Below, in pieces: positions 1 to 64,000 of a DNA stretch of 64,000 nucleotides. Both the position numbers and the translations under genes were made by a program. The notes below the pieces were generated by a model. It was not told where the DNA came from, searched no databases, and was given only the letters and a program-made list of their open reading frames with translations. The stretch is taken from positions 40,193 through 104,192 of the forward strand of contig JAAWAV010000007.1 in NCBI GenBank assembly GCA_022792335.1, read 5' to 3'. Within the stretch, counting starts at the first letter, position 1; each line of letters opens with the position of its first letter. Origin of the DNA: Lachnospiraceae bacterium (GTDB lineage: Bacteria > Bacillota > Clostridia > Lachnospirales > Lachnospiraceae).

Positions 1-1
1 C

Positions 2-1252
2 CAGATTACACCGCCCCATGATACGGGGATTATGGCAGAGGTGAAGGCAGTTACCGACTTTGCCGAAATGAAAACCATGGAGAAAGAAGCGGCAAAAGCG
101 GCGGGGCTTTATGAGACCATCGGACAGGCCATTGACGATGCTTATATTGCCGAACTTAAGACGCAGGTGAAGCACTGGGACAGCATCGAGGCAGAAGGAA
201 AAAATCTGAAGATTGTCTACACGCCTCTCCACGGTACAGGGAATCTTCCGGCTCGCCGGGTGTTAAAAGAGCTTGGATTTGAGAACGTATATGTGGTACC
301 GGAGCAGGAGCTTCCTGACGGCGAGTTCCCGACGGTGAGCTATCCGAACCCGGAGGCGGAGGAAGCGTTCGCCTTGGCCCTGAAACTGGCGAAGGAAAAA
401 GACGCTGATCTGGTGCTGGCTACGGATCCGGATGCGGATCGTCTTGGCGTCTATGTGAAAGACACAAAGAGCGGAGAATACATTACCTTGACGGGAAATA
501 TGTCCGGTTGTCTGCTGGCAGATTACGAAATCGGACAGAGAAAGGAGCTTTCCGGGCTTCCGAAGGACGGCGCTCTGATTAAGACCATCGTGACCTCCAA
601 CCTGGCGGACGCCATCGCGAAGTATTACGATGTCCGGCTGATAGAGGTGCTGACCGGCTTCAAATATATTGGGCAGCAGATCTTGGGATTTGAGGAATCT
701 GGCAAGGGAACTTATTTGTTCGGATTTGAGGAAAGTTATGGCTGCCTGATTGGAACACACGCCAGGGACAAAGACGCCATTGTGGCGACGATGGCCCTCT
801 GCGAGGCGGCAGCTTATTATAAGACCAAAGGCATGACTTTATGGGATGCCATGATCGCCATGTACGAGCGCTACGGCTACTATAAAGACGGGGTTCAGTC
901 CATTACCCTGGCGGGAATTGAGGGCCTGGCAAAGATTAAGGAGATTCTGGAAACTCTCCGGGCGAAGGCTCCGGACGAGGTGGCTGGTTACAAAGTGCTT
1001 CAGGCGAGAGATTATCAGAAGGACACGGTTGTGGATAAGGCGACAGGAGCCATAACGTCCACCGGACTTCCTTCTTCCAATGTATTGTATTATGATCTCA
1101 GCGACGATGCATGGCTGTGCGTAAGGCCTTCCGGGACAGAGCCGAAGGTGAAGTTCTACTACGGAGTCAAGGGAACCTCTCTGAAAGATGCGGAAGAGAA
1201 ATCGGAGAAGTTTGGCAAAGAAGTACTGGAAATGATTGAAAAAATGATATAA
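2..1252 (+). CDS. Phosphoglucomutase/phosphomannomutase, C-terminal part (5' truncated by window edge)
   Basis: Alpha-D-phosphohexomutase that interconverts hexose 1- and 6-phosphates in the cytosol. The frame is open to the first base, so the track start at 32 is an internal Met and the N-terminal catalytic-serine loop lies outside the window. Three family signatures are visible, numbered from the Met at 32: the metal-binding loop DPDADR (about residue 132), the sugar-specificity loop GFEESYG (about 231) and the phosphate-binding loop RPSGTEP (about 365). More than 415 residues are present, which fits a PgcA/Pgm-type enzyme of roughly 570 residues better than the shorter GlmM. Whether glucose or mannose phosphate is preferred cannot be read here. 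A hairpin terminator follows the stop. Confidence 0.93.
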   Translation, partial: QITPPHDTGIMAEVKAVTDFAEMKTMEKEAAKAAGLYETIGQAIDDAYIAELKTQVKHWDSIEAEGKNLKIVYTPLHGTGNLPARRVLKELGFENVYVVPEQELPDGEFPTVSYPNPEAEEAFALALKLAKEKDADLVLATDPDADRLGVYVKDTKSGEYITLTGNMSGCLLADYEIGQRKELSGLPKDGALIKTIVTSNLADAIAKYYDVRLIEVLTGFKYIGQQILGFEESGKGTYLFGFEESYGCLIGTHARDKDAIVATMALCEAAAYYKTKGMTLWDAMIAMYERYGYYKDGVQSITLAGIEGLAKIKEILETLRAKAPDEVAGYKVLQARDYQKDTVVDKATGAITSTGLPSSNVLYYDLSDDAWLCVRPSGTEPKVKFYYGVKGTSLKDAEEKSEKFGKEVLEMIEKMI

Positions 1253-1275
1253 ATTTTTACAAAGACTGTGAAGAT

Positions 1276-1310
1276 AGCCGGCGGGATGAAAACCCTCCGG
1301 CTGTTTTTCC
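1276..1310 (+). terminator. Intrinsic terminator after phosphohexomutase
   Basis: AGCCGGCGGG pairs with CCCTCCGGCT across an ATGAAAA loop, with one mismatch, and is followed by GTTTTT. It separates the mutase from the cdaA operon. Confidence 0.85.
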
Positions 1311-1490
1311 CTGATCAGAGGGATAGACGCATGAGGAAATTTAGTTTAGAGAAAAATAATAATATCTTCTCGAAATTTTCCGTATGGTATGCTATACTGT
1401 TATAAGACCTTAATCAGGGTGGGAGCTGTGGAAATAGGACTTTGGAGATCTGCCCGGGTGGCATGAGGAATCTGCCGGAAAGAGGAAGCG

Positions 1491-1940
1491 ATGGTAAATG
1501 CGGAACGCACGAAGCTGATGACGAAAGCGGAAATCTTCCGGGTGAAGGAAGAACGGAAGGCACTGAAGCTGAACCGGTTTTATAGAAGCGATTATATTAG
1601 TTATGAGATGATCCGATCAGCGCTTTGTTTTGTGTTCGGATATGCATTATTTGTCCTGATGTGGGTTCTGTACTATGCAGAGCCGCTTATGACGACGAAG
1701 CAGGTCAGCGAACTGGCCCAGATGGCGGTCCGGGCGGGGATAGGGCTTTTGTGTCTGTTGACATGTTTCCTTGTGGCGTCTTATTTTGTATTCCGAAGGA
1801 AGTATCGGAAGGCTAGGGCAAAGGTGAAGGAGTATCAGGCGCTCCTTAAACAAATCAACCATCTGTACGAGCAGGGAACTGTGAAGGTATGGAAGGAATC
1901 GGAGGAATACAGGAATGACAACCCTTCTGGTTCTGCGTGA
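1491..1940 (+). CDS. Unknown two-TM membrane protein, first gene of the cdaA operon
   Basis: A 149-residue protein that I do not recognise. The N-terminal 40 residues are basic. Two hydrophobic segments (about 41-64 and 82-100) are followed by a charged, probably helical tail rich in Lys/Glu. The start has a purine-rich ribosome site (GAGGAAG) 4-5 nt upstream. Its 3' end overlaps the next gene by 26 nt, which suggests translational coupling with the following membrane protein and then cdaA. A link to c-di-AMP signalling or envelope control is suggested only by position. The roughly 180-bp region upstream holds a TATACT-type -10 near 1393 but no clear -35. Confidence 0.75.
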   Translation: MVNAERTKLMTKAEIFRVKEERKALKLNRFYRSDYISYEMIRSALCFVFGYALFVLMWVLYYAEPLMTTKQVSELAQMAVRAGIGLLCLLTCFLVASYFVFRRKYRKARAKVKEYQALLKQINHLYEQGTVKVWKESEEYRNDNPSGSA

Positions 1941-3033
1941 GCGGATAAAAACATTCTACGCCCGTTTCGGCGGGTATATGATAAGAGTGCTTCGGTTTGT
2001 ACTGGCCCTTGCTGTGTTTCTTACAATTAACAGAACGATTGGCTATATGGAGAGGATGAGCCGGGACTGGATGGCAGTAGTGGCGGCAGTGATCTGTGCC
2101 TGTTTGCCGGGAAGCTTTACGGTAGTGCTGGCGGTAGTTTTTGTTCTGATAGAGATGTATGCAGTGTCGCTGGAAGTACTTTTTGTGACGGCAGCCGTCT
2201 TTGTGCTGTTTTTTTGTCTCTATTTTGTGTTTCAGCCGGGGGACAGCCTGCTTCTTGTTTTGATGCCCCTGTTATTTCTGTGCAGGATTCCTCTGGTGAT
2301 TCCTCTGATTATGGGGCTTGTGGGGACAGCCTTCAGTGTAATTCCTGTGAGTTTCGGCATTATTGTGTACTATATGTTAAAGTATGTCCGAGAGAATGTG
2401 GGAGTTTTAGCGTCTAACGGTTCTCTGTCCATGCCTGGGAGATATACTCAGATGATCAACGGGATTTTGGAAAACAGGGAAATGTGGGTAATGGCGGCCG
2501 CCTGTTGTCTGACTCTTCTGGTGGTCTATCTGATTCGACGTCTGTCTGTGAGCCATGCGTGGGAAATCGCCATTGGAGTTGGGACAGTGACCAATGTGTT
2601 GCTTTTGTTTGCAGGAGTCTTTGTGGCGGACGTGAGTTTTCCCGTAAGTTCTTTGATTGTGGAGGCCTTGGTGGCGGCTGCCTGCGGGCTGATTTTAGAG
2701 TTTTTTGTGTTTCATCTGGATTACTCCCGGACAGAGCGGGTACAGTTTGAGGATGACGATTATTATTATTATGTCAAAGCGGTACCAAAGGTAGTGGTCA
2801 CTCAGCCGGAGGTGACGGTGACAAAAATCAATGCAAAAACTTCCTATAATAAGGGAGTGGAGAAGGAGCTTTTTCAGCTCCGTCAGGAATTAAGTAATAC
2901 TGCGGAGCTTTTCACAGCAGGAAAAGACCTGGAGCGGACCAGGGTCTTATTTGAAAAAGAAACTGGAAAAAAGACCAATAAAATGACAGAGAACGGGGAA
3001 GGGCAGGATGGAAATCGTAACAAGAGTGTTTGA
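1915..3033 (+). CDS. Unknown polytopic membrane protein upstream of cdaA
   Basis: A 372-residue integral membrane protein with roughly eight or nine hydrophobic segments up to about residue 275. A soluble C-terminal tail starts with an acidic/Tyr run (EDDDYYYYVKAVPKV) and ends in charged helical sequence. I know no characterised family with this architecture. It overlaps the previous gene by 26 nt and cdaA by another 26 nt, so the three genes are tightly coupled. Because CdaA is itself membrane-bound and regulated by membrane partners such as CdaR, this protein could take part in the same complex or in potassium/turgor control. That is inference from context only. Confidence 0.8.
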   Translation: MTTLLVLRERIKTFYARFGGYMIRVLRFVLALAVFLTINRTIGYMERMSRDWMAVVAAVICACLPGSFTVVLAVVFVLIEMYAVSLEVLFVTAAVFVLFFCLYFVFQPGDSLLLVLMPLLFLCRIPLVIPLIMGLVGTAFSVIPVSFGIIVYYMLKYVRENVGVLASNGSLSMPGRYTQMINGILENREMWVMAAACCLTLLVVYLIRRLSVSHAWEIAIGVGTVTNVLLLFAGVFVADVSFPVSSLIVEALVAAACGLILEFFVFHLDYSRTERVQFEDDDYYYYVKAVPKVVVTQPEVTVTKINAKTSYNKGVEKELFQLRQELSNTAELFTAGKDLERTRVLFEKETGKKTNKMTENGEGQDGNRNKSV

Positions 3034-3898
3034 GGGAATGAAAACGTATCTGGTTCAAAGCATTCCTGATATCAGAAGTACAGACGTGATCGAGATGATG
3101 ATCATCGCGGTGATTCTGTATAATGTCATGCTCTGGATTAAGAATACGAGGGCCTGGGCGCTTCTGAAAGGAATTATTGTCCTGCTGGCTTTTATTCTGA
3201 TTGCCTATCTTTTCCATATGGATACAATTCTCTGGCTGGCCAATAAGACGGTCAATGTAGGAATCATTGCGCTGGTGATTATCTTCCAGCCGGAGTTAAG
3301 AAGGGCTCTGGAACAGCTTGGACAGAAGAAGATGTTGACTTTTCTGGTATCGGACAGTGGAAAAGTGGTGGAGAATCGATTTTCAAATAAAACCATGAAC
3401 GAAATTATGAAAGCCACCTTTGAAATGAGCAAGGTAAAGACGGGGGCTTTGATTGTCATTGAGCGGACGACACCGCTTGCAGAATATGAGAGAACCGGGA
3501 TCGAGGTGGACGGCCTGGTGACCAGCCAGCTCCTTCTGAATATCTTTGAACATAATACTCCGCTTCATGACGGAGCTGTGATTGTACGGGGAAACCGGGT
3601 AGTGGCTGCTACCTGTTATCTGCCCCTGTCTGATAATATGCAGATCAGCAAGGAGCTTGGAACCAGGCACAGAGCCGGGGTGGGAATCAGCGAAGCCAGC
3701 GACAGCATCACTGTAATTGTTTCTGAGGAAACGGGAAATGTTTCTGTGGCTTTTGAGGGCGAACTGAAACGGGAGCTGACTCCGAATACGCTGAAGGAAG
3801 AGCTTCAAAGGCTGATTTCCGAGAAAGAAAGCGCCAGGGGGCATAAGCTGAAACTTTTGAAAGGATGGCAGAAAAATGAAAAGAAAGCTGACAAATAA
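3008..3898 (+). CDS. cdaA: Diadenylate cyclase CdaA (c-di-AMP synthase)
   Basis: Membrane-anchored enzyme that condenses two ATP into cyclic di-AMP, the second messenger for potassium, osmolyte and cell-wall homeostasis in Firmicutes. The 296-residue length is normal. About three hydrophobic segments occupy residues 25-95. The DAC domain follows, with the two catalytic signatures: DGA (about 188, in DGAVIVRGNRV) and RHR (about 219, in TRHRAGVGIS). The ATG at 3008 overlaps the upstream membrane gene, and the 3' end overlaps cdaR by 23 nt, which is the usual cdaA-cdaR coupling. In Bacilli this pair is followed by glmM; here HPr follows instead, and a phosphohexomutase lies upstream. Confidence 0.97.
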   Translation: MEIVTRVFEGMKTYLVQSIPDIRSTDVIEMMIIAVILYNVMLWIKNTRAWALLKGIIVLLAFILIAYLFHMDTILWLANKTVNVGIIALVIIFQPELRRALEQLGQKKMLTFLVSDSGKVVENRFSNKTMNEIMKATFEMSKVKTGALIVIERTTPLAEYERTGIEVDGLVTSQLLLNIFEHNTPLHDGAVIVRGNRVVAATCYLPLSDNMQISKELGTRHRAGVGISEASDSITVIVSEETGNVSVAFEGELKRELTPNTLKEELQRLISEKESARGHKLKLLKGWQKNEKKADK

Positions 3899-5336
3899 TC
3901 TGCTTTTGAAAATCATATCCGTGATTGCTGCCATTCTTTTGTGGGGAGTTGTGATTAATATCGACAATCCGACAGATACCTTTATTGTCAACGGGATTCC
4001 TATCAAAGTGCTCAATGAGAAAACAGCCATTACGGACAACAACCTGACCTATGAACTGCCGGAAGAGAAAACGGTCAGTGTGGAGGTTACTGCAAGAAGG
4101 CAGGACAGAAGGAAGATTTCTGCTGAAGATTTTGCAGCGACGATTGATCTGAACGAGATATATGGAGCTACAGGTTCTGTAGAAATTAATATTGAAGTGA
4201 TAAACAACAAGAACCTGATTCGTACCTGGACGCAGATTACCAGGAGCGTTCGGGTGGACGTGGAGTCCATGCAGACAAAGAATTTTGAGATCCACGTACT
4301 TCCGGTGGGAAATCTGGAAGAGACGTATACCTTCAGTCAGAGCAGCGTTTCTCCGGGAAATGTACGGGTGACGGCGCCGGAGTCTGTGATGTCCCGGATT
4401 GACCATGCGGGAATAGAGATTGATGTGAGCGGAGCCACAGACAGTGTTCAGGAAATCGGAAAGATAAAGCTCTATACGGATGAGGAGAGCCATGACGAAC
4501 TGGATTTATCCGATCCCAGAGTGGTTCTTAATATTACGGAGGCTGAGGTAACTCTGGGAGTAGTCAAGACGAATCAGATCAGCGTAGATATCCAGGTGAC
4601 AGGACAGGATGCAGTGGCCGACGGCTGTAAATATATCAATTATACCTGCGATCCTCAGACGATTCTGGTGACAGGCCCCAGATCCCAGATTGCCGATTTT
4701 GCCAAGCTGACGATTGTGGAAGACTTGACGGGAGTGAACGGCAATGTGACCAAGGTTTATGAGATTCAGGATTATCTTCCGAAGGGACTGGAAGTGGCGG
4801 ACGGTCAGCCGGAAACCATAGAGGTGACGTACCAGATTGACAGACTGGAACAGAAAAGTTTTTATATCGTAAGAAATCAGATACAACTTTTGGGCGTATC
4901 GGATCAGCTGGAGTACCGGCTGGGGGAAGAGGACGGGATTACGGTTACACTGACGGGGCTTTCCGAGGATATAGAACGGATGCAGAGCAAAGACATTTCG
5001 GTGATTCTGGATGTGGAGAGCTATACGGAGCCGGGAACTTATTCTAGTGAGCCGGTGGTGGAACTTCCGGAGGAATACAGAGATTATTTTAAGGTGACTG
5101 TGGGGCATGTCCGGGTGATCGTCACAAGGCCGGAAAGTGAAGAATCTTTTTCCGAAGAGAGCTCTTTCGGGGAGAGTATTCCAGAGAGCAGCAGCGCTGG
5201 TGGGGCGACGGATGGAGAGACAGAGGACTCCGGTGAAAGAGAAACGGAACGAGAAGATTCGGGAACAGTTTCTGCCACTGTTCCCGCCGACGAGACGGAG
5301 ACTTCTTTGGAGAGTTCCGGCGAAGTTGGCAGATAA
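3876..5336 (+). CDS. cdaR: CdaR-like YbbR-domain regulator of CdaA
   Basis: A single N-terminal membrane anchor (about residues 9-27) followed by several tandem YbbR domains on the outer face. Each domain has the typical beta-rich pattern with LTVEV/VRVTAPES/ILVTGP-like strands (roughly 30-115, 125-210, 215-310 and 315-415). The last ~65 residues are a low-complexity Ser/Glu/Thr tail, an addition to the core family architecture that may act as a wall-facing spacer. CdaR proteins bind CdaA and tune c-di-AMP synthesis. The start at 3876 lies inside cdaA, so the two are translationally coupled. Length is 486 residues. Confidence 0.93.
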   Translation: MKRKLTNNLLLKIISVIAAILLWGVVINIDNPTDTFIVNGIPIKVLNEKTAITDNNLTYELPEEKTVSVEVTARRQDRRKISAEDFAATIDLNEIYGATGSVEINIEVINNKNLIRTWTQITRSVRVDVESMQTKNFEIHVLPVGNLEETYTFSQSSVSPGNVRVTAPESVMSRIDHAGIEIDVSGATDSVQEIGKIKLYTDEESHDELDLSDPRVVLNITEAEVTLGVVKTNQISVDIQVTGQDAVADGCKYINYTCDPQTILVTGPRSQIADFAKLTIVEDLTGVNGNVTKVYEIQDYLPKGLEVADGQPETIEVTYQIDRLEQKSFYIVRNQIQLLGVSDQLEYRLGEEDGITVTLTGLSEDIERMQSKDISVILDVESYTEPGTYSSEPVVELPEEYRDYFKVTVGHVRVIVTRPESEESFSEESSFGESIPESSSAGGATDGETEDSGERETEREDSGTVSATVPADETETSLESSGEVGR

Positions 5337-5376
5337 AGGTGTAAGGGTACAAAAGCGAGAAAAGGAGGATATTGTC

Positions 5377-5640
5377 ATGGTCAGCGAGAAGGTGGTAATC
5401 AAAAATCCGACCGGTCTGCATCTGCGTCCGGCGGGGGTGCTGTGTAAGGAGGCGATGAACTATGCCTCGTCCATCACGTTCCGCTTTGAAAATATTACGG
5501 CCAACGCAAAGAGCGTGCTCAGCGTACTGGGGGCCTGCATCAAGACAGGAGATGAACTGGAATTTATCTGTGACGGGCCGGATGAGAAAGAAGCCCTTGA
5601 GGCCATCATCACGATTGTGAAAAATGGCCTGGGAGAATGA
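5377..5640 (+). CDS. HPr-family phosphocarrier protein
   Basis: An 87-residue HPr: phosphocarrier of the PTS and, in Firmicutes, effector of CcpA when phosphorylated on Ser46. The ORF-track start at 5137 is an artefact, because the true ATG at 5377 follows AAAGGAGGA by 7 nt. The phosphorylated His15 is in NPTGLHLRPAG, and Ser46 is present in AKSVLSVLG, so both regulatory sites are kept. It lies about 40 nt after cdaR, and its stop overlaps the start of the next membrane gene (ATGA). The motif around Ser46 differs from the classical MG(V/I)MSL, so it may be a Crh-like or second HPr copy. Confidence 0.9.
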   Translation: MVSEKVVIKNPTGLHLRPAGVLCKEAMNYASSITFRFENITANAKSVLSVLGACIKTGDELEFICDGPDEKEALEAIITIVKNGLGE

Positions 5641-6974
5641 AGTCGGCGGCCGCCTTTTTGGCGGCCCATGTCGCAGTCAGCGCGGCAGGTATTTTGTTGA
5701 CAGAGACCGGAGAATATCTGTTTTCCGGTTTTGTTTTTATTCTGCTGGCAGTTTCTGAGTATCTGTACTATTATCGGAAAGAACGAAAGCTGCTTCAGAT
5801 GGAAGCCGTATTTTCTTTGTTCTGGACTGGCGGTATGGGGATATCAGCCATGAAACTTTCCTGGCTGGCTGAGAACTGGGAGCCAGTTACCTGGTTGAGC
5901 TTTGTGTCTGTGTATCTGGCATTTATCCTCGGGTATGAGGCCATGCGCGCTTGGGAAAAGAAAAGGACTGTGCACAGGAAGGGAGCTTCAGGGTCTGAGG
6001 AGAGGTTGGAAGTTTTGGAATCTGCCGATTCCTGTGAACAGACAGCGGACCGGATTCTTCGTTGTATCTATGCGGTCTTAGTTGTGTCTGTCGCCTGCTT
6101 TCTTTTGGAGGCAGTGGTTATCAGAGAGATACCGCTGTTTTCGGACAAGCCCCATGCCTATTCTTATTTTCACCTTTCTGGGGTCCATTATTTTACGGTG
6201 AGCAGTATTTTTATACTGCCCCTGTCCGTACTTTACAGAAAGGTGAAAGGGAAGCTTTCCCGCCGGGAATGGCTTCGGCTTGGGCTTTGTTCGGCGGCGG
6301 CTTTGGCAGTACCGGTGCTCTGTGTGTCCAGGTTTCAGCTTCTTCTGGCCGTATTACTTTCTGTTTGTGTGGCTGTGACCGCCTGGCCGGGGATTCGACT
6401 TCGCTACGTGTTCCTGGTAATTGTTTTGCTGATACCAGTTTATGTGGGGCTTACAGTAGCCAGAAATCATGATGTGGCATACCTGAACAGTATTTTTGAA
6501 ATGAAATACGAAGCCACTCCGATTTTTATTACACAGCCCTATATGTATGTGGCAAATAATTACGACAACTTTAACTGCCTAGTCAGGGAGCTTCCGGCGC
6601 ACACCTTTGGTCTGCGACAGCTTTTTCCGGTGATTGCTCTGACAGGGCTTAAATTTCTCCGGCCGGAGCTGGTGAATTTTCCTATTTATATTACCAAAAC
6701 GGAGCTGACTACAGTTACCTTGATTTACGATGCTTATTACGATTTTGGTCTGGTCGGGGTGATTTTGTTTGGTCTTATTTTAGGTATGGCCTGCAAAAAG
6801 ATCGCGACAATCCAGGAGAGGGGAAACAATCCGGTAGCGCTTCTTTTTTACGCTCAGATTGCCATGTATCTGGTATTTTCGTTTTTTACTACCTGGTTTA
6901 GCAACCCCACCACTTGGTTCTGGCTGGCCATTACCGGGATGATGTATTTTTACGTGGGTCGCGTGGCTCGTTAA
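5637..6974 (+). CDS. Oligosaccharide repeat-unit polymerase-like (Wzy-like) membrane protein
   Basis: A 445-residue polytopic membrane protein with about 11-12 hydrophobic segments. Its C-terminal half carries a long hydrophilic loop and then a YDAYYDFGLVG-type segment, as seen in Wzy/O-antigen polymerase-like proteins of Gram-positives. Such proteins join lipid-linked glycan units on the outer face of the membrane. The ATG overlaps the HPr stop codon. No glycosyltransferase neighbours are present, so the glycan cannot be predicted, and the assignment rests on topology and this one segment. An alternative is an O-antigen-ligase-like or unrelated membrane protein. Confidence 0.6.
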   Translation: MKSAAAFLAAHVAVSAAGILLTETGEYLFSGFVFILLAVSEYLYYYRKERKLLQMEAVFSLFWTGGMGISAMKLSWLAENWEPVTWLSFVSVYLAFILGYEAMRAWEKKRTVHRKGASGSEERLEVLESADSCEQTADRILRCIYAVLVVSVACFLLEAVVIREIPLFSDKPHAYSYFHLSGVHYFTVSSIFILPLSVLYRKVKGKLSRREWLRLGLCSAAALAVPVLCVSRFQLLLAVLLSVCVAVTAWPGIRLRYVFLVIVLLIPVYVGLTVARNHDVAYLNSIFEMKYEATPIFITQPYMYVANNYDNFNCLVRELPAHTFGLRQLFPVIALTGLKFLRPELVNFPIYITKTELTTVTLIYDAYYDFGLVGVILFGLILGMACKKIATIQERGNNPVALLFYAQIAMYLVFSFFTTWFSNPTTWFWLAITGMMYFYVGRVAR

Positions 6975-7014
6975 ATGACGTAAAGCCTTTAGAAAACAGA
7001 AGATTTTGACAGAA

Positions 7015-7070
7015 TAAAACAAGGATGTTGCATAAGAACCGTGTCCGGTTACAGAGCAACATCCTTGTCA
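7015..7070 (-). terminator. Terminator of the FMN-binding-like gene
   Basis: A perfect 13-bp stem (ACAAGGATGTTGC / GCAACATCCTTGT). On the - strand it is followed by a T-rich GTTTTATTCT tail, so it terminates the leftward gene. It may also block rightward transcription from 6974. Confidence 0.85.
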
Positions 7071-7109
7071 GTCCATGGAAAACATGGCAAAAAAATCAGA
7101 AACGACCCC

Positions 7110-7547
7110 TTATTTTTTCTCCGCTTTTTTTAACGCGTTTCCGATGGCCTCTGTCAGAGCCATGGAGGTATACTGAGTACTTTCCTCATAAGAAAGCCCG
7201 GAAATTCCCTGGTTTTCCACAACCTGTGCGGCCAGGTTTTCCATAGAAGGAGCCATCAGAGGGTACATGGCGGCCACATCCTCCGAGAGATTGACAAACC
7301 GGACAGATTTTATGTAATCAGAATCGACGGCCACCTCTACGTCAATGGCCTGGTTATTTAAGGAAAGGGCCGAGGTATAGACACCGGGCGTATATTTGGC
7401 GGGGTCTGCACTCACCTTGGTGGTCTTGTTTTTCGGCGCAAACATAAAGACCAGAAGGATGATGAGCAGAATGCCCATAGCGACAAAAATTCCGGTATAA
7501 ATCAGCTCTTTCATGCGAAGTACAACAATTTTGGTTTTGGAACTCAT
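7110..7547 (-). CDS. Membrane-anchored FMN-binding-domain-like protein
   Basis: A 145-residue protein. One N-terminal membrane segment (about 13-36, with a short cytosolic start) is followed by an exported domain. That domain has the FMN_bind pattern: TPGVYTSALSLNNQ...VEVAVDSDYIKSVRFV, then a helix with VVENQGISG and a C-terminal TSMALTEAIGNALKKA. The canonical SGAT flavinylation motif is not present (here STQYTS), so covalent FMN attachment is doubtful. It may be a flavin-free relative acting at the cell surface. RBS GGAGAAGG lies 3-4 nt before the ATG. It is monocistronic on the minus strand between + strand operons. Confidence 0.65.
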   Translation of the reverse strand: MSSKTKIVVLRMKELIYTGIFVAMGILLIILLVFMFAPKNKTTKVSADPAKYTPGVYTSALSLNNQAIDVEVAVDSDYIKSVRFVNLSEDVAAMYPLMAPSMENLAAQVVENQGISGLSYEESTQYTSMALTEAIGNALKKAEKK

Positions 7548-7650
7548 AGACCTTCTCCAATGTTCTTTTGTACAGAATATGAAGAAGAACTCCGGAGTAT
7601 GACGGGATTTGTGAAAGATTCCAAAAGCACTTTTCTACGAAAGGAAAGAT

Positions 7651-7662
7651 GTGCTATAATGG
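7651..7662 (+). promoter_or_regulatory. Extended -10 promoter for the alarmone synthetase gene
   Basis: TGCTATAAT (TG-N-TATAAT, with TATAAT at 7655-7660) lies about 95 bp before the start codon. No good -35 is seen, which is common with extended -10 elements. Confidence 0.55.
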
Positions 7663-7756
7663 GGAAGAAACTGACGGTAATTGAAAGAAAGACATCAGAA
7701 AAGCGAGGAACCTAGGGGACGGAAGCTTTGGGAAAACAGCAGGAAGGGATGAGGAT

Positions 7757-8500
7757 TTGGACGTACAGGAGTTTAAGATGCAGGATCTGGATATCAGAGA
7801 ACTGAAGTTAAGACAACTTGATATTCAGGGGTTGAAAGAAAAAAGCCGACAGATGGAACTGAGCATCGAGATGGAGGAACGCGTCCGCACGTTTTCCAAC
7901 ATTATGATGATGTATGAGTGTGCAATCAGAGAAGTAAAGACAAAGCTGGAAGTACTGGACAGTGAGTTTTCCGTCCGTTATAACAGGAATCCGATTTCCT
8001 CCATTCGCTCCAGAATCAAAAAGCCGGCCAGTATTCATAATAAGTTGCAGAAATACGGACTGGAGATCAGTGAGGACAGCGTTTTGAACGGTCTGAACGA
8101 TATTGCCGGAATCCGGGTAGTCTGCACATTTATGGAAGATATTTATATGGTGGCGTCGCTTTTGGCCAGCCAGGATGACATCACCGTGTTAAAAATTAAG
8201 GATTATATCAAAAATCCAAAACCGAACGGATACCGTAGTTACCATATGATTGTGGAGATTCCCGTATTCTTTTCCAAAGGAAAAACGCCTATGAGGGTGG
8301 AGATTCAGATCCGTACCATTGCCATGGATTTCTGGGCGAGCCTGGAACACCAGCTCCGCTACAAAAAAGACATTCAGGCGATGGAGGGGCATGAGGAAAT
8401 CAGCAAGAGGCTTTTATCCTGTGCGGAGGTTATCGCAGAGACGGACAAACAGATGCAGGAGATCAAACGGATGATCGGAGAATTTAAAGACTTGTCGTAA
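7757..8500 (+). CDS. Small alarmone synthetase, RelA/SpoT-type GTP pyrophosphokinase
   Basis: A 247-residue single-domain (p)ppGpp synthetase of the SAS (RelQ/YjbM-like) group, with no hydrolase or TGS/ACT domains. Synthetase motifs are visible: substrate-binding RSRIKKPASIHNKL, DIAGIRVVC with the catalytic Asp, NGYRSYH, and EIQIRTIAMDFWA. The start is TTG at 7757, preceded by GGGATGAGGA; an ATG at 7778 is the alternative. The N-terminus carries a short leucine-rich helical repeat (LDIRELKLRQLDIQGLK) that may form the oligomer interface. It precedes addB by about 55 bp and may share transcripts with it. Confidence 0.92.
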   Translation: MDVQEFKMQDLDIRELKLRQLDIQGLKEKSRQMELSIEMEERVRTFSNIMMMYECAIREVKTKLEVLDSEFSVRYNRNPISSIRSRIKKPASIHNKLQKYGLEISEDSVLNGLNDIAGIRVVCTFMEDIYMVASLLASQDDITVLKIKDYIKNPKPNGYRSYHMIVEIPVFFSKGKTPMRVEIQIRTIAMDFWASLEHQLRYKKDIQAMEGHEEISKRLLSCAEVIAETDKQMQEIKRMIGEFKDLS

Positions 8501-8556
8501 GAATTTCAGGAACTACAGAAGAGGTTGTTTAGGAGACAGCAAAAAGGAGAAAAAAC

Positions 8557-11500
8557 ATGTCGCTTAAGTTTGTGCTGGGAGGGGCGGGTACAGGAAAATC
8601 CAGATTCCTGAACCAGAGTCTGGTGGAAGAGGCAGGGCGATATCCTGACCGGCAATTTTTTGCCATTGTTCCGGAACAGTTTACCATGGAAACCCAGAAG
8701 GAGCTGACATTTTTAAGTCCGGGCCACAGCATTCTGAATATCGATATTGTGAGCTTTGAGCGTCTGGCTTACCGGGTATTTGAGGAACTTTCCTGTATGC
8801 CGGAAACCATTCTGGACGATATGGGGAAGAGTATGCTTCTCAGAAAAGCTTGTGCCTCTGTGGAAAAAAAGCTGGAAGTTTACAGAAATCATCTGAACCG
8901 GGCCGGATTCATCGAACAGTTAAAATCCACCATGTCGGAATTTGGGCAGTACCGGATCGGAGAGGAGGAGCTTTCCAGTCTGATCAGACAGACGGAGACC
9001 CGTCCCCTTTTAAACCGAAAGATGAAGGATATGCAGCTTCTGTTCGGAGCTTTTAAGGAAGCTATGGGAGAAGGGATGATCACTGCGGAGGAGCTGCTTC
9101 CCACTCTTTGCCATGTACTGCCCCGTTCCAAAAAGGTACGGGGCAGCGTCATGATTCTGGACGGGTTTACCGGATTTACTCCGGCGCAGTATCAGGTGCT
9201 GGAGGTACTTCTTAGCTGTTGCCGCCGCCTGACGGTGGCAGTTACCATTGATGCGGACGCTGAGATATACGATGCAAAAGAGACGGGAGATTTTTTTGCT
9301 CTGAGCCGGGAAACCATTGCAACTTTATGTAAAATGGCCGGCGAGAGGAAAGTTGGCAGAGAAGAAGATGTGATTTTGCAGGAGCCGGTACGGTTTTTGG
9401 AGTCCAGGGAACTGGCGTTTCTGGCCGGACGTCTGTTTCGGGACTGCGCAGAAACTTGGGAGGAGGAGCTGGAAGAGATATCTCTTTCCGAAGAAGCGTC
9501 TCCGATGGAGGAAGTACAGGCTCTTACGGTACGGCTGACAGCGCTGGTGCGAGAAGAGGGGCTTCGCTACCGGGAAATTGCGGTGGTCTGCGGCGATATG
9601 GAGGGATATCGTCCGCTTCTGGAGCAGGCCATGAAAGAAGCGGGACTTCCGGCATTCCTGGACGATACGAGGAGTCTTTTTACCAATCCGGTGGTGGAAT
9701 ATATGCGGGCGGCGCTGGAGGTAATCGAAAAGGATTTTTCCTATGAAAGTATGTTCCGTTTTTTGAAATGCGGATTCCTTTCTTTTGAAGAAGATGTCCT
9801 TTTTGAAATGGAAAATTATGTACTGGCTCTTGGAATCCGTGGGCACAGACGATGGGAAGCCTCCTGGGAAATCCTTTACCGGGGCGGGGAACATGTCAAC
9901 CTGGAGATTCTCAACGAAGCCAGAGAGGAGGCGGCCGCACCTCTTCTTTCTTTAAGAGAAGCTTTTCGGAAAAAAGATGCGACTGTGCGGGAAATGACAG
10001 AGGCGCTTTTTTATTTTTTGGACGGACAACAGGTGCAGGCGCGCCTGTCAGAAATGGCGGCGGTTTTTGAGAAAGAGGGGGCTTATAGTCTGGCAAAAGA
10101 GTATGAACAGGCTTATGGTCAGCTTCTTGGGCTATTCGACAGGATAACAGGGCTTCTGGGTGAGGAAGTGCTTTCTGTTAAAAATTACAGGGACGTACTG
10201 GACGCGGGATGTCGGGAGATTCGGGTAGGCGTTATCCCGGCGGCCCTGGACCGGATTCTGGTGGGGGATGTGGAACGGAGCCGTTTGAAGGATATCAAAG
10301 CCCTGTTTTTTATCGGGGTCAATGATGGAAATGTCCCCAAAAGAAAGCGACCGGGCGGATTGTTATCAGAGCTGGACAGAGAAGAGCTGGCTCCTTATGC
10401 GAGACTGACCCCTTCCGGGAGGGAAAGCAGCCTGATAGACAAATTTTATCTGTATCTGACGGTGACAAAACCGTCCCGGAGACTGTATATTTCCTATGTT
10501 TTGGCAGATGAACTGGGAGAAAAGAAAAGTCCGTCCCCCTATCTTTCTTATCTTTTGCGTCTGTTTCCGAAACTTTCCTGTAAAAAAGCGCCAGAGAAGG
10601 AGAGCCTTGTCCTGACAGAAGAACTGGCGCTCCGACTGTTTGCTGACGGCATGGAGGAGTATAGGACAGGGCAGTCCTCCGATCTGTGGGACGCGCTATA
10701 TGACTGCCTTCTGGAAAGAAAAGAAAACAGGGCCCTGCTGGACCGGATCGTCGACGCCGCCTTTTTTTCTTATGGAGGAGACAGAATTTCAAAAGCAGCC
10801 GCCAGAGCGCTTTATGGAGACGTCCTTTCAGGCAGCGTAACCAGGCTGGAAACTTATGCGGCCTGCGCATATGCGCAGTTTTTAACTTATGGCCTCAGAC
10901 TTGTGAAGCGGAAAGAATTTGAATTTGCTGCCCTGGATATGGGGAATGTGTTCCACAAGGCCATCGAACTGTCTTTCCGGTATGCGGCGCAGGAGGGGAT
11001 TTCAGTTTCCAATCTGGATGAAGAAGGGCGAAGAGATTTGGTAAAAAAGGCCATGGAAGCGGCGGCGGAGAATCTGGGAAGTCATGTGCTAAAGGCGTCT
11101 GCCAGAAATGAGTATCTGCTCACCAGGATGGAACGGATTACGGAAAAAACTCTGTGGGCGCTGGGAGAGCAATTGCAGGCGGGAGAATTTAAGCCGGCGG
11201 CCTTTGAGCTTGCTTTTTCGCCGGGAGAAAGCGCCGCCATGAGAATTTCCCTTTCAGATGGAGGAACCATGCAGCTTAAGGGAAAAATCGACCGGGTAGA
11301 TTTGTTTGAAGAGGCAGATAACGTCTATGTGAAAATTATTGATTATAAATCTGGCAGTATGGATTTTGATCTGGGAGCAGTGTATGGAGGGCTGGAGCTT
11401 CAGCTTGTAGTTTATCTGGACGCGGTGATGAGAAGGGAGCAACAGAAACATCCGGACAAGGAGATTATCCCGGCCGGCATGTTTTACTATCAGATCCAGG

Positions 11501-11964
11501 ATCCGATTCTGGAGCGGAAGGGGAGTGGTGAAGTTTCCAGAGACGCGTTTCTGGAGGCTATGCGACCCCGCGGAGTGTTTAATGGGGAGGACCGGGTGGT
11601 TTCTCTGTTCCGAAAGGAGAAGGAGGCGGACGGAAGTTCCAAGTGGCTTCCGGCCGTTACCAAAGACGGAGAACTGGTGCGGTCCAGATCAGCGGCAATT
11701 TCCACAAAGCAGTTTGAACATTTGCGAAGCTTTGTTTATCGGCGTATGGAACAGTTTGGCTCTGCCATTGCAGAGGGAGAAATTTCTGCAAAACCTTACA
11801 GAAGAAAAGAGCGGACCGGCTGTGACTTTTGTGAGTTTGGCCCGGTGTGCGGTTTCGACCGGAAACTTTCCGGCTATGAGTATCGCCGGCTTTTGGAGAA
11901 GAAACCGGAGGAAATCTGGAAAGAACTGGAGGAAATGGACAGAAAAAGCGGGGGAGAAGTGTGA
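8557..11964 (+). CDS. addB: ATP-dependent helicase/nuclease AddB
   Basis: A 1135-residue subunit of the AddAB recombination nuclease, the Firmicutes counterpart of RecBCD, which resects double-strand DNA ends. The N-terminus has Walker A GGAGTGKS (about residues 8-15). The C-terminal RecB-like nuclease has GKIDRVD and IIDYKSG. Four cysteines for the structural 4Fe-4S cluster are in place: C770 (AACAYAQF), then C1089, C1092 and C1098 in CDFCEFGPVC. RBS AAAAAGGAG precedes ATG 8557. The 3' end overlaps addA by 4 nt (GTGA), the normal addB-addA order. Confidence 0.97.
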   Translation: MSLKFVLGGAGTGKSRFLNQSLVEEAGRYPDRQFFAIVPEQFTMETQKELTFLSPGHSILNIDIVSFERLAYRVFEELSCMPETILDDMGKSMLLRKACASVEKKLEVYRNHLNRAGFIEQLKSTMSEFGQYRIGEEELSSLIRQTETRPLLNRKMKDMQLLFGAFKEAMGEGMITAEELLPTLCHVLPRSKKVRGSVMILDGFTGFTPAQYQVLEVLLSCCRRLTVAVTIDADAEIYDAKETGDFFALSRETIATLCKMAGERKVGREEDVILQEPVRFLESRELAFLAGRLFRDCAETWEEELEEISLSEEASPMEEVQALTVRLTALVREEGLRYREIAVVCGDMEGYRPLLEQAMKEAGLPAFLDDTRSLFTNPVVEYMRAALEVIEKDFSYESMFRFLKCGFLSFEEDVLFEMENYVLALGIRGHRRWEASWEILYRGGEHVNLEILNEAREEAAAPLLSLREAFRKKDATVREMTEALFYFLDGQQVQARLSEMAAVFEKEGAYSLAKEYEQAYGQLLGLFDRITGLLGEEVLSVKNYRDVLDAGCREIRVGVIPAALDRILVGDVERSRLKDIKALFFIGVNDGNVPKRKRPGGLLSELDREELAPYARLTPSGRESSLIDKFYLYLTVTKPSRRLYISYVLADELGEKKSPSPYLSYLLRLFPKLSCKKAPEKESLVLTEELALRLFADGMEEYRTGQSSDLWDALYDCLLERKENRALLDRIVDAAFFSYGGDRISKAAARALYGDVLSGSVTRLETYAACAYAQFLTYGLRLVKRKEFEFAALDMGNVFHKAIELSFRYAAQEGISVSNLDEEGRRDLVKKAMEAAAENLGSHVLKASARNEYLLTRMERITEKTLWALGEQLQAGEFKPAAFELAFSPGESAAMRISLSDGGTMQLKGKIDRVDLFEEADNVYVKIIDYKSGSMDFDLGAVYGGLELQLVVYLDAVMRREQQKHPDKEIIPAGMFYYQIQDPILERKGSGEVSRDAFLEAMRPRGVFNGEDRVVSLFRKEKEADGSSKWLPAVTKDGELVRSRSAAISTKQFEHLRSFVYRRMEQFGSAIAEGEISAKPYRRKERTGCDFCEFGPVCGFDRKLSGYEYRRLLEKKPEEIWKELEEMDRKSGGEV

Positions 11965-14900
11965 CAGTGGAATGGACGAAAGAACAGAAACAGATCATCG
12001 GACTTCGGGATAGAAATCTTCTGGTATCGGCGGCGGCAGGCAGCGGAAAAACGGCGGTTTTGGTAGAACGGATTATGGCGATGATTACAGATCAGGAAAA
12101 GCCGGTGGATATCGACCGGCTTTTGGTGGTGACTTTTACCAATGCGGCGGCAGGACAGATGCGGGAACGAATTGGGAAACGTATAGCAGAGGAACTCCAT
12201 TCTTCGCCGCAGGATGAGAATTTAAAACGGCAGGAGGATTTGCTTCCCCACGCGAAGATTATGACCATTGACAGTTTTTGCCTTTCTGTGGTGCGGAACT
12301 ATTTCAGCTTCCTGGATCTGGATCCGGATTTTCGGATTGGAGATGAAGGAGAGCTGAAACTAATCCGAGAGGAAGTCATGGCGGAACTTTTAGAAGAAAA
12401 GTATCAGGAGGCGTCGCCGGGATTTTTGCTGTTTGTAGAGAGCTACGGAGAGGGAAAAGGCGATGGGAATCTGGGGGAAGTGATCGACCGGCTGTATCAG
12501 TTTGCATCAGCCTACCCGGATCCGGAGGGACAGCTTGCACTTTGGAAAAAGCAGCTTGGAGAGGCGACGTCAGAGGAAGGCATAGAGAGCGTTTCCTGGA
12601 TGCAGGTGTTGATGGAGGAACTTCATCTGGCGGCAGGGGAACTGAAAGAACGCTGTGAGGCCGCCATAGAAGTTTGCGGAGAATCAGAAGGGCTGGCCCC
12701 TTACGGAGCCATGTTTGAGGCGGATCGGAAGATTATCTGCAGGCTTTGGAAGGCAGACAGTTATAAAGAAGCGGCGGAGCTTCTGGAAGGAATGAAAAAA
12801 TCCTTTGTGACAAAGCCGAGGCTGGGAAAAAAAGTTCTGGTGGACGAGGAGATGAAGGAATTTCTCTCTGCCTTGCGGGATTCCATGAAAAAGGAACTGA
12901 TTTCTTTGGCAGAGTCATTCTATCTGGGGGAAATTGGGCAGGTGTGCGCGGATATCCGGGGAGTGAGAGAGCCTCTGGAGGAGCTCATCGATTTGGCGGT
13001 GGCCTATGGCAGAGCGTTCAAAGTAGCCAAACGGGAAAAAAATATGGTGGACTTTTCTGATATTGCCCACTTTGCGCTCCAGATTCTGGCAAAGCCTGTG
13101 GAAGGCGGAGGGACCGTACCGTCGGAGACAGCCGTGGAACTGGGACGGAGCTTTCATGAAATTATGATTGACGAATATCAGGACAGCAACTGGATTCAGG
13201 AAGCCATTTTAACGAGCGTATCCAGGGAAAGGGAGGGAAGGCCCAATCTCTTTATGGTAGGGGATGTCAAACAGAGCATTTACCGGTTTCGCCAGGCCAG
13301 ACCGGAACTTTTCATGGAGAAATATACTTCCTATACCAGGGAGGACAGCCTTTACCAGAAAGTAGATTTGCACAGGAATTTCCGGAGCCGTGAAACGGTG
13401 CTTGCCGCAGCCAATTTTTTCTTTGGACAGTTGATGGAACAGAAGCTGGGCGGGATCTCCTATGACGAGGAAGCGGCTCTGATTCCCGGACGAATGTTTC
13501 CGGAGGCGGCAGAACTTTCTTCTGTGGAGACGGAGGTCCTTCTTGTGGATCTGGGGAAATCCGGAGAGAAGGGGGGAGAAGGAAGCCTTCGGGAATATCA
13601 GGCAAAGGAGCTGGAGGCCAGAGCAGTGGCCGGGCGGATAAAAGAGCTGGTGGATCCGGAACGTGGATTTCAGGTGCTGGATAAAGAGACGGGAGAATAT
13701 AGAAAGGCCCGTTACGGAGATATCGTCGTTCTTTTACGGACCATGAGCGGATGGGCGGAGGTTTTTACAGAAGTTTTTATGGAAGCAGGGATTCCGGCTT
13801 TTGCCCAGACGCGGACAGGGTATTTTTCAGCCAGGGAGATTCAGTGCATGTTGAATCTTTTGCGAATCATTGACAATCCCATGCAGGATATTCCACTGGC
13901 GGCAGTCCTGCATTCTCCCATGGGAGGCTTTACTTCAGAAGAACTGGCTGTTGTCACGGCGGCGGCCGGACAGGAGACTGCTCCAGTCTCTCTGAAAGGA
14001 CTTTACGGTGCATTGAAAACATTTTCCATGCAGGGACAGGACGAATTTTTGCGGGAAAAAACGGAAGTCTTTCTCGCGATGCTTTCCGATTTCCGAAAAC
14101 GGGCGGTTTATATGCGCCTTCATGAGCTTTTGCAGTACATTCTGGAAAAAACGGGATATGGCTGGATGCTGGCGGCCATGCCCGGAGGTAATATCCGGAA
14201 AAAAAATATGGAGATGCTAATCAGGCGGGCGGTGGATTATGAAACGACCAGTTATCAGGGCGTGTTTCAGTTTGTACGCTATATTGAAAAATTGCAGAAA
14301 TACTCTGTGGATTTCGGAGAAGCAGCTCCTTCCCAGGGAGAGGAAGATACGGTACGCATTACCAGCATTCACAAAAGCAAAGGGTTGGAATATCCTATTG
14401 TCATTCTTTCCGGGGTGGGAAAATCTTTCAACCGCCAGGACAGCAATCAAAAGATTCTGTTCCATCCGGAGCTTGGAATGGCGGCAGATTTTATAGATGT
14501 AAAAAAACGGACCAGGGTGCCGACACTTCCGAAAAAAGTATTTCAGCGGCTGCTTCGTCTGGATCTTCTGGGGGAAGAGCTGCGGGTATTTTATGTGGCT
14601 CTTACCAGGGCCGAGGAAAAACTGATTCTTACAGGAGCCGATCGTTATCTGGAAACAAAGCTTGTCAAATGGAACAGCCTCCGACTGACAAAGGAAGAAA
14701 AGCTTCCGTATTATGCAGTTTCCTCTGCCGGCTCTTATCTGGACTGGATTTTGATGGCCTTAGTACGAAACAAGACTTATGAGAAGATTTTTACGGAGAG
14801 AGGGGTGACACCGCCTGTCTTTCACAGATTGTACGAACGATTCGTTCCCATTGCCATCCGTCTGGTGGGCATGGAGGAGCTTGTGCGCCAGGAGGTATGG

Positions 14901-15734
14901 AAGCAGGCTTCCGGACAGTTTTTACGGGAGGGGCTTTCAGGGCCTAGGGCAGAGGGACAGGAAGCGTTAAAGGAACGATTGAGGAACCGGCTTTCTTATC
15001 GCTATCCTTATACTATGGCAGTGACGACTCCCAGAAAATTCAGTGTATCTGAGCTTAAGGAGGAGACAGCTCCTGAGACTTTTTCCGGAGTGATTTCAGG
15101 AGAGGCGTCTGACGGGGTAGCGCTCTATGAGACAGGGCCTTTTGACGAGGATAGAGCAGTTCCCAACTTTTTAAAATCGGAAGAGCCTCGTTCCGGAGCG
15201 GCGAGAGGGACTGCTTATCACAGGCTGTTGGAGCTTTTGCCTTTCCAGATGAGTCCGTTGTCGGAGGAGGCCGTATTTCATGCAGTAGAAAGTCTGGAGG
15301 CGCAGGGGCTTTTGCCTAAAAATACGGATAAAAGTCTGAATTTAAGAAAGGTATACCGGTTTCTTTTATCTCCCCTTGGAAGGCGGATGGCGGGAGCAAA
15401 GATCCTGAAAAAGGAGCAGCAGTTTGTGATGAGCCTTCCGGCTGGTAGAATCCGACCAGAATACGGGGAAGGCCCGCTTGCAGAAGAAGAAATTCTGGTT
15501 CAGGGAATCATTGACGCCTGGTTCGAGGAGGACGGAGAGCTGGTGATTGTGGATTATAAGACGGATCAGGTGAATGGTCTTGACAGGGAGGAGGCGAAAG
15601 GCTTGCTTGTCGGACGTTATCAAGCACAGCTTGACTATTACCAGGCAGCGTTAGAGATGAGTACGGGGAAGCAGGTGAAAGAACGTTATCTCTATTCCTT
15701 TTCTCTGGAGGAGGCAATCCTTGTAGAACGCTGA
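11961..15734 (+). CDS. addA: ATP-dependent helicase/nuclease AddA
   Basis: A 1257-residue UvrD-family helicase plus RecB-type nuclease, partner of AddB in double-strand-break repair. It starts at GTG overlapping the addB stop. Helicase motifs: Walker A AAAGSGKTAVL (about 22-32), the TFTNAAAGQMRERI motif, DEYQDSN (about 404) and GDVKQSIYRFR, plus the later VALTRAEEKL motif VI. The C-terminal nuclease has GIIDAWFEEDGELVIVDYKTD, with the active-site DYK near residue 1198. Length and motif order are those of a complete AddA. The gene ends close to an AT-rich promoter region for the next gene. Confidence 0.97.
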   Translation: MTVEWTKEQKQIIGLRDRNLLVSAAAGSGKTAVLVERIMAMITDQEKPVDIDRLLVVTFTNAAAGQMRERIGKRIAEELHSSPQDENLKRQEDLLPHAKIMTIDSFCLSVVRNYFSFLDLDPDFRIGDEGELKLIREEVMAELLEEKYQEASPGFLLFVESYGEGKGDGNLGEVIDRLYQFASAYPDPEGQLALWKKQLGEATSEEGIESVSWMQVLMEELHLAAGELKERCEAAIEVCGESEGLAPYGAMFEADRKIICRLWKADSYKEAAELLEGMKKSFVTKPRLGKKVLVDEEMKEFLSALRDSMKKELISLAESFYLGEIGQVCADIRGVREPLEELIDLAVAYGRAFKVAKREKNMVDFSDIAHFALQILAKPVEGGGTVPSETAVELGRSFHEIMIDEYQDSNWIQEAILTSVSREREGRPNLFMVGDVKQSIYRFRQARPELFMEKYTSYTREDSLYQKVDLHRNFRSRETVLAAANFFFGQLMEQKLGGISYDEEAALIPGRMFPEAAELSSVETEVLLVDLGKSGEKGGEGSLREYQAKELEARAVAGRIKELVDPERGFQVLDKETGEYRKARYGDIVVLLRTMSGWAEVFTEVFMEAGIPAFAQTRTGYFSAREIQCMLNLLRIIDNPMQDIPLAAVLHSPMGGFTSEELAVVTAAAGQETAPVSLKGLYGALKTFSMQGQDEFLREKTEVFLAMLSDFRKRAVYMRLHELLQYILEKTGYGWMLAAMPGGNIRKKNMEMLIRRAVDYETTSYQGVFQFVRYIEKLQKYSVDFGEAAPSQGEEDTVRITSIHKSKGLEYPIVILSGVGKSFNRQDSNQKILFHPELGMAADFIDVKKRTRVPTLPKKVFQRLLRLDLLGEELRVFYVALTRAEEKLILTGADRYLETKLVKWNSLRLTKEEKLPYYAVSSAGSYLDWILMALVRNKTYEKIFTERGVTPPVFHRLYERFVPIAIRLVGMEELVRQEVWKQASGQFLREGLSGPRAEGQEALKERLRNRLSYRYPYTMAVTTPRKFSVSELKEETAPETFSGVISGEASDGVALYETGPFDEDRAVPNFLKSEEPRSGAARGTAYHRLLELLPFQMSPLSEEAVFHAVESLEAQGLLPKNTDKSLNLRKVYRFLLSPLGRRMAGAKILKKEQQFVMSLPAGRIRPEYGEGPLAEEEILVQGIIDAWFEEDGELVIVDYKTDQVNGLDREEAKGLLVGRYQAQLDYYQAALEMSTGKQVKERYLYSFSLEEAILVER

Positions 15735-15838
15735 GGCAAATTTCGTCTGTAGGAGGGACATGTATCGGAAGCGTATACAAATGATTTTCAATTTTTCGTA
15801 AATCTTCATATTCGATTCATGGTTATCCAAGATTTTTC

Positions 15839-15848
15839 TGATATAATA
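15839..15848 (+). promoter_or_regulatory. Extended -10 promoter before the C39-like peptidase
   Basis: CTGATATAAT contains TG-A-TATAAT (-10 at 15842-15847), about 65 bp before the ATG at 15911, in an AT-rich intergenic stretch. There is no clear -35. Confidence 0.5.
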
Positions 15849-15910
15849 TAGACAGTTAAGATGCGAAAAGGCGTTAGAAAAATACAGAAGAAACATGGGG
15901 GAGATGCCAT

Positions 15911-16891
15911 ATGATCCGCGATACGGCCAGAAAAATGCCGCAGCAGTCAATCAATCGCCAGGATAGCGTATCCAGGTTGCGGGAAAGAAAACGTATGAAG
16001 CAGAGGCGGAGGAGAAACAGAAAGATTGCTTTAGCAGTTTTTTTGGCGACTCTTTGCGGAATTTCTTTCTGGCTGGGAAGAATTACGGCGCCAAAAGTAG
16101 AAAAACAGGGAGAAAAAGGCGGCGGGAGCCAGATCGCCCGGACAAATGCGGAAGGGACAAGAACGCTGAGTGCGAAGAATGAAGAAGATTCCGGTACGGA
16201 CATGACGGCTGAAGATATGATTGCGTATGTGCAGGCGCATCCAAAGGAATATCCGGAGTTTTTACAAAGTTTTTTGGAGAGCAATCGGGAGGCGGCAGAT
16301 TTCGTCTATCACTATCCGGAAAACAAAGATCGAACAGGCGGGACAATTGATTTGTCTGGAGAATATACGGAAGGGGAAATTCCACTTTTCATTCAGTGGG
16401 ACAAGCGGTGGGGTTATGAAACCTATGGAGACGATTTGATGGCCTTAAGCGGTTGCGGTCCAGTCTGCCTTTCCATGGTATATGTGGGACTTACCGGCGA
16501 CACGACAATGAATCCAAAAGCTATGGCGGAGTTTTCATCAAAAAATGGGTACTATCTGGAAAATGTCGGTACAAGCTGGGAGCTTATGAGCTCCGGAGCG
16601 AAGCTTCTTGGCCTTTCCTGGAAGAATCCGGCCCTTCATCAGGCAGAAATATTTGCGGAGCTGGATGCAGGCCATCCGCTGATTTGCAGTATGCAGCCTG
16701 GAGACTTCACCACTACGGGACATTTTATTGTGATTTACGGGCGGAAGGGGGAGAATCTTCTGATTCACGATCCTAACAGCCCGGAAAGAAGCGCAAAGGA
16801 ATGGCCTTATAATCAGGTAGAAAGTCAGATCAAGAATATTTGGTCTTATTCTAAAGCTGAGAAATCCTCTATAGTTGAAAACTACCTGTAA
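15911..16891 (+). CDS. Membrane-anchored C39-family (papain-like) cysteine peptidase
   Basis: A 326-residue protein with a basic N-terminus, one transmembrane anchor (about 37-55) and a linker. The C-terminal peptidase_C39_2-type domain begins at IPLFIQWDKRWG (about 155). The catalytic triad can be placed: Cys182 in SGCGPVCLSM, His271 in TGHFIVI and Asp287 in HDPNSP. The domain is therefore extracellular, like other stand-alone C39-like proteins of Clostridia. Substrate unknown; no bacteriocin or ABC exporter genes lie next to it. A 13-bp inverted repeat (16875-16887 with 16912-16924) overlaps its stop codon and may form a transcript-end hairpin. Confidence 0.85.
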   Translation: MIRDTARKMPQQSINRQDSVSRLRERKRMKQRRRRNRKIALAVFLATLCGISFWLGRITAPKVEKQGEKGGGSQIARTNAEGTRTLSAKNEEDSGTDMTAEDMIAYVQAHPKEYPEFLQSFLESNREAADFVYHYPENKDRTGGTIDLSGEYTEGEIPLFIQWDKRWGYETYGDDLMALSGCGPVCLSMVYVGLTGDTTMNPKAMAEFSSKNGYYLENVGTSWELMSSGAKLLGLSWKNPALHQAEIFAELDAGHPLICSMQPGDFTTTGHFIVIYGRKGENLLIHDPNSPERSAKEWPYNQVESQIKNIWSYSKAEKSSIVENYL

Positions 16892-16924
16892 GTTCAGGGA
16901 GCGTTCAAGATAGGTAGTTTTCAA
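16875..16924 (+). repeat. Inverted repeat over the end of the peptidase gene
   Basis: TTGAAAACTACCT and AGGTAGTTTTCAA form a perfect 13-bp stem with a 24-nt loop. There is no U-tract after it, so terminator function is uncertain. Confidence 0.5.
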
Positions 16925-17005
16925 AAATTGACGAATAAATATTGCCCCCTCTTTCCATACTAATACAGGCTGCATCGGTTGACAGGAACCGCCTATGTAG
17001 CCTGT

Positions 17006-17280
17006 ACCGTCGCTTGACAAGGACATACACGCCCTGAACCACGATATTTGCTTGATTTTTTGCGTTATCCTTAGTCGGTGTACGTCCGGTACACCTCCAT
17101 CGTCTGCCTTGAAAATCAAGCAAATGTCAGTGGTCAGGGTTGAAAAGTCGAACAGGGATGAAATTCAGCCCCTGCAAGGCGCTTGACCGACGCGTACTGG
17201 ACGTACGCGGAGTGAAAGTAACGCCGCAGGAGCTGAATTTCCCCCTTTTTCGACCGTGTGTGCTCTTGTCAAGCGACGGT
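17006..17280. repeat. 275-bp cloverleaf-shaped nested inverted-repeat element (MITE-like)
   Basis: Outer arms of 26 bp (17006-17031 and 17255-17280, starting ACCGTCGCTTGACAAG) are near-perfect inverted copies. Between them sit two independent hairpins: 17032-17056 with 17115-17139, and 17147-17175 with 17226-17254. Each holds a further small stem at its tip (GGTGTAC/GTACACC and CGCGTAC/GTACGCG). The arms leave almost no unpaired sequence. No coding potential is seen. The structure resembles a non-autonomous palindromic mobile element. It ends 6 bp before the -35 of the mntP riboswitch promoter. Confidence 0.75.
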
Positions 17281-17286
17281 TTCCGC

Positions 17287-17316
17287 TTGACAAAACTCCG
17301 AATTTCCAGGTATAAT
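17287..17316 (+). promoter_or_regulatory. SigA promoter of the mntP leader
   Basis: Consensus TTGACA at 17287-17292, an 18-bp spacer, and consensus TATAAT at 17311-17316. The predicted start lies just before the riboswitch. Confidence 0.85.
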
Positions 17317-17320
17317 ACAC

Positions 17321-17456
17321 GAAGATAAGGGAGTAGTTGGCGTTTTTGGACGTAGCGGAGTCAACATACTGATACGCATGGAAATGGGGATATCTGGCTT
17401 TGCTTTAAATAATGAGACTTATCTGCACATTTTTTGTGCAGATGGGTCTTTTTTAT
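17321..17456 (+). ncRNA. yybP-ykoY (Mn2+-sensing) riboswitch upstream of mntP
   Basis: The leader shows the conserved yybP-ykoY features: AAGGGAGTAG near the 5' end, GTCAACATACTG, CTGGCTTTGC and GAGACTTA. The last merges into a strong terminator, GACTTATCTGCACA / TGTGCAGATGGGTC, followed by T7. The known members bind Mn2+ and turn on exporter genes by preventing terminator formation, which fits the MntP gene about 110 bp downstream. A second perfect 12-bp hairpin (17455-17485) follows without a long U-tract. Confidence 0.88.
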
Positions 17457-17562
17457 CGTATGGGGAATTTTGCTCCCCATACGATACTGTCATTCCAGGC
17501 GTCTTTATTCCCTGAAAGGAACATATGATAAATCAGGACGAAAGAAACAAAAGGAGAGAATG

Positions 17563-18120
17563 ATGGCAGTTTGGGAAATGTTTTTCATCGCAGTGGGGCT
17601 TTCCATGGACGCTTTTGCAGTATCCGTCTGCAAGGGGCTGGCCATGCAGGGAATGTGCTGGAAAAATGCATGGCTGGCAGGCGCGTATTTCGGAGGATTT
17701 CAGATGCTTATGCCCCTTGCGGGATACCTTCTTGGCACCGGCTTTCAGGATAAGATTATGAGCATTGATCACTGGCTTGCCTTCATCCTTCTTGGAACCA
17801 TCGGCACCAATATGGTGAAAGAGTCCTTTTCCGGCGAGGCGAAAGGGGACTGTTCGTTTGATGTGAAAACAATGCTGCTCTTAGCTGTGGCGACCAGTAT
17901 CGACGCTCTGGCGGTGGGCGTGACCTTTGCCTTTTTAAAAGTAGAAATTCTTCCGGCCGTGTCCCTGATCGGAGCGACCACCTTTGTGCTGTCAGCCGCA
18001 GGAGTCCGGGTGGGAAACGTCTTTGGAAGCAGATACAAAGCGAAAGCGGAACTTGCCGGAGGAGTGATCTTGATTTTTATGGGAGTTAAGATCTTGTTGG
18101 AGCATCTGGGCGTATTTTAA
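17563..18120 (+). CDS. mntP: Manganese efflux pump MntP
   Basis: A 185-residue, six-segment membrane exporter that removes excess Mn2+. The track start at 17434 lies inside the riboswitch region. The real start is one of two adjacent ATGs (17560/17563), and AAGGAG fits 17563 better. Conserved acidic residues of the two symmetric halves are seen: Asp16 in [12 protein letters not shown] and Asp114 in [12 protein letters not shown]. The Mn2+ riboswitch upstream independently supports the substrate. The downstream LRR gene begins 6 nt after the stop, with its own AAGGAGA partly overlapping the end, so it is probably co-transcribed. Confidence 0.95.
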
Positions 18121-18126
18121 GGAGAA

Positions 18127-19278
18127 ATGACGGTGAGAATAACATGGGAGTATCAAAGGCTTTCGGAAGGGATTCGTATTTTGAGGGCATGGGGAGAGGC
18201 AGAATGTTTGACAGTTCCGGAAATTCTGGAAGGACTTCCGGTGACGGAAATCGGGCCTTATGCTTTTTCGACGGCGGAGCTTCCACGCAGACTGAAAGAA
18301 AAAGAGGGAGAGCGGCGGCGCACGGTGGAGGAAGGTACAAATTTAATAGAGGAACCGGGAAACCCTGTGGCCGGGAACCGTCTTCAGGCGATACGTCTGC
18401 CGGCCTCTGTCCAGGTCATCGGCGATTATGCTTTTTACGGCTGCCTAGAATTGAAAGAGATTGCTTTTGCCGATTCGATGAAAAGGATTGGAAGCGGCGC
18501 TTTTATGGGATGCCGGAATGTGGACAGGCTGGAACTTGAAGAGAGGGGAACAGGAGAAAATACACTGTATCAGATGCTCTCTGAGCTCCGCTATACCATA
18601 GAGGTAATCATAAGAAGAAGCGAGGGCAGTACAGTCCTTATACTTCCGGAATATTATGAATCGTCCGTAGAAAATATTCCAGCCAGGATTCTGGAGCTTC
18701 ATTATCAGGGGACAGGCTATCGCTACCGCCAGTGTTTCCGAAACGGAATCATTGACTACAGAGAATACGACCGTCTGTTTGGACTGGCGGAAAGTCAGGA
18801 ACCGCCGGAGGTTTTGACAAGGCTGGCCTATAACCGGATCCAGTACCCGGAGGGCCTTTCAGAAGAAGCGAAAGGGACCTATCTGGAGTGGATTGGCGCG
18901 AATGTCAGGGAGGCAGGAAATTATTTTTTGAAACGGGACGATCTTCCGGCCATCCGGCTGTTGTGCGAAGCCGGAGGTTTTAACGGGACGGCAAAAGACA
19001 AAAAGAAGGAGCCTGGAACTGGAGAAGGCAAACGGGTGGTGGCCGACGGGGCTGGGGATTTCTATATGGCGTCCATGGGAGAACATATCCTTGGAGAGGC
19101 AGAACTGGAGCCGGGGGAGGGCAAAAAAAGCTCCGGAGAGGAAGAAAGCTCCAGAGCTTCGCTGGATATTCTGCTTGAAATGGCCGGTCATATGGGGCGG
19201 ACGGAGATCGTAAGCTATCTGATGGATTACCGCTACAGGAAGCAGGGCGGAAGAAAGAAAAAGGTATTTGATCTATGA
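18127..19278 (+). CDS. BspA-like leucine-rich-repeat protein (cytosolic)
   Basis: A 383-residue protein with no signal peptide. LRR_5/BspA-type repeats are recognisable at about 25-50 (LTVPEILEGLPVTEIGPYAF) and 78-135 (IRLPASVQVIGDYAFYGC, FADSMKRIGSGAFMGC). The rest has no familiar domain, and the C-terminal ~100 residues are charged and of low complexity. Proteins of this kind are common in Lachnospiraceae with unknown roles. It starts 6 nt after mntP and probably belongs to the same transcript, which would place it under Mn2+ control. It converges with the antiporter gene on the other strand. Confidence 0.75.
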   Translation: MTVRITWEYQRLSEGIRILRAWGEAECLTVPEILEGLPVTEIGPYAFSTAELPRRLKEKEGERRRTVEEGTNLIEEPGNPVAGNRLQAIRLPASVQVIGDYAFYGCLELKEIAFADSMKRIGSGAFMGCRNVDRLELEERGTGENTLYQMLSELRYTIEVIIRRSEGSTVLILPEYYESSVENIPARILELHYQGTGYRYRQCFRNGIIDYREYDRLFGLAESQEPPEVLTRLAYNRIQYPEGLSEEAKGTYLEWIGANVREAGNYFLKRDDLPAIRLLCEAGGFNGTAKDKKKEPGTGEGKRVVADGAGDFYMASMGEHILGEAELEPGEGKKSSGEEESSRASLDILLEMAGHMGRTEIVSYLMDYRYRKQGGRKKKVFDL

Positions 19279-19323
19279 CGGTGATGACATTCACTTTATT
19301 GACAGATATAGCGCGCAGATAGT

Positions 19324-20289
19324 TTAAAGAAGCGTGATAAAGTAAACGGTATATCCGAGCAGCATAATGATTCCGTGACGTCGACAAAGCCGTTGCTTTC
19401 TGAGGGAGCAAACAAGAAGCAAAAGCGCCGCTGCTCCGGCGATCAGGTTGTCAGACAGAAATGCAGTCGCATAAGGGACCGGGGTCACCAGAGCGGAGAC
19501 TCCGATCACGAACAGGAGATTGAAGATATTGCTGCCTACGATGTTTCCGATGGCAATATCGGCGTTTCCTTTTCTGGCTGCAGTTACGGAAGTGAAAAGC
19601 TCCGGCAGAGAGGTTCCCAGGGCCACGATGGTCAGGCCGATAAACCGTTCGCTGATTCCAAAGAGTCGGGCCAGACAGGAGGCGGCTTCCACCGTGAGAT
19701 TGCTTCCGGCGACGATCAGGAAGAGACCGACGACGGTGAGGAAAAGCAGAAACGGCCACGGCTTCTCCCCCCGGGACGGGGAAGCAGTGTCGTCCTTTCC
19801 GCTTGCCACAGACAGGGAACCTTGCGGCTTTGGAGTTTTTCTTGCCGCGAGAAAAAGATTAAGCAGGTATACGGCGAAAAGAGAGAGCTGCATGATTCCG
19901 TCGAGGAGACTGACGGTCCCGTCCAGGCCCTGAAAAAAGATCAGAGCGGTCACTAAGGTCAGAAAAGGAAGATCGCGCCGGATGGTGGATGACTCGACTG
20001 CCAGGGGCATAATCGCCGCAGAAAGTCCGAGGATAATCAGAATATTCAAAATATTGCTGCCCATGATATTTCCGACAGTGATATCCGCATTCCCTTTAGC
20101 CGCTGCCGAAATGCTGACGGCCGCTTCCGGCATACTGGTTCCCATGGCTACAATAGTAAGACCAATGACAAGCTGTGGGATTTTGAATTTTTCCGCCAGC
20201 CCGGCGGCGCCGTCTACGAACCAGTCGGCTCCTTTCACCAGAAAGATAAAACCTGCCGCCAGAAGTAATACCTGTAAACCTGTTTCCAT
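19324..20289 (-). CDS. CaCA-family cation antiporter (YrbG-like), candidate Mn2+/Ca2+ exporter
   Basis: A 321-residue membrane exchanger with two inverted alpha-repeats. Each carries the family signature: GTSMPEAAVSI...GNIMGSNILN and GTSLPELFTSV...GNIVGSNIFN. The track start at 20322 is too early, because AGGAGG lies 8 nt before the ATG at 20289. YrbG-type proteins are usually called calcium/sodium antiporters. Here the leader is a yybP-ykoY riboswitch, which argues that Mn2+ is a physiological export substrate or at least the inducing signal. The gene is transcribed convergently to the mntP-LRR unit about 45 bp away. Confidence 0.92.
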   Translation of the reverse strand: METGLQVLLLAAGFIFLVKGADWFVDGAAGLAEKFKIPQLVIGLTIVAMGTSMPEAAVSISAAAKGNADITVGNIMGSNILNILIILGLSAAIMPLAVESSTIRRDLPFLTLVTALIFFQGLDGTVSLLDGIMQLSLFAVYLLNLFLAARKTPKPQGSLSVASGKDDTASPSRGEKPWPFLLFLTVVGLFLIVAGSNLTVEAASCLARLFGISERFIGLTIVALGTSLPELFTSVTAARKGNADIAIGNIVGSNIFNLLFVIGVSALVTPVPYATAFLSDNLIAGAAALLLLVCSLRKQRLCRRHGIIMLLGYTVYFITLL

Positions 20290-20397
20290 ATGAAATTCCT
20301 CCTTTACGATGGGTGTTTCCACAAATATCTGCAGAGCAAATGTTTGCCGGACAGGAATCCGATAGCCCTGTTATTTGGGATTTACGCCGGCAAAACG

Positions 20398-20530
20398 CAA
20401 AAAAAGCGAGGTCTTGCCGTTAAAAGATAACAGCAAAGTCTCGCTATTTCATCACAAAGCCGGATTCCGGAGGAATCGTACTGACGGCCAGGCAAACACA
20501 GAACATCTGTGCAAGCTACTCCCTTTGTTT
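20398..20530 (-). ncRNA. Second yybP-ykoY (Mn2+-sensing) riboswitch, upstream of the antiporter
   Basis: Read on the minus strand, the leader has AAAGGGAGTAGC, CCGTCAGTACG, TCCGGCTTTG and GAGACTT, the same landmarks as the mntP leader. It ends in a terminator formed by AGCGAGACTTTGCTGTTA and TAACGGCAAGACCTCGCT, followed by T7. The conserved GAGACTT strand is part of the terminator stem, consistent with ligand-controlled antitermination. It is the second member of this class within 3.2 kb. Confidence 0.85.
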
Positions 20531-20537
20531 ATACTAC

Positions 20538-20566
20538 AATATATCCGTTTTCCGGCAGACTGTCAA
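20538..20566 (-). promoter_or_regulatory. SigA promoter of the antiporter leader
   Basis: On the minus strand, TTGACA (20566-20561), a 17-bp spacer and TATATT (20543-20538), followed within about 10 nt by the riboswitch. Confidence 0.75.
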
Positions 20567-20597
20567 CCGGAAATTATTCTGTGGAGGAATCAGAATC

Positions 20598-20626
20598 TTG
20601 ACAGGGGCGGATTCTGCGGCCATAAT
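20598..20626 (+). promoter_or_regulatory. SigA promoter of the LURP-one-like gene
   Basis: TTGACA (20598-20603), 17-bp spacer, CATAAT (20621-20626), about 40 bp before the ATG. Confidence 0.7.
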
Positions 20627-20666
20627 AACAGTAGTTTATGTGTAGAGACGAAGGGAGAAACGGAAG

Positions 20667-21140
20667 ATGAGACTGATTTTCAAACAGCGTTTTTTTTCAT
20701 GGCTTGACAGCTATGATATTTATGATGAGGAAGGAAACGTTCTGTATGTGGTAAAAGGACAACTCTCCTGGGGGCATTGTCTGAAGATCTTTGATGCAGA
20801 GGGATATGAAGTCGGAACAGTCAGAGAAAAAGTCCTTACGTTTCTGCCAAAGTTTGAGATGTATCTTGGAGATGACTATGTGGGGTGTATCAGCAAAGAG
20901 CTGACGCTGTTTCGGCCCAGATACAACATTGACTGCAATGGATGGCAGATAGAGGGGAATTTTCTGGAGTGGGACTATTCTATCCTTGACGCCGACGGAT
21001 TTTTGGTGGCGGAAATTTCCAAGCAGGTTTTTAACTGGACCGATACCTATGTCATTGATGTGGCCAGGCCGCAGGATACACTATGCACGCTGATGTTTGT
21101 ACTGGCCGTCGACGCGGAAAAATGTTCGCAAAATGACTAA
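20667..21140 (+). CDS. LURP-one-related (YxjI-like) protein
   Basis: A 157-residue protein of the LURP-one-related/Tubby C-terminal-like fold, predicted cytosolic. The pattern is recognisable: an N-terminal FKQRFFSWLDSYDIYDEEGN, then repeated strands such as VVKGQLSWGHCLKIFDAEG, GTVREKVLTFLPKFEMY and WEIEGN/WDYSILDADG-like segments, ending with DTYVIDV. Biochemical function is not established for bacterial members; roles in membrane or phospholipid scaffolding have been proposed for the fold. RBS GGGAGAAA and a good promoter lie upstream. It appears to be a single-gene unit. Confidence 0.85.
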   Translation: MRLIFKQRFFSWLDSYDIYDEEGNVLYVVKGQLSWGHCLKIFDAEGYEVGTVREKVLTFLPKFEMYLGDDYVGCISKELTLFRPRYNIDCNGWQIEGNFLEWDYSILDADGFLVAEISKQVFNWTDTYVIDVARPQDTLCTLMFVLAVDAEKCSQND

Positions 21141-21226
21141 ATTCTTGCAACACTGCCCCAGATAGGGCATAATAAGGACATATGAAAGAACACAAACAAC
21201 CGGAGAACACGACGGGGAGGAATACC

Positions 21227-21943
21227 ATGCTTCAGGAGTTGCGGGAAAAGATATTCGCCTTCACAGATGAAACCTATAAAACCTTCAATGAAAAGCTGGT
21301 GCCGGGGACGGGAGAGACGATCGGCGTACGGGTGCCGAGGGTGCGGGAGCTGGCCCGGGCGGTGGCGAAGGAGGATGCGGACAGTTTTTTCAGGGAAATA
21401 GAAGCGGCAGATGAAAGCGACTTCTACCAGGAAGAACGGATGCTTCAGGGGATGGTGATCGGTTATGCAAACATGTCCTTGGAGGAACGGTTCAGGCGTT
21501 TGGATGCCTGGGTTCCCAGAATCAATAGCTGGGCAGTTTGCGACTGTGGGAATAGTACCTTGAAGTTTATGAAAAAATACCCGAAAGAGAGTTTTGCCTA
21601 TGCCTGCAAATATCTGGAGAGTGAAGGGGAATATGAAGTTCGCTTTGCAGTGGTGACGCTGATGGAGTACTTTCTGACGGAGACTTATATTGATCAGGTG
21701 CTGGAACTTTATCAGAAGATTGGCCATGAAGGTTATTACGTGAAAATGGCGATAGCCTGGGCTGTGTCCGTCTGTTATGTCAAGTTCCCGGAGCAGACGG
21801 GGCGGCTTTTGGAAAAAGAAAGCAGAGAAGCGGGAGGCCTTGAGGACTGGACTCAGAATAAGGCCATTCAGAAAATCCGGGAGTCCAGGAGGGTTTCTGA
21901 TGAAGCTAAAGAGTATGTAGAGCGTTTCAAGCGAAAGAGATAA
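21227..21943 (+). CDS. AlkD-like DNA alkylation repair (HEAT-repeat) protein
   Basis: A 238-residue all-helical protein of the DNA_alkylation/AlkD family, whose members remove bulky or cationic alkylated bases using HEAT-like repeats. The ETIGVRVPRVRELAR segment near the N-terminus and the helix pattern to FKRKR fit the family, as does WAVCDCGNSTLKF. The start at 21227 is chosen because GGGGAGG lies 6 nt upstream; the track ATG at 21182 has a weaker site. It begins the co-directional run leading into the VWA/MoxR and lar genes. A role with those genes is not implied. Confidence 0.85.
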   Translation: MLQELREKIFAFTDETYKTFNEKLVPGTGETIGVRVPRVRELARAVAKEDADSFFREIEAADESDFYQEERMLQGMVIGYANMSLEERFRRLDAWVPRINSWAVCDCGNSTLKFMKKYPKESFAYACKYLESEGEYEVRFAVVTLMEYFLTETYIDQVLELYQKIGHEGYYVKMAIAWAVSVCYVKFPEQTGRLLEKESREAGGLEDWTQNKAIQKIRESRRVSDEAKEYVERFKRKR

Positions 21944-21983
21944 GAGTTCCACCGATGGAGCGGGTGGATTTTCACCGACAAAA

Positions 21984-23369
21984 ATGCCAGAGCAAGAGGC
22001 AGAAGAAGGGAGCAGACGATCCGTGTCACAAAAATTGTCCGAACTATGGGATAGTATCGGGAAGGAAATCCTGGGAACTGCCCGCAATGAATTGTATTTG
22101 AATATGCGGTTCCTGGATTTGGCTCTGTGCAGTCTGCGCTATCAGATGGATACGGGCGCACAGGTGGCAGGTTTGGACGGTTATGTGATTTATTTTGAGC
22201 CTTACGGGCTTTCGGAGCTTTTTGACAGGGACAGAAAGTCACTTAACCGCCTGTATCTTCATATGGTGCTCCACGGTCTGTTCCGGCATCTTACCAGGAA
22301 AGGCGCAAGGAAGGAGGGACTCTGGCACCTGGCCTGCGACATTGCGACGGAAGCCATGATTGACGGCCTGGAGAAACGGAGTGTCCGAAGGGCTCTGGTC
22401 CCGGAACGGGCCGAGGTCTACCGGGAACTTTCCAAGCGGCTTTCCGTATTCACGGCAGAGGGCGTTTACCATATTCTGCACGAATGGAAGCTCACAGAAG
22501 AACAGGAAAAGCAGCTTTCAGAGCTGTTTTTGGTGGATGATCACAGCTTCTGGCCAAAGGACGAGGGGGGAGAGCGCCCTTCAGAGGCAGTTTCAGAACT
22601 TGACAAACGCTGGCAGGACATTGCCGACAGGCTGGAAACGGGGGCAGAAACCTTTGGGAGAGAGCAGGAGGAAGGGGACGGCGGACTTTTAGAACAAGTA
22701 AAACTTCAGAACCAAAGGCGGCAGGACTATCGAACGTTTCTCCGGAAGTTTTCTGTGTGGCGAGAGGAAATGCAGATTGACGAGGATTCCTTTGATTATG
22801 GTTTTTACAGCTACGGGCTTCGTCTTTATGGAAACCTGCCGCTTATTGAGCCGCAGGAATTTAAGGAGACAAAGAAGATACAGGAATTTGTGATTGCCGT
22901 TGACACGTCCATGTCCTGTTCAGGAGAACGGATACGGGCTTTTCTTACGGAAACCTGTGGGATCTTATTTCAGACAGAAAGTTTTTTCAAAAAAGTGCGG
23001 ATTCACATCATTCAGTGCGACGAGAAGGTGCGGTCAGATACTGTTGTCACAGACCAAAAGGAACTTTCAGCCTTTGCGGCGGGGGTGGAGATTCAGGGGG
23101 GCGGAGGAACAGACTTCCGGCCGGTTTTTGCTTATGTGGAGGAATTAAGGAGACGGGGAGAGCTTCGCCGGTTAAAGGGGCTTTTATATTTTACGGACGG
23201 TTTGGGAATCTATCCGGTAAAACGGCCGGACTACGATGTGGCGTTCCTGTTTATGAAGGAGGATACAGATGTGTCTGTACCGGCCTGGGCGATGAAGCTG
23301 ATTCTTGCAGATACGGCTTCTGTTTCAGAAGAAAAGGGACTGGACGCGAACATTCAGTTTATCAATTAA
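21984..23369 (+). CDS. VWA-like protein with degenerate metallopeptidase-like N-terminal domain (DUF2201-type)
   Basis: A 461-residue protein. The N-terminal part (about 15-130) matches the putative metallopeptidase domain paired with VWA-like domains, but the expected HExxH is HMVLH (LYLHMVLHGLFRH), so the catalytic Glu is missing. The C-terminal VWA domain (about 300-450) keeps a complete MIDAS set: DTSMS, GGTDF and TDG. Such proteins work with MoxR-type AAA+ ATPases as metal- or cofactor-insertion machines, and the partner ATPase starts 26 nt downstream. The ATG at 21984 has a poor ribosome site. GTG at 22023 (preceded by AAGGGAG) is a good alternative start. Confidence 0.85.
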   Translation: MPEQEAEEGSRRSVSQKLSELWDSIGKEILGTARNELYLNMRFLDLALCSLRYQMDTGAQVAGLDGYVIYFEPYGLSELFDRDRKSLNRLYLHMVLHGLFRHLTRKGARKEGLWHLACDIATEAMIDGLEKRSVRRALVPERAEVYRELSKRLSVFTAEGVYHILHEWKLTEEQEKQLSELFLVDDHSFWPKDEGGERPSEAVSELDKRWQDIADRLETGAETFGREQEEGDGGLLEQVKLQNQRRQDYRTFLRKFSVWREEMQIDEDSFDYGFYSYGLRLYGNLPLIEPQEFKETKKIQEFVIAVDTSMSCSGERIRAFLTETCGILFQTESFFKKVRIHIIQCDEKVRSDTVVTDQKELSAFAAGVEIQGGGGTDFRPVFAYVEELRRRGELRRLKGLLYFTDGLGIYPVKRPDYDVAFLFMKEDTDVSVPAWAMKLILADTASVSEEKGLDANIQFIN

Positions 23370-23395
23370 ATTTTTGGGAAGGAAGAAATGATCCA

Positions 23396-24970
23396 GTGAA
23401 TATCAAGCGGGCAAAGGAAGAGATAAAAAATACGATAGAAGCCTATCTTCTGAAGGATTCCTTTGGGGAATATGTGATCCCCGCCATCCGTCAGAGGCCG
23501 GTACTTTTGATGGGGCCTCCGGGGGTAGGGAAAACACAGATTATGGAGCAGATTGCCAGAGAGTGCCGGATTGGCCTGGTATCTTACACCATCACCCATC
23601 ACACCAGGCAGAGTGCGGTAGGGCTGCCGTTCATAAAAGAAAAGGATTATGAAGGAAAGACGTACCAGGTGACGGAATACACCATGAGCGAAATCATTGC
23701 GTCTGTTTATGAGCGGATGGAGCGGACCGGGATCCGGGAGGGGATTTTGTTTATCGACGAGATCAACTGTGTGTCGGAGACGATGGCGCCCATGATGCTT
23801 CAGTTTCTGCAGTGCAAGACTTTCGGAAATCAGCAGGTGCCAAAAGGCTGGATCATTGTGGCGGCGGGGAATCCGCCGGAGTATAACAAGTCGGTGCGGG
23901 ATTTTGACGTGGTGACTTTAGACAGAGTAAAACGTCTGGACGTGGAAGCCGATTATCCGGTGTGGAAGGAATATGCATACCGGGAAAAGCTTCACGGCGC
24001 GGTGATTTCCTATCTGGATATCCGGAGGAACAATTTTTACCGGGTCGAGACCACGGTGGACGGCACATGGTTTGCTACGGCAAGGGGATGGGAGGACCTG
24101 TCTCAGCTCTTGTATGTCTATGAACGGCTGGAAAAACCGGTGGACGCACAGGTGGTGGGACAGTATATTCAGTTTCCGAAGATTGCGAGAGATTTTGCTA
24201 ATTATCTGGATCTTTACAAGAAATATTACCAGGATTATCAGGTGGACGAGGCGCTGGCCGGAAATCTTTCGAGCCAGGCAATCTCCAAACTGCATTTTGC
24301 GGAATTTGACGAGCGGTTCAGCGTGATGGGACTGTTTCTTTCCAGGCTGGGAGAGGAGTTTTGGAGCTGTTATCTGGAAGATGCTTTTGTGACGGAACTG
24401 TTCGGACGGCTAAAAGCGCTGAAACAGAAATGCTTTGCTGAAACGGCATCGACAGCGTCCGGGGCAGAAACGGACGGAGATATCCCTGGCAGTGTCGGCA
24501 CCGTTGCCAATTTTCTTGCCGCGAATATCCGGGAAGAGCGGCTGTCGACAGAGGAACGTTTGGAGAAAGAACAGGAAGCGGGACAGCTTGACCGGCTGAC
24601 GGAGCAGGTGGGACGCCGGATGCTCTCCTGGCTGGGAAAGATGGAGGGGGCTTCCGGGTTTGAAGAGATTCAGAAGGCTTTTGCGAAGGAGACGGATGCC
24701 AGACAGAGCCTTATTGATAAAACGGCACAGAAACTGGAATATGCCTTTGATTTCCTGGAGGCGGCATTTGGAGAGGGTCAGGAGCTGATCCTTTTTGCGA
24801 CAGAGCTTACGGCGGGATTTTTCAGCGCCTGGTTTATCCGGGAGAATGGCTGTGATCGGTACTATAAATACAACAGAGGACTTTTGTTTGCAGAACGGCA
24901 GCAGGCTATTCATGAAAAAATCGAAGCGGCGAAGGACAAGATGACAGGGGCTGATTTGGAATCAGTTTGA
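23396..24970 (+). CDS. MoxR-type AAA+ ATPase paired with the upstream VWA protein
   Basis: A 524-residue AAA+ ATPase. Walker A is GPPGVGKT (about 39-46), Walker B is ILFIDEIN, sensor 1 lies in IIVAAGNPPEYN and the arginine-containing segment is DRVKRLDVEADYP. About 230 extra residues follow the ATPase core, including a Glu/Gln-rich helical stretch. The track start at 23015 runs through the previous gene in another frame. The likely start is GTG 23396, behind GGAAGGAAG. MoxR ATPases act as chaperones with a VWA partner, for example in metal-centre assembly. A 123-bp gap without other features separates it from larC. Confidence 0.9.
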   Translation: MNIKRAKEEIKNTIEAYLLKDSFGEYVIPAIRQRPVLLMGPPGVGKTQIMEQIARECRIGLVSYTITHHTRQSAVGLPFIKEKDYEGKTYQVTEYTMSEIIASVYERMERTGIREGILFIDEINCVSETMAPMMLQFLQCKTFGNQQVPKGWIIVAAGNPPEYNKSVRDFDVVTLDRVKRLDVEADYPVWKEYAYREKLHGAVISYLDIRRNNFYRVETTVDGTWFATARGWEDLSQLLYVYERLEKPVDAQVVGQYIQFPKIARDFANYLDLYKKYYQDYQVDEALAGNLSSQAISKLHFAEFDERFSVMGLFLSRLGEEFWSCYLEDAFVTELFGRLKALKQKCFAETASTASGAETDGDIPGSVGTVANFLAANIREERLSTEERLEKEQEAGQLDRLTEQVGRRMLSWLGKMEGASGFEEIQKAFAKETDARQSLIDKTAQKLEYAFDFLEAAFGEGQELILFATELTAGFFSAWFIRENGCDRYYKYNRGLLFAERQQAIHEKIEAAKDKMTGADLESV

Positions 24971-25093
24971 ATATCCGGATGTATTTCCCTTGTGTATCTA
25001 TTCTGGAGGGGGATTGCAACGGGGAGAATGTGTTTGCCGTCTGCAGCAGAAAAAGATCTGGAAATGGGGTTATGAGGAAAGGTGGAGATAGGT

Positions 25094-26431
25094 ATGCTTT
25101 ATTTAGAATGTTATTCCGGGATCAGCGGCGATATGACAGTGGCGGCTCTCCTGGATCTGGGGGCCAGCAGAGAAAAGCTTCTGGAGGGACTTTCCAGCCT
25201 GGGTTTATCCGGTTATAAGGTGAAGATTGGCCGACGGGTGAAATGTGGTGTGGAAGCCTGCAGCTTTGATGTGGAGCTCTATGGAGAAGAGGATGGCGGC
25301 AGCCATGATTATGTGGAGTCCAGTCACGCTCATGACCACATGGATGGCCACGGCCATGAGCATAGCGCCGACGCCCATAGTCATGCCCATGACCACGAGT
25401 ATGGCCACAGCCATGCCCATGGAGAGGGACATGCCCATGTCCACAGGAATCTGGCAGATATCACAGAGATTATCTGCCATTCCGGCATGACGGGACGGGC
25501 GAAGGAAACGGCGCTTCGGATTTTTGGGATCGTGGCGGAGGCGGAGGCAAAGGTCCATGGAAAGAAAATTTCGGAGGTTCATTTTCATGAGGTGGGGGCG
25601 GTAGACTCCATTGTGGATATCGCGGCTGTTGCCATCTGCCTGGATGATCTGAATATTACAGAGGTGGTGATCTCGGATATCTGTGAAGGGCGTGGCCACG
25701 TCCACTGCCAGCATGGGATCCTTCCTGTTCCTGTTCCGGCGGTTATGGCGGTCGTCGAAACTTACGGGCTTTACCTGAAGCTGACGGATACACAGGGAGA
25801 AATGGTAACTCCCACAGGAGCTGCGATCGCCGCGGGGATTAGGACCAGAAAACGGGCGCCGGAATCCTTCTGCATCCGGAAAACGGGGATGGGAGCCGGG
25901 AAAAAAGAGTTTCCGAAGGCAAATATCCTGCGGGCATATCTCATTGAGGAGCGTCTGGAAAAGGGAAATGGTTCAAAATCGGAAACGGAGCAGACGGAGA
26001 ACGGGCTCTGGATGATGGAAACCAACATCGACGATGCCACCGGGGAAGCGCTCGGGTATGTGATGGAGCGGCTTCTAAAGGCGGGAGCCAGAGACGTATG
26101 TTATCTTCCGGCGTTTATGAAGAAGAACCGGCCGGCCTGGCTGATGAAGGTGGTCTGCGATGAGGAAAAACGGGAAGAACTGGAAGAGATTATCTTCCGG
26201 CATACGACGACCATCGGCATACGGCGTTATCCGCTTTTCCGAACGGCATTGTCCAGACAGATTCGCTTAGTAGAAACTTCTTATGGCCCGGCCAGAGTCA
26301 AAGAGGTGCGGCGCGGGGAGCTTACTTTCTGCTATCCGGAATATGAGGACGTGGCTCGGTATGCGGATCTTTCGGGCAGATCCTTCCAGGATATCTATGA
26401 GGAGATCAAACGGCAGGCGGAGGCGTGTTAA
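25094..26431 (+). CDS. larC: LarC, nickel insertion enzyme of the nickel-pincer nucleotide pathway
   Basis: A 445-residue protein that inserts Ni into the pyridinium-bis-thiocarboxylate mononucleotide, the last step of NPN cofactor synthesis. It starts MLYLECYSGISGDM, typical of LarC. A His-rich metal-binding stretch (about residues 75-115) contains many HxH/HAH units. Then come EVHFHEVGAVDSIVDI and the C-terminal LarC2-like half (METNIDDATGE...). In some Lactobacillales larC is split and needs a programmed frameshift; here it is one uninterrupted frame. ATG 25094 follows AGGTGGAG (a GTG at 25082 is an alternative). larE starts on the next base after the stop. Confidence 0.95.
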   Translation: MLYLECYSGISGDMTVAALLDLGASREKLLEGLSSLGLSGYKVKIGRRVKCGVEACSFDVELYGEEDGGSHDYVESSHAHDHMDGHGHEHSADAHSHAHDHEYGHSHAHGEGHAHVHRNLADITEIICHSGMTGRAKETALRIFGIVAEAEAKVHGKKISEVHFHEVGAVDSIVDIAAVAICLDDLNITEVVISDICEGRGHVHCQHGILPVPVPAVMAVVETYGLYLKLTDTQGEMVTPTGAAIAAGIRTRKRAPESFCIRKTGMGAGKKEFPKANILRAYLIEERLEKGNGSKSETEQTENGLWMMETNIDDATGEALGYVMERLLKAGARDVCYLPAFMKKNRPAWLMKVVCDEEKREELEEIIFRHTTTIGIRRYPLFRTALSRQIRLVETSYGPARVKEVRRGELTFCYPEYEDVARYADLSGRSFQDIYEEIKRQAEAC

Positions 26432-27241
26432 ATGTACAGCTATACAGATAAAAAAGAGAGACTTGAGGAACTGTTGCAGGATGCGGTGAAAAAGGGAGTT
26501 TGCATTGCCTTTTCCGGAGGGGTGGACAGCAGTCTCCTCCTGGCGGCGGCCTGCAGGGAACAGAGGCAGTCCGGAGGAACCGTATTCGGGGTCATGTTTG
26601 ACACGTTTCTTCATACAAAAGGGGACGAAGAGACGGCCAGAAAAGTTTCCATGGAATGTGGCGCAGATTTTGCCGTACTTGCTATCAATGAACTGGACAA
26701 CCCGGCCATCTTGAAGAATCCGACGGATCGGTGCTATCAGTGTAAGAAATATCTGTTTGCCAGGTTGAAGGAATTTGCTGTAGAACATGAATGTGCCGTG
26801 GTCATGGACGGTACCAATGCGGACGATCAGAATACTTACCGGCCGGGGCTTAGGGCCCTTGCTGAACTGAGAATCTTAAGTCCGCTAAAAGAAGCCGGAT
26901 TTACCAAGGCGGATGTAAGACGGATGGCGGAAGAATATGGGGTTTCCACGGCCGGAAAGCCTTCCAATTCCTGCCTTGCCACCAGGCTTCCCTACGGAGA
27001 GGCGCTGGAGACAGAAGTACTCGGGCGGATCGCAAAGGGAGAACAGTATCTCTCGGAACTGGGCTTTACAACTGTGCGGATCCGGCTTCATGGGCCCGTG
27101 GCAAGGATCGAACTTTTGCCGGAGCAGTTTTCCCTTTTCTTTAATCTGAGGGAGGATATTTCCGCAAGGCTTAGAGAACTGGGATTTGTTTATATTACGC
27201 TGGATATCGAAGGATTTCGGTCCGGCAGTATGGACCTGTAG
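26432..27241 (+). CDS. larE: LarE, sulfur transferase of the nickel-pincer nucleotide pathway
   Basis: A 269-residue PP-loop ATP pyrophosphatase-type enzyme that converts the two carboxylates of P2CMN to thiocarboxylates. The PP-loop is SGGVDSS (about residue 28). Conserved cysteines are C101 and C104 in DRCYQCKK and C181 in SNSCLATR; C181 aligns by context with the sacrificial Cys of the Lactobacillus enzyme. The added CxxC suggests the three-Cys form that can hold an iron-sulfur cluster and reuse sulfur, which is inference from family knowledge. The ATG directly abuts the larC stop. Confidence 0.95.
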   Translation: MYSYTDKKERLEELLQDAVKKGVCIAFSGGVDSSLLLAAACREQRQSGGTVFGVMFDTFLHTKGDEETARKVSMECGADFAVLAINELDNPAILKNPTDRCYQCKKYLFARLKEFAVEHECAVVMDGTNADDQNTYRPGLRALAELRILSPLKEAGFTKADVRRMAEEYGVSTAGKPSNSCLATRLPYGEALETEVLGRIAKGEQYLSELGFTTVRIRLHGPVARIELLPEQFSLFFNLREDISARLRELGFVYITLDIEGFRSGSMDL

Positions 27242-27303
27242 GAGAAGGCAGAGACGCTTAAAGAGACGAAAGGCCGGGCGCAGAGACGGAAGGGTTGAAT
27301 GTT

Positions 27304-28044
27304 ATGGAGATAAAGAGACTTTTGGAACATGTGAAGGCAGGGACGCTTTCTGTGGAGGAGGCGGAAATCATGCTGGGAGCGCAGGAGTATGAGGATATTG
27401 GCTGTGCCAAAATTGATTTTCACCGGAGCACACGCCGGGGATTCGGAGAAGTGATTTTCTGCCAGGGAAAGAAACTGGAACATCTGGTCCATATTTACGA
27501 AAGTTTCCGGGACAGAGGCGTGAATGTGATGGGAACCAGGGCTTCGGCGGCTCAGTATGAGGCGGTGCGGCTCGCCGTGCCGGAAGTCTGTTATGATGAG
27601 ACGTCCAGAGTACTCAAATACGAGCCCAATCCGGCAGAGCAGAAAGGGTTGGTGGCAGTGTGCACCGGAGGAACTGCAGATATTCCTGTGGCGGAGGAAG
27701 CGGCCCAGACAGCGGAGTTTCATGGAAGTCAGGTGCTTCGGGTATTTGACGTGGGAGTGGCCGGGATTCACCGGCTGTTTTCCAAAATCGAAGAAATCCG
27801 GAAAGCCAACTGTATTGTGGCAGTGGCGGGGATGGAAGGCGCCCTGGGCGGGGTTATCACGGGGCTGGTGGATAAGCCGGTCATCGCTGTCCCGACCTCC
27901 GTGGGCTACGGGGCCGGACTGGAGGGGATTGCGCCGCTCCTTTGCATGCTCAATTCCTGTGCCGAGGGAATGGCGGTGGTCAATATTGACAATGGGTTTG
28001 GGGCCGGCTATATGGGGGCGCAGATCAATCGGATGGTGGTGTAA
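27304..28044 (+). CDS. larB: LarB, nicotinate adenine dinucleotide carboxylase/hydrolase
   Basis: A 246-residue first enzyme of nickel-pincer nucleotide synthesis. It carboxylates nicotinic acid adenine dinucleotide and hydrolyses the pyrophosphate. The C-terminal AIR-carboxylase (PurE)-like domain is clear: VCTGGTADIPVAEEAA, VAGMEGALGGVITGL and VPTSVGYGAG. The N-terminal LarB-specific part has KIDFHRSTRRGFGEVI. ATG 27304 is preferred; the track TTG at 27295 is 9 nt earlier. It lies 62 bp after larE in the same orientation. No larA or obvious larA paralogue is found in the window, so the user of the cofactor lies elsewhere. Confidence 0.95.
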   Translation: MEIKRLLEHVKAGTLSVEEAEIMLGAQEYEDIGCAKIDFHRSTRRGFGEVIFCQGKKLEHLVHIYESFRDRGVNVMGTRASAAQYEAVRLAVPEVCYDETSRVLKYEPNPAEQKGLVAVCTGGTADIPVAEEAAQTAEFHGSQVLRVFDVGVAGIHRLFSKIEEIRKANCIVAVAGMEGALGGVITGLVDKPVIAVPTSVGYGAGLEGIAPLLCMLNSCAEGMAVVNIDNGFGAGYMGAQINRMVV

Positions 28045-28142
28045 AAAAAGCGAGCGGCTGCTCAAATTCAAAAAAGGATATTTTAGATGTGGAAAGTCTG
28101 ATGGGACAGAGATAGAAAGGCTTCGCGGAAAGGAAAGGGAAG

Positions 28143-29066
28143 ATGTCAGAGGGAACAGAGTTATTGCGGGAGCAGGGAGTGGACGGCGGCCTGATCGCCG
28201 AGGTGGAAGCATTCAGAAAACAGTATCCGGTGGAAGAGGGCGAGCGGGGACGGGTTTCGCCGCCTTTGATTCCTTTTTATGGAAAGGAAATTCTGGAACA
28301 GGCCATCACAGGGCTGTTACAGGGGGAGAATCTTCTTCTTTCCGGTTCCAAGGCTACAGGAAAAAACGTACTGGCGGAAAACCTGGCCTGGATTTTCGGA
28401 AGGCCGGCTTACAATATTTCTTTTCATGTCAATACGGACAGCAGTTCTCTCATTGGAACAGATACCTTCGTGGATAATGAGGTGCGACTCAGGCAGGGGC
28501 CTGTGTATCGATGTGCAAAATACGGCGGATTTGGCGTGTTAGACGAGATCAATATGGCGAAAAACGATGCAGTCTCCGTGCTTCATGCCACCTTGGATTT
28601 CCGACGGATCATTGAGGTGCCCGGTTATGGAAAACTGGATCTTCATCCGGCGACCCGCTTTATTGCCACGATGAACTATGGCTATGCAGGAACCAGGGAA
28701 TTAAATGAGGCACTGGTTTCCAGGTTTCTGGTTATCGATATGCCTCCGGTGGATGAAGAGACTCTGCTTAAGATTTTTCGGATGACTTTTCCGGACGGAA
28801 AAGAATCAGCCATGGAACAGTTTGCCGGATTGTTTCTGGATCTTCAGTTGAAGGCATTCAATGGGGAGATTACCACAAGGCCCCTGGATCTGCGGGGACT
28901 TCTGGCAGCCATAAAGACTATCCGCAGCGGTTTACGGCCTGCTCTGGCAGTGAAGATGGGAATTACCAACAAGACCTTTGATATATTTGAAAAGGAAATC
29001 ATAGGAGACGTGGTGATGACCAGGATCCCGGACGACTGGACGGCAGAGGAGGTATTCGGGAGCTGA
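28143..29066 (+). CDS. MoxR/NorQ-like AAA+ ATPase with variant Walker A
   Basis: A 307-residue AAA+ ATPase of the MoxR/CbbQ/NorQ type. The nucleotide loop reads GSKATGKN, with Asn in place of the usual Ser/Thr. Walker B is FGVLDEINMA, sensor 1 is RFIATMNYGYAGTRELNEAL, and the Arg-bearing VSRFLVIDMPP follows. ATG 28143 is preceded by AAAGGGAAG. It pairs with the NorD-like VWA gene downstream, as NorQ-NorD and CbbQ-CbbO do, and lies 98 bp after larB. The likely role is an ATP-driven chaperone for a metalloenzyme; the client is unknown. Confidence 0.88.
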   Translation: MSEGTELLREQGVDGGLIAEVEAFRKQYPVEEGERGRVSPPLIPFYGKEILEQAITGLLQGENLLLSGSKATGKNVLAENLAWIFGRPAYNISFHVNTDSSSLIGTDTFVDNEVRLRQGPVYRCAKYGGFGVLDEINMAKNDAVSVLHATLDFRRIIEVPGYGKLDLHPATRFIATMNYGYAGTRELNEALVSRFLVIDMPPVDEETLLKIFRMTFPDGKESAMEQFAGLFLDLQLKAFNGEITTRPLDLRGLLAAIKTIRSGLRPALAVKMGITNKTFDIFEKEIIGDVVMTRIPDDWTAEEVFGS

Positions 29067-29081
29067 GAGCGGAATACCATC

Positions 29082-29233
29082 GGGTATAGTTGTGTGTCCA
29101 GAAAAGGCGGACAAGCGGAAGGGAACTTCCACCGAGTATAGTTGTATGCCCAGAAAGGGCGGACAAACGGAAGGAACCCTTTATCAGGTATATCTGTATG
29201 CCATGAAAAGACGGGCGGGATGAAGGAAATGGG
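29082..29233 (+). repeat. 52-bp tandem repeat between the MoxR2 and VWA2 genes
   Basis: The unit starts GTATAGTTGTATGCCCAGAAA and continues GGCGGACAAACGGAAGG. Copies begin at 29082, 29134 and 29186, exactly 52 bp apart. The first two agree at most positions, and the third is degenerate and runs into the ribosome site of the VWA gene. No ORF spans it on the + strand. Confidence 0.75.
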
Positions 29234-31018
29234 ATGGCGATGAAAGAATACATGGAAAATGAGAGGGAGATGGAGACTGCGAACCGGGTCCGAAATCTGA
29301 TGTGGACGGTGAGCGGAGATTATTCTCTGGACGTGGCGCTGGATGTGGACTCATTTCAGAAGTCTCGGTACATTTCTTTATATGATGCCGTGAAACAGGG
29401 GGCCTTTGCCAAATATTTTGACAAGGATGCCCTGGCGCTTTACGTAGTGAAGAAGGTGTTTTTAGGAGCCGACGAGAGGAATCTGATGAATCTGGCCCAG
29501 ATTTGTGTGGACGCGGCTTGCCACAGGCAGGCAGAAGCAGAACGAAGCGGAGTGGCCGCCCTTCGGAAACGGGCATTTTCAGACACCTTGGAGATCGAGT
29601 ATCGACGCCTGACAGAATCATTGACGGGAATGCTAAAGCTTACAGTGATGAAGCGGGCTCTGGAGCCGTCCTACCAGACTACAAAAAAGCTTTCAGAAGC
29701 GGCAGAAAAGGTGGAGAGTCTGGAAAATGCCGGAGAGACCATGGAGTTAATCCGTGTGGTAGACGGGCTTTACAACAGCCTTTTGGATCAGACCTTTGAG
29801 GCGAAACAGGGAAATCTGGAGGAAGTCCTTTCCGTTACGTTGGAAGAGCTGGCAGAATATGGATGGAAGGATTTTCTGAAGGAGGACGCTTCAGAGGAAA
29901 GCTTTGAGGAATATATGAGGCGAGTCTCCCGGAGCATGATGCGGACCAATTCTGAGGAAGAGGAAAAAGAAAAACGGGATTCAGAAGGGGCAAAGACCCA
30001 TGTGGTGCGGATTACGGAAGAAGATCTCAAAAAGGTGTATTCTTATGTGGAACTGAACTTCGGAAAATCCTATCTGGGGCGGCTGGAAGGGCGACGGCTG
30101 GATCATAAACTGTGCCGGGGAGCCCACGGAGATTGCAGCTTGTATTTTACAGAAGGAATCCTCAGGAACCCGGTGCGGAATAATTACCAGTATCAGTATG
30201 CGCTCAGACAGGCAGAACAGAACCGAAGAGGCTATGCCCAGAATCATAATCTGGCGAGAAAGAATATTTCCATTTTAACAGATGTGCTAAGACAGGCGCT
30301 TGTCCGCAGAAGCGAACGGGAGCAGGTACGGGATACTTACGGACAGGTGGTGCCAAATCTCCTTTGGAAAGTGGGCAGGACCAGAGATCGGCGACTGTTC
30401 ACAAGGAACCTGAACCGAAATGCCTCGGATTTTGTGGTGGATGTACTGATTGACGCCAGCGGATCCCAGAGAGTAAGGCAGCCGAAGGTGGCCCTGCAGG
30501 GATATATTATCAGCCGGGCCTTAAGCAATGCCGGGCTTTCCCATCGGGTTATGAGTTTTTGTAGTTTTTGGGACTATACCATTCTCCATCGATTTCGGGA
30601 TTATGACGAGGATCGGGCGGCAGATAAGAATATTATGGAATATACCACATCCTCCAACAACCGGGACGGCCTGGCAGTCCGGGCGGCTGTGGACGGGCTT
30701 CTTGCCAGGGAAGAGGAGAATAAGATTCTAATTGTGCTAAGCGACGGTCGTCCAAACGATATCATTGTAAACCGGCCCGGCAGCAAAAACCCCCATTCCT
30801 ACGGCGGGGAATATGCGGTTATGGATACGGCCAGGGAAGTCCGTTATGCCAGAAGCATGGGGATTTCTGTCCTTGGCGTATTTGCCGGAAGAGAGACAGA
30901 TCTGGCGGCAGAGAAGAAAATATTTGGAAAAGATTTTGCCTATATCCGGGACATTGCCAATTTTTCCAATGTGGTGGGAATGTATTTAAAAAGACAGATG
31001 GACAGGGAAGAACAATGA
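29234..31018 (+). CDS. NorD-like VWA-domain protein
   Basis: A 594-residue protein. The N-terminal ~250 residues are helical and acidic. A central segment (about 255-400) has NorD/CoxE-like features, and the C-terminal VWA domain begins near residue 400 with VDVLIDASGSQ (MIDAS Asp near 407). The last MIDAS Asp is in VLSDGRPNDI; the middle Thr is not obvious (NNRDGLAVRA). This is the partner expected for the AAA+ protein encoded upstream. Together they resemble NorQ/NorD and CbbQ/CbbO activators. A GNAT gene starts inside its last codons (ATGA overlap). Confidence 0.88.
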   Translation: MAMKEYMENEREMETANRVRNLMWTVSGDYSLDVALDVDSFQKSRYISLYDAVKQGAFAKYFDKDALALYVVKKVFLGADERNLMNLAQICVDAACHRQAEAERSGVAALRKRAFSDTLEIEYRRLTESLTGMLKLTVMKRALEPSYQTTKKLSEAAEKVESLENAGETMELIRVVDGLYNSLLDQTFEAKQGNLEEVLSVTLEELAEYGWKDFLKEDASEESFEEYMRRVSRSMMRTNSEEEEKEKRDSEGAKTHVVRITEEDLKKVYSYVELNFGKSYLGRLEGRRLDHKLCRGAHGDCSLYFTEGILRNPVRNNYQYQYALRQAEQNRRGYAQNHNLARKNISILTDVLRQALVRRSEREQVRDTYGQVVPNLLWKVGRTRDRRLFTRNLNRNASDFVVDVLIDASGSQRVRQPKVALQGYIISRALSNAGLSHRVMSFCSFWDYTILHRFRDYDEDRAADKNIMEYTTSSNNRDGLAVRAAVDGLLAREEENKILIVLSDGRPNDIIVNRPGSKNPHSYGGEYAVMDTAREVRYARSMGISVLGVFAGRETDLAAEKKIFGKDFAYIRDIANFSNVVGMYLKRQMDREEQ

Positions 31019-31641
31019 ATCGAAATGACTATATTATCCGTCCGGAAAGAACGAGCGATTACCGCAAGGTAGAAAATCTGACGCGGGAAGCGTTCTGGAA
31101 TGTTTATCGGCCTGGCTGTACGGAACACTATATCCTTCATACGTATCGGGGAAGAGAGGATTTTGTCAAAGAGCTGGATCTTGTGATGGAAAAGGAAGGG
31201 GAAATCATGGGCCACATCATGTACGTTCGGGCGGAGATCCGGGCGGATGATGGCAGACGTATCCCGATTATGACCTTTGGACCAATCAGCATTGCACCGG
31301 AGTACAAAAGACAGGGTTATGGTAAGGCTCTCCTTGCATATTCCATGGAGAAGGCCGCCGCCCTGGGCGTTGGCGCGCTGTGTATAGAGGGGAATCTTGA
31401 TTTCTATGGAAGGTGCGGCTTTGTGGTTGCAAGCACCAGAGGAATCCATTATTATGCAGAACCGAGGACACAGGAAGTTCCCTATTTTCTGCTCAAAGAG
31501 TTACGTGAGGGCTTTTTGAACGGCGTGACAGGAATTTATCAAACCCCTGACGGTTATTTCATTGACGAACAGGCGGCTGAGAGGTTTGACAGCAGCTTTC
31601 CGCCAAAGAAAAAGCTGAAATTGCCGGGACAGCTTGTGTAA
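31015..31641 (+). CDS. GNAT-family N-acetyltransferase (YhbS-like)
   Basis: A 208-residue acetyltransferase. The acetyl-CoA loop is seen in ISIAPEYKRQGYGKALL (Q/RxxGxG/A pattern), followed by ALGVGALCIEGNLDFYGRCGF, typical of YhbS-like members. The start overlaps the stop of the VWA gene by 4 nt, so it is translationally coupled and probably the last gene of the lar/MoxR block. Substrate not predictable. A terminator-like hairpin follows about 120 bp downstream. Confidence 0.88.
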   Translation: MNRNDYIIRPERTSDYRKVENLTREAFWNVYRPGCTEHYILHTYRGREDFVKELDLVMEKEGEIMGHIMYVRAEIRADDGRRIPIMTFGPISIAPEYKRQGYGKALLAYSMEKAAALGVGALCIEGNLDFYGRCGFVVASTRGIHYYAEPRTQEVPYFLLKELREGFLNGVTGIYQTPDGYFIDEQAAERFDSSFPPKKKLKLPGQLV

Positions 31642-31762
31642 ATCAGCCGTACCACAAAGACAAGCGGAGCGAGCGAAGGAGCCGCGGGAATCAACGATAA
31701 AAGAAGCTACGCGTTTCATAGGTTGTCGCCCCGGCCCTGTTTGTTTAGCTGCCAGGTAATCA

Positions 31763-31800
31763 AGGCGGGAAAGTTCGAAAACGCTTTCCCGCCTGTTTTG
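31763..31800 (+). terminator. Intrinsic terminator after the lar/MoxR-VWA block
   Basis: AGGCGGGAAAG / CTTTCCCGCCT, a perfect 11-bp stem with a 10-nt loop followed by GTTTTG. Confidence 0.85.
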
Positions 31801-31871
31801 ATGTTGAGAAAGAAAGCATTCCTGTAACCATAGCGGATTGAATTTTAAGACACGAAAGGATGGAGAGAAAT

Positions 31872-32360
31872 ATGAATCAGAAAGAAACATTAGAATTTCG
31901 CTTCGCAAAAGAAGAAGATACAGCTTTGGTGATGCAGTTTATTCAGGAACTGGCAGAATACGAAAAACTGTCGGATCAGGTGACAGTCACAGAGGAATCC
32001 CTTCGAAAGGAGCTATTTGAAAAAAAGGCGGCGGAGGTTTTGTTTGCTGTGGAGGATGGAAAAGAGATTGGTTTTGCCCTGTTTTTCCATAATTTTTCTA
32101 CTTTTTTGGGGAAGAGCGGGCTGTATCTGGAGGATCTGTTTATCCGCCCGGAGAATCGGGGAAAGGGAATCGGCACTGAAATTTTTAAAAGGCTGGCGAA
32201 AATTGCAAAGGAACGGGGATATGGCCGGATGGAGTGGAGCTGTCTTAACTGGAACAAACCCAGCATTCAGTTCTATGGTTCCATGGGAGCGAAAGCCATG
32301 GATGAATGGACGGTGCACCGACTGACGGAGGATGGGATCGCGAAGTTGGCCGAAGCATAG
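31872..32360 (+). CDS. GNAT-family N-acetyltransferase (diamine acetyltransferase-like)
   Basis: A 162-residue acetyltransferase similar in layout to spermidine/spermine-type enzymes: an N-terminal RFAKEEDTALVMQFIQELAEYEKL, then LYLEDLFIRPENRGKGIGTEIFK (acetyl-CoA loop) and WSCLNWNKPSIQFYGSMGAK. The start at 31872 is preferred to the track ATG at 31860, because GGAGAG lies 4-5 nt upstream. It is monocistronic, between a terminator and a long palindromic element. The substrate could be a polyamine or another small amine; this is a family-level guess. Confidence 0.85.
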   Translation: MNQKETLEFRFAKEEDTALVMQFIQELAEYEKLSDQVTVTEESLRKELFEKKAAEVLFAVEDGKEIGFALFFHNFSTFLGKSGLYLEDLFIRPENRGKGIGTEIFKRLAKIAKERGYGRMEWSCLNWNKPSIQFYGSMGAKAMDEWTVHRLTEDGIAKLAEA

Positions 32361-32365
32361 AGTGT

Positions 32366-32581
32366 AAACGGAAGCCGCCAGGGAAGGCGCAATGCCCCTC
32401 GGCCCTCCGGCGGACACGGCGATTTTTTGGTTTTTCTACGCCGCCTTTTATCGGCTGTTTTGCTTCCACAAAATCTGGTCAGTCAAAACAGCCGAAGCTA
32501 TGCTCGAAAAACCTTCAAAATCTGCCTATCGTCCGCCGGAGGGCCGAGGGGCATTGCGCCTTTCCTGGCTGTTTCCGTTTT
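32366..32581. repeat. 216-bp palindromic hairpin element (MITE-like)
   Basis: About 50 bp at the left end (AAACGGAAGCCGCCAGGGAA...) is an almost perfect inverted copy of the right end (...CCTGGCTGTTTCCGTTT). Inside, GGCGATTTTTTGGTTTTTC pairs with GAAAAACCTTCAAAATCTGCC, and the tip has CGGCTGTTTTG / CAAAACAGCCG. The whole segment folds into one long hairpin with little unpaired sequence. No convincing gene lies in it; the short ORFs listed there are by-products of the repeat. It may also act as a terminator for the acetyltransferase. Confidence 0.75.
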
Positions 32582-32654
32582 GAGAATAAATTTTCCACAT
32601 CTGACGCATACTGGGAGGGAATCCAATTATTTTAGATCCCAGGAGGTTTGCGAG

Positions 32655-33263
32655 ATGAATTTAAGGGAAAGTGAGACGAGGAAAAATCTGCTTCGGGCGT
32701 TTGCAGGGGAGAGCCAGGCCAGGAACCGCTATACCATGGCGGCGGGGAAGGCGGCGGAGCTCAAGCTGCAGGCGATTCAGCAGATTTTTTTGTTTACGGC
32801 AGATCAGGAGAAGGAGCACGCAGAAATCTTTTATAAACATTTAAAAGAGCTAAACGGGGAGAATCTGGAGATTGACGGTACGTATCCCATCGAGGTGTAC
32901 GATGATGCCAGAACACTTCTTGAAGCGGCCAGACACAACGAATATGAAGAGTATGAACATGTGTATCCGGCTTTTGCGAAAACGGCTCAGGAGGAAGGCT
33001 TCCTGGCAGTGGCGGCCAGCTTCCGCCAGATTGCAGAGATTGAGAAGATTCATGGGGACCGTTTCGGACAGATTGCAACGTTGATGGAGCGGAACGAACT
33101 GTTTCAGACGGACACAGAGGAGATCTACATGTGCTTAAACTGCGGGCACATTTATACTGGGAAAAAGGTGCCGGAAACTTGTCCTGTGTGTAAACATGAC
33201 AGAGGATACTATATTCGTATCGATATGGCTCCCTTTACGAGAGGGGCGTCCATTTCTAAATAA
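32655..33263 (+). CDS. Rubrerythrin
   Basis: A 202-residue peroxide-reducing di-iron protein with a C-terminal rubredoxin domain, used for oxidative-stress defence in anaerobes. The ferritin-like part has ESQARNRY, DQEKEHAE and AEIEKIHGDRF as iron ligands. The rubredoxin knuckles are CLNCGH and CPVCKH. The track start at 32427 runs back into the palindromic repeat; AGGAGG 8 nt upstream fixes the ATG at 32655. It is a single-gene unit. No clear PerR box is seen upstream. After the stop, about 250 bp hold no gene until the nadE promoter. Confidence 0.96.
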   Translation: MNLRESETRKNLLRAFAGESQARNRYTMAAGKAAELKLQAIQQIFLFTADQEKEHAEIFYKHLKELNGENLEIDGTYPIEVYDDARTLLEAARHNEYEEYEHVYPAFAKTAQEEGFLAVAASFRQIAEIEKIHGDRFGQIATLMERNELFQTDTEEIYMCLNCGHIYTGKKVPETCPVCKHDRGYYIRIDMAPFTRGASISK

Positions 33264-33515
33264 GCGTGACGGGGTTTGCCGGAGACGAAACTGCCTGAAG
33301 AAAGCGTCAGCAAGGAATCGAAACGCGCGCGAGTGTTTGCAGAAAAGGAAAGACCAGTGAAAAAGCCGGCCGTAAAGGGACGAAGATGGTAAGAAGGGTT
33401 TGGAGAAAAACCGACGTGTCTGCGCCCTTTTGCGGCGGGACTTTTTTACGTTAGCATTCTCAGGCAGCATCCGCGTATCACTTTTATCCACGATTTTTGT
33501 TCACCACATTTTTGT

Positions 33516-33544
33516 TTGCTTTTTGCCCTCCGGTATTTTATAAT
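33516..33544 (+). promoter_or_regulatory. SigA promoter of nadE
   Basis: TTGCTT (33516-33521), 17-bp spacer and consensus TATAAT (33539-33544), about 60 bp upstream of the ATG. The rest of the 33264-33604 gap holds no recognisable gene. Confidence 0.7.
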
Positions 33545-33604
33545 AGGACAGAGGAATACCGAAAAGCAAAAAGCGAGTGAATCTGCGAGGGAGAAAAGAG
33601 GACT

Positions 33605-35545
33605 ATGGAACAGGGATTTATCAGAGTCGGAGCCGCCACGCCGTCTGTGAACGTGGCGGATCCGACCCATAACAGGAACCGGATCGAAGAGCTTTGCAGA
33701 GAGGCAGCCGCCAGACAGGTCAAGGTACTGGTGTTTCCGGAACTTTGTCTCACCGGCTATACCTGCGGAGATCTGTTCCTGCAGGATACGCTGCTTGAGG
33801 GGGCGAGGCGCGAGCTTTCGGTGCTTGCGGATCATACGAAAGATTTTGATCTGCTGATTTTTGTGGGGCTCCCCTGGATGCGGGGGGGAAAACTTTATAA
33901 TGTTATGGCGGCAGTCAAAGACGGTCAGATTCTGGGGCTTGTTCCCAAAACTGCGATTCCAGGCTATTCAGAATTTTATGAGACCAGACATTTTGTAAGT
34001 GGAAACAGGGCCCCTGTGATGGAGAAGGTGGAGCTTTCAGGGGGAATGACCGATTTTGTCCCCATGGGGACGAACCTTCTGTTTTCCTGTATGAATCTGG
34101 AGGGGCTGGTGATCGGGGCGGAAATCTGCGAGGACGTATGGGTGCCCAATCCGCCGGGAAACCTTCACGCACTGGCGGGAGCTACAGTTATCGTCAATTC
34201 TTCTGCCAGCGACGAGACTACGGGAAAGGACATTTACCGGAAAGAACTGATTGGGAGTCAGTCGGCCAGGCTGGTATGCGGCTATGTCTATGCAGATGCA
34301 GGCGAAGGAGAGTCCTCTACCGATCTGGTGTTTGCAGGCCACAATCTAATTTACGAAAATGGGACGCTTTTAAAGGAGGCGAAACGATTTTCTGGCGGGC
34401 TGCTTTGCGCGGATCTGGATCTGGAACGGCTTCGGAATGAAAGAAGGCGTCTGACGACTTTTGGTCCGATTGACGACACTGATTATATGAAAGTGTCTTT
34501 TACCTTGGACAAAACTCCCCTTACCCTGGAACGGTTTGTGGACGCCGCTCCCTTTGTGCCCGGAAACAAGGTCGAGCGAGACAGGCGGTGTGAGGAGATT
34601 CTTTCCATTCAGGCGATGGGCCTTAAAAAACGACTGGCCCATACCGGCTGTAAAAACGCAGTGGTGGGAATTTCCGGAGGACTGGATTCCACACTGGCGC
34701 TTTTGGTGACGGCCAGGGCCTTTGACCTTTTAGAGCTTGGACGGGAATGCATTACGGCAGTGACTATGCCCTGTTTTGGAACCACGGACAGGACTTATAC
34801 CAACGCCTGCTCTCTGACAAAGATTCTGGGAGCCAGACTTCAGGAGGTGGATATCCGGGAAGCGGTGACGCTGCATTTTAAGGATATCGGTCATGATCCG
34901 AAAGACCATTCTGTGACCTATGAAAACAGCCAGGCCAGAGAACGGACCCAGGTACTGATGGACATTGCCAATGAAAGCGGCGGTCTGGTGATTGGGACCG
35001 GAGATATGTCGGAACTGGCTCTTGGCTGGGCTACTTACAATGGGGATCATATGTCCATGTACGGGGTCAATGCGTCCGTACCGAAAACTCTGGTGCGTCA
35101 TTTAGTCCGCTACTATGCAGAAACCTGCGGAGACGGGGAACTTGCCAGGATTCTTTTTGACATTCTGGATACGCCGGTGAGTCCGGAACTGTTACCGCCG
35201 AAGGAAGGAGAGATCTCTCAGAAAACGGAGGATATTGTAGGACCTTATGAGCTTCATGACTTCTTTTTATACTATATTCTGCGGTTCGGCTATCGTCCGG
35301 CGAAGATTTACCGGCTGGCGAAAAAAGCTTTCGACGGAATGTATGATAAGGAAACGATTTTAAAATGGCTGGAGACCTTTTACCGAAGGTTCTTTTCTCA
35401 GCAGTTTAAGCGGTCCTGTTTGCCGGACGGGCCTAAGGTGGGAAGCGTGGCTGTCTCGCCCAGGGGGGATCTGCGGATGCCCAGTGACGCCTGTGGAAGG
35501 CTGTGGCTGGAGGAAGTACGGAATCTGGCGGCCGGGAAGGGATAA
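33605..35545 (+). CDS. nadE: Glutamine-dependent NAD+ synthetase
   Basis: A 646-residue two-domain enzyme: nitrilase-fold glutaminase (about 1-290) and NAD synthase (about 330-640). It makes NAD+ from deamido-NAD, ATP and glutamine. The glutaminase residues are seen in VFPELCLTGYT (Glu) and GAEICEDVWVP (Cys). The synthase PP-loop is GISGGLDSTLALL (about 355), with later TGDMSELALGW and DELP-like substrate segments. It supplies the pyridine-nucleotide pool whose precursor NaAD is also the LarB substrate, although the genes are not in one operon. Confidence 0.97.
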   Translation: MEQGFIRVGAATPSVNVADPTHNRNRIEELCREAAARQVKVLVFPELCLTGYTCGDLFLQDTLLEGARRELSVLADHTKDFDLLIFVGLPWMRGGKLYNVMAAVKDGQILGLVPKTAIPGYSEFYETRHFVSGNRAPVMEKVELSGGMTDFVPMGTNLLFSCMNLEGLVIGAEICEDVWVPNPPGNLHALAGATVIVNSSASDETTGKDIYRKELIGSQSARLVCGYVYADAGEGESSTDLVFAGHNLIYENGTLLKEAKRFSGGLLCADLDLERLRNERRRLTTFGPIDDTDYMKVSFTLDKTPLTLERFVDAAPFVPGNKVERDRRCEEILSIQAMGLKKRLAHTGCKNAVVGISGGLDSTLALLVTARAFDLLELGRECITAVTMPCFGTTDRTYTNACSLTKILGARLQEVDIREAVTLHFKDIGHDPKDHSVTYENSQARERTQVLMDIANESGGLVIGTGDMSELALGWATYNGDHMSMYGVNASVPKTLVRHLVRYYAETCGDGELARILFDILDTPVSPELLPPKEGEISQKTEDIVGPYELHDFFLYYILRFGYRPAKIYRLAKKAFDGMYDKETILKWLETFYRRFFSQQFKRSCLPDGPKVGSVAVSPRGDLRMPSDACGRLWLEEVRNLAAGKG

Positions 35546-35568
35546 GGGCGGCCGGAGAAGGAGCGAGC

Positions 35569-35751
35569 ATGAAGCAAACAGGAAACTGCGACTGTTGCGT
35601 CAATTACGTATATGATGAAGATTATGAATACTATGTCTGCGAGGCGGATCTGGATGAGGACGATCTGGGACGCTTTCTTTCCGGCAGTTTTCAGAACTGC
35701 CCGTATTTCAGACTGGATGACGAGTACGGGATTGTGAAAAAACAGATGTAA
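35569..35751 (+). CDS. Small cysteine-rich protein, DUF6472-like
   Basis: A 60-residue acidic protein with CDCCVNYVYDEDYEYYVCE and a later CPYF, so four or five cysteines in a compact pattern that could bind a metal. It resembles the small DUF6472 family found widely in Lachnospiraceae, function unknown. The track start at 35503 lies inside nadE; ATG 35569 has GAAGGAG upstream and is the real start. It lies 23 bp after nadE and is probably co-transcribed. Confidence 0.8.
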   Translation: MKQTGNCDCCVNYVYDEDYEYYVCEADLDEDDLGRFLSGSFQNCPYFRLDDEYGIVKKQM

Positions 35752-35852
35752 AAGAGACGGATAGAGGAGACTGGCAGGGAAAACGGAAAAAAGCAGACAG
35801 AGATAAGATTTAAGGCATGGGCCGCAAAGAGATACATAAGGAGGAAAAGAGA

Positions 35853-36485
35853 TTGGGAGAGAAGATATTTGTGATGAAGCATCCGTTAATTCAGCATAAA
35901 ATTTCTATGTTGCGGGATGAGCGGACAGGGACCAATGAATTTCGCAAATTAGTGGAAGAAATTGCAGTTCTGATGGGGTATGAAGCCTTCCGAGATCTTC
36001 CGCTGGAAGAGGTGGAAGTGAAAACGCCCATCGAAATCTGCAAGACGCCGATGATTTCCGGAAAGAAACTGGCGGTGGTGCCGATTCTTCGGGCAGGTCT
36101 TGGAATGGTAAACGGAATTATGACGCTGGTGCCTTCCGCCAAAGTGGGCCATATCGGTTTGTACCGGGATCCGGAAACCCATGAGCCGACAGAGTATTAC
36201 TGCAAGCTGCCGGAAGAGATCGGACAGCGGCTGATCACCGTGGTGGATCCCATGCTGGCGACAGGTGGTTCTGCCGTATCTGCCATTGATTATATTAAGG
36301 AACGGGGCGGAAAACAGATTAAGTTCCTCTGTATCATTGCAGCTCCTGAAGGAGTTCGGCGGCTGAGGGAGGCGCACCCGGATGTGGAAATCTACTGTGG
36401 CCATGTGGATCGGGAACTCAATGAGCATGCCTATATCTGTCCCGGTCTGGGAGATGCGGGCGACCGGATTTTCGGTACTAAATAA
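35853..36485 (+). CDS. upp: Uracil phosphoribosyltransferase
   Basis: A 210-residue pyrimidine-salvage enzyme that makes UMP from uracil and PRPP. The homodimer-type N-terminus [18 protein letters not shown] fits a TTG start at 35853, placed 9 nt after TAAGGAGG. ATG 35874 would cut into the conserved N-terminus, and the track start at 35817 is too long. The PRPP loop is [12 protein letters not shown], and the uracil-binding GLGDAGDR is near the C-terminus. No PyrR site is apparent. The next gene begins 90 bp downstream. Confidence 0.95.
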
Positions 36486-36575
36486 AAGGGCGTTTTGTCT
36501 GTGGGTTGCCTGCGAAGAATCCAAAGATTCGGCAGGATGGAAAAGAAAAGGGAACAGCGAGAGAGGGAAAGCAGG

Positions 36576-37448
36576 ATGTTCGGAGAATGCCACGGTCATA
36601 TGTTCATGAACGGGGTCAATTATAAAAAGGCAGTAGCCTATCACAAAAACGGAGTGGATAAAGACCTTGTGCGGAACTGCCTGAGGGCTTATCAGGAGGC
36701 CGGAATTACCTTTTTTCGGGAAGGAGGAGATTATCTGGGAGTCTCCTCTTTTGCGGCTGAGATTGCCGGGGATTACGGGATCGACTATCGCTCTCCAGTG
36801 TTTGCGATTCATAAAAAAGGCCATTATGGCGGAATTGTGGGGCTTTCCTATGAAAATTTGGCAGAATTTGTTGCTCTGGTGGAGGATGCCGCGAAAAAAG
36901 GCGCGGATTTTATCAAGATTATGTTTTCCGGAATCCTGGACTTTGATGAATACGGCTCCATTACCGGAACAAGTCTGGCCCTTTCGGAAATGAAAGAGCT
37001 GGTACATATCTGCCATGAAGAAGGATTTGCAGTCATGGTCCATGTGAACGGCAGAGAAGCCGTACATGAAGCGATTGTCAGCGGCGTAGACAGCATTGAA
37101 CATGGTTTTTATATGACGGAGGAGGAGCTTTTCCTTCTGGCAGAGACAGGAACCATCTGGACTCCTACAGTTTCTCCAGTGGGAAATCTGGCCGGACGGG
37201 GACTGTTTCAGGAAGAGGCAGTAGAAGCCATTACAAAAAGCCAGTTGGAAAATGTGAAAAAGGCTTTTGCTCTGGGCGTTCATGTGGCTCTCGGAAGCGA
37301 TGCCGGAGCTGTCACAGTGCCCCATGTCGGGGGACTTTATGACGAATACTCCTGGCTTTTGCAGGCGTCAGACAAAGACAGGAAACGGCTGGATATGGTT
37401 TTGGGAAAGACGGAACAGATGTTAAAAGAAAAATTCCGGAGACGCTGA
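36576..37448 (+). CDS. Amidohydrolase-family metal-dependent hydrolase
   Basis: A 290-residue enzyme of the amidohydrolase superfamily (TIM barrel). Metal ligands can be placed: HGH in ECHGHMF, Lys in DFIKIMFSG, His in MVHVNG, His in IEHGFY and Asp in ALGSDAGA. It is closest in appearance to imidazolonepropionase/dipeptidase-like members of unknown substrate. ATG 36576 is chosen because MFGECHGH is the usual N-terminus; the extra 27 residues in the track are Arg/Glu-rich and unlike the family. It follows upp in the same direction. A strong terminator overlaps the end of the gene. Confidence 0.85.
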   Translation: MFGECHGHMFMNGVNYKKAVAYHKNGVDKDLVRNCLRAYQEAGITFFREGGDYLGVSSFAAEIAGDYGIDYRSPVFAIHKKGHYGGIVGLSYENLAEFVALVEDAAKKGADFIKIMFSGILDFDEYGSITGTSLALSEMKELVHICHEEGFAVMVHVNGREAVHEAIVSGVDSIEHGFYMTEEELFLLAETGTIWTPTVSPVGNLAGRGLFQEEAVEAITKSQLENVKKAFALGVHVALGSDAGAVTVPHVGGLYDEYSWLLQASDKDRKRLDMVLGKTEQMLKEKFRRR

Positions 37449-37473
37449 ACAGAAACGTCTCCGGAATTTTTTA
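37431..37473 (+). terminator. Bidirectional terminator after the amidohydrolase
   Basis: AAATTCCGGAGACG / CGTCTCCGGAATTT with T6 on the + strand and an A-rich flank on the left. The stem overlaps the stop codon. Confidence 0.88.
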
Positions 37474-37488
37474 GAAACAATCAATAAA

Positions 37489-37549
37489 TACCGTCGGCTG
37501 ACAAGAATACGCACGCTCCCGGTGTCGGCGGCCGCCGACACCGGGAGCG
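37489..37549. repeat. Dispersed TACCGTC...TGACAAG motif joined to a 36-bp perfect palindrome
   Basis: TACCGTCGGCTGACAAGAATACGCACG (37489-37515) matches the outer arm of the 17-kb cloverleaf. It runs into a perfect 36-bp palindrome at 37514-37549 that starts CGCTCCCGGTGTCGGCGG. There is no U-tract, so it does not look like a terminator. Confidence 0.65.
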
Positions 37550-37580
37550 GATGATTCTACAATAAGTTTATGAGACCAGA

Positions 37581-38525
37581 TTAATCCGCCTGAGCATTTG
37601 CGTCCTGAATGATAAGCGGAACCTGAGACAGCATATTATCCACATCCTCAAACATACTGCTCTTGGTAGTGCCAAGACTGCTGGCCTTTTGGATATGCCC
37701 CACGACTTCCTGATACTGATCTTTAATCTGCTCAAAAAACTGGCAGACTGCCTGCAAATCAGTCTGGGAATTGTCAATCACACCTGCGATTTCCGTCTGC
37801 ACGGAAGTGGCGCCCTCTGCCGCTGCCGTGATCTGCTGGAAGCCTTCGTCCGTATTCCCTACAATAGCGGCTCCCTTACCCAAGGTTTCCTGGGCCACGG
37901 TGATACTTCCACTCAACTGAGTGGAGTGGTCCTTGACCTCATGAATCCCGGTATCCACCTCATTGGCCAGAAGCTTGATCTCCCTGGCCAGATCCTTGAC
38001 CTGTGCTGCGACGATAGCAAAACTTCTGCCCTCTGTGCCGGCTCTGGCGGCTTCTATGGATGCATTGACAGCCAAGATATTGGTCTGGTCTGCAATGGAG
38101 ACAATCTTCCCCATACAGTCCTGAATCCCCTGGATGGATTCCTGAAGCTGCTCAAAGATGCGCTCCATGTCACCGAAAGATCCAAGTACCTGTACGGAAA
38201 TATTTTTCAGATCCTCCATTTCACTTCTGGCCCCGGTTACAGTCTGGCTGACCTCGTTCTTGACCTGAGAAAACTGCTCGGCAGCATGATTAATGTTGGC
38301 GAAAGACTGACCGAACTCCTGCAACCGATCCTGAAACTGTTCCGCGCCCTTTAAAATACCTTCAAAGGAACGGCCGATCAGGCTCAGCTCCCAGAGAGAA
38401 TCCACTTCTTTCTGAACCAACTCTTTCTGATAACCCTTCAGGCTGTTTACGATATGTAAAACGGGATAAAACTTCTTTTTTCTGTCCACCGGTTCCAGTT
38501 TGTGCTGTTTTTTCTTAAAAAACAT
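37581..38525 (-). CDS. Soluble methyl-accepting chemotaxis-type signalling protein
   Basis: A 314-residue protein with no membrane segment. The C-terminal half is an MCP signalling helix pair with the hairpin-tip core DQTNILAVNASIEAARAGTEGRSFAIVA, which contacts CheA/CheW. The N-terminal ~80 residues give no recognisable sensor. AGGAGG lies 7 nt before ATG 38525, so the track start at 38546 is 7 codons too long. It is encoded 13 bp after a FIST-domain gene, so the pair may form a split sensor and transducer. No che or flagellar genes are in the window. Confidence 0.88.
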   Translation of the reverse strand: MFFKKKQHKLEPVDRKKKFYPVLHIVNSLKGYQKELVQKEVDSLWELSLIGRSFEGILKGAEQFQDRLQEFGQSFANINHAAEQFSQVKNEVSQTVTGARSEMEDLKNISVQVLGSFGDMERIFEQLQESIQGIQDCMGKIVSIADQTNILAVNASIEAARAGTEGRSFAIVAAQVKDLAREIKLLANEVDTGIHEVKDHSTQLSGSITVAQETLGKGAAIVGNTDEGFQQITAAAEGATSVQTEIAGVIDNSQTDLQAVCQFFEQIKDQYQEVVGHIQKASSLGTTKSSMFEDVDNMLSQVPLIIQDANAQAD

Positions 38526-38538
38526 GTTGCATCCTCCT

Positions 38539-39594
38539 TTATTCAAATACCACGCAGGTCATAGACTGGTTGACGAACCGGTTATTATAATGCTCTCCAT
38601 AGCCAACCAGACCGGTGTGACTACCGAGGGCCATCATTTCCTGCAGATATTTCTGCATATAGCCCCTCTCAGAGAACAGCTTGTAACGGAACAGGCAGTT
38701 TACAGAAAATACGGCGGAACGTCTGGGGAAATCCTGGCAGATCTGACGAATGGTATCTTTGGTAATGGCTTCGTAATCTCCCAATTCCAGCAGATTTAAA
38801 ACGTCCGAATCGTTGACCTGGCGGAAACAAGCCAGCGCATTGCCTTTCACTTCCTTAATGGAAATGATACAGGTGTCTTCTCCGTTGACTTTGCCGAAGG
38901 GATTTTGGAAGGTCCGGGTGAGGATTTCCTGATCCGTGACATGAAGAATGTCCTGATAAACCTGTTTGGCAGGCTTTCCATTGAGGGTTCCGAGAACATA
39001 ATTGGCCCGGTCTGTATTGGAGGCGATAAAACGATAATTTCCGAGCTGGTGATAGATATTTTCTTTATAGGTTTTTACCTGGCCCTTTAGATTGCGGACC
39101 ACACCGTAAGCGACTGCATCCAGATAAACGGTTCCGTTGGCGGATACTTTTCCGGCGTCTCCAGTTCCTCCTACCAGGGAAATACCCTTCGGCTTCAGGA
39201 CTGTATAGAGGGTGGTAAGCACGCAGGCGTCATTTCCGGTGCAAAAATCAATACACACCGTATCGCGGCCGTTTCCGTTTACCTTTGCCACATCTTCCTG
39301 CAGACGCTCAATATATTTGGCCGGCATGGTAGATACCTGCTCCAGCACATTGGCTGAGGCGCAGATACCGTCCAAAAAGGCGATCACGCAGACGCCATGC
39401 TCAATGACCTTGGTACTGTAACCCATTCCGACACATCCGATGCTGGGAACTCCGGGGAAAAGTGTTTCCAGGGACTTTACATGTGTTTCAAATTGATTGT
39501 CGTTTGACAATAACATAATAAACTGGGGATTGCTAAGCCCGCGGACTGCCTCTTCCAACTTTCCGCCCTGACTCATACCAAAAAACTGTCTCAC
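38539..39594 (-). CDS. FIST-domain sensory protein
   Basis: A 351-residue protein with FIST N (about 15-205) and FIST C (about 215-340) domains. Typical segments are VPSIGCVGMGYST, LVGGTGDAG, NPFG, and the C-terminal GLVGYGEHYNNRFVNQSMTCVVF. FIST domains are small-ligand sensors, thought to bind amino-acid-like molecules, and are often next to MCPs or kinases. It starts at GTG 39594, with GGAGAGG 6 nt upstream. The MCP gene starts just after it on the same strand, so the two are co-transcribed. Confidence 0.9.
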   Translation of the reverse strand: MRQFFGMSQGGKLEEAVRGLSNPQFIMLLSNDNQFETHVKSLETLFPGVPSIGCVGMGYSTKVIEHGVCVIAFLDGICASANVLEQVSTMPAKYIERLQEDVAKVNGNGRDTVCIDFCTGNDACVLTTLYTVLKPKGISLVGGTGDAGKVSANGTVYLDAVAYGVVRNLKGQVKTYKENIYHQLGNYRFIASNTDRANYVLGTLNGKPAKQVYQDILHVTDQEILTRTFQNPFGKVNGEDTCIISIKEVKGNALACFRQVNDSDVLNLLELGDYEAITKDTIRQICQDFPRRSAVFSVNCLFRYKLFSERGYMQKYLQEMMALGSHTGLVGYGEHYNNRFVNQSMTCVVFE

Positions 39595-39627
39595 GCCGTT
39601 CCTCTCCTTTTAGATGGTTTTCTGCCG

Positions 39628-39637
39628 AAAGTATAAC
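39628..39637 (-). promoter_or_regulatory. Extended -10 promoter of the FIST-MCP pair
   Basis: Minus-strand TGTTATACT (TG-N-TATACT) about 40 bp before the GTG start. No clear -35. The remaining divergent region to 39845 contains no recognisable gene. Confidence 0.45.
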
Positions 39638-39844
39638 ATAAAAAGTCGGTAATTTCCAGTACATTTGGAAAAGAGAAAAGGATCCCATCGTTTTTCGCCT
39701 TATCTTTGGGCCGGCTGTATGTCCATTCCGCTTCCATCGTCTGCATGGAAAGCGATGAAAGGTTCCCTTTGAAGGGCTTTCCCGCCTGTCTTGCGGGCAT
39801 CCGCTTTCCATGTTACAATGACAGACAGAAGGGAGAAAATAAAA

Positions 39845-40609
39845 ATGTCTGTTTATGAAATTGTATTTAGTCCTACGGGAGGCACCCAAAAAGCAGCGGA
39901 TAGTTTCACGGACGCATTCTGTAAGGCGCACGTCTACCTAGATTTGACCAGGCAGGATCAGGATTTTTCCGCATACTCTTTTCAGGAAGAGGATGTCTGC
40001 ATTGTGGCCGTTCCTTCTTATGGAGGGAGAGTTCCAGAGCCGGCCGTATCAAGACTTCGTCAGATGATAGGGAACAAAGCCAGAGCAATTTTGATGGTAG
40101 TATATGGAAACAGAGCTTACGAGGATACCTTTGTGGAACTACAGGATGTTCTGGAGGACGCTGGTTTTTCCTGTGTGGCGGCAGTCGCTTCTGTGGCAGA
40201 ACATTCTATCATACGGCAGTTTGCCGCCGGACGGCCGGACGCCGCCGATGAAAAGGAGCTTGCTGATTTTGCGGTGAAAGTCCGCTCTAAGATAGAGTCC
40301 GGGACATCAGAGGACGCTCTTTATGTTCCCGGAAACCGGCCTTACAAAGAGTATGGCGGCGTTCCCATAAAACCGCGTTCCGGGAAAGCCTGTATTCGGT
40401 GCGGACTTTGCGCAAGGGAATGTCCTGCTGGGGCGATCCCGACCGAGGATCCCTCAAAAACGGATGAAAAAGTCTGCATTTCCTGTATGCGCTGCATTGG
40501 GATTTGCCCGAAGAAAGCTCGGAGCGTCAGCAAAACGCTTCTGGCAGCAAGCAGTATGAAGATGAAAAAAGTTTGTAGCGGGCGGAAAAGCAATGAGTTG
40601 TTTTTATAG
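39845..40609 (+). CDS. EFR1-type protein: flavodoxin-like domain plus two 4Fe-4S clusters
   Basis: A 254-residue EFR1-family ferrodoxin, a cytosolic electron carrier typical of gut anaerobes. The N-terminal flavodoxin-like part has SPTGGTQKAA as FMN phosphate loop and VPSYGGRVP. The C-terminal bacterial ferredoxin part has CIRCGLCARECP and CISCMRCIGICP, eight cysteines for two clusters. ATG 39845 follows GAAGGGAG; the track start is 18 codons upstream without such a site. Redox partner unknown. Confidence 0.93.
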   Translation: MSVYEIVFSPTGGTQKAADSFTDAFCKAHVYLDLTRQDQDFSAYSFQEEDVCIVAVPSYGGRVPEPAVSRLRQMIGNKARAILMVVYGNRAYEDTFVELQDVLEDAGFSCVAAVASVAEHSIIRQFAAGRPDAADEKELADFAVKVRSKIESGTSEDALYVPGNRPYKEYGGVPIKPRSGKACIRCGLCARECPAGAIPTEDPSKTDEKVCISCMRCIGICPKKARSVSKTLLAASSMKMKKVCSGRKSNELFL

Positions 40610-40646
40610 AATCCGCTTCAGGATCTGACGAGAAGGGTGTGAAGAT

Positions 40647-40997
40647 ATGGAGGATGCAAAGGTTTATGGGATGTCCTTTGCCAAAGTTTATCCGCTTCTG
40701 GTGGCCAAGGCGGAAAGAAAAGGGCGGAGCAAGGAAGAAGTAGACAGGATTATCTGCTGGCTGACCGGTTATACTAAGGAGGAAATTGAAGATGCCGTAA
40801 AGAACACCGTTTCCTACGGGGATTTTTTCCAAAACGCACCTGCGCCAAACCCGAAGAGAAGGTATATCAAAGGAGTGGTCTGCGGCGTTCGAGTGGAGAC
40901 GATGGAGGAGAATCTGATGCAGGAGATCCGGTATCTGGACAAGCTGGTGGACGAGCTGGCAAAAGGAAAGCCGATGAACAAGATTTTGCGGGAGTAG
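40647..40997 (+). CDS. DUF2200 family protein
   Basis: A 116-residue protein, all-helical by sequence. The conserved N-terminus ([28 protein letters not shown]), WLTGYT and [12 protein letters not shown] mark the DUF2200 family, whose function is unknown. It lies 37 bp after the EFR1 gene with AGAAGGGTGTG upstream. The spacer after it (40998-41138) is strikingly purine-rich on the + strand and holds no start codon in its open frame. Confidence 0.88.
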
Positions 40998-41138
40998 AGG
41001 AGAAAGAAACCCGGAACCAGACGGGAAAAAGAGGAAGAGTCGAAAAAGGAGAAGGGGCGGAAAAACAGGAAAAAAGACGATCCGCAAAAAGCAGGAAAGG
41101 GCGGGAAGAGCCGGAAAAGGCCGGGAGAAAGGTAAGAA

Positions 41139-41426
41139 ATGGATAGCAAAATGTATGAGTTTGACGCTGTGATCGAGGCCGTCCCCGAAAAGGGCGGCGC
41201 CTATATCCGTTTTCCCTATGATATCAGGGAAGTGTTTGGCAAAGGCAGAGTGAAGGCAGAAGTGACCTTTGACGGCGAACCCTACCAGGGAAGTATTGTG
41301 AATATGGGAGTAAAAAATAAGGACGGGTCTGTCTGCTATATTATCGGAATCCGAAAGGAGATCCGAAGTAAAATAGGAAAGCAGCCGGGCGATACGGTGC
41401 TTGTCACGGTGAAGGCTGTGAAATAA
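41139..41426 (+). CDS. DUF1905 family protein
   Basis: A 95-residue protein with a small beta-barrel-like DUF1905 domain (YEFDAVIEAVPEKGGAYIRFPYDIREVFG, VKAEVTFDGEPYQGS, KQPGDTVLVTV). DUF1905 proteins are widespread and uncharacterised, often fused to a YdeI-like domain that is missing here. RBS GGGAGAAAGG precedes the ATG. It probably shares a transcript with DUF2200 and EFR1. Confidence 0.85.
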   Translation: MDSKMYEFDAVIEAVPEKGGAYIRFPYDIREVFGKGRVKAEVTFDGEPYQGSIVNMGVKNKDGSVCYIIGIRKEIRSKIGKQPGDTVLVTVKAVK

Positions 41427-41465
41427 AAGTTCCGGATGGAAAGCGGAGATAGAAAGAAATCCCCC

Positions 41466-41494
41466 TTTACAAATTCTGACGCCTATAGTATAAT
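41466..41494 (+). promoter_or_regulatory. SigA promoter of the valS T-box leader
   Basis: TTTACA (41466-41471), 17-bp spacer, consensus TATAAT (41489-41494). Confidence 0.75.
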
Positions 41495-41500
41495 CCTTGC

Positions 41501-41837
41501 AGATTGGATAATAGGACAGGCTATGAAGAAGAGGAGTACGCCGAAAGGCACATGCAGAGAGGACGGTTCACCGGCTGAAAGGCCGTCCATGGATGCGTCG
41601 GCGGAAGGTAGCTTCTGAGCCGGATTTCTGAAACTTTACCGGGAAAGACGGGAAGGCGGTTTTGCAGACGCCTGGCGCGCTTTGCTGAGAGAGGAAGTAG
41701 GAGATCCCGGATTTGCCCCCGTTACAGGGCTCATTGAGGACTGCGGCGGCGGCATGAGTGTGCGGCCGTGGTTGAAATAAGGTGGTACCGCGAGACATTC
41801 GCCCTTTTTCGTCAAAAGACGGAGAAGGGCGTTTTTA
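41501..41837 (+). ncRNA. Valine T-box leader (tRNA-Val-sensing riboswitch)
   Basis: Stem I begins with GAAGAAGAGGAGTACG. GGAAGGTAGC on its 3' side offers GTA (41608-41610) as a plausible valine specifier codon. The T-box core AAGGTGGTACCGCGAG is at 41779-41794. It is followed by a terminator in which CGCCCTTTTTCGTC pairs with GACGGAGAAGGGCG before TTTTT. Uncharged tRNA-Val binding would favour the antiterminator and allow valS expression. Confidence 0.92.
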
Positions 41838-42067
41838 TCATATTAGGAAACTCCGTTTCCCATACGACAAAAGCCCTCCGGTTTATGTACGTAAATGTCC
41901 AAAAGAAAGGCGTCAGCGAAGCTGACGGGCATCCGCAAGTAGAGGAAGATAAATCTTCCTTGCTCGATGGTATGAAAAAGGGGGTTTTCCTGGGGCAGTG
42001 TGAAAGGAAGTCCGGAGCGGTACGGGGCATAGTGGAGAACGAAATATGTTTGAGAAAGGAAGAGATC

Positions 42068-44713
42068 ATGAGCAGAGAACTGGAAAAGACGTACAACCCT
42101 CAGGCCATTGAGGATAGGCTGTACGAAAAGTGGATGGAGAAAGACTATTTTCATGCCGAGGTGGAGCAGGACAAGAAGCCTTTTACCATCGTGATGCCGC
42201 CGCCCAACATCACGGGGCAGCTCCATATGGGACATGCCCTGGATAATACGATGCAGGATATTCTGATTCGGTATAAGCGGATGCAGGGATATTCGGCGCT
42301 GTGGCAGCCGGGAACGGACCATGCGGCTATTTCTACGGAGGTAAAAGTCATTGACAAGCTCCGGAGCGAAGGGATTAACAAGGACGACCTGACCCGTGAA
42401 GAATTTCTGGAACACGTTTGGGCCTGGAAGGAAGAATACGGCGGCAGGATTGTAAGGCAGCTCAAAAAACTTGGTTCTTCGGCAGACTGGAAGCGGGAAC
42501 GCTTTACCATGGATAAGGGCTGTTCTGACGCGGTTTTGGAAGTATTTATCCGCCTTTATGAAAAAGGTTATATTTACAAAGGTTCCCGCATTATCAACTG
42601 GTGTCCGGAGTGTCAGACTTCGATTTCTGACGCGGAGGTGATTCATGAAGAGCAGGCGGGCCATTTCTGGCATATCAATTACCCGGTGAAGGGAGAGCCG
42701 GGGCGATTCGTGGAGATCGCCACCACCAGACCGGAGACCATGCTGGGCGATACGGCGGTGGCCGTCCATCCTGACGACGAGCGCTATCAGGATCTGATTG
42801 GAAAAATGCTGATCTTGCCCATTGTGAACAGGGAAATTCCCGTGGTGGCCGACGAATATGTGGATAAGGAGTTCGGGACTGGCTGTGTGAAGATCACGCC
42901 CGCCCACGACCCCAACGACTTTGAGGTGGGGAAACGGCATAACCTTCCGGAAATCAATATCTTAAATGACGACGCCACCATCAATGAAAACGGCGGGAAC
43001 TACCAGGGAATGGAACGTTACGCGGCGAGGAAGGCCATTGTGGAAGAATTGGATTCCCTGGGACTTCTGGTAAAAGTAGCCGACCACTCTCACAATGTAG
43101 GAACCCATGACCGGTGTAAGACTACCATTGAGCCTATGGTAAAACAGCAGTGGTTCGTAAAAATGGACGAGATGGCGAAACCGGCCATTGAAGCGTTAAA
43201 ATCCGGAAGATTAAAATTCGTACCGGAGAGTTTCGGAAAGACGTATCTCCACTGGCTGGAGAATATTCGCGACTGGTGTATTTCCAGGCAAATCTGGTGG
43301 GGGCACAGGATTCCTGCTTATTACTGTGAGACATGCGGCGAGATGGTGGTTGCGAAAGAGGCGCCCGGTACTTGCCCGAAATGCGGCCATGCCCATATGG
43401 TTCAGGATGAAGATACGTTAGACACCTGGTTTTCTTCTGCTCTCTGGCCTTTTTCGACCCTTGGATGGCCTAAAAAAACACCGGAGCTGGATTATTTTTA
43501 CCCCACGGACGTTCTGGTAACCGGTTATGATATTATTTTCTTCTGGGTCATCCGTATGGTATTCTCAGGCATAGAACAGACGGGGAAGGAGCCTTTCCAT
43601 ACGGTGCTGATCCACGGCCTGGTGCGGGATTCTCTGGGCAGAAAGATGAGCAAATCCCTTGGAAACGGCATAGATCCTCTGGAAGTGGTGGATAAGTACG
43701 GGGCCGACGCTCTGCGTATGACGCTGATCACCGGAAATGCGCCTGGAAACGACATGCGTTTCTACTGGGAGCGAGTGGAAGCCAGCCGGAATTTTGCCAA
43801 CAAAGTCTGGAATGCGTCCCGGTTTATTTTAATGAACATGTCCAGAGCGTCTGTTCATCAGGCGAGTGTGGACAGCCTGACCGGGGCCGATAAATGGATT
43901 CTTTCCAAAGTCAACACTCTGACGAAGGATGTGACGGAGAATCTGGACAAATACGAGCTGGGAATCGCCCTTCAGAAGGTCTATGACTTTATCTGGGAGG
44001 AATTTTGCGACTGGTATATTGAGATGGTGAAACCCCGCCTGTATAACGACGAGGATGAGACGAAGGCTTCAGCCCTGTGGACGTTAAAGACGGTGTTGAT
44101 TCAGTCTTTGAAACTGCTTCACCCTTATATGCCCTTTATTACGGAAGAAATTTTCTGTAATCTGCAGGAAGAGGAAGAATCCATCATGATTTCTTCCTGG
44201 CCGCAGTACCGGGCAGAATGGGAGTTTGCGGCGGACGAGACGGCAGTGGAGACCATCAAGGAGGCCGTACGGGCCATCCGCGGCGTCCGCACTTCCATGA
44301 ATGTGCCTCCCAGTAGAAAAGCCAGCGTGTTTGTGGTTTCCGGGGACGAAGCTGTCCGGAAAATTTTTGAAAACGGAAGAGTATTCTTTGCGACGCTTGG
44401 ATCAGCCGGCGAGGTGATCGTACAGGCAGACAAGACAGGAATCCCGGAGGACGCCGTTTCTGCAGTGACGGCAAAGGCCGTGGTCTATATGCCCCTGGAG
44501 GAGCTGGTGGATACGGCAAAGGAGATTGAGCGTCTGAAAAAGGAAGAGGAACGGCTGAATAAGGAACTGGCCCGTTCCAGAGGAATGCTTGGCAATGAGA
44601 AGTTCGTGAGCCGCGCGCCGGAAGAGAAAATTCAGGCGGAGCGGGAAAAACTTGAGAAGTATGAGCAGATGATGGATCAGGTAAAGGAGCGTCTGGCTCA
44701 GTTGGAGAAATAA
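42068..44713 (+). CDS. valS: Valyl-tRNA synthetase
   Basis: An 881-residue class I synthetase charging tRNA-Val. HIGH appears as HMGH in [15 protein letters not shown], and KMSKS as KMSKSLGNG. The editing (CP1) domain, with a [15 protein letters not shown] segment, lies between. The C-terminal coiled-coil arm is present ([16 protein letters not shown]...). The track start at 41768 reads in frame through the T-box terminator; the real ATG is 42068, with GAAAGGAAGAG upstream. A 230-nt leader between T-box and start holds no separate gene I can support. Confidence 0.97.
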
Positions 44714-44783
44714 AATTTATTGCCCTGTGGATCTGGAAGAAAGCGGAGAGATAAACGACTTTCCGGCCAGTGAAATGGGATGG

Positions 44784-44825
44784 GAACTGTCGCTCACCAC
44801 ACGGACGTGGCGGGGCGGCAGTTCT
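44784..44825 (+). promoter_or_regulatory. Hairpin in the leader of the MATE gene
   Basis: GAACTGTCGC pairs with GCGGCAGTTC, with an inner CCAC/GTGG stem, ending about 10 nt before the ribosome site of the MATE gene. It may be a translational or transcript-level control element. No known riboswitch class is recognised. Confidence 0.4.
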
Positions 44826-44846
44826 TTAAGAAGTGAGGTATCTGAG

Positions 44847-46190
44847 ATGATAAAGGATTTGACGGAAGGAAAACCGTCGTCTGTACTGTGGCGGTTTTCC
44901 ATTCCCATGTTTGTCAGTGTAATCTTCCAGCAGCTTTATAACATTGCGGACAGCGCCATCGCCGGGAAATTTGCCGGGGAGTCGGCTTTGGCGGCAGTCG
45001 GGGCCTCTTATCCCATTACCATGATTTTTATGGCCGTGGCCGTGGGGAGCAATATTGGCTGCTCTGTCGTAATTTCCCAGCTTTTCGGCGCGAAGCGGTA
45101 TACGGAAATGAAAACGGCCGTTTCTACGACGCTATTTTCTTCCGGGGTTCTGGCGGTAGCGCTGATGGTACTTGGACTTTTGGGAACCAACGGGCTTCTC
45201 CGGCTTTTGAATACGCCGGAGGATGTTTTCGCCGACGGAGCCGTTTACCTTAAAATCTATATCGGAGGATTTCTGTTTCTCTTCCTGTACAATATTTGCA
45301 CGGGAGTATTCACTTCCCTGGGGGATTCCAGAACGCCGCTATATTTTCTGATTGGCTCTTCCCTGAGCAATATTTTTCTGGATTACTGGTTTGTGACCTC
45401 CTTTCATATGGGGGTGGCGGGGGTAGCCTGGGCGACCTTCCTTGCCCAGGGCGCCGCCTGCATCCTAGCATTTTTTACGCTTTTGTATCGGCTGAGAAAA
45501 ATCCGGACCCAGGAGAGACCGCCGGTTTTCTCCCTGTCCATGCTTAAGCGGGTCAGCCGGATTGCCATACCAAGTATTTTACAGCAGAGCTTCATTTCCG
45601 TCGGAAATATTTTTATCCAGTGGAGGGTCAATCAGTTCGGTTCCTCCGTCATCGCCGGATATTCGGCGGCTATTAAGTTAAATACCTTTACGATTACCTC
45701 TTTCACCACACTTGCCAACGGCCTTTCCGGTTTTACGGCCCAAAACGTGGGGGCCGGAAAGACGGGACGGGTAAGAGAGGGGCTTCGGTCCGGCATTTTA
45801 CTGGCTTTTCTTATCGCCATTCCTTTCGCCATCGCCTTTTTCTTTTTTGGGACGACCATGATCCGTTTGTTCCTTCCGGCCGGCTCCGACGTGGGAGAGG
45901 CGCTTTTGACGGGAAGGGATTTCCTGAAGATTGTGTCTCCTTTTTACTTCGTGATATCTGTAAAACTGATGGCCGACGGCGTTTTAAGAGGAGCCGGGGC
46001 CATGAAATATTTTATGACGGCGACCTTTACGGACCTGGTGCTGCGGGTGATTCTGGCTTTCCTTTTTTCCATGGTCCCCTCCCTCGGCGCTACCGGGATC
46101 TGGCTGTCCTGGCCGGTAGGGTGGACGACGGCGACCATAGTTTCCTGTGTATTTTATCAGACGGGGAAATGGAGACACGGGAGAATATGA
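44847..46190 (+). CDS. MATE-family multidrug/Na+ antiporter
   Basis: A 447-residue exporter with 12 predicted membrane segments in two homologous halves. The N-terminus LTEGKPSSVLWRFSIPMFVSVIFQQLYNIADSAIAGKF is typical of clostridial DinF/NorM-like MATE proteins, as is VGASYPITMIFMAVAVG. ATG 44847 is preceded by AAGTGAGG; the 40-residue extension in the track overlaps the leader hairpin and is unlike the family. Substrate unknown. Confidence 0.93.
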   Translation: MIKDLTEGKPSSVLWRFSIPMFVSVIFQQLYNIADSAIAGKFAGESALAAVGASYPITMIFMAVAVGSNIGCSVVISQLFGAKRYTEMKTAVSTTLFSSGVLAVALMVLGLLGTNGLLRLLNTPEDVFADGAVYLKIYIGGFLFLFLYNICTGVFTSLGDSRTPLYFLIGSSLSNIFLDYWFVTSFHMGVAGVAWATFLAQGAACILAFFTLLYRLRKIRTQERPPVFSLSMLKRVSRIAIPSILQQSFISVGNIFIQWRVNQFGSSVIAGYSAAIKLNTFTITSFTTLANGLSGFTAQNVGAGKTGRVREGLRSGILLAFLIAIPFAIAFFFFGTTMIRLFLPAGSDVGEALLTGRDFLKIVSPFYFVISVKLMADGVLRGAGAMKYFMTATFTDLVLRVILAFLFSMVPSLGATGIWLSWPVGWTTATIVSCVFYQTGKWRHGRI

Positions 46191-46364
46191 GTTTCGCCAG
46201 AATCCTGTATTTGGGATATTCTGTTGCGAATCGCTTTATGGCCAGGGACAATATCAGAAATTGCCCGCGTATTTGCAGAACAGTACTATAATCAGAAAGA
46301 AGCCGCCGCTTTTTGTGGTGAAGAAGTTCGGCGGCCTCAATTTTATACAGATAAGGATAGGATT

Positions 46365-47693
46365 ATGAAAAACAGAATGGATATAAAAGAAGCAGAGGAT
46401 TATCTGAACGGGATTCCGAAGTTTTCTAAAAAGACCACCATGGAAAATGAACGCAAGATTCTCGCGCTTTTGGGGCATCCGGAGCGGGGGCAGCGTTTCA
46501 TCCACGTGGCAGGGACCAACGGAAAGGGATCTGTGTGCGCCTTTTTGAGCCGGATTCTCCTGGAACAGGGACACCATGTGGGAACCTTTATTTCTCCGCA
46601 TCTGGTCGATATCACAGAGCGGTTTCTCATTGACGGGGAACAGGCGTCGGAGGAAGAATTTCTTGTAGCCTTTCATCAGGTTTATGATCTGTGTCAGGAA
46701 AGGGAGGGAGAGATTGTCCATCCCTCTTACTTTGAATTTCTGTTTCTGATTGGCATGCTGATTTTCAGGGAACGGCAGGTGGATGTGACTGTGCTGGAAG
46801 TGGGCCTGGGCGGGCGGCTGGACGCCACCAATGTGATCGAAGCTCCCAGGGCGTGCGTTATCGCTTCCGTCAGCCTGGATCATACGGAAATCCTGGGCGA
46901 CACAGTTTCTCAGATTGCAGGAGAAAAGGCCGGGATCATCAAGGCAGGCTGCCCGGTGGTCTATGACGACAGTGTGCCGGAAGCATCGGCGGTAATTCAA
47001 AAGACGGCAGAGAGAAACGAGGCGTTTGCTTGTCCGGTGAATCCTTCCGATTTTGAAATTGTGGAGAGAACTGGTTCAGGTCTGACCTTTCAAATGAAGA
47101 AAGCCCCTTTTGCGGGGGAGAACTTCCAGGTGCCCTTTGTGGCGGATTACCAGGCGATGAATGCGTCTTTGGCCGTATGGGCGGCCTGGCTTTTGCGGGA
47201 TCATACGCCGGCTGCATCTACCTGGACGAAGGGCGTGCGGCGCGCATTGCTTCATACTTCCTGGCCTGGAAGGATGGAACCAGTATGTCCCGGAATTTAT
47301 ATGGACGGCGCTCACAACGACGACGGAATCCGGGTTTTTATTGAGGCTGTCACAAAACTTTCCTGTACCGGAAAGAAATATCTGCTGTTTTCAGCGGTGA
47401 TGGAGAAGGATTATGAGACGATGATTGATGAAATCTGCCGTCAGGCGGATTTTGACGGTTTTATTTTGACAAAACTGGACAGTTACCGGGCGCTGCCCCT
47501 GAAAGAGATTCTGGAAGCCTTTGAAAAACGGACGAAAAAGCCAATCTGGAGCTTTGACCATATCAGAGAGGCGTTCGCCTTTGCAAGGGAGAAAAAAGGG
47601 GAGGATGATTTGCTGTTTATCGCAGGTTCCCTTTATCTGGCGGGCAGCATCAAGGAGCTTTTGCGGGAGGAAAACCGGGATTCCCAGGCTTAA
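46365..47693 (+). CDS. folC: Folylpolyglutamate synthase / dihydrofolate synthase
   Basis: A 442-residue Mur-ligase-like enzyme that adds glutamate to (dihydro)folates. The P-loop is HVAGTNGKGSVCAFLSRIL. Also seen are FISPHLVDITERFLIDG, VEVGLGGRLDATN (LEVGLGGRLDATN) and the C-terminal MDGAHNDDGI and FSAVMEKDYETM. The start at 46365 follows AAGGATAGG; the track's longer version adds 47 unlike residues. The 46191-46364 gap has a weak TATAAT but no clear -35. A strong terminator follows. Confidence 0.95.
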   Translation: MKNRMDIKEAEDYLNGIPKFSKKTTMENERKILALLGHPERGQRFIHVAGTNGKGSVCAFLSRILLEQGHHVGTFISPHLVDITERFLIDGEQASEEEFLVAFHQVYDLCQEREGEIVHPSYFEFLFLIGMLIFRERQVDVTVLEVGLGGRLDATNVIEAPRACVIASVSLDHTEILGDTVSQIAGEKAGIIKAGCPVVYDDSVPEASAVIQKTAERNEAFACPVNPSDFEIVERTGSGLTFQMKKAPFAGENFQVPFVADYQAMNASLAVWAAWLLRDHTPAASTWTKGVRRALLHTSWPGRMEPVCPGIYMDGAHNDDGIRVFIEAVTKLSCTGKKYLLFSAVMEKDYETMIDEICRQADFDGFILTKLDSYRALPLKEILEAFEKRTKKPIWSFDHIREAFAFAREKKGEDDLLFIAGSLYLAGSIKELLREENRDSQA

Positions 47694-47743
47694 GAGGGGG
47701 CGTTTTTTTATGGACGTTCGAAGGAACTTGGGCCCTGGAGAAG

Positions 47744-47773
47744 AAGGATGACAGTTTTTGTCGTCCTTTTTTC
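47744..47773 (+). terminator. Intrinsic terminator after folC
   Basis: AAGGATGACA / TGTCGTCCTT (one G-U pair), 6-nt loop, then a run of T. Confidence 0.88.
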
Positions 47774-47947
47774 ATTGTAAAATATGGAAAATTGTAGTAG
47801 AATACCCTCAGTTGCTGTGGACAGGCTCCTTTTTGCTGTCCCCGGCGGAGATCTACGGGAAATTTTAAGAAATTTTATGGATGTGCGAATGGAAATTTTA
47901 TGATATACTTTCGTGTATAATTGTTTGTTTTGAGAGGATGAGACAGA

Positions 47948-48100
47948 ATGTTGAATTTTGAGGAGGAACTGGCGAAATTTAAACCCAGCCGGGATATTGA
48001 CCAGGTAGAAGATACCATCGTCAATCGGGATATCACGGATGTGACAGATATTATGGTGGAATTTTTGAAGGAACAACTTGAGCAGGACGGCGGGGAGTAG
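47948..48100 (+). CDS. Unlisted 50-residue acidic protein upstream of the TPR protein
   Basis: A short gene below the ORF-track cut-off: MLNFEEELAKFKPSRD... ending EQLEQDGGE, 50 residues, acidic, predicted helical, no cysteines. GAGAGG lies about 10 nt before the ATG, and the next gene begins 10 nt after its TAG, so the two are probably one operon. TATACT and TATAAT boxes at 47904 and 47916 suggest a promoter just upstream. I do not recognise the family. The regular codon use and operon fit make it likely to be real. Confidence 0.65.
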   Translation: MLNFEEELAKFKPSRDIDQVEDTIVNRDITDVTDIMVEFLKEQLEQDGGE

Positions 48101-48110
48101 GAAAGACAGA

Positions 48111-49508
48111 ATGGAATGTTTATATTGCCATCATCCGATGGGAGAGCGAAAATACTGCCAGGTCTGCGGCCGTGACGTTTCGCTTTACAGAAAGGTAGTC
48201 AGGGCGTCCAATACCTACTATAACGTGGGACTGGAAAAGGCGAGAGTACGCGATTTAAGCGGCGCCGCCGTATATTTGAAAAAGAGCCTTGATTTATATA
48301 AAAAGAATACAGATGCGAGAAATCTCCTGGGGCTTGTGTATTATGAGCTGGGGGAAGTTGTGGACGCTCTGGCAGAATGGGTCATCAGCAAGAATCTTCA
48401 GCCGGAGGATAATATTGCTACGGAATATCTGAAGCAGCTTCAGTCCAGGCAGTCCAGACTGAATCAGATGAACCAGACACTGAGGAAGTTTAACCAGGCG
48501 CTTTACTATGCCCGTCATGACAGTCAGGATTTGGCGCTTCTTCAGGCCAAAAAAGTGATCAGTATGAGTCCGAGATTTGTCAAGGCATACCAGCTTCTTG
48601 GCCTTCTATATCTGAAGAAGGAAGAATATGCCAAGGCGGAAAAAACGCTCAAGACTGTTTTGACCATCGATGTGAACAATACGGCCGCCCTTGCTTATCT
48701 GGACGATATTCAAAGCATCGCAAAAGACAAACGGAGCGCCGCGAAAGAAAAGACCAGGCGCCAGGCCAGGATGCTTCAGGAGAAGGAAATGCTCGAGAAC
48801 GCGGCGAAGGATGAAGCCATTGTTCCGACCTACCGGGAGGGAAACGGCAATTGGACCGCGATTCTTCTTCTGACGATTGGAATCATTATGGGAGTTCTAA
48901 GCTGCTATTTTCTGGTATTTCCTGTGCGGGAACGGGCGCTTCAGGCCGATTTCAATCAGAATGCGTTGTCATATAATGAAAAGATTGCCGAGCGGGATAC
49001 AAATATTACCGGTCTGGAGGAACAGATTAACAGCCTGAAAGAAGAGATGAGCAATCTCAACGTTGAGCTGGCGGCCTATACTGGAGAAGGCGGTATTATT
49101 AATGAATATAACAAGCTGCTCGACGTACTGACCCTGAAAGCGGATGGAAATTATATCGGGGCCATGGACTCGATTTCGCTGGTCGACGCGTCTCTGGTGA
49201 CGAACGAGAAGTTTCAGAGCGTTTACAGCGCCCTGAAAGCGGAATTTACGGACAGCGGCGTCCAGAATCTGTATATCCGGGGAAAGGGCTCCTATGATGG
49301 TCAGGACTGGGAGACGGCCAGAGTGTATTTTGCAAAATGCCTGGAGTTGCAGCCGGATTATCCGGAAGTGATTTTCTATATGGGCATCTGTCATCAGAAC
49401 CTGGGAGACTGGGGGACGGCAGTCAATTATTATAATCAGTTAATTAACAATGAGACATACAGTACGACGCAGTGGGGCGCGGCGGCGAAAAACCAGCGGG
49501 GATACTGA
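48111..49508 (+). CDS. Zn-ribbon, TPR and coiled-coil membrane protein
   Basis: A 465-residue protein. An N-terminal four-cysteine ribbon (CLYCHHPMGERKYCQVCG) is followed by TPR repeats (about 35-215). One transmembrane segment (TAILLLTIGIIMGVLSCYFLVF, about 258-280), a coiled coil (about 300-335) and further TPR repeats (about 385-455) complete it. The TPR regions therefore sit on both sides of the membrane, which suggests a scaffold that couples cytosolic and envelope partners. ATG 48111 is the start; the track TTG at 48078 overlaps the 50-residue gene. Function unknown. Confidence 0.85.
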   Translation: MECLYCHHPMGERKYCQVCGRDVSLYRKVVRASNTYYNVGLEKARVRDLSGAAVYLKKSLDLYKKNTDARNLLGLVYYELGEVVDALAEWVISKNLQPEDNIATEYLKQLQSRQSRLNQMNQTLRKFNQALYYARHDSQDLALLQAKKVISMSPRFVKAYQLLGLLYLKKEEYAKAEKTLKTVLTIDVNNTAALAYLDDIQSIAKDKRSAAKEKTRRQARMLQEKEMLENAAKDEAIVPTYREGNGNWTAILLLTIGIIMGVLSCYFLVFPVRERALQADFNQNALSYNEKIAERDTNITGLEEQINSLKEEMSNLNVELAAYTGEGGIINEYNKLLDVLTLKADGNYIGAMDSISLVDASLVTNEKFQSVYSALKAEFTDSGVQNLYIRGKGSYDGQDWETARVYFAKCLELQPDYPEVIFYMGICHQNLGDWGTAVNYYNQLINNETYSTTQWGAAAKNQRGY

Positions 49509-49549
49509 TGCGGTACAGGCAGCCGGTGATTTAATCGGCAGAGCCTGTA

Positions 49550-49573
49550 ACAGACGGGCGTCTGTGGATTTTT
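49550..49573 (+). terminator. Weak terminator after the TPR protein
   Basis: ACAGAC-GGGC-GTCTGT followed by GGATTTTT. The following 200 bp before spoIIAA hold no gene I can support. Confidence 0.45.
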
Positions 49574-49770
49574 CAGAGTCATGAACTGGAACCGAGGGAT
49601 ACATACAAAGGAGAAATTTGTGTGTATCTCTTTTTATTTCATGGGAAAGTGCGTCCTGTGAAACAAAAACGTTCTGCAGACCCATGCAAAGAAAATATGA
49701 GAAAATTTTATAAAAGTTCCGGACGGCAGAGAAAGCGGCCGGAAAAATGGATAACAGGAGGAATTATTTT

Positions 49771-50109
49771 ATGGAAAACGGGACAAGCTATAAAGTCAGA
49801 GGTACAGTTCTTTATGCTTTTATGCCAAGAGAGGTGGATCATCACAGCAGCCTGGAAATGAAAGACGGGATTGCAAACGCAAGGGTACGCTGTCCGGTGA
49901 CCAGTCTGGTGTTTGACTTTTCAAAAACGGACTTTATGGACAGTGCAGGAATTGGAATGCTGCTGGGACGGTATAAGGAGATGGCGGCCATAGGGGGAGA
50001 AGTATTTGTGAGGAATCCATCTCCAAGGGTGAAACGGATCCTGGAAATGTCTGGTATTTACCGGATTATCCGGGACTGGGACAAGAGAGACGAAGAAGGG
50101 AGCAGATAG
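49771..50109 (+). CDS. spoIIAA: Anti-sigma F factor antagonist SpoIIAA
   Basis: A 112-residue STAS-domain protein. When unphosphorylated it frees sigma F from SpoIIAB in the forespore. The phosphorylation-site helix is TDFMDSAGIGMLLGRYK. AGGAGG 9 nt upstream fixes the start at 49771, against 49747 in the track. First gene of the spoIIA operon; spoIIAB starts 1 nt after its stop. Confidence 0.95.
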   Translation: MENGTSYKVRGTVLYAFMPREVDHHSSLEMKDGIANARVRCPVTSLVFDFSKTDFMDSAGIGMLLGRYKEMAAIGGEVFVRNPSPRVKRILEMSGIYRIIRDWDKRDEEGSR

Positions 50110-50110
50110 G

Positions 50111-50854
50111 ATGGGAGTAGGCGCGGCAGCGGAAGGAATCAGAATGAAGGAAATGGAAACAAAAGAAACTGAGACAAAGAAGGGAATCAGAGAGGACAGG
50201 ATTAGAAAAATGGAAATCAAAGAGACTGGAAGGAAAGAGGCAGGAACCAAAGAAAGCGGAATCCAAGAAATCAGAAAGAAAGAGGGAGGAAAAGAGGGGA
50301 AAATCGAGGAATTTGGAACAAAAGAGAATGAATCCGGAGGAACCGGAACGAAGGGAGAGGGAACAAAGGGAATTGAGATAAAAGGAACAGGAACAGCAAA
50401 AGCTGTGGGAAAAGAGGCCGGAACGGAAGAGAGCGTATATCTGGAATTTGAAAGCCGTTCGCATAACGAACAGTTTGCCAGAGTGGTGGCGGCAGTGTTT
50501 GCCGCCAGGCTCGATCCCACGGTAGAAGAAATAGAAGATATCAAGACTGCCGTATCGGAGGCCGTGACCAACGCCATCATCCACGGATATGAGATAGAAG
50601 AAGGAATCGTACATATGAAGCTGACCATGAAAGGACAGACGCTTTCCGTGGAAGTGAGGGATGAAGGGGTCGGCATTGCCGATATTAAAAAAGCCATGGA
50701 ACCTTTATATACTTCAAAACCTTCCAGAGAGCGATCCGGTATGGGTTTTTCCTTCATGGAAGCTTTTATGGATGAAGTATGGGTGGATTCGGCTCCTGGC
50801 CGGGGAACAACAGTGCGAATGGTAAAAAAACTGGAAAACAGCCCGGCACGGTGA
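50111..50854 (+). CDS. spoIIAB: Anti-sigma F factor SpoIIAB with ~107-residue low-complexity N-terminal extension
   Basis: A 247-residue protein, whereas typical SpoIIAB has about 145. The normal kinase part starts around residue 108 (VYLEFESRSHNEQFARVV). It keeps the GHKL motifs: N-box EAVTNAIIHGYE, G1 VRDEGVGI and G2 RSGMGFSFM. Residues 1-107 are almost only Lys, Glu, Gly, Thr and Ile in loose KETGTKE-like units, encoded by a strikingly purine-rich strand. No good start codon with a ribosome site occurs at the domain boundary, while AAGGAG precedes ATG 50111 and AAGGA precedes the internal ATG at codon 12. The extension is therefore probably translated. It binds sigma F and phosphorylates SpoIIAA. 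Confidence 0.9.
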   Translation: MGVGAAAEGIRMKEMETKETETKKGIREDRIRKMEIKETGRKEAGTKESGIQEIRKKEGGKEGKIEEFGTKENESGGTGTKGEGTKGIEIKGTGTAKAVGKEAGTEESVYLEFESRSHNEQFARVVAAVFAARLDPTVEEIEDIKTAVSEAVTNAIIHGYEIEEGIVHMKLTMKGQTLSVEVRDEGVGIADIKKAMEPLYTSKPSRERSGMGFSFMEAFMDEVWVDSAPGRGTTVRMVKKLENSPAR

Positions 50855-50873
50855 CGGAAAGCAGGAGGCGTGT

Positions 50874-51590
50874 ATGGCAGACGAGACGATGGAGCTGCTC
50901 CAATCGGCACACGCAGGGGATAAAGAAGCAAGGGACAGGCTGGTATCGGAAAATATGGGACTTGTCTGGTGTGTGGTAAGGCGTTTTCTGGGCCGGGGAC
51001 ACGAGGCGGAGGATCTGTTTCAGATAGGAAGCATTGGCTTGATCAAAGCCATCGATAAATTTGACACAAGCTATGACGTACGATTTTCAACTTATGCGAT
51101 ACCCATGATCACTGGAGAGATTAAACGGTTTCTCCGGGATGACGGTATGATTAAAATCAGTCGTTCCTTAAAGGAAATGGCGGCCAGAGCCGGGGCGGAA
51201 AAGGAACGATTGGGGACTTTGTTAGGAAGAGATCCGACTCTGCCGGAGCTGGCAAAAGCCTTGCAGGTGGAGCCGGCGGAACTGGCGGCCGCTATGGAAT
51301 CAGGGGCGGAGGTGGAATCTCTCTATAAGACCATTTACCACGGAGACGGCAACGCTATTTATCTCATTGACAAACTGGAGGACATGAAGGAAGAGGACGA
51401 GGGGGTTTTAAATAAAATGGTGGTGGCCAGGCTTTTAAAAGAATTGCCGCCCCAGGAAGCCCGTCTGATTGTCATGCGCTATTATATGGACAAAACACAG
51501 ACTCAGGTGGCAAAAGAGCTTGGAATTTCCCAGGTTCAGGTATCCAGACTGGAAAAGAAAATTTTGCAGACCATGAGAAGAAAGTTGTGA
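50874..51590 (+). CDS. sigF: RNA polymerase sigma factor SigF (forespore-specific)
   Basis: A 238-residue sigma-70-family factor. Region 2 has DLFQIGSIGLIKAIDKFDTSYDVRFSTYA, with region 3 after it. Region 4 ends with MDKTQTQVAKELGISQVQVSRLEKK, the helix-turn-helix for the -35. The gene order spoIIAA-spoIIAB-sigF is the classic operon. ATG 50874 is preceded by GCAGGAGG. It drives early forespore transcription, including sigG elsewhere. Confidence 0.96.
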   Translation: MADETMELLQSAHAGDKEARDRLVSENMGLVWCVVRRFLGRGHEAEDLFQIGSIGLIKAIDKFDTSYDVRFSTYAIPMITGEIKRFLRDDGMIKISRSLKEMAARAGAEKERLGTLLGRDPTLPELAKALQVEPAELAAAMESGAEVESLYKTIYHGDGNAIYLIDKLEDMKEEDEGVLNKMVVARLLKELPPQEARLIVMRYYMDKTQTQVAKELGISQVQVSRLEKKILQTMRRKL

Positions 51591-51625
51591 GAAGACCGGT
51601 CTGCCTGACTGTATTTCCTCAAAAC

Positions 51626-51655
51626 TGAATAAAAAAATTTACTTTTGCCATACTA
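51626..51655 (+). promoter_or_regulatory. SigG-type forespore promoter for the spoVA genes
   Basis: TGAATA (51626-51631), 17-bp spacer, CATACTA (51649-51655), matching the SigG -35/-10 consensus known from Bacillus. It is placed about 55 bp before the first gene of the spoVA run, an operon known to be SigG-dependent. Confidence 0.7.
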
Positions 51656-51709
51656 TACCCAAAAGGCATGGATGTTCATGGATGCCATCAGAGGAAAGGA
51701 GCGGGTCAT

Positions 51710-51904
51710 ATGTGTGGTTCGAAAGTGAGACGGTGGATTATCGGTCTGCTGCTTCTGGGAGCTGTAGTCGCAGTGGCGGCAGGCTATCTGCTATCGGAGA
51801 AACCGACAGAACGGGCGGACAAAGGAACTTTGGTTCGGGCAGTGGATAGGATGACAGGGGAGAAGGTAAGAGAAGAAATCCGGCTGGTTGGTGACTGTCT
51901 ATGA
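51710..51904 (+). CDS. Small single-TM protein upstream of spoVAA
   Basis: A 64-residue protein: short basic start, a hydrophobic segment (about 9-28) and a charged tail. The Cys near the N-terminus (MCGSK) is before the hydrophobic stretch, so it is not a lipobox. AAGGAG 9 nt upstream supports ATG 51710; the track start at 51668 is too long. Its stop overlaps the spoVAA start (ATGA), so it is translationally coupled and probably expressed in the forespore. No family recognised. Confidence 0.65.
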   Translation: MCGSKVRRWIIGLLLLGAVVAVAAGYLLSEKPTERADKGTLVRAVDRMTGEKVREEIRLVGDCL

Positions 51905-52527
51905 GCGAGGTTTTGTATCTTAAACTGAATCAGAATACGGAAGTCCATGAGAAAGCAGTATTTTTGGGACAGCTCGGAGACATCTGGTGTCGGGATAAAG
52001 CCATTGAAAGCAAATGCAAAGCCATAAAGGTGATCAATATCCGGGCAGATAAAAAAGAGCGATACGTGATATCTGTGATGGAACTGATTACAAAGATGGA
52101 GAAACTCTGTGAGCAGGTGGAAATCAATAACATCGGCGAGACAGACTGCATCATCGATTATCAGCCGAACGTAAAACCCCATCTTGTCTGGGAATGGATA
52201 AAGGCAGCATTCGTCTGCCTTGTGTCTTTTTTCGGGGCATCTTTTGCGATTATGACTTTTAACAACGACGGAGACGTAAGCAATATTTTCCGGCAGATCT
52301 ATGCTCAGGTCATGGGAACAGCGCCGACGGGACCGACGATTTTGGAACTGACTTATTCCATCGGCCTGCCCATCGGGATTCTTGTGTTTTTTAATCATTT
52401 TTCCAAAGCGGCTCTTTCCAAAGATCCCACTCCCATTGAAGTTCAGATGCGGACATATGAGACAGATGTCAATACTACGCTGATTCAGAACGCAGAAAGA
52501 GAGGAGTCGGGGATTGATGTTTCTTAA
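51901..52527 (+). CDS. spoVAA: Stage V sporulation protein AA
   Basis: A 208-residue protein with a soluble N-terminal half (about 1-95) and two membrane segments in the C-terminal half (AAFVCLVSFFGASFAIMTF and LTYSIGLPIGILVFF). The PTGPTILELTYSIGLPIGILVFFNHF motif is typical of SpoVAA. SpoVA proteins form the channel that moves dipicolinic acid into the spore and releases it in germination. Overlaps spoVAB by 14 nt. Confidence 0.92.
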   Translation: MSEVLYLKLNQNTEVHEKAVFLGQLGDIWCRDKAIESKCKAIKVINIRADKKERYVISVMELITKMEKLCEQVEINNIGETDCIIDYQPNVKPHLVWEWIKAAFVCLVSFFGASFAIMTFNNDGDVSNIFRQIYAQVMGTAPTGPTILELTYSIGLPIGILVFFNHFSKAALSKDPTPIEVQMRTYETDVNTTLIQNAEREESGIDVS

Positions 52528-52933
52528 TTATCTTCTGCTTGGAACCATTGGCTTTTGCGCCGGAGGGGTGATCGCGGCGGGCGTATTCGCTTTTATTGTT
52601 ACCATCGGGGTGGTAGTTCGACTCATAGGAAAGACCCATACGGCGAAACATATCCGCTTGGTTGAGGACTGTATCGTAGTCGGGGGCGCTCTGGGAAACA
52701 TCGCCAATCTTTATAAAATTCCGATTCCGGGAGGGATGATCGTACTATTCTTGTTAGGATTGGGGGCGGGAATTTTTGTGGGCTGTCTGATTATGTCTCT
52801 GGCAGAAACTTTAAACGCGTTGCCGGTTCTGAGCCGGAGAATCCGCCTGGCAACAGGGCTTCAGTATGTGATTTTGTCAATGGCAGCAGGAAAGGGAGTC
52901 GGCGCGTTTCTGCATTTTTTCCTGGGAGCCTGA
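52514..52933 (+). CDS. spoVAB: Stage V sporulation protein AB
   Basis: A 139-residue membrane protein with four or five hydrophobic segments. The central ETLNALPVLSRRIRLA segment and GLGAGIFVGCLIMSLAE are typical of SpoVAB. It overlaps the end of spoVAA and precedes spoVAC by about 90 bp. Part of the dipicolinate channel set. Confidence 0.9.
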   Translation: MMFLNYLLLGTIGFCAGGVIAAGVFAFIVTIGVVVRLIGKTHTAKHIRLVEDCIVVGGALGNIANLYKIPIPGGMIVLFLLGLGAGIFVGCLIMSLAETLNALPVLSRRIRLATGLQYVILSMAAGKGVGAFLHFFLGA

Positions 52934-53026
52934 CAGAGGGGAATCCTTTCTCCCTGTAGAAAACCATGACGGGGATTTCAAGGGTATTCCATATTTCATT
53001 ATATAAAGAAGAGAGGAGTCAGTTTT

Positions 53027-53521
53027 ATGGAAGAAAAAAAGAAAGAGATACCACTTCCCGGTACAGACATGCAGCCGGAAGAATATGAGAAATATGTGAA
53101 GAAGGTTACGCCGGTTCATAGCACGCCGCTCAACATGATAAAAGCGTTTTTAACCGGAGGAGTGATCTGCACCATCGGCCAGTTTTTCATGAATACCTTT
53201 ACGAACAACGGCCTGGATAAAGATGCGGCCGGCGCCTGGACGCTTCTCATTCTGATTGGAGGTACGGTTCTTTTGACCGGTATAAACCTTTTTCCCAAAA
53301 TCGTCACATTCGGCGGCGCCGGGGCCCTGGTACCCATCACCGGCTTTGCCAATTCTGTGGTGGCCCCGGCCATTGAGTACAAAAAAGAGGGCCAGGTGTT
53401 CGGCATCGGCTGCAAGATCTTCACCATCGCCGGCCCGGTGATTTTGTACGGGATCTTTGCGAGCTGGATTGCCGGGATTTTGTATTATGTGCTGGACAGG
53501 ATGGGAGCGTATTGGGCTTAG
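53027..53521 (+). CDS. spoVAC: Stage V sporulation protein AC
   Basis: A 164-residue membrane protein forming the mechanosensitive pore of the dipicolinate channel in Bacillus. Conserved segments KKVTPVHSTPLNMIKAFLTGGVICTIGQ, FGGAGALVPITGFANSVVAPAIEYKKEGQVFGIG and KIFTIAGPVILYG are intact. AGAGGAG precedes the ATG. The partner genes spoVAD and spoVAE, normally next, are absent; unrelated accessory sequence begins right after the stop. Confidence 0.95.
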   Translation: MEEKKKEIPLPGTDMQPEEYEKYVKKVTPVHSTPLNMIKAFLTGGVICTIGQFFMNTFTNNGLDKDAAGAWTLLILIGGTVLLTGINLFPKIVTFGGAGALVPITGFANSVVAPAIEYKKEGQVFGIGCKIFTIAGPVILYGIFASWIAGILYYVLDRMGAYWA

Positions 53522-53642
53522 TTGATTCATATGAGGGGAATGAGCCAGACGGAAAATATGGTTTTGGGAAGCAGAGCAGCGGATACGGAGTTCGTTGTTC
53601 TGCTTTTTAGTTGTGTATTTCGGAGAAAAGAAAGAGGAGGTA

Positions 53643-53888
53643 ATGATTATCGAATATCTGGAGCTTGGAGAAAAAGCGCAATTACCACTCAAGATAGAAT
53701 GGATTGTTTTGCAATATGCGTTACAATGGGTTCAATCAGATTATATGGACATACGATGTAATGCAGCGAGGATTCTTATGGCGTTGTTTAGGAATCCAGA
53801 ACGGGAATATTCAACAGCTTCTGGTTTGGCAGAAGTAGAAGCTCAGGGGGTTCTTCATTGCTTTTCTGGTGGGAATACTGTAAAATAA
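53643..53888 (+). CDS. Short possible gene fragment, HEAT-like N-terminus
   Basis: An 81-residue frame starting at ATG 53643 behind a strong AGAGGAGG. MIIEYLELGEKAQLPLKIEWIVLQYALQWVQ... looks like the first helices of a longer helical (HEAT-like) protein, but the reading frame changes character after about residue 55 and stops. It may be a 5' remnant left by rearrangement at the spoVA breakpoint rather than a functional gene. Family not recognised. Confidence 0.4.
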   Translation: MIIEYLELGEKAQLPLKIEWIVLQYALQWVQSDYMDIRCNAARILMALFRNPEREYSTASGLAEVEAQGVLHCFSGGNTVK

Positions 53889-53924
53889 GCATACAGGAAA
53901 GGGGAAATTATGGCGAGAACAGTG

Positions 53925-55008
53925 GGAATCGAATGATGATGTTACCCTGATCACCCGTCCCAGTCGTTTTGGCAAGACGCTGAACATGAGCATGATAGAA
54001 TGTTTTTTTTCGTAAAATACGCTGATCGGGGAGATCTGTTTGAAGAGCTTGAAATATGGGGAAATGAGAAGTTTCGGAAACTTTAGGGAAGCTGGTCGGT
54101 GCTCAGCCTGTCTTTTTCCAATGTAAAGGCGGGGGATTATTCTACCATGGGTGGACAGATATGTCAGATTTTGACGATGTTGTATTCAGAAAACTGCTTC
54201 CTGCTGGATGTAGGTATTTTAGATGAAAGAGAAATTAAATTTTTTAAAGAAATATCCATAGGAATAGATGATGTCCATGCGTTCATGGCTCTTCATCAGA
54301 TGTCTCTGTATCTATCTCGTTATTATGGGAAAAAAGTGATTATCCTGTTGGACGAGTATGACACGCCTATGCAGGAGGCTTATGTGAATAGCTGCTGGGA
54401 GGAGCTTACGGTTTTTATCTGGAACTTATTCAATTCTACATTTAAGACAAATCCTTATCTGGAGCGGGCGCTTATGACAGGAATCATTAATTATCTGGCC
54501 AAAAGGAAATTAGGGACCTATTGGGCCAATACAAGTTCCAACAGTTTGGTAGGAAAACTGCTTAGAGAAGGGAATCGATATATTAAACAGAATTTTGAGA
54601 AACTTCTTTCAGGGGAGCATTTGAGCGTATCCGTTGATGAGCAGTTTGTATACGGTCAGATGAGCGAAAATGAAACTGCGATCTGGAGCCTTCTGCTTGC
54701 CGGCGGATATCTGCGGGTGTTCGGTTATCAGGAGCTTAGAGAGGAAGAATGAGGCTTCTGGTGACGCTTCGGAAAAATATGTGCTTACTTCCAACAGGGA
54801 AAGTGGTTTTGGTCGTTATGACGTCATGCTGGAACCGAGAGACTTAAAAGACGATGCAATCATTCTAGAATTTAAAGTGCAGGAGCTGGGGGAGGAAAAG
54901 TACCTTATCCATCATTCTATAGCGTATTATAAATATAAGGATTTGAACAAAAATAAGAATTTAAAATATTGGAAATATCAAAAAAATATGATAATGTATA
55001 TAATATAA
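53925..55008 (+). pseudogene. Decayed AAA-ATPase with PD-(D/E)XK nuclease domain (PF09820/PF08011 type)
   Basis: Remnants appear in order across frames. An N-terminal TLITRPSRFGKTLNMSMIECFF (Walker A-like) ends at a stop. Next is SLSFSNVKAGDYSTMGGQICQ, then VIILLDEYDTPMQEAY (Walker B) up to ALMTGI. The frame then jumps directly to INYLAKRKLGTYWANTSSNSLVGKLL, so the roughly 100 residues normally between are deleted. The C-terminal nuclease piece SGFGRYDVMLEPRD...AIILEFKVQ is in another frame. At least two frameshifts or stops plus the deletion make a functional product unlikely. The family occurs in many mobile copies in gut anaerobes. Confidence 0.8.
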
Positions 55009-55127
55009 AAGTAAATTATAAGGAGGATAGGCCAATGGATAGACAATAAAAGTCTGAGAAAGAGTTTGAGGTGAAATTAAAATGATGGAAAGGAGAACGT
55101 GGTGTCCTTAAATCAGATATTGATAAT

Positions 55128-55163
55128 GCGGGGGAAATACTTGTATTTCCCCTGCTGTTTTAT
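55128..55163 (+). terminator. Hairpin in the leader of the lipoprotein gene
   Basis: GCGGGGGAAATAC / GTATTTCCCCTGC (one mismatch), 2-nt loop, then TGTTTTAT. It could be a terminator of earlier transcripts or an attenuator before the gene at 55180. The rest of 55009-55179 has only a 4-codon frame behind an AGGAGG at 55021. Confidence 0.6.
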
Positions 55164-55179
55164 AAAAGAGAGGAAAAAC

Positions 55180-56334
55180 ATGAAAAAGCTGAGGTATATA
55201 ATATTATTTATATGTATAGGTATGATGAGCGGATGCGGAAAAAAAGAGAACGCGGATATAGTAGAAACGAATCATATAGCGGAGACGAATGAAACGACAT
55301 CAGAGAATGCTTCCTTAAGTTTTGAAGCTGTCAAAGCCGAAGGCCATATTGAGAAACAACTGACAGACGGAGTACTTCTGGATGCTGAGGCGATATTTCC
55401 GAAATGTGAAATGGATGAAGTAAAATCATGTTCCATAAAAACAGGAGCCTTTAACGGAAAAGAGTTGGCGGCCAAACTATTTCCTCAGATTGGAGAAAGT
55501 GAATGGGAATATCCAGATTACAGTGCAATCGGTGCAGAATCTACGGCGCTGTATTGGGGAGATTTTTTTTTAGGGGAAACCAAAATGGAAGGGCACATCG
55601 CGATTGGAGTAAATTTAAATTTTGCGACAAAGCATTGGCTGATGTGTGAAGCGATGTTTCCGGTTCTCAGTATAAACGGCAGCATAGACGATAAGGGGAA
55701 CGAATTAAATGAAGAGTTCGAGTTTGCAACAAGGGAGGAGACAGAAAGAACAGCAAAAGAATATTTAGAAAAAAATATGGGGCTTTCGGGACTTGAAATT
55801 GTTAGAACGTATTCCATGAATCATCAGCAAATGCAGGAACAGTATGAGAAACATTTATCAGATCCGGAATTACAAGAGGCAGGAAAAGAAGGCGAGTTTA
55901 CTTTGACAGAATGGACGAAGGAAGAAGATTGCTATTGGCTGGTGATGGAGCAGGGGATCAATGGGATTCCTATACTGCGGCAATCCTATACAAGACAAGA
56001 TGAATTAGGGCTTCCGACTGGCGGTGTTGAAATGGGATATACGTCGTTTGGATTGGAATATATAAAAATCAGTAATGTGTTTGAGATTATAGAGGAAGAA
56101 TCAGTAAGATTGGCTGAATTGGCGACGGTTTTAGAGGCGTTGGAGAAAAAGTTTGAAATGAGCTTTAGTGAAAACATGATAATAGATGAAATGAAATTGA
56201 TTTATTTTCCTTATCCTCGTTCAGCGGACTTTGAATATGATTTAATTCCAGCCTGGGAGTTTAGAGTTAAGCAGGAGAATTATATAGGCTATGTTTATGT
56301 AGACGCAGTTTCGGGAAAAGAAATTGTAGAATAA
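55180..56334 (+). CDS. Lipoprotein associated with the ABC transporter
   Basis: A 384-residue protein with a lipoprotein signal peptide (MKKLRYIILFICIGMMSGC, lipobox MSGC) and a large extracytoplasmic domain with repeated beta-rich segments near the C-terminus (AWEFRVKQENYIGYVYVDAVSGKEI, PepSY/YcnI-like in feel). It starts the AT-rich four-gene transporter operon. The track start at 55099 is upstream of the hairpin. Its role in the transporter is unknown; it may be an accessory or sensor protein rather than a substrate-binding protein. Confidence 0.8.
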   Translation: MKKLRYIILFICIGMMSGCGKKENADIVETNHIAETNETTSENASLSFEAVKAEGHIEKQLTDGVLLDAEAIFPKCEMDEVKSCSIKTGAFNGKELAAKLFPQIGESEWEYPDYSAIGAESTALYWGDFFLGETKMEGHIAIGVNLNFATKHWLMCEAMFPVLSINGSIDDKGNELNEEFEFATREETERTAKEYLEKNMGLSGLEIVRTYSMNHQQMQEQYEKHLSDPELQEAGKEGEFTLTEWTKEEDCYWLVMEQGINGIPILRQSYTRQDELGLPTGGVEMGYTSFGLEYIKISNVFEIIEEESVRLAELATVLEALEKKFEMSFSENMIIDEMKLIYFPYPRSADFEYDLIPAWEFRVKQENYIGYVYVDAVSGKEIVE

Positions 56335-56343
56335 AGGAGCTAT

Positions 56344-57162
56344 ATGAATGGTACAGGGATGTTAAAGTCTGATTTAAACAGGTTGTTTCATGGCAAAAGA
56401 CTGTATATATCAATTTTATTGGTTTTTGGAATTGCCTTTTTAGGTCTTGTACCGGAGATAAGGGCGGCGGGAGGCTCTGTTTCTGTATATTATCTAATCA
56501 ATGCGAGACATGGTCTGGGCGCTTTCTTCGTTGCAATGACGACAATCGTGGCGCTTCCTTTCGGCTTAGGGTATGCGGAAGATGTAAAATACAATTATAT
56601 TCATTGTCTGCATAGCCGGCAGGGACTTTATATTTATGGTACAGCGCACATATTAACTACTGCGATAGGGGGATTTTTAACAGTATTTGTCGGGTATTTA
56701 TTATTTTACGGAGGGGCGTTGTTAAAATTTCCATTGTGTGATTCCCATGACATGGAAATGCTTGCGGAGTTGGTATTGGTGGGAGGCGCAAGCGTATATG
56801 AGAGATTACTTTTGTCTGAATTTCCGATAAGTTACTTGATATGCGTATGCGCGACAGAAGCGATGGGATATTCGTTTTTGGCGACCCTTACTGTGGCGGC
56901 GTCGACGAGAGTAAAAAATATATTTATCATATTAAGTGTTCCTCTTATATTTCACTATGGAAGCACGCTTTTGTGTGAAATGTTGGAATTACCTGGGGTG
57001 TTTAGGTGGTATTATGTTTTGAGCAGCGGCGGTTTTTTGGCAAACCTTAATTTGAATATATGGCGTACGATGTTGTTCGTTTTTTTATATTTTTTTAGTT
57101 TTATATGTATCGTCGGAGTGGTTTTTATTAGCGGAATGGAGAAAAAATATAAAAATGGATAG
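56344..57162 (+). CDS. ABC transporter permease-like membrane protein 1
   Basis: A 272-residue protein with six predicted membrane segments, no signal peptide. AAAGGAG lies 5-6 nt before ATG 56344. It overlaps the next permease by 8 nt and precedes an ABC ATPase, so it is the first of two membrane subunits of an ABC-2-like exporter. Base composition is clearly more AT-rich than the core genes (many ATA, AGA and TTT codons). Sequence alone does not show the substrate. Confidence 0.75.
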   Translation: MNGTGMLKSDLNRLFHGKRLYISILLVFGIAFLGLVPEIRAAGGSVSVYYLINARHGLGAFFVAMTTIVALPFGLGYAEDVKYNYIHCLHSRQGLYIYGTAHILTTAIGGFLTVFVGYLLFYGGALLKFPLCDSHDMEMLAELVLVGGASVYERLLLSEFPISYLICVCATEAMGYSFLATLTVAASTRVKNIFIILSVPLIFHYGSTLLCEMLELPGVFRWYYVLSSGGFLANLNLNIWRTMLFVFLYFFSFICIVGVVFISGMEKKYKNG

Positions 57163-58009
57163 TTTCAGAAAAAGTATTAGAATATGCAGGAATAATCTTA
57201 GCCGTATGCTCAGAAACCCCAGACCATATCTTGTACTGGTATGGTTTAGCTGTATATGTGTGTTTTTGATGTTAAGAATCAGGGAGTTTTCCATACGGGT
57301 TGATGAACCGGTTTCTCCATGGATCTTTCCATTTTTAACAGAAGCGCCAGGAAATCAGTTTTTTATTATCGCAGGCGCAATTTTGTTGTTTTGCGATGCG
57401 CCCTTTTTAAATGAAAGCGCGGGATGGAATATTTTACGGTCTGGAAGAAGAAGCTGGTTTTGGGGAAACTTTCTCTATATTCTTATCATGGCATTGGCAT
57501 ATTCGATTGTGATCAGCGTTTTGCCAAATCTCTTTTTATTACCGCAGGTTAAGCTTACTGGCGAATGGGGGAAGGTTTTAGGAGCTCTGGCGCAGACGGG
57601 CGCCGCGTCTGAAATAGGGATACGTAATCTAAATTATAGTTTAATGGTGCAGTATACTCCTTTGCTCGCCATGTTTCTGACAGTTATGGCTGTATGGTTA
57701 AATAGTGTCTTGATAGGTATGGTATGCTTTACATTTAACCTTGTGGCAGGGAAGGGAAGCGGAATATTTGTCAGTGCGATGATCGGCCTGACTCCGATGT
57801 TGGTTAGGTGTCTGGCAAAACTATATGTAGGGTATTATACAGCGCCGCCAATGTGGATGGATATATCTGTTTATAATTGGAATGGATATGGAAAATTTCC
57901 CTCTGTATGGTATATTTATGCAGTATTGTTGGGATTGATCGTAGCATTGAGCATAGCCGGATATATCGGAATGCGGACAAAAGATTTACATATGACAGAA
58001 GAGATATAG
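57155..58009 (+). CDS. ABC transporter permease-like membrane protein 2
   Basis: A 284-residue protein with about six membrane segments. The N-terminal RICRNNLSRMLRNPRPYLVLVWF and the extracytoplasmic NQFFIIAGAILLFCDAPFLNESAGWNILRSGRRSWFWG resemble lantibiotic-immunity-like or other ABC-2-type permeases from Clostridia. It lies between permease 1 (8-nt overlap) and the ATPase (20 nt away). Substrate unknown. Confidence 0.75.
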   Translation: MDSFRKSIRICRNNLSRMLRNPRPYLVLVWFSCICVFLMLRIREFSIRVDEPVSPWIFPFLTEAPGNQFFIIAGAILLFCDAPFLNESAGWNILRSGRRSWFWGNFLYILIMALAYSIVISVLPNLFLLPQVKLTGEWGKVLGALAQTGAASEIGIRNLNYSLMVQYTPLLAMFLTVMAVWLNSVLIGMVCFTFNLVAGKGSGIFVSAMIGLTPMLVRCLAKLYVGYYTAPPMWMDISVYNWNGYGKFPSVWYIYAVLLGLIVALSIAGYIGMRTKDLHMTEEI

Positions 58010-58029
58010 GAGGATGGCGGAGGGATGCT

Positions 58030-58716
58030 ATGGAACATAAAATTGTAATCAGTCACGTTACAAAGAGATTTAAGGAATACAAAGCATTAGATGATGTATC
58101 AATCAAAATGGAATCCGGGAAAACATATGGGATTGTCGGAAGAAATGGAAGCGGAAAGACCGTTTTATTTAAATGTATTTGCGGGTTCTTAAAGTTAGAC
58201 GAAGGAAAAATCTGGGTAGATGGAAAACAGATCGGAAAAGATATAGAGTCGCCTTTAGACGTAGGCGTTATCATTGAAACGCCTGGTTTTTTGCCCGGAT
58301 ACAGCGCGTATAAAAACCTCAAATTTTTGGCGTGTATAAAAAATAAGATAAAAAAAGAAACGATATTGGAAATGATTCAGAAAGTTGGTCTTGATCCTGA
58401 GAGCAAAAAGCATGTGGGGAAATACTCTATGGGAATGAGGCAGAGGTTGGGAATCGCACAGGCTATTATGGAAGACCCTTCGTTATTGATTTTAGACGAA
58501 CCGATGAATGGATTAGATAATCAAGGCGTAGAAGATATGAGAAAGCTCTTTCAGACCTTGAAAAAAGAGGGGAAAACGATAGTTTTAGCGAGCCATAATC
58601 GAGAAGACATTATCACTCTTTGCGATTGTGTAATTGAAATGGATAGGGGAAGAATTTTAAGTATAAAAACAGATCGCCTTTCTGCCGATTCCATCATACC
58701 AGAAAAAAGCTTATAA
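58030..58716 (+). CDS. ABC transporter ATP-binding protein
   Basis: A 228-residue ABC ATPase. Walker A is GRNGSGKT; the Q-loop region is DVGVIIETPGFLPGYSAYKNL, with Glu in place of the usual Gln. The signature is YSMGMRQRLG, Walker B is LLILDEPMNGLD and the H-loop is VLASHNRED. ATG 58030 follows GGCGGAGGG; the track start at 57877 is in the previous gene. It powers the two permeases upstream, and the set is most like antibiotic or peptide exporters. A terminator follows. Confidence 0.9.
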   Translation: MEHKIVISHVTKRFKEYKALDDVSIKMESGKTYGIVGRNGSGKTVLFKCICGFLKLDEGKIWVDGKQIGKDIESPLDVGVIIETPGFLPGYSAYKNLKFLACIKNKIKKETILEMIQKVGLDPESKKHVGKYSMGMRQRLGIAQAIMEDPSLLILDEPMNGLDNQGVEDMRKLFQTLKKEGKTIVLASHNREDIITLCDCVIEMDRGRILSIKTDRLSADSIIPEKSL

Positions 58717-58759
58717 ATATAGAAGAGCCCGGCTTTGCCAGGTCCTTGTCTACAGTCTG

Positions 58760-58793
58760 AATCGCTGAAGTCTTACGACCTCAGCGATTTTTC
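58760..58793 (+). terminator. Terminator after the ABC operon
   Basis: AATCGCTGA / TCAGCGATT with a 12-nt loop followed by TTTTCTATTT. Confidence 0.85.
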
Positions 58794-58863
58794 TATTTAG
58801 GGAGTTTTTACGGCCCTCTTTTTAGCGTACTGACCAGGCAGTGTTCTTGCTCATCTGCTGTTT

Positions 58864-59232
58864 TCAGGACACGCCCCTATCTTTCTGTCGGGCAGGGGAA
58901 GAGTCGGAGGATTCTTTTTTTCTGTTCTGACGGATAAAGATCTGGCCCTGTTCCAGATAAAATTCCTGTTGCTCTCTGGTCAGAGAGCGGAAGGTATGGA
59001 TCAGCAGTTCTTCCTCATGGGAAATTCTGGATTTCTGAGAATGATTTAACAGAAAATCTGTGGTTACATGAAAATAATCGGCAATTCGTATCAGGGTCCC
59101 ATAATCCGGTTCACGACTTCCCTGAATATAATTACCGAGGGCAGAGGGAGACAGATCCAGGGCCTCTGCGAGCTGTTTTTGGGTCATATCATGCAGAAAC
59201 AACAATTCTTTTAAAATTTCACCTAGCTTCAT
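58864..59232 (-). CDS. XRE-family helix-turn-helix repressor
   Basis: A 122-residue protein. The HTH is near the N-terminus (MTQKQLAEALDLSPSALGNYIQGSREPDYGTLIRIADYFHVTTDFLL), followed by a charged C-terminal half. ATG 59232 is preceded by AAGGGGATTGAG; the track's earlier start adds a Cys-rich tail. It is divergent from the AP2 protein gene. The operator-like palindrome AACACAAAATGTGTT in that promoter is its likely target, which would make it a local repressor. Confidence 0.9.
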   Translation of the reverse strand: MKLGEILKELLFLHDMTQKQLAEALDLSPSALGNYIQGSREPDYGTLIRIADYFHVTTDFLLNHSQKSRISHEEELLIHTFRSLTREQQEFYLEQGQIFIRQNRKKESSDSSPARQKDRGVS

Positions 59233-59265
59233 GTCGCTCAATCCCCTTTTTACAATGATTCCCAG

Positions 59266-59291
59266 TACCGTCAATGGACAAAAACACCTGC
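59266..59291 (+). repeat. Dispersed 26-bp motif, copy C
   Basis: TACCGTCAATGGACAAAAACACCTGC, 22 of 26 positions identical to the copy at 61538 and similar to the arms at 17006 and 37489. It lies just upstream of the XRE gene. Confidence 0.6.
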
Positions 59292-59366
59292 AATCCAAGC
59301 TACATAACTTGTCCTTCTAATTTTAGCTGGGCATTTCATAGAATTAACGAAAAAACACAATTTGAG

Positions 59367-59395
59367 TTGACTAAACACAAAATGTGTTGTACGAT
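59367..59395 (+). promoter_or_regulatory. Promoter of the AP2/BTAD genes with operator in its spacer
   Basis: TTGACT (59367-59372), 17-bp spacer, TACGAT (59390-59395). The spacer contains the perfect inverted repeat AACACA-AAA-TGTGTT (59374-59388), so a bound repressor would block RNA polymerase. Another half-site (AACACAA) lies at 59354. Confidence 0.65.
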
Positions 59396-59458
59396 AAACA
59401 AAACTGGCGCACATAGAAATGCGGACACTGTGCATGTAAAAAGACGGGAGTCTTTGTA

Positions 59459-60301
59459 GTGATAGGAATTGGAAGTAAAATCGGCCTTCTGACAGTGGCG
59501 GAGGCTACGGAACATCGAAAGGCCGGATATATCGTCTGGCGCTGCCGCTGCCAATGTGGCGGCGAGATCCTTTTAGATACCCGCTGCTTACAGAGAGGAA
59601 CTGTGACAGATTGCGGTTGCAAAAGTGTTGTAGGGCCCGGGCAAAGGGATATTTCCGGAATGCGTTTTGGGAAACTTAAAGCGCTCAGACCTACGAAAGA
59701 GCGTGGCTTAGGAGGCAGTACCATATGGATCTGCAAATGTGACTGTGGCAGGGAAGTAAAAGCAGAGCTCAGTCAGTTGAGATCAGGGGGCAGGAAGAGC
59801 TGCGGCTGTCTCAGTCATCCACCCGGAAAGAATTTTATCGGGAAGCGTTTTGGGAAGCTCACGGTCATAGGATACGCCGGAAAGCGTGCAGGGATGCATC
59901 GCTGGAGATGTGTGTGCGACTGCGGCAAGGAAACTGTGGTGGGGCAGACGCTTCTTCAGAATGGGAAAACGAAGAGCTGCGGCTGTCTGCAGGCGACAGT
60001 ATACAAAGAGAATCTGGGACTTAAGGACGGAACCTCCGTCAAGGCTCTGCAGGCGGCAAAAAACGGACGTCTGATTAAAAGCAATACCAGCGGCCATAAT
60101 GGAGTTTATTTTGACAAAAGGCGGGGGCTTTGGGTCGCTCAGATTACCTTTAAAGGGAGAACCAGATATCTGGGGGCTTTTCAAGAATTGACAGATGCCG
60201 TAGAAGCACGGCAAAAAGGAGAAGAACTTTATGATGAGTTCCTGAGACAGCTTGACAGGGAGGAGAGCAAAAATCCTATTTCCGGGGTGGAGGGGAAATG
60301 A
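59459..60301 (+). CDS. Zn-ribbon repeat and AP2-domain DNA-binding protein
   Basis: A 280-residue protein. It has three copies of a Cys-rich unit with the pattern W-x-C-x-C-x-C-G ... L-x-x-G-x-x-x-x-C-G-C (about 26-55, 88-121 and 145-175); each could bind zinc. The C-terminus (about 207-265) is an AP2-like domain: SGHNGVYFDKRRGLWVAQI...RYLGAF. This layout is seen in phage and mobile-element proteins, but here no HNH nuclease is attached, so it looks like a DNA-binding factor. It starts at GTG 59459 behind GGGAG and overlaps the BTAD gene (ATGA). Confidence 0.8.
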   Translation: MIGIGSKIGLLTVAEATEHRKAGYIVWRCRCQCGGEILLDTRCLQRGTVTDCGCKSVVGPGQRDISGMRFGKLKALRPTKERGLGGSTIWICKCDCGREVKAELSQLRSGGRKSCGCLSHPPGKNFIGKRFGKLTVIGYAGKRAGMHRWRCVCDCGKETVVGQTLLQNGKTKSCGCLQATVYKENLGLKDGTSVKALQAAKNGRLIKSNTSGHNGVYFDKRRGLWVAQITFKGRTRYLGAFQELTDAVEARQKGEELYDEFLRQLDREESKNPISGVEGK

Positions 60302-61482
60302 GTGAAAAACAAAGCCTGTATTTTGAACTGATGGGCTCGTTTTCTTATGGATATATGGAAGGCGGGAATATAAGCAAGAGAGGAACTGTGCCTAAGGCCG
60401 GGAGGATCCCCCGGTCTTTTTTACAGTATTTCCTTGTACACCACGGGAGGAGTATTTCTTCAGAGGAGCTTCTGGAAGAATTTTGGCCGGACCATGACGG
60501 CGTCTCCACCGATACTTTGCGGCGCATGTTATTTAAAATCAGAAAACTTTTAAGGACCATGTTCCCGGAACAGGAAAATCTGCTGCTCACGCTTCCGGGA
60601 TGCTACGTCTGGAATCCGGATGTTCAGGTGGAGCTGGATACCGGGCAGTTTGAAATAGCCTGTCTGGAGGCAGGGAAATGCTCTGGAGAAGCGCAGGAGC
60701 GTTTGCTCTTTTCGGCTGTTTCCCTGTACAAAGGCGATTTCCTCCCAGATAATGACAGCGACTGGACTATGGGGCTCAGACAGTATTACCGGGCGCTTTA
60801 TCTGGACGCATGTCGGACGCTTCTCGCGTTACTTGAGAAAAAAGAAAAATGGACGGAGATCCTGAGGATCAGCGAACAGGCATACAGGACTGATTTTGCC
60901 GTAGAGGATTTTACAGTTCGCGCTATGCAGGCGCTGATTGCAATGGGGCAACCGGAGCAGGCCATTGAAAAATATGAAGCCTTTCAGACGAAAATGCTGG
61001 AAGAGTTGGGACTGCCTCCCACAGGCCGGGTAGAACAGATGTATATACTGGCGTCAGGACTTCGCAGACGGAACACAGGAGTCCCGGATATTTTTAAATT
61101 GTTATGTGAGGAGGGTGGAGAAGAAAAGGCATTTTTCTGTACCTTTGAGATGTTTCAAAGTGTCGTGGCCCTGGAACGACGGCATTTGGCCCGTACAGAA
61201 GAGAAATCAGCTTTGACCATCGTCGGGCTGGAAGGAGGGGACGATTCCTCCACCGATATGCGGAGGCTGGAACGGATTCTTTCAGAGGGACTCAGGGCAG
61301 GAGATCCTGTTGCCAGATTGGGGACTGATTCCTATATCTTTATGCTGGCAGGCGCCGATATGGAGGGAGCCAGGCTGGTGACAAGCAGGCTTGACCGGGC
61401 ATTTCACAAGACATACCGGCATTCAAAAGCTAGGCTTACCTATCATATCGCCCCGCTCGGGGCAGAACAGAAAGAAAAATAG
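60298..61482 (+). CDS. BTAD/SARP-like transcriptional regulator with degenerate GGDEF-like C-terminus
   Basis: A 394-residue protein. It has an OmpR-type winged helix (about 40-110; SISSEELLEEFWPDH, LRRMLFKIRKLL), then a bacterial transcriptional activator domain of TPR-like helices (about 115-245). The C-terminal domain (about 265-390) has RLGTDSYIFMLAGAD where GGDEF proteins have RLGGDEFxxLL, so it is probably a non-catalytic GGDEF relative. Translation is coupled to the AP2 gene. It may control the following small gene and the large surface protein. Confidence 0.85.
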   Translation: MSEKQSLYFELMGSFSYGYMEGGNISKRGTVPKAGRIPRSFLQYFLVHHGRSISSEELLEEFWPDHDGVSTDTLRRMLFKIRKLLRTMFPEQENLLLTLPGCYVWNPDVQVELDTGQFEIACLEAGKCSGEAQERLLFSAVSLYKGDFLPDNDSDWTMGLRQYYRALYLDACRTLLALLEKKEKWTEILRISEQAYRTDFAVEDFTVRAMQALIAMGQPEQAIEKYEAFQTKMLEELGLPPTGRVEQMYILASGLRRRNTGVPDIFKLLCEEGGEEKAFFCTFEMFQSVVALERRHLARTEEKSALTIVGLEGGDDSSTDMRRLERILSEGLRAGDPVARLGTDSYIFMLAGADMEGARLVTSRLDRAFHKTYRHSKARLTYHIAPLGAEQKEK

Positions 61483-61537
61483 AGATCCGTTTCAGGCTAA
61501 AAAGGAACGGATCGTTCACGGTAGTTCATTATAATAG

Positions 61538-61563
61538 TACCATCAGTTGACAAGAACACCTGC
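61538..61563 (+). repeat. Dispersed 26-bp motif, copy D
   Basis: TACCATCAGTTGACAAGAACACCTGC, direct repeat of the 59266 copy 2.27 kb away. The two bracket the AP2 and BTAD genes. Confidence 0.6.
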
Positions 61564-61593
61564 TCTTAAATGAATATAGAAGGAGGAGGCGCT

Positions 61594-61968
61594 GTGCTTT
61601 ATGAGAGAATGATTCCCTGCGATAGCAGAGAAGCAGTAGTCACAGTTATATCTTATACAAACGGCATTATGACAGGGAACTTGGGGCATCCGAGGCTCTA
61701 TAAAAGAGAAGAGTTCCGGAGCCTGTCGCAGATGATCCTTCTTCTGAATGGGGTATTGGATTTGGAGAGCTGTCCAAATCCCCCGTTGCCTTTACGCTAT
61801 ATGGAACATGACGTTAGAAAGAGCATGGGAGTGTTCCGCATCCAAGTTCTTTTTCGGGAACATAGTACCTGGCAGGGGAGGTTGATTTGGCAAGAGGAAA
61901 ACAAGGAATTTGTTTTTCGTAGCGTCATGGAACTGATACAGATGCTCGACGAGATTCTGGCAATGTAA
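61594..61968 (+). CDS. Unknown small protein between the BTAD regulator and the surface protein
   Basis: A 124-residue, mixed alpha/beta, cytosolic protein. It has an N-terminal VVTVISYTNGIMTGNLGHPRLYKREEFRSLSQMILLLNGVLDLESCPNPPLPL and a C-terminal STWQGRLIWQEENKEFVFRSVMELIQMLDEIL. I recognise no characterised family, although the DLESCPNPPLPL and TWQGRLIW blocks look like conserved cores. The GTG at 61594, 7 nt after AAGGAGG, is chosen over ATG 61570, whose codon overlaps the purine-rich site region. It precedes the surface protein by 86 bp. Confidence 0.7.
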   Translation: MLYERMIPCDSREAVVTVISYTNGIMTGNLGHPRLYKREEFRSLSQMILLLNGVLDLESCPNPPLPLRYMEHDVRKSMGVFRIQVLFREHSTWQGRLIWQEENKEFVFRSVMELIQMLDEILAM

Positions 61969-62054
61969 CAGGAGCAAAGCGGAACGCCTGAAAACGATAT
62001 TTTGACTGTAAATGGAACCAGAGGATTTTAGTTTTTGAAAGGAGGATGTCAGAG

Positions 62055-64000
62055 ATGACGACAAAAGGGAAAAAGCGATTTTTGGCAAAGTTTTTGTCGG
62101 CTCTGCTGATCATAGGGCTGCTGTTAAACACAGCGGGCACAGCAGCCCTTGCAGAGGCGGATGAGTCGGCAGAGACAGTCAGGACGACAGAAATTGCAGA
62201 ACCCGAGGCAAAAGAGCCAAAACAAGAAACCGCAGAGTTGCCGGAAGGAGCCGGGACGCAAGAGAGTGCGGAACCGTCTGAAGGGACAGAAGAAATTATG
62301 AAGCTGTCCTCGGAAACCGGAACAAAAGTAGGTTTGGAGCCGGAAGAAGAAACCGAGACGCAAGAGGTTATAAAGCCGACGGAAGCTATGACAGAAAGCG
62401 TCACGGAGCCAGCAGAGGCTATGACAGAAAGCGCTATGGAGCCAGCAGAGGCTACGACAGAAAGCGCTGCGGAGCCAACGGAGGCTACGACAGGCGCTGT
62501 GGAGCCAGAAGAGGCTGTGACAGAAAGCGCTATGGAGCCGAGGGAAGATCGCGGGACAGAATCGGTTGTAGAACCGATAGAAAACCCTGGAATAGAAGTG
62601 ATTCCAGAAGAGAATCCGGCGGAAACGCTGGCTGTGGCCTCTGAAACAGAGCTAATGGAAGAAACGCCGGAGGCAGTCCGGGCATTTTTGGAAGCGGCAA
62701 AAGCGCTGCCTTCTCCCGCTCAAATCACTCCGCAAAATGCAGAAGCGATCGGCGGACAGGTAAACGCCGCCCTTGATCTGTGGGACGCTCTCGATGAGAC
62801 GCTTGGCGAACGTGACGACGTGACAGAAGCTCTGGAAACTGTCTATGCAGTTTATGAGGCGGTGCTTGGGGCAGAAGAAAGTGTTGCGGAAGAAGAACCT
62901 GCACTCTATGCAACGAATGGAAACAAAATTCCTGTCGGCGTCGGGACCACAGACCAGAATGTCACAAAGACTGCTTTTATCACTTATGACGAGTGGAAAA
63001 AAGGCGGGGTTGCTGCATTGGGTGTAAGCGGGGATAATGCCGACGAAAACAGATATGGAACAGTCGTAGTGGAGCCAGATGGAAACACGGAGACTGTTGA
63101 TTGCGGCAATATGACGTTTTATACCTATTACGGGATTGCCGTATCTACGAATTGGAAAGAGAACGGAGGATTACCTTGGCTCATGCAGTGCCCGAGCTGG
63201 CTGGATTGCTGGTTTAGCGCAGACGGCGGCGTTTTGTCGATACATTTCAAAGCGAAGCCGGGCGCTAAGGCGGGCCAGTCTGGAACAGTAAGGGTAAATT
63301 ATGGCGCCAGTTGGGTCGTTGTGACAAATAATGGCTTTGAGGGAGAAGACAATGGCAAGGCAATTGGCGACATTTATTATAACGTGACGGTCGGCGGCGA
63401 AGGTTCGTCAGTTCCAGAAAAACCGGATGCGCCTGACAAAAATAATATAACACTTAAGTATGTGTTTGTCCAATGTCAGGATTCGACATGGGATAAGGCA
63501 AACCACAGTGCGCCTGCCAGGTTATTTTACGATGGCGAGACAACGATGGAACCTGGAGAAGTCATTGAAAACACATCCGACGATTTTGATAAAAATACTT
63601 ATCCTTATCAGTGTACAGTGAAGCTCAAGGGGGACTTCTATGTAAATCTCTGGAATCGCAGTCTTGCGGGCCGCCTGGGAACCCATTATCTTCATTCCGA
63701 GCCAAAGGACATTACTTTTTACTATTCTGCTGCAGAGGGAAAATGGAAATGCCCTACCGCCAGTTTAACTCCGTTTGAGAGTTCGGACACAGGAAAGGCG
63801 TACGGATGGCTGGTCAAAATTACGAAAAAGAAACCGGTTGAGCCTGATCCAGTCTATTACTCCGTTTGTTACACCGACGGTGTAAAGGGCGAAATCGTTT
63901 TTTCGGACCAGGTAAAAATGGGGCTGGAGGTAAATGCGGAAACCCCGAAGTTTGTCATGCAGGCAGATACCGTCAAAGAGAATGGAGACGGGACTACTAC
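62055..64000 (+). CDS. Large secreted/surface protein with Glu/Pro/Thr repeats, 3' truncated by the window
   Basis: The frame is open from ATG 62055 (GAAAGGAGGATG upstream) to the window end, 648 codons, and is missing from the ORF track. It has a signal peptide (KKRFLAKFLSALLIIGLLLNTAGTAALAEA). A long acidic, Pro/Thr-rich segment (about 36-205) includes four or five copies of an 11-residue EPAEATTESAM-like unit. A helical stretch (about 220-280) and beta-rich extracellular domains with several Cys follow. It resembles wall-anchored adhesins of gut Firmicutes. Any sorting signal would lie beyond the window. Function unknown. Confidence 0.85.
   Translation, partial: MTTKGKKRFLAKFLSALLIIGLLLNTAGTAALAEADESAETVRTTEIAEPEAKEPKQETAELPEGAGTQESAEPSEGTEEIMKLSSETGTKVGLEPEEETETQEVIKPTEAMTESVTEPAEAMTESAMEPAEATTESAAEPTEATTGAVEPEEAVTESAMEPREDRGTESVVEPIENPGIEVIPEENPAETLAVASETELMEETPEAVRAFLEAAKALPSPAQITPQNAEAIGGQVNAALDLWDALDETLGERDDVTEALETVYAVYEAVLGAEESVAEEEPALYATNGNKIPVGVGTTDQNVTKTAFITYDEWKKGGVAALGVSGDNADENRYGTVVVEPDGNTETVDCGNMTFYTYYGIAVSTNWKENGGLPWLMQCPSWLDCWFSADGGVLSIHFKAKPGAKAGQSGTVRVNYGASWVVVTNNGFEGEDNGKAIGDIYYNVTVGGEGSSVPEKPDAPDKNNITLKYVFVQCQDSTWDKANHSAPARLFYDGETTMEPGEVIENTSDDFDKNTYPYQCTVKLKGDFYVNLWNRSLAGRLGTHYLHSEPKDITFYYSAAEGKWKCPTASLTPFESSDTGKAYGWLVKITKKKPVEPDPVYYSVCYTDGVKGEIVFSDQVKMGLEVNAETPKFVMQADTVKENGDGTT
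62385..62545 (+). repeat. Tandem 33-bp coding repeats in the surface protein
   Basis: Imperfect units of GAGCCAGCAGAGGCTATGAC-AGAAAGCGCTATG repeat four to five times and encode EPAEAMTESAM-type peptides. A slight length change (GGCGCTGTGGAGCC) shows unit loss. Confidence 0.75.

Follow-up and report, generated by a model that had tools for sequence, protein, structure and literature searches.

A putative control head for a surface-adhesin operon of Lachnospiraceae, with a BTAD-small protein core and an exchangeable front end

SARP/AfsR-type regulators (e.g. NCBIfam BagI/FevR) carry an N-terminal winged helix followed by a BTAD domain. Degenerate-GGDEF receptors of c-di-GMP, such as those of the PelD type, have the GGDEF fold and the RxxD motif and have lost the catalytic motif, and in PleD the I-site takes three residues from one chain, R359, D362 and R390 (PMC7288161). 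Among diguanylate cyclases, only 57% have the RxxD motif (PMC4215984). Invertible switches driven by tyrosine recombinases, such as the flagellar switch of C. difficile with RecV (PMC7446863), have inverted repeats round a segment that also occurs in reversed copies. Phage-type XRE/Cro repressors (RstR, PHROG 8) have an HTH_3 domain, a divergent gene and palindromic operators over a promoter, and phage and homing HNH endonucleases (PHROG 374, 99) contain Zn-ribbon and AP2 DNA-binding modules. In a library searched without most subscription journals, we found no paper linking BTAD with c-di-GMP regulation and, for BTAD with GGDEF, BTAD with Lachnospiraceae surface proteins and invertible promoters in Lachnospiraceae, none on the system described here.

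The locus was analysed within a 64,000-nucleotide stretch of DNA (the window), which ends where the contig G000:C29 of an incomplete, Lachnospiraceae-type genome of a gut bacterium ends. Re-called ORFs confirmed the coordinates of the first reading. From position 58864 the gene order is an XRE/Cro-type repressor on the minus strand (58864-59232), followed on the plus strand by an AP2/Zn-ribbon DNA-binding protein (59459-60301, 280 aa), a BTAD regulator (60298-61482), a small protein (61594-61968) and a secreted surface protein with a signal peptide (62046-64000), whose N-terminal 651 aa are present before the contig end cuts it. Both the ORFs and Pfam agree with the preliminary description, in which three proteins of DNA-binding type and an unknown small protein preceded a surface protein. 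The AP2 stop codon and the BTAD ATG share 4 bp (ATGA), which indicates translational coupling of the two genes, as had been proposed. A search of the plus strand from BTAD to the surface gene revealed no terminator-like site, and read-through is therefore possible. Compared with L078, which is identical with locus L027 and is the nearest relative, the dN/dS values were 0.079 for AP2, 0.11 for XRE, 0.12 for the small protein and 0.127 for BTAD, implying that all four genes are maintained under purifying selection. Our main reading, to which we assign a probability of roughly 60%, is that this locus serves as the control head for a surface-adhesin operon of Lachnospiraceae, in which a constant core of BTAD and small protein is combined with an exchangeable front end.

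The N-terminal part of the BTAD protein was matched by Pfam to an OmpR-type winged helix (Trans_reg_C, 1e-7, residues 41-101) and then to a BTAD domain (4.7e-13, residues 133-248), the domain arrangement of SARP/AfsR-type proteins; the two domains were detected in 9 and 14 of 14 homologues, respectively. For the C-terminal tail (residues 262-387) the Pfam GGDEF match was weak, at 0.012 for the window protein alone, and was present in 8 of 14 homologues. A profile made from 51 tails retrieved 22 GGDEF chains from the PDB, with a best value of 9e-9, and the top 50 PDB fold matches of the AF2 model of the tail (pLDDT 89.6) were all GGDEF proteins or GGDEF-containing. Judged from profile and model, the tail is a true GGDEF fold in which catalysis has been lost. 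The GG(D/E)EF catalytic motif was absent from 57 of 57 homologues, and the dead GGDEF-like tail reported earlier is thereby confirmed.

The arginine and aspartate of the RxxD motif (R333-A-G-D336, 61294-61305) were retained in all 57 homologues, and a distal arginine, R364 (61387-61389), located 31 residues after R333, was invariant in the homologue alignments (51/51 tails), with identity among the tails as low as about 20%. The spacing of R333, D336 and R364 is the same as that of R359, D362 and R390 in PleD. Since the catalytic motif is lost and all three same-chain I-site residues are kept at the PleD spacing, the BTAD protein is predicted to be a c-di-GMP-gated activator, its tail being a candidate receptor for c-di-GMP. 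The same genome encodes at least two GGDEF proteins that are intact. GGDEF domains can keep the RxxD residues for reasons of fold, and an unlikely alternative is that the tail is a dimerisation or structural module without sensing, BTAD being constitutive and the promoter under XRE (or the inverting one) being where all control takes place. Degenerate GGDEF domains can indeed serve a structural purpose or another one, with GTP or ATP (PMC7288161), but the invariance of three same-chain I-site residues at the PleD spacing, in tails so divergent and everywhere devoid of the catalytic motif, argues for sensing.

For the small protein, a GTG at 61594 behind AAGGAGG suits the homologues better than the ORF start at 61570 and gives a product of 124 aa. 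It had no match in Pfam, NCBIfam or PHROGs; Foldseek with its AF2 model (pLDDT 77.5) returned no PDB match at E below 0.01, and a profile search of the PDB returned short, chance-like matches only. Its two halves were found to be homologous to each other (hhalign probability 88%, E 3e-6), each being modelled by AF2 as three strands and one helix (bbba), and its invariant residues are concentrated in the motif W/LQG...FRS.xEL. By sequence comparison, the protein is an undescribed family made of two repeats. Its profile matched 27 of 120 genomes of the bacterial family, so that this new partner family occurs in 26 of the 119 genera sampled. Many copies stand alone, and at L026, L029, L036, L037, L038 and L042 copies lie both before and after BTAD.

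In its own genome, BTAD has two further genes of its type, each of the three standing beside a small-protein gene. Searching 36 genomes (26 with the small protein), together with these three BTADs, gave 47 full-length matches, of which 29 lie no more than 10 kb from a small-protein gene; for the other 18 no such gene occurs within that distance on the contigs available. The possibility that the genes are found separately in most genomes, raised in the preliminary description, is thus not borne out for BTAD and the small protein. When the close BTAD subfamily was scanned over 84,980 species genomes (one genome per species), 31 real relatives were obtained; 30 of them gave a usable match for BTAD, and in 24 of these 30 the small protein lay within about 3 kb of BTAD. 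A full AP2 gene is directly upstream of BTAD in 10 of the 31, and remnants are found in two, so that AP2 is separate from BTAD in part only. The order AP2-BTAD-small protein-surface protein was observed in L027, L060, L074, L087, L091, L094, L096 and L099, and AP2-BTAD in L100 and L103, spanning diverse species and unrelated flanking contexts. What had been described as one four-gene cassette therefore recurs as BTAD plus small protein, with AP2 in about one third of close relatives and XRE restricted to four loci. These counts define a constant core of BTAD, small protein and surface protein to which AP2 and XRE are optional additions, and the small protein probably acts together with BTAD. 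Most BTAD loci are indeed without XRE and AP2, as would be the case if the genes were coincidental neighbours in separate transcription units with no common function. This is nevertheless very improbable, being already disfavoured by the recurrence in unrelated flanks, the AP2-BTAD overlap and the conserved operators described below.

Large secreted proteins commonly follow the cassette in relatives, and they often end in an LPXTG-like motif or are accompanied by a signal peptidase. The surface protein behind the same cassette in L027 is 56% identical to that of the window, and at the C9 locus of the window's own genome a giant protein with SpaA, SdrD_B and ricin-lectin domains is preceded by a signal peptidase. 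From position and recurrence we infer that the cassette controls the surface gene, with BTAD, tuned by c-di-GMP, presumably activating the adhesin gene. As a counterpoint, the adhesin gene may have a promoter of its own and be independent of BTAD.

The XRE protein gave a Pfam HTH_3 match of 6.6e-13. Its frame is open up to 59298, and its homologues begin at the ATG at 59232, which corresponds to a protein of 122 aa. Homologues of 76-86% were present in exactly those loci that have a pair of operators, namely the window, L027/L078, L079 and L080, and in no other locus. In these four loci the pair, AACAC-N5-G.GTT and AACACRAAATGTGTT, overlies TTGAC-17/18-TA...T with a spacing fixed at exactly 20 bp; no such pair was found among the compared loci outside them. 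In the window, O1 (AACACAATTTGAGTT, 59354-59368, plus strand) lies upstream of the -35 element and touches it, and O2 (AACACAAAATGTGTT, 59374-59388, plus strand) is a perfect palindrome within the -35/-10 spacer of TTGACT-17-TACGAT (59367-59395, plus strand), a promoter-like block of the AP2-BTAD-small protein operon that, like O1, is kept in all four loci. The whole 64 kb contains two operator sites, against 0.09 expected by chance. A conserved palindromic operator over the promoter is thus linked to the presence of the repressor gene, the pattern looked for in an XRE-repressed operon. In the proposed order of events, XRE would sit on O1 and O2 and block transcription of the operon, and AP2, BTAD and the small protein would be made when it is relieved.

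The same upstream slot is occupied differently in 13 distinct sister loci, where a tyrosine recombinase gene lies inside inverted repeats of 18-35 bp set 1.1-1.6 kb apart. The repeats scored 18-31 in 13/13 loci against a shuffled maximum of 14, and each arm is a recombinase-type core site, e.g. TGTCGCAGAG-GTTCATA-CTCTGCGACA. In L095 and L103 the segment is reversed. Several short or external variants of the invertible segment were also recognised: L089 and L104 have another recombinase just outside a segment of about 350 bp with inverted repeats, and L082, L087 and L088 have segments of 170-220 bp with the same core and no recombinase. Upstream of L060 and L091 there is an apparent serine recombinase, as read from sequence. 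Three contigs, G009:C50 (L028) and those of L094 and L099, begin at a core site or no more than about 40 bp from one; this is as expected if both orientations were present in the sample, and assembly of any repeat could do likewise. The recombinase segment of the sister loci would hence be a self-carried switch that operates by inversion. Neither inverted repeats nor recombinase core sites were found in the window itself, which accordingly shows no invertible promoter. Neither this recombinase switch nor the kept I-site residues of the BTAD tail had come into view in the preliminary description. A tree of BTAD groups the XRE loci in a single clade (support 97), beside L074, which has a recombinase and AP2, and this clade falls inside mostly recombinase-type loci. 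Read most simply, XRE took the place of an invertible switch in the lineage of the window, and AP2 decayed afterwards in the L079/L080 branch.

The AP2 protein contains three Zn ribbons (about 59537-59620, 59726-59809 and 59903-59986) and a C-terminal AP2 domain (about 60086-60244). The Pfam AP2 match of the window protein (5e-4) is under the curated cut-off; the domain was matched in 5/5 homologues, at best with 2.3e-5. No HNH nuclease domain was detected in a Pfam scan of the 280 aa, as the earlier account of an AP2 factor without a nuclease would have it, and PHROG HNH families align with the Zn-ribbon and AP2 parts only. A nuclease, or an HNH-AP2 homing endonuclease, was therefore rejected for lack of an HNH domain. 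AP2 as an essential part of the circuit was likewise rejected, since at L079 and L080, which make up half of the four XRE loci, the repressor gene, the operators and BTAD are retained and AP2 has shrunk to remnants. In G005, the same pair of recombinase gene (here frameshifted) and AP2, with imperfect repeats, lies ahead of a Pel-type exopolysaccharide operon (PelF-like, PelG), and because of this AP2 appears to associate with the switch module and not with BTAD alone. It may be an auxiliary DNA-binding factor inherited from a recombinase-type ancestor.

These properties also bear on whether XRE and AP2 are what is left of a phage or homing element that integrated ahead of the adhesin operon, function residing only in BTAD and the small protein. 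The resemblance of AP2 to those parts of phage HNH endonucleases that bind DNA (PHROG 374, 6e-50) and of XRE to phage RstR repressors would fit such an origin, as would the decay of AP2 in L079 and L080. We nonetheless consider it quite unlikely, given that constraint on AP2 and XRE equals that on BTAD, that in ten other loci, from diverse species, AP2 immediately precedes BTAD, that the operators are in fixed register, and that AP2 has no nuclease, with no mobile-element genes found beside it.

To our knowledge, the timing of large adhesin or pilus display in gut Lachnospiraceae is hardly known. In the control head that we favour, the core would be a SARP-like activator (wHTH-BTAD) whose degenerate GGDEF domain most likely reads c-di-GMP, together with the small two-repeat protein. 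Among close relatives with an identifiable front end, most have the recombinase gene between inverted repeats there, and inversion of this segment would turn the operon on or off; in the clade of the window the front end is XRE, putatively acting on two operators over the AP2-BTAD-small protein promoter. A broader proposition, which we put forward tentatively and at a little short of even odds, is that a new c-di-GMP-gated BTAD family with the two-repeat protein controls large adhesins in gut Lachnospiraceae, the front-end switch (XRE, a serine recombinase, a short invertible promoter or an invertible segment that encodes its own recombinase) being swapped at one fixed slot and the core remaining constant. 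The prediction of a SARP-type activator reading c-di-GMP follows from this, and with either a predicted DNA-inverting switch or a repressor in the same slot of an adhesin operon, nature provides a setting in which stochastic control of one output can be compared with signal-driven control.

Compared with SARP/AfsR-type regulators, the BTAD protein of the window has the same N-terminal domain order, but it bears a C-terminal degenerate GGDEF domain where those have an NTPase or nothing, and it adjoins surface proteins whereas those are located in antibiotic clusters. With PelD-type receptors its tail shares the fold, the lost catalytic motif and the kept RxxD; PelD-type proteins are membrane subunits for exopolysaccharide, whereas the BTAD protein is a cytoplasmic DNA-binding regulator with predicted ligand binding. 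XRE has the HTH_3 domain, divergent gene and operators of phage-type XRE/Cro repressors, but is chromosomal and stands ahead of a surface-protein operon. AP2 has the DNA-binding modules of the phage and homing endonucleases and, unlike these, is without the HNH nuclease and is coupled to a chromosomal regulator. Finally, the 13 sister loci resemble the C. difficile switch in their tyrosine recombinase, in inverted repeats round a segment that would contain the promoter, and in reversed copies, and differ from switches of that type in carrying the recombinase inside the segment, whereas the window locus is without such repeats.

A tyrosine recombinase gene, enclosed by near-perfect inverted repeats, was found upstream of the BTAD regulator-small protein-surface protein operon at 13 sister loci (L026, L029/L083, L036, L037, L038, L042, L074/L081, L090, L092, L095, L100, L103 and L106), and in two of these, L095 and L103, its orientation was reversed. 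A hairpin lying 5' of the recombinase gene in L036 (5949-6042) and L038 (13630-13723) is predicted to pair with the ribosome-binding region of that gene.

Recombinase elements were also observed in other settings. In L058 (7950-17807; G005:C38), a frameshifted recombinase with imperfect inverted repeats, together with AP2, precedes a Pel-type exopolysaccharide operon. Additional recombinase and inverted-repeat elements, in the window's own genome (L111, G000:C13:66000-71042) and, with its relatives included, at L113, L116, L119 and L120, adjoin an unknown ORF of about 455 aa (TIYKTVHQYSK...).

Among the loci carrying XRE, internal deletion has left only remnants of AP2 in L079 (6860-7001) and L080 (6814-7008), while in both loci the operator pair for XRE is still present, as is the region where BTAD starts. 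Between the BTAD and small-protein genes of the window, the palindrome GAACGGATCGTTC is followed by TATAAT (61505-61534), the latter being kept in L078 and L080 and not in L079; the two elements together are a possible BTAD-dependent promoter.

BTAD and the small protein have a second genomic context, namely the SipW-type signal peptidase/TasA-like/LPXTG operon, which ends with this pair in L025, L031, L032, L033, L034 and L035.
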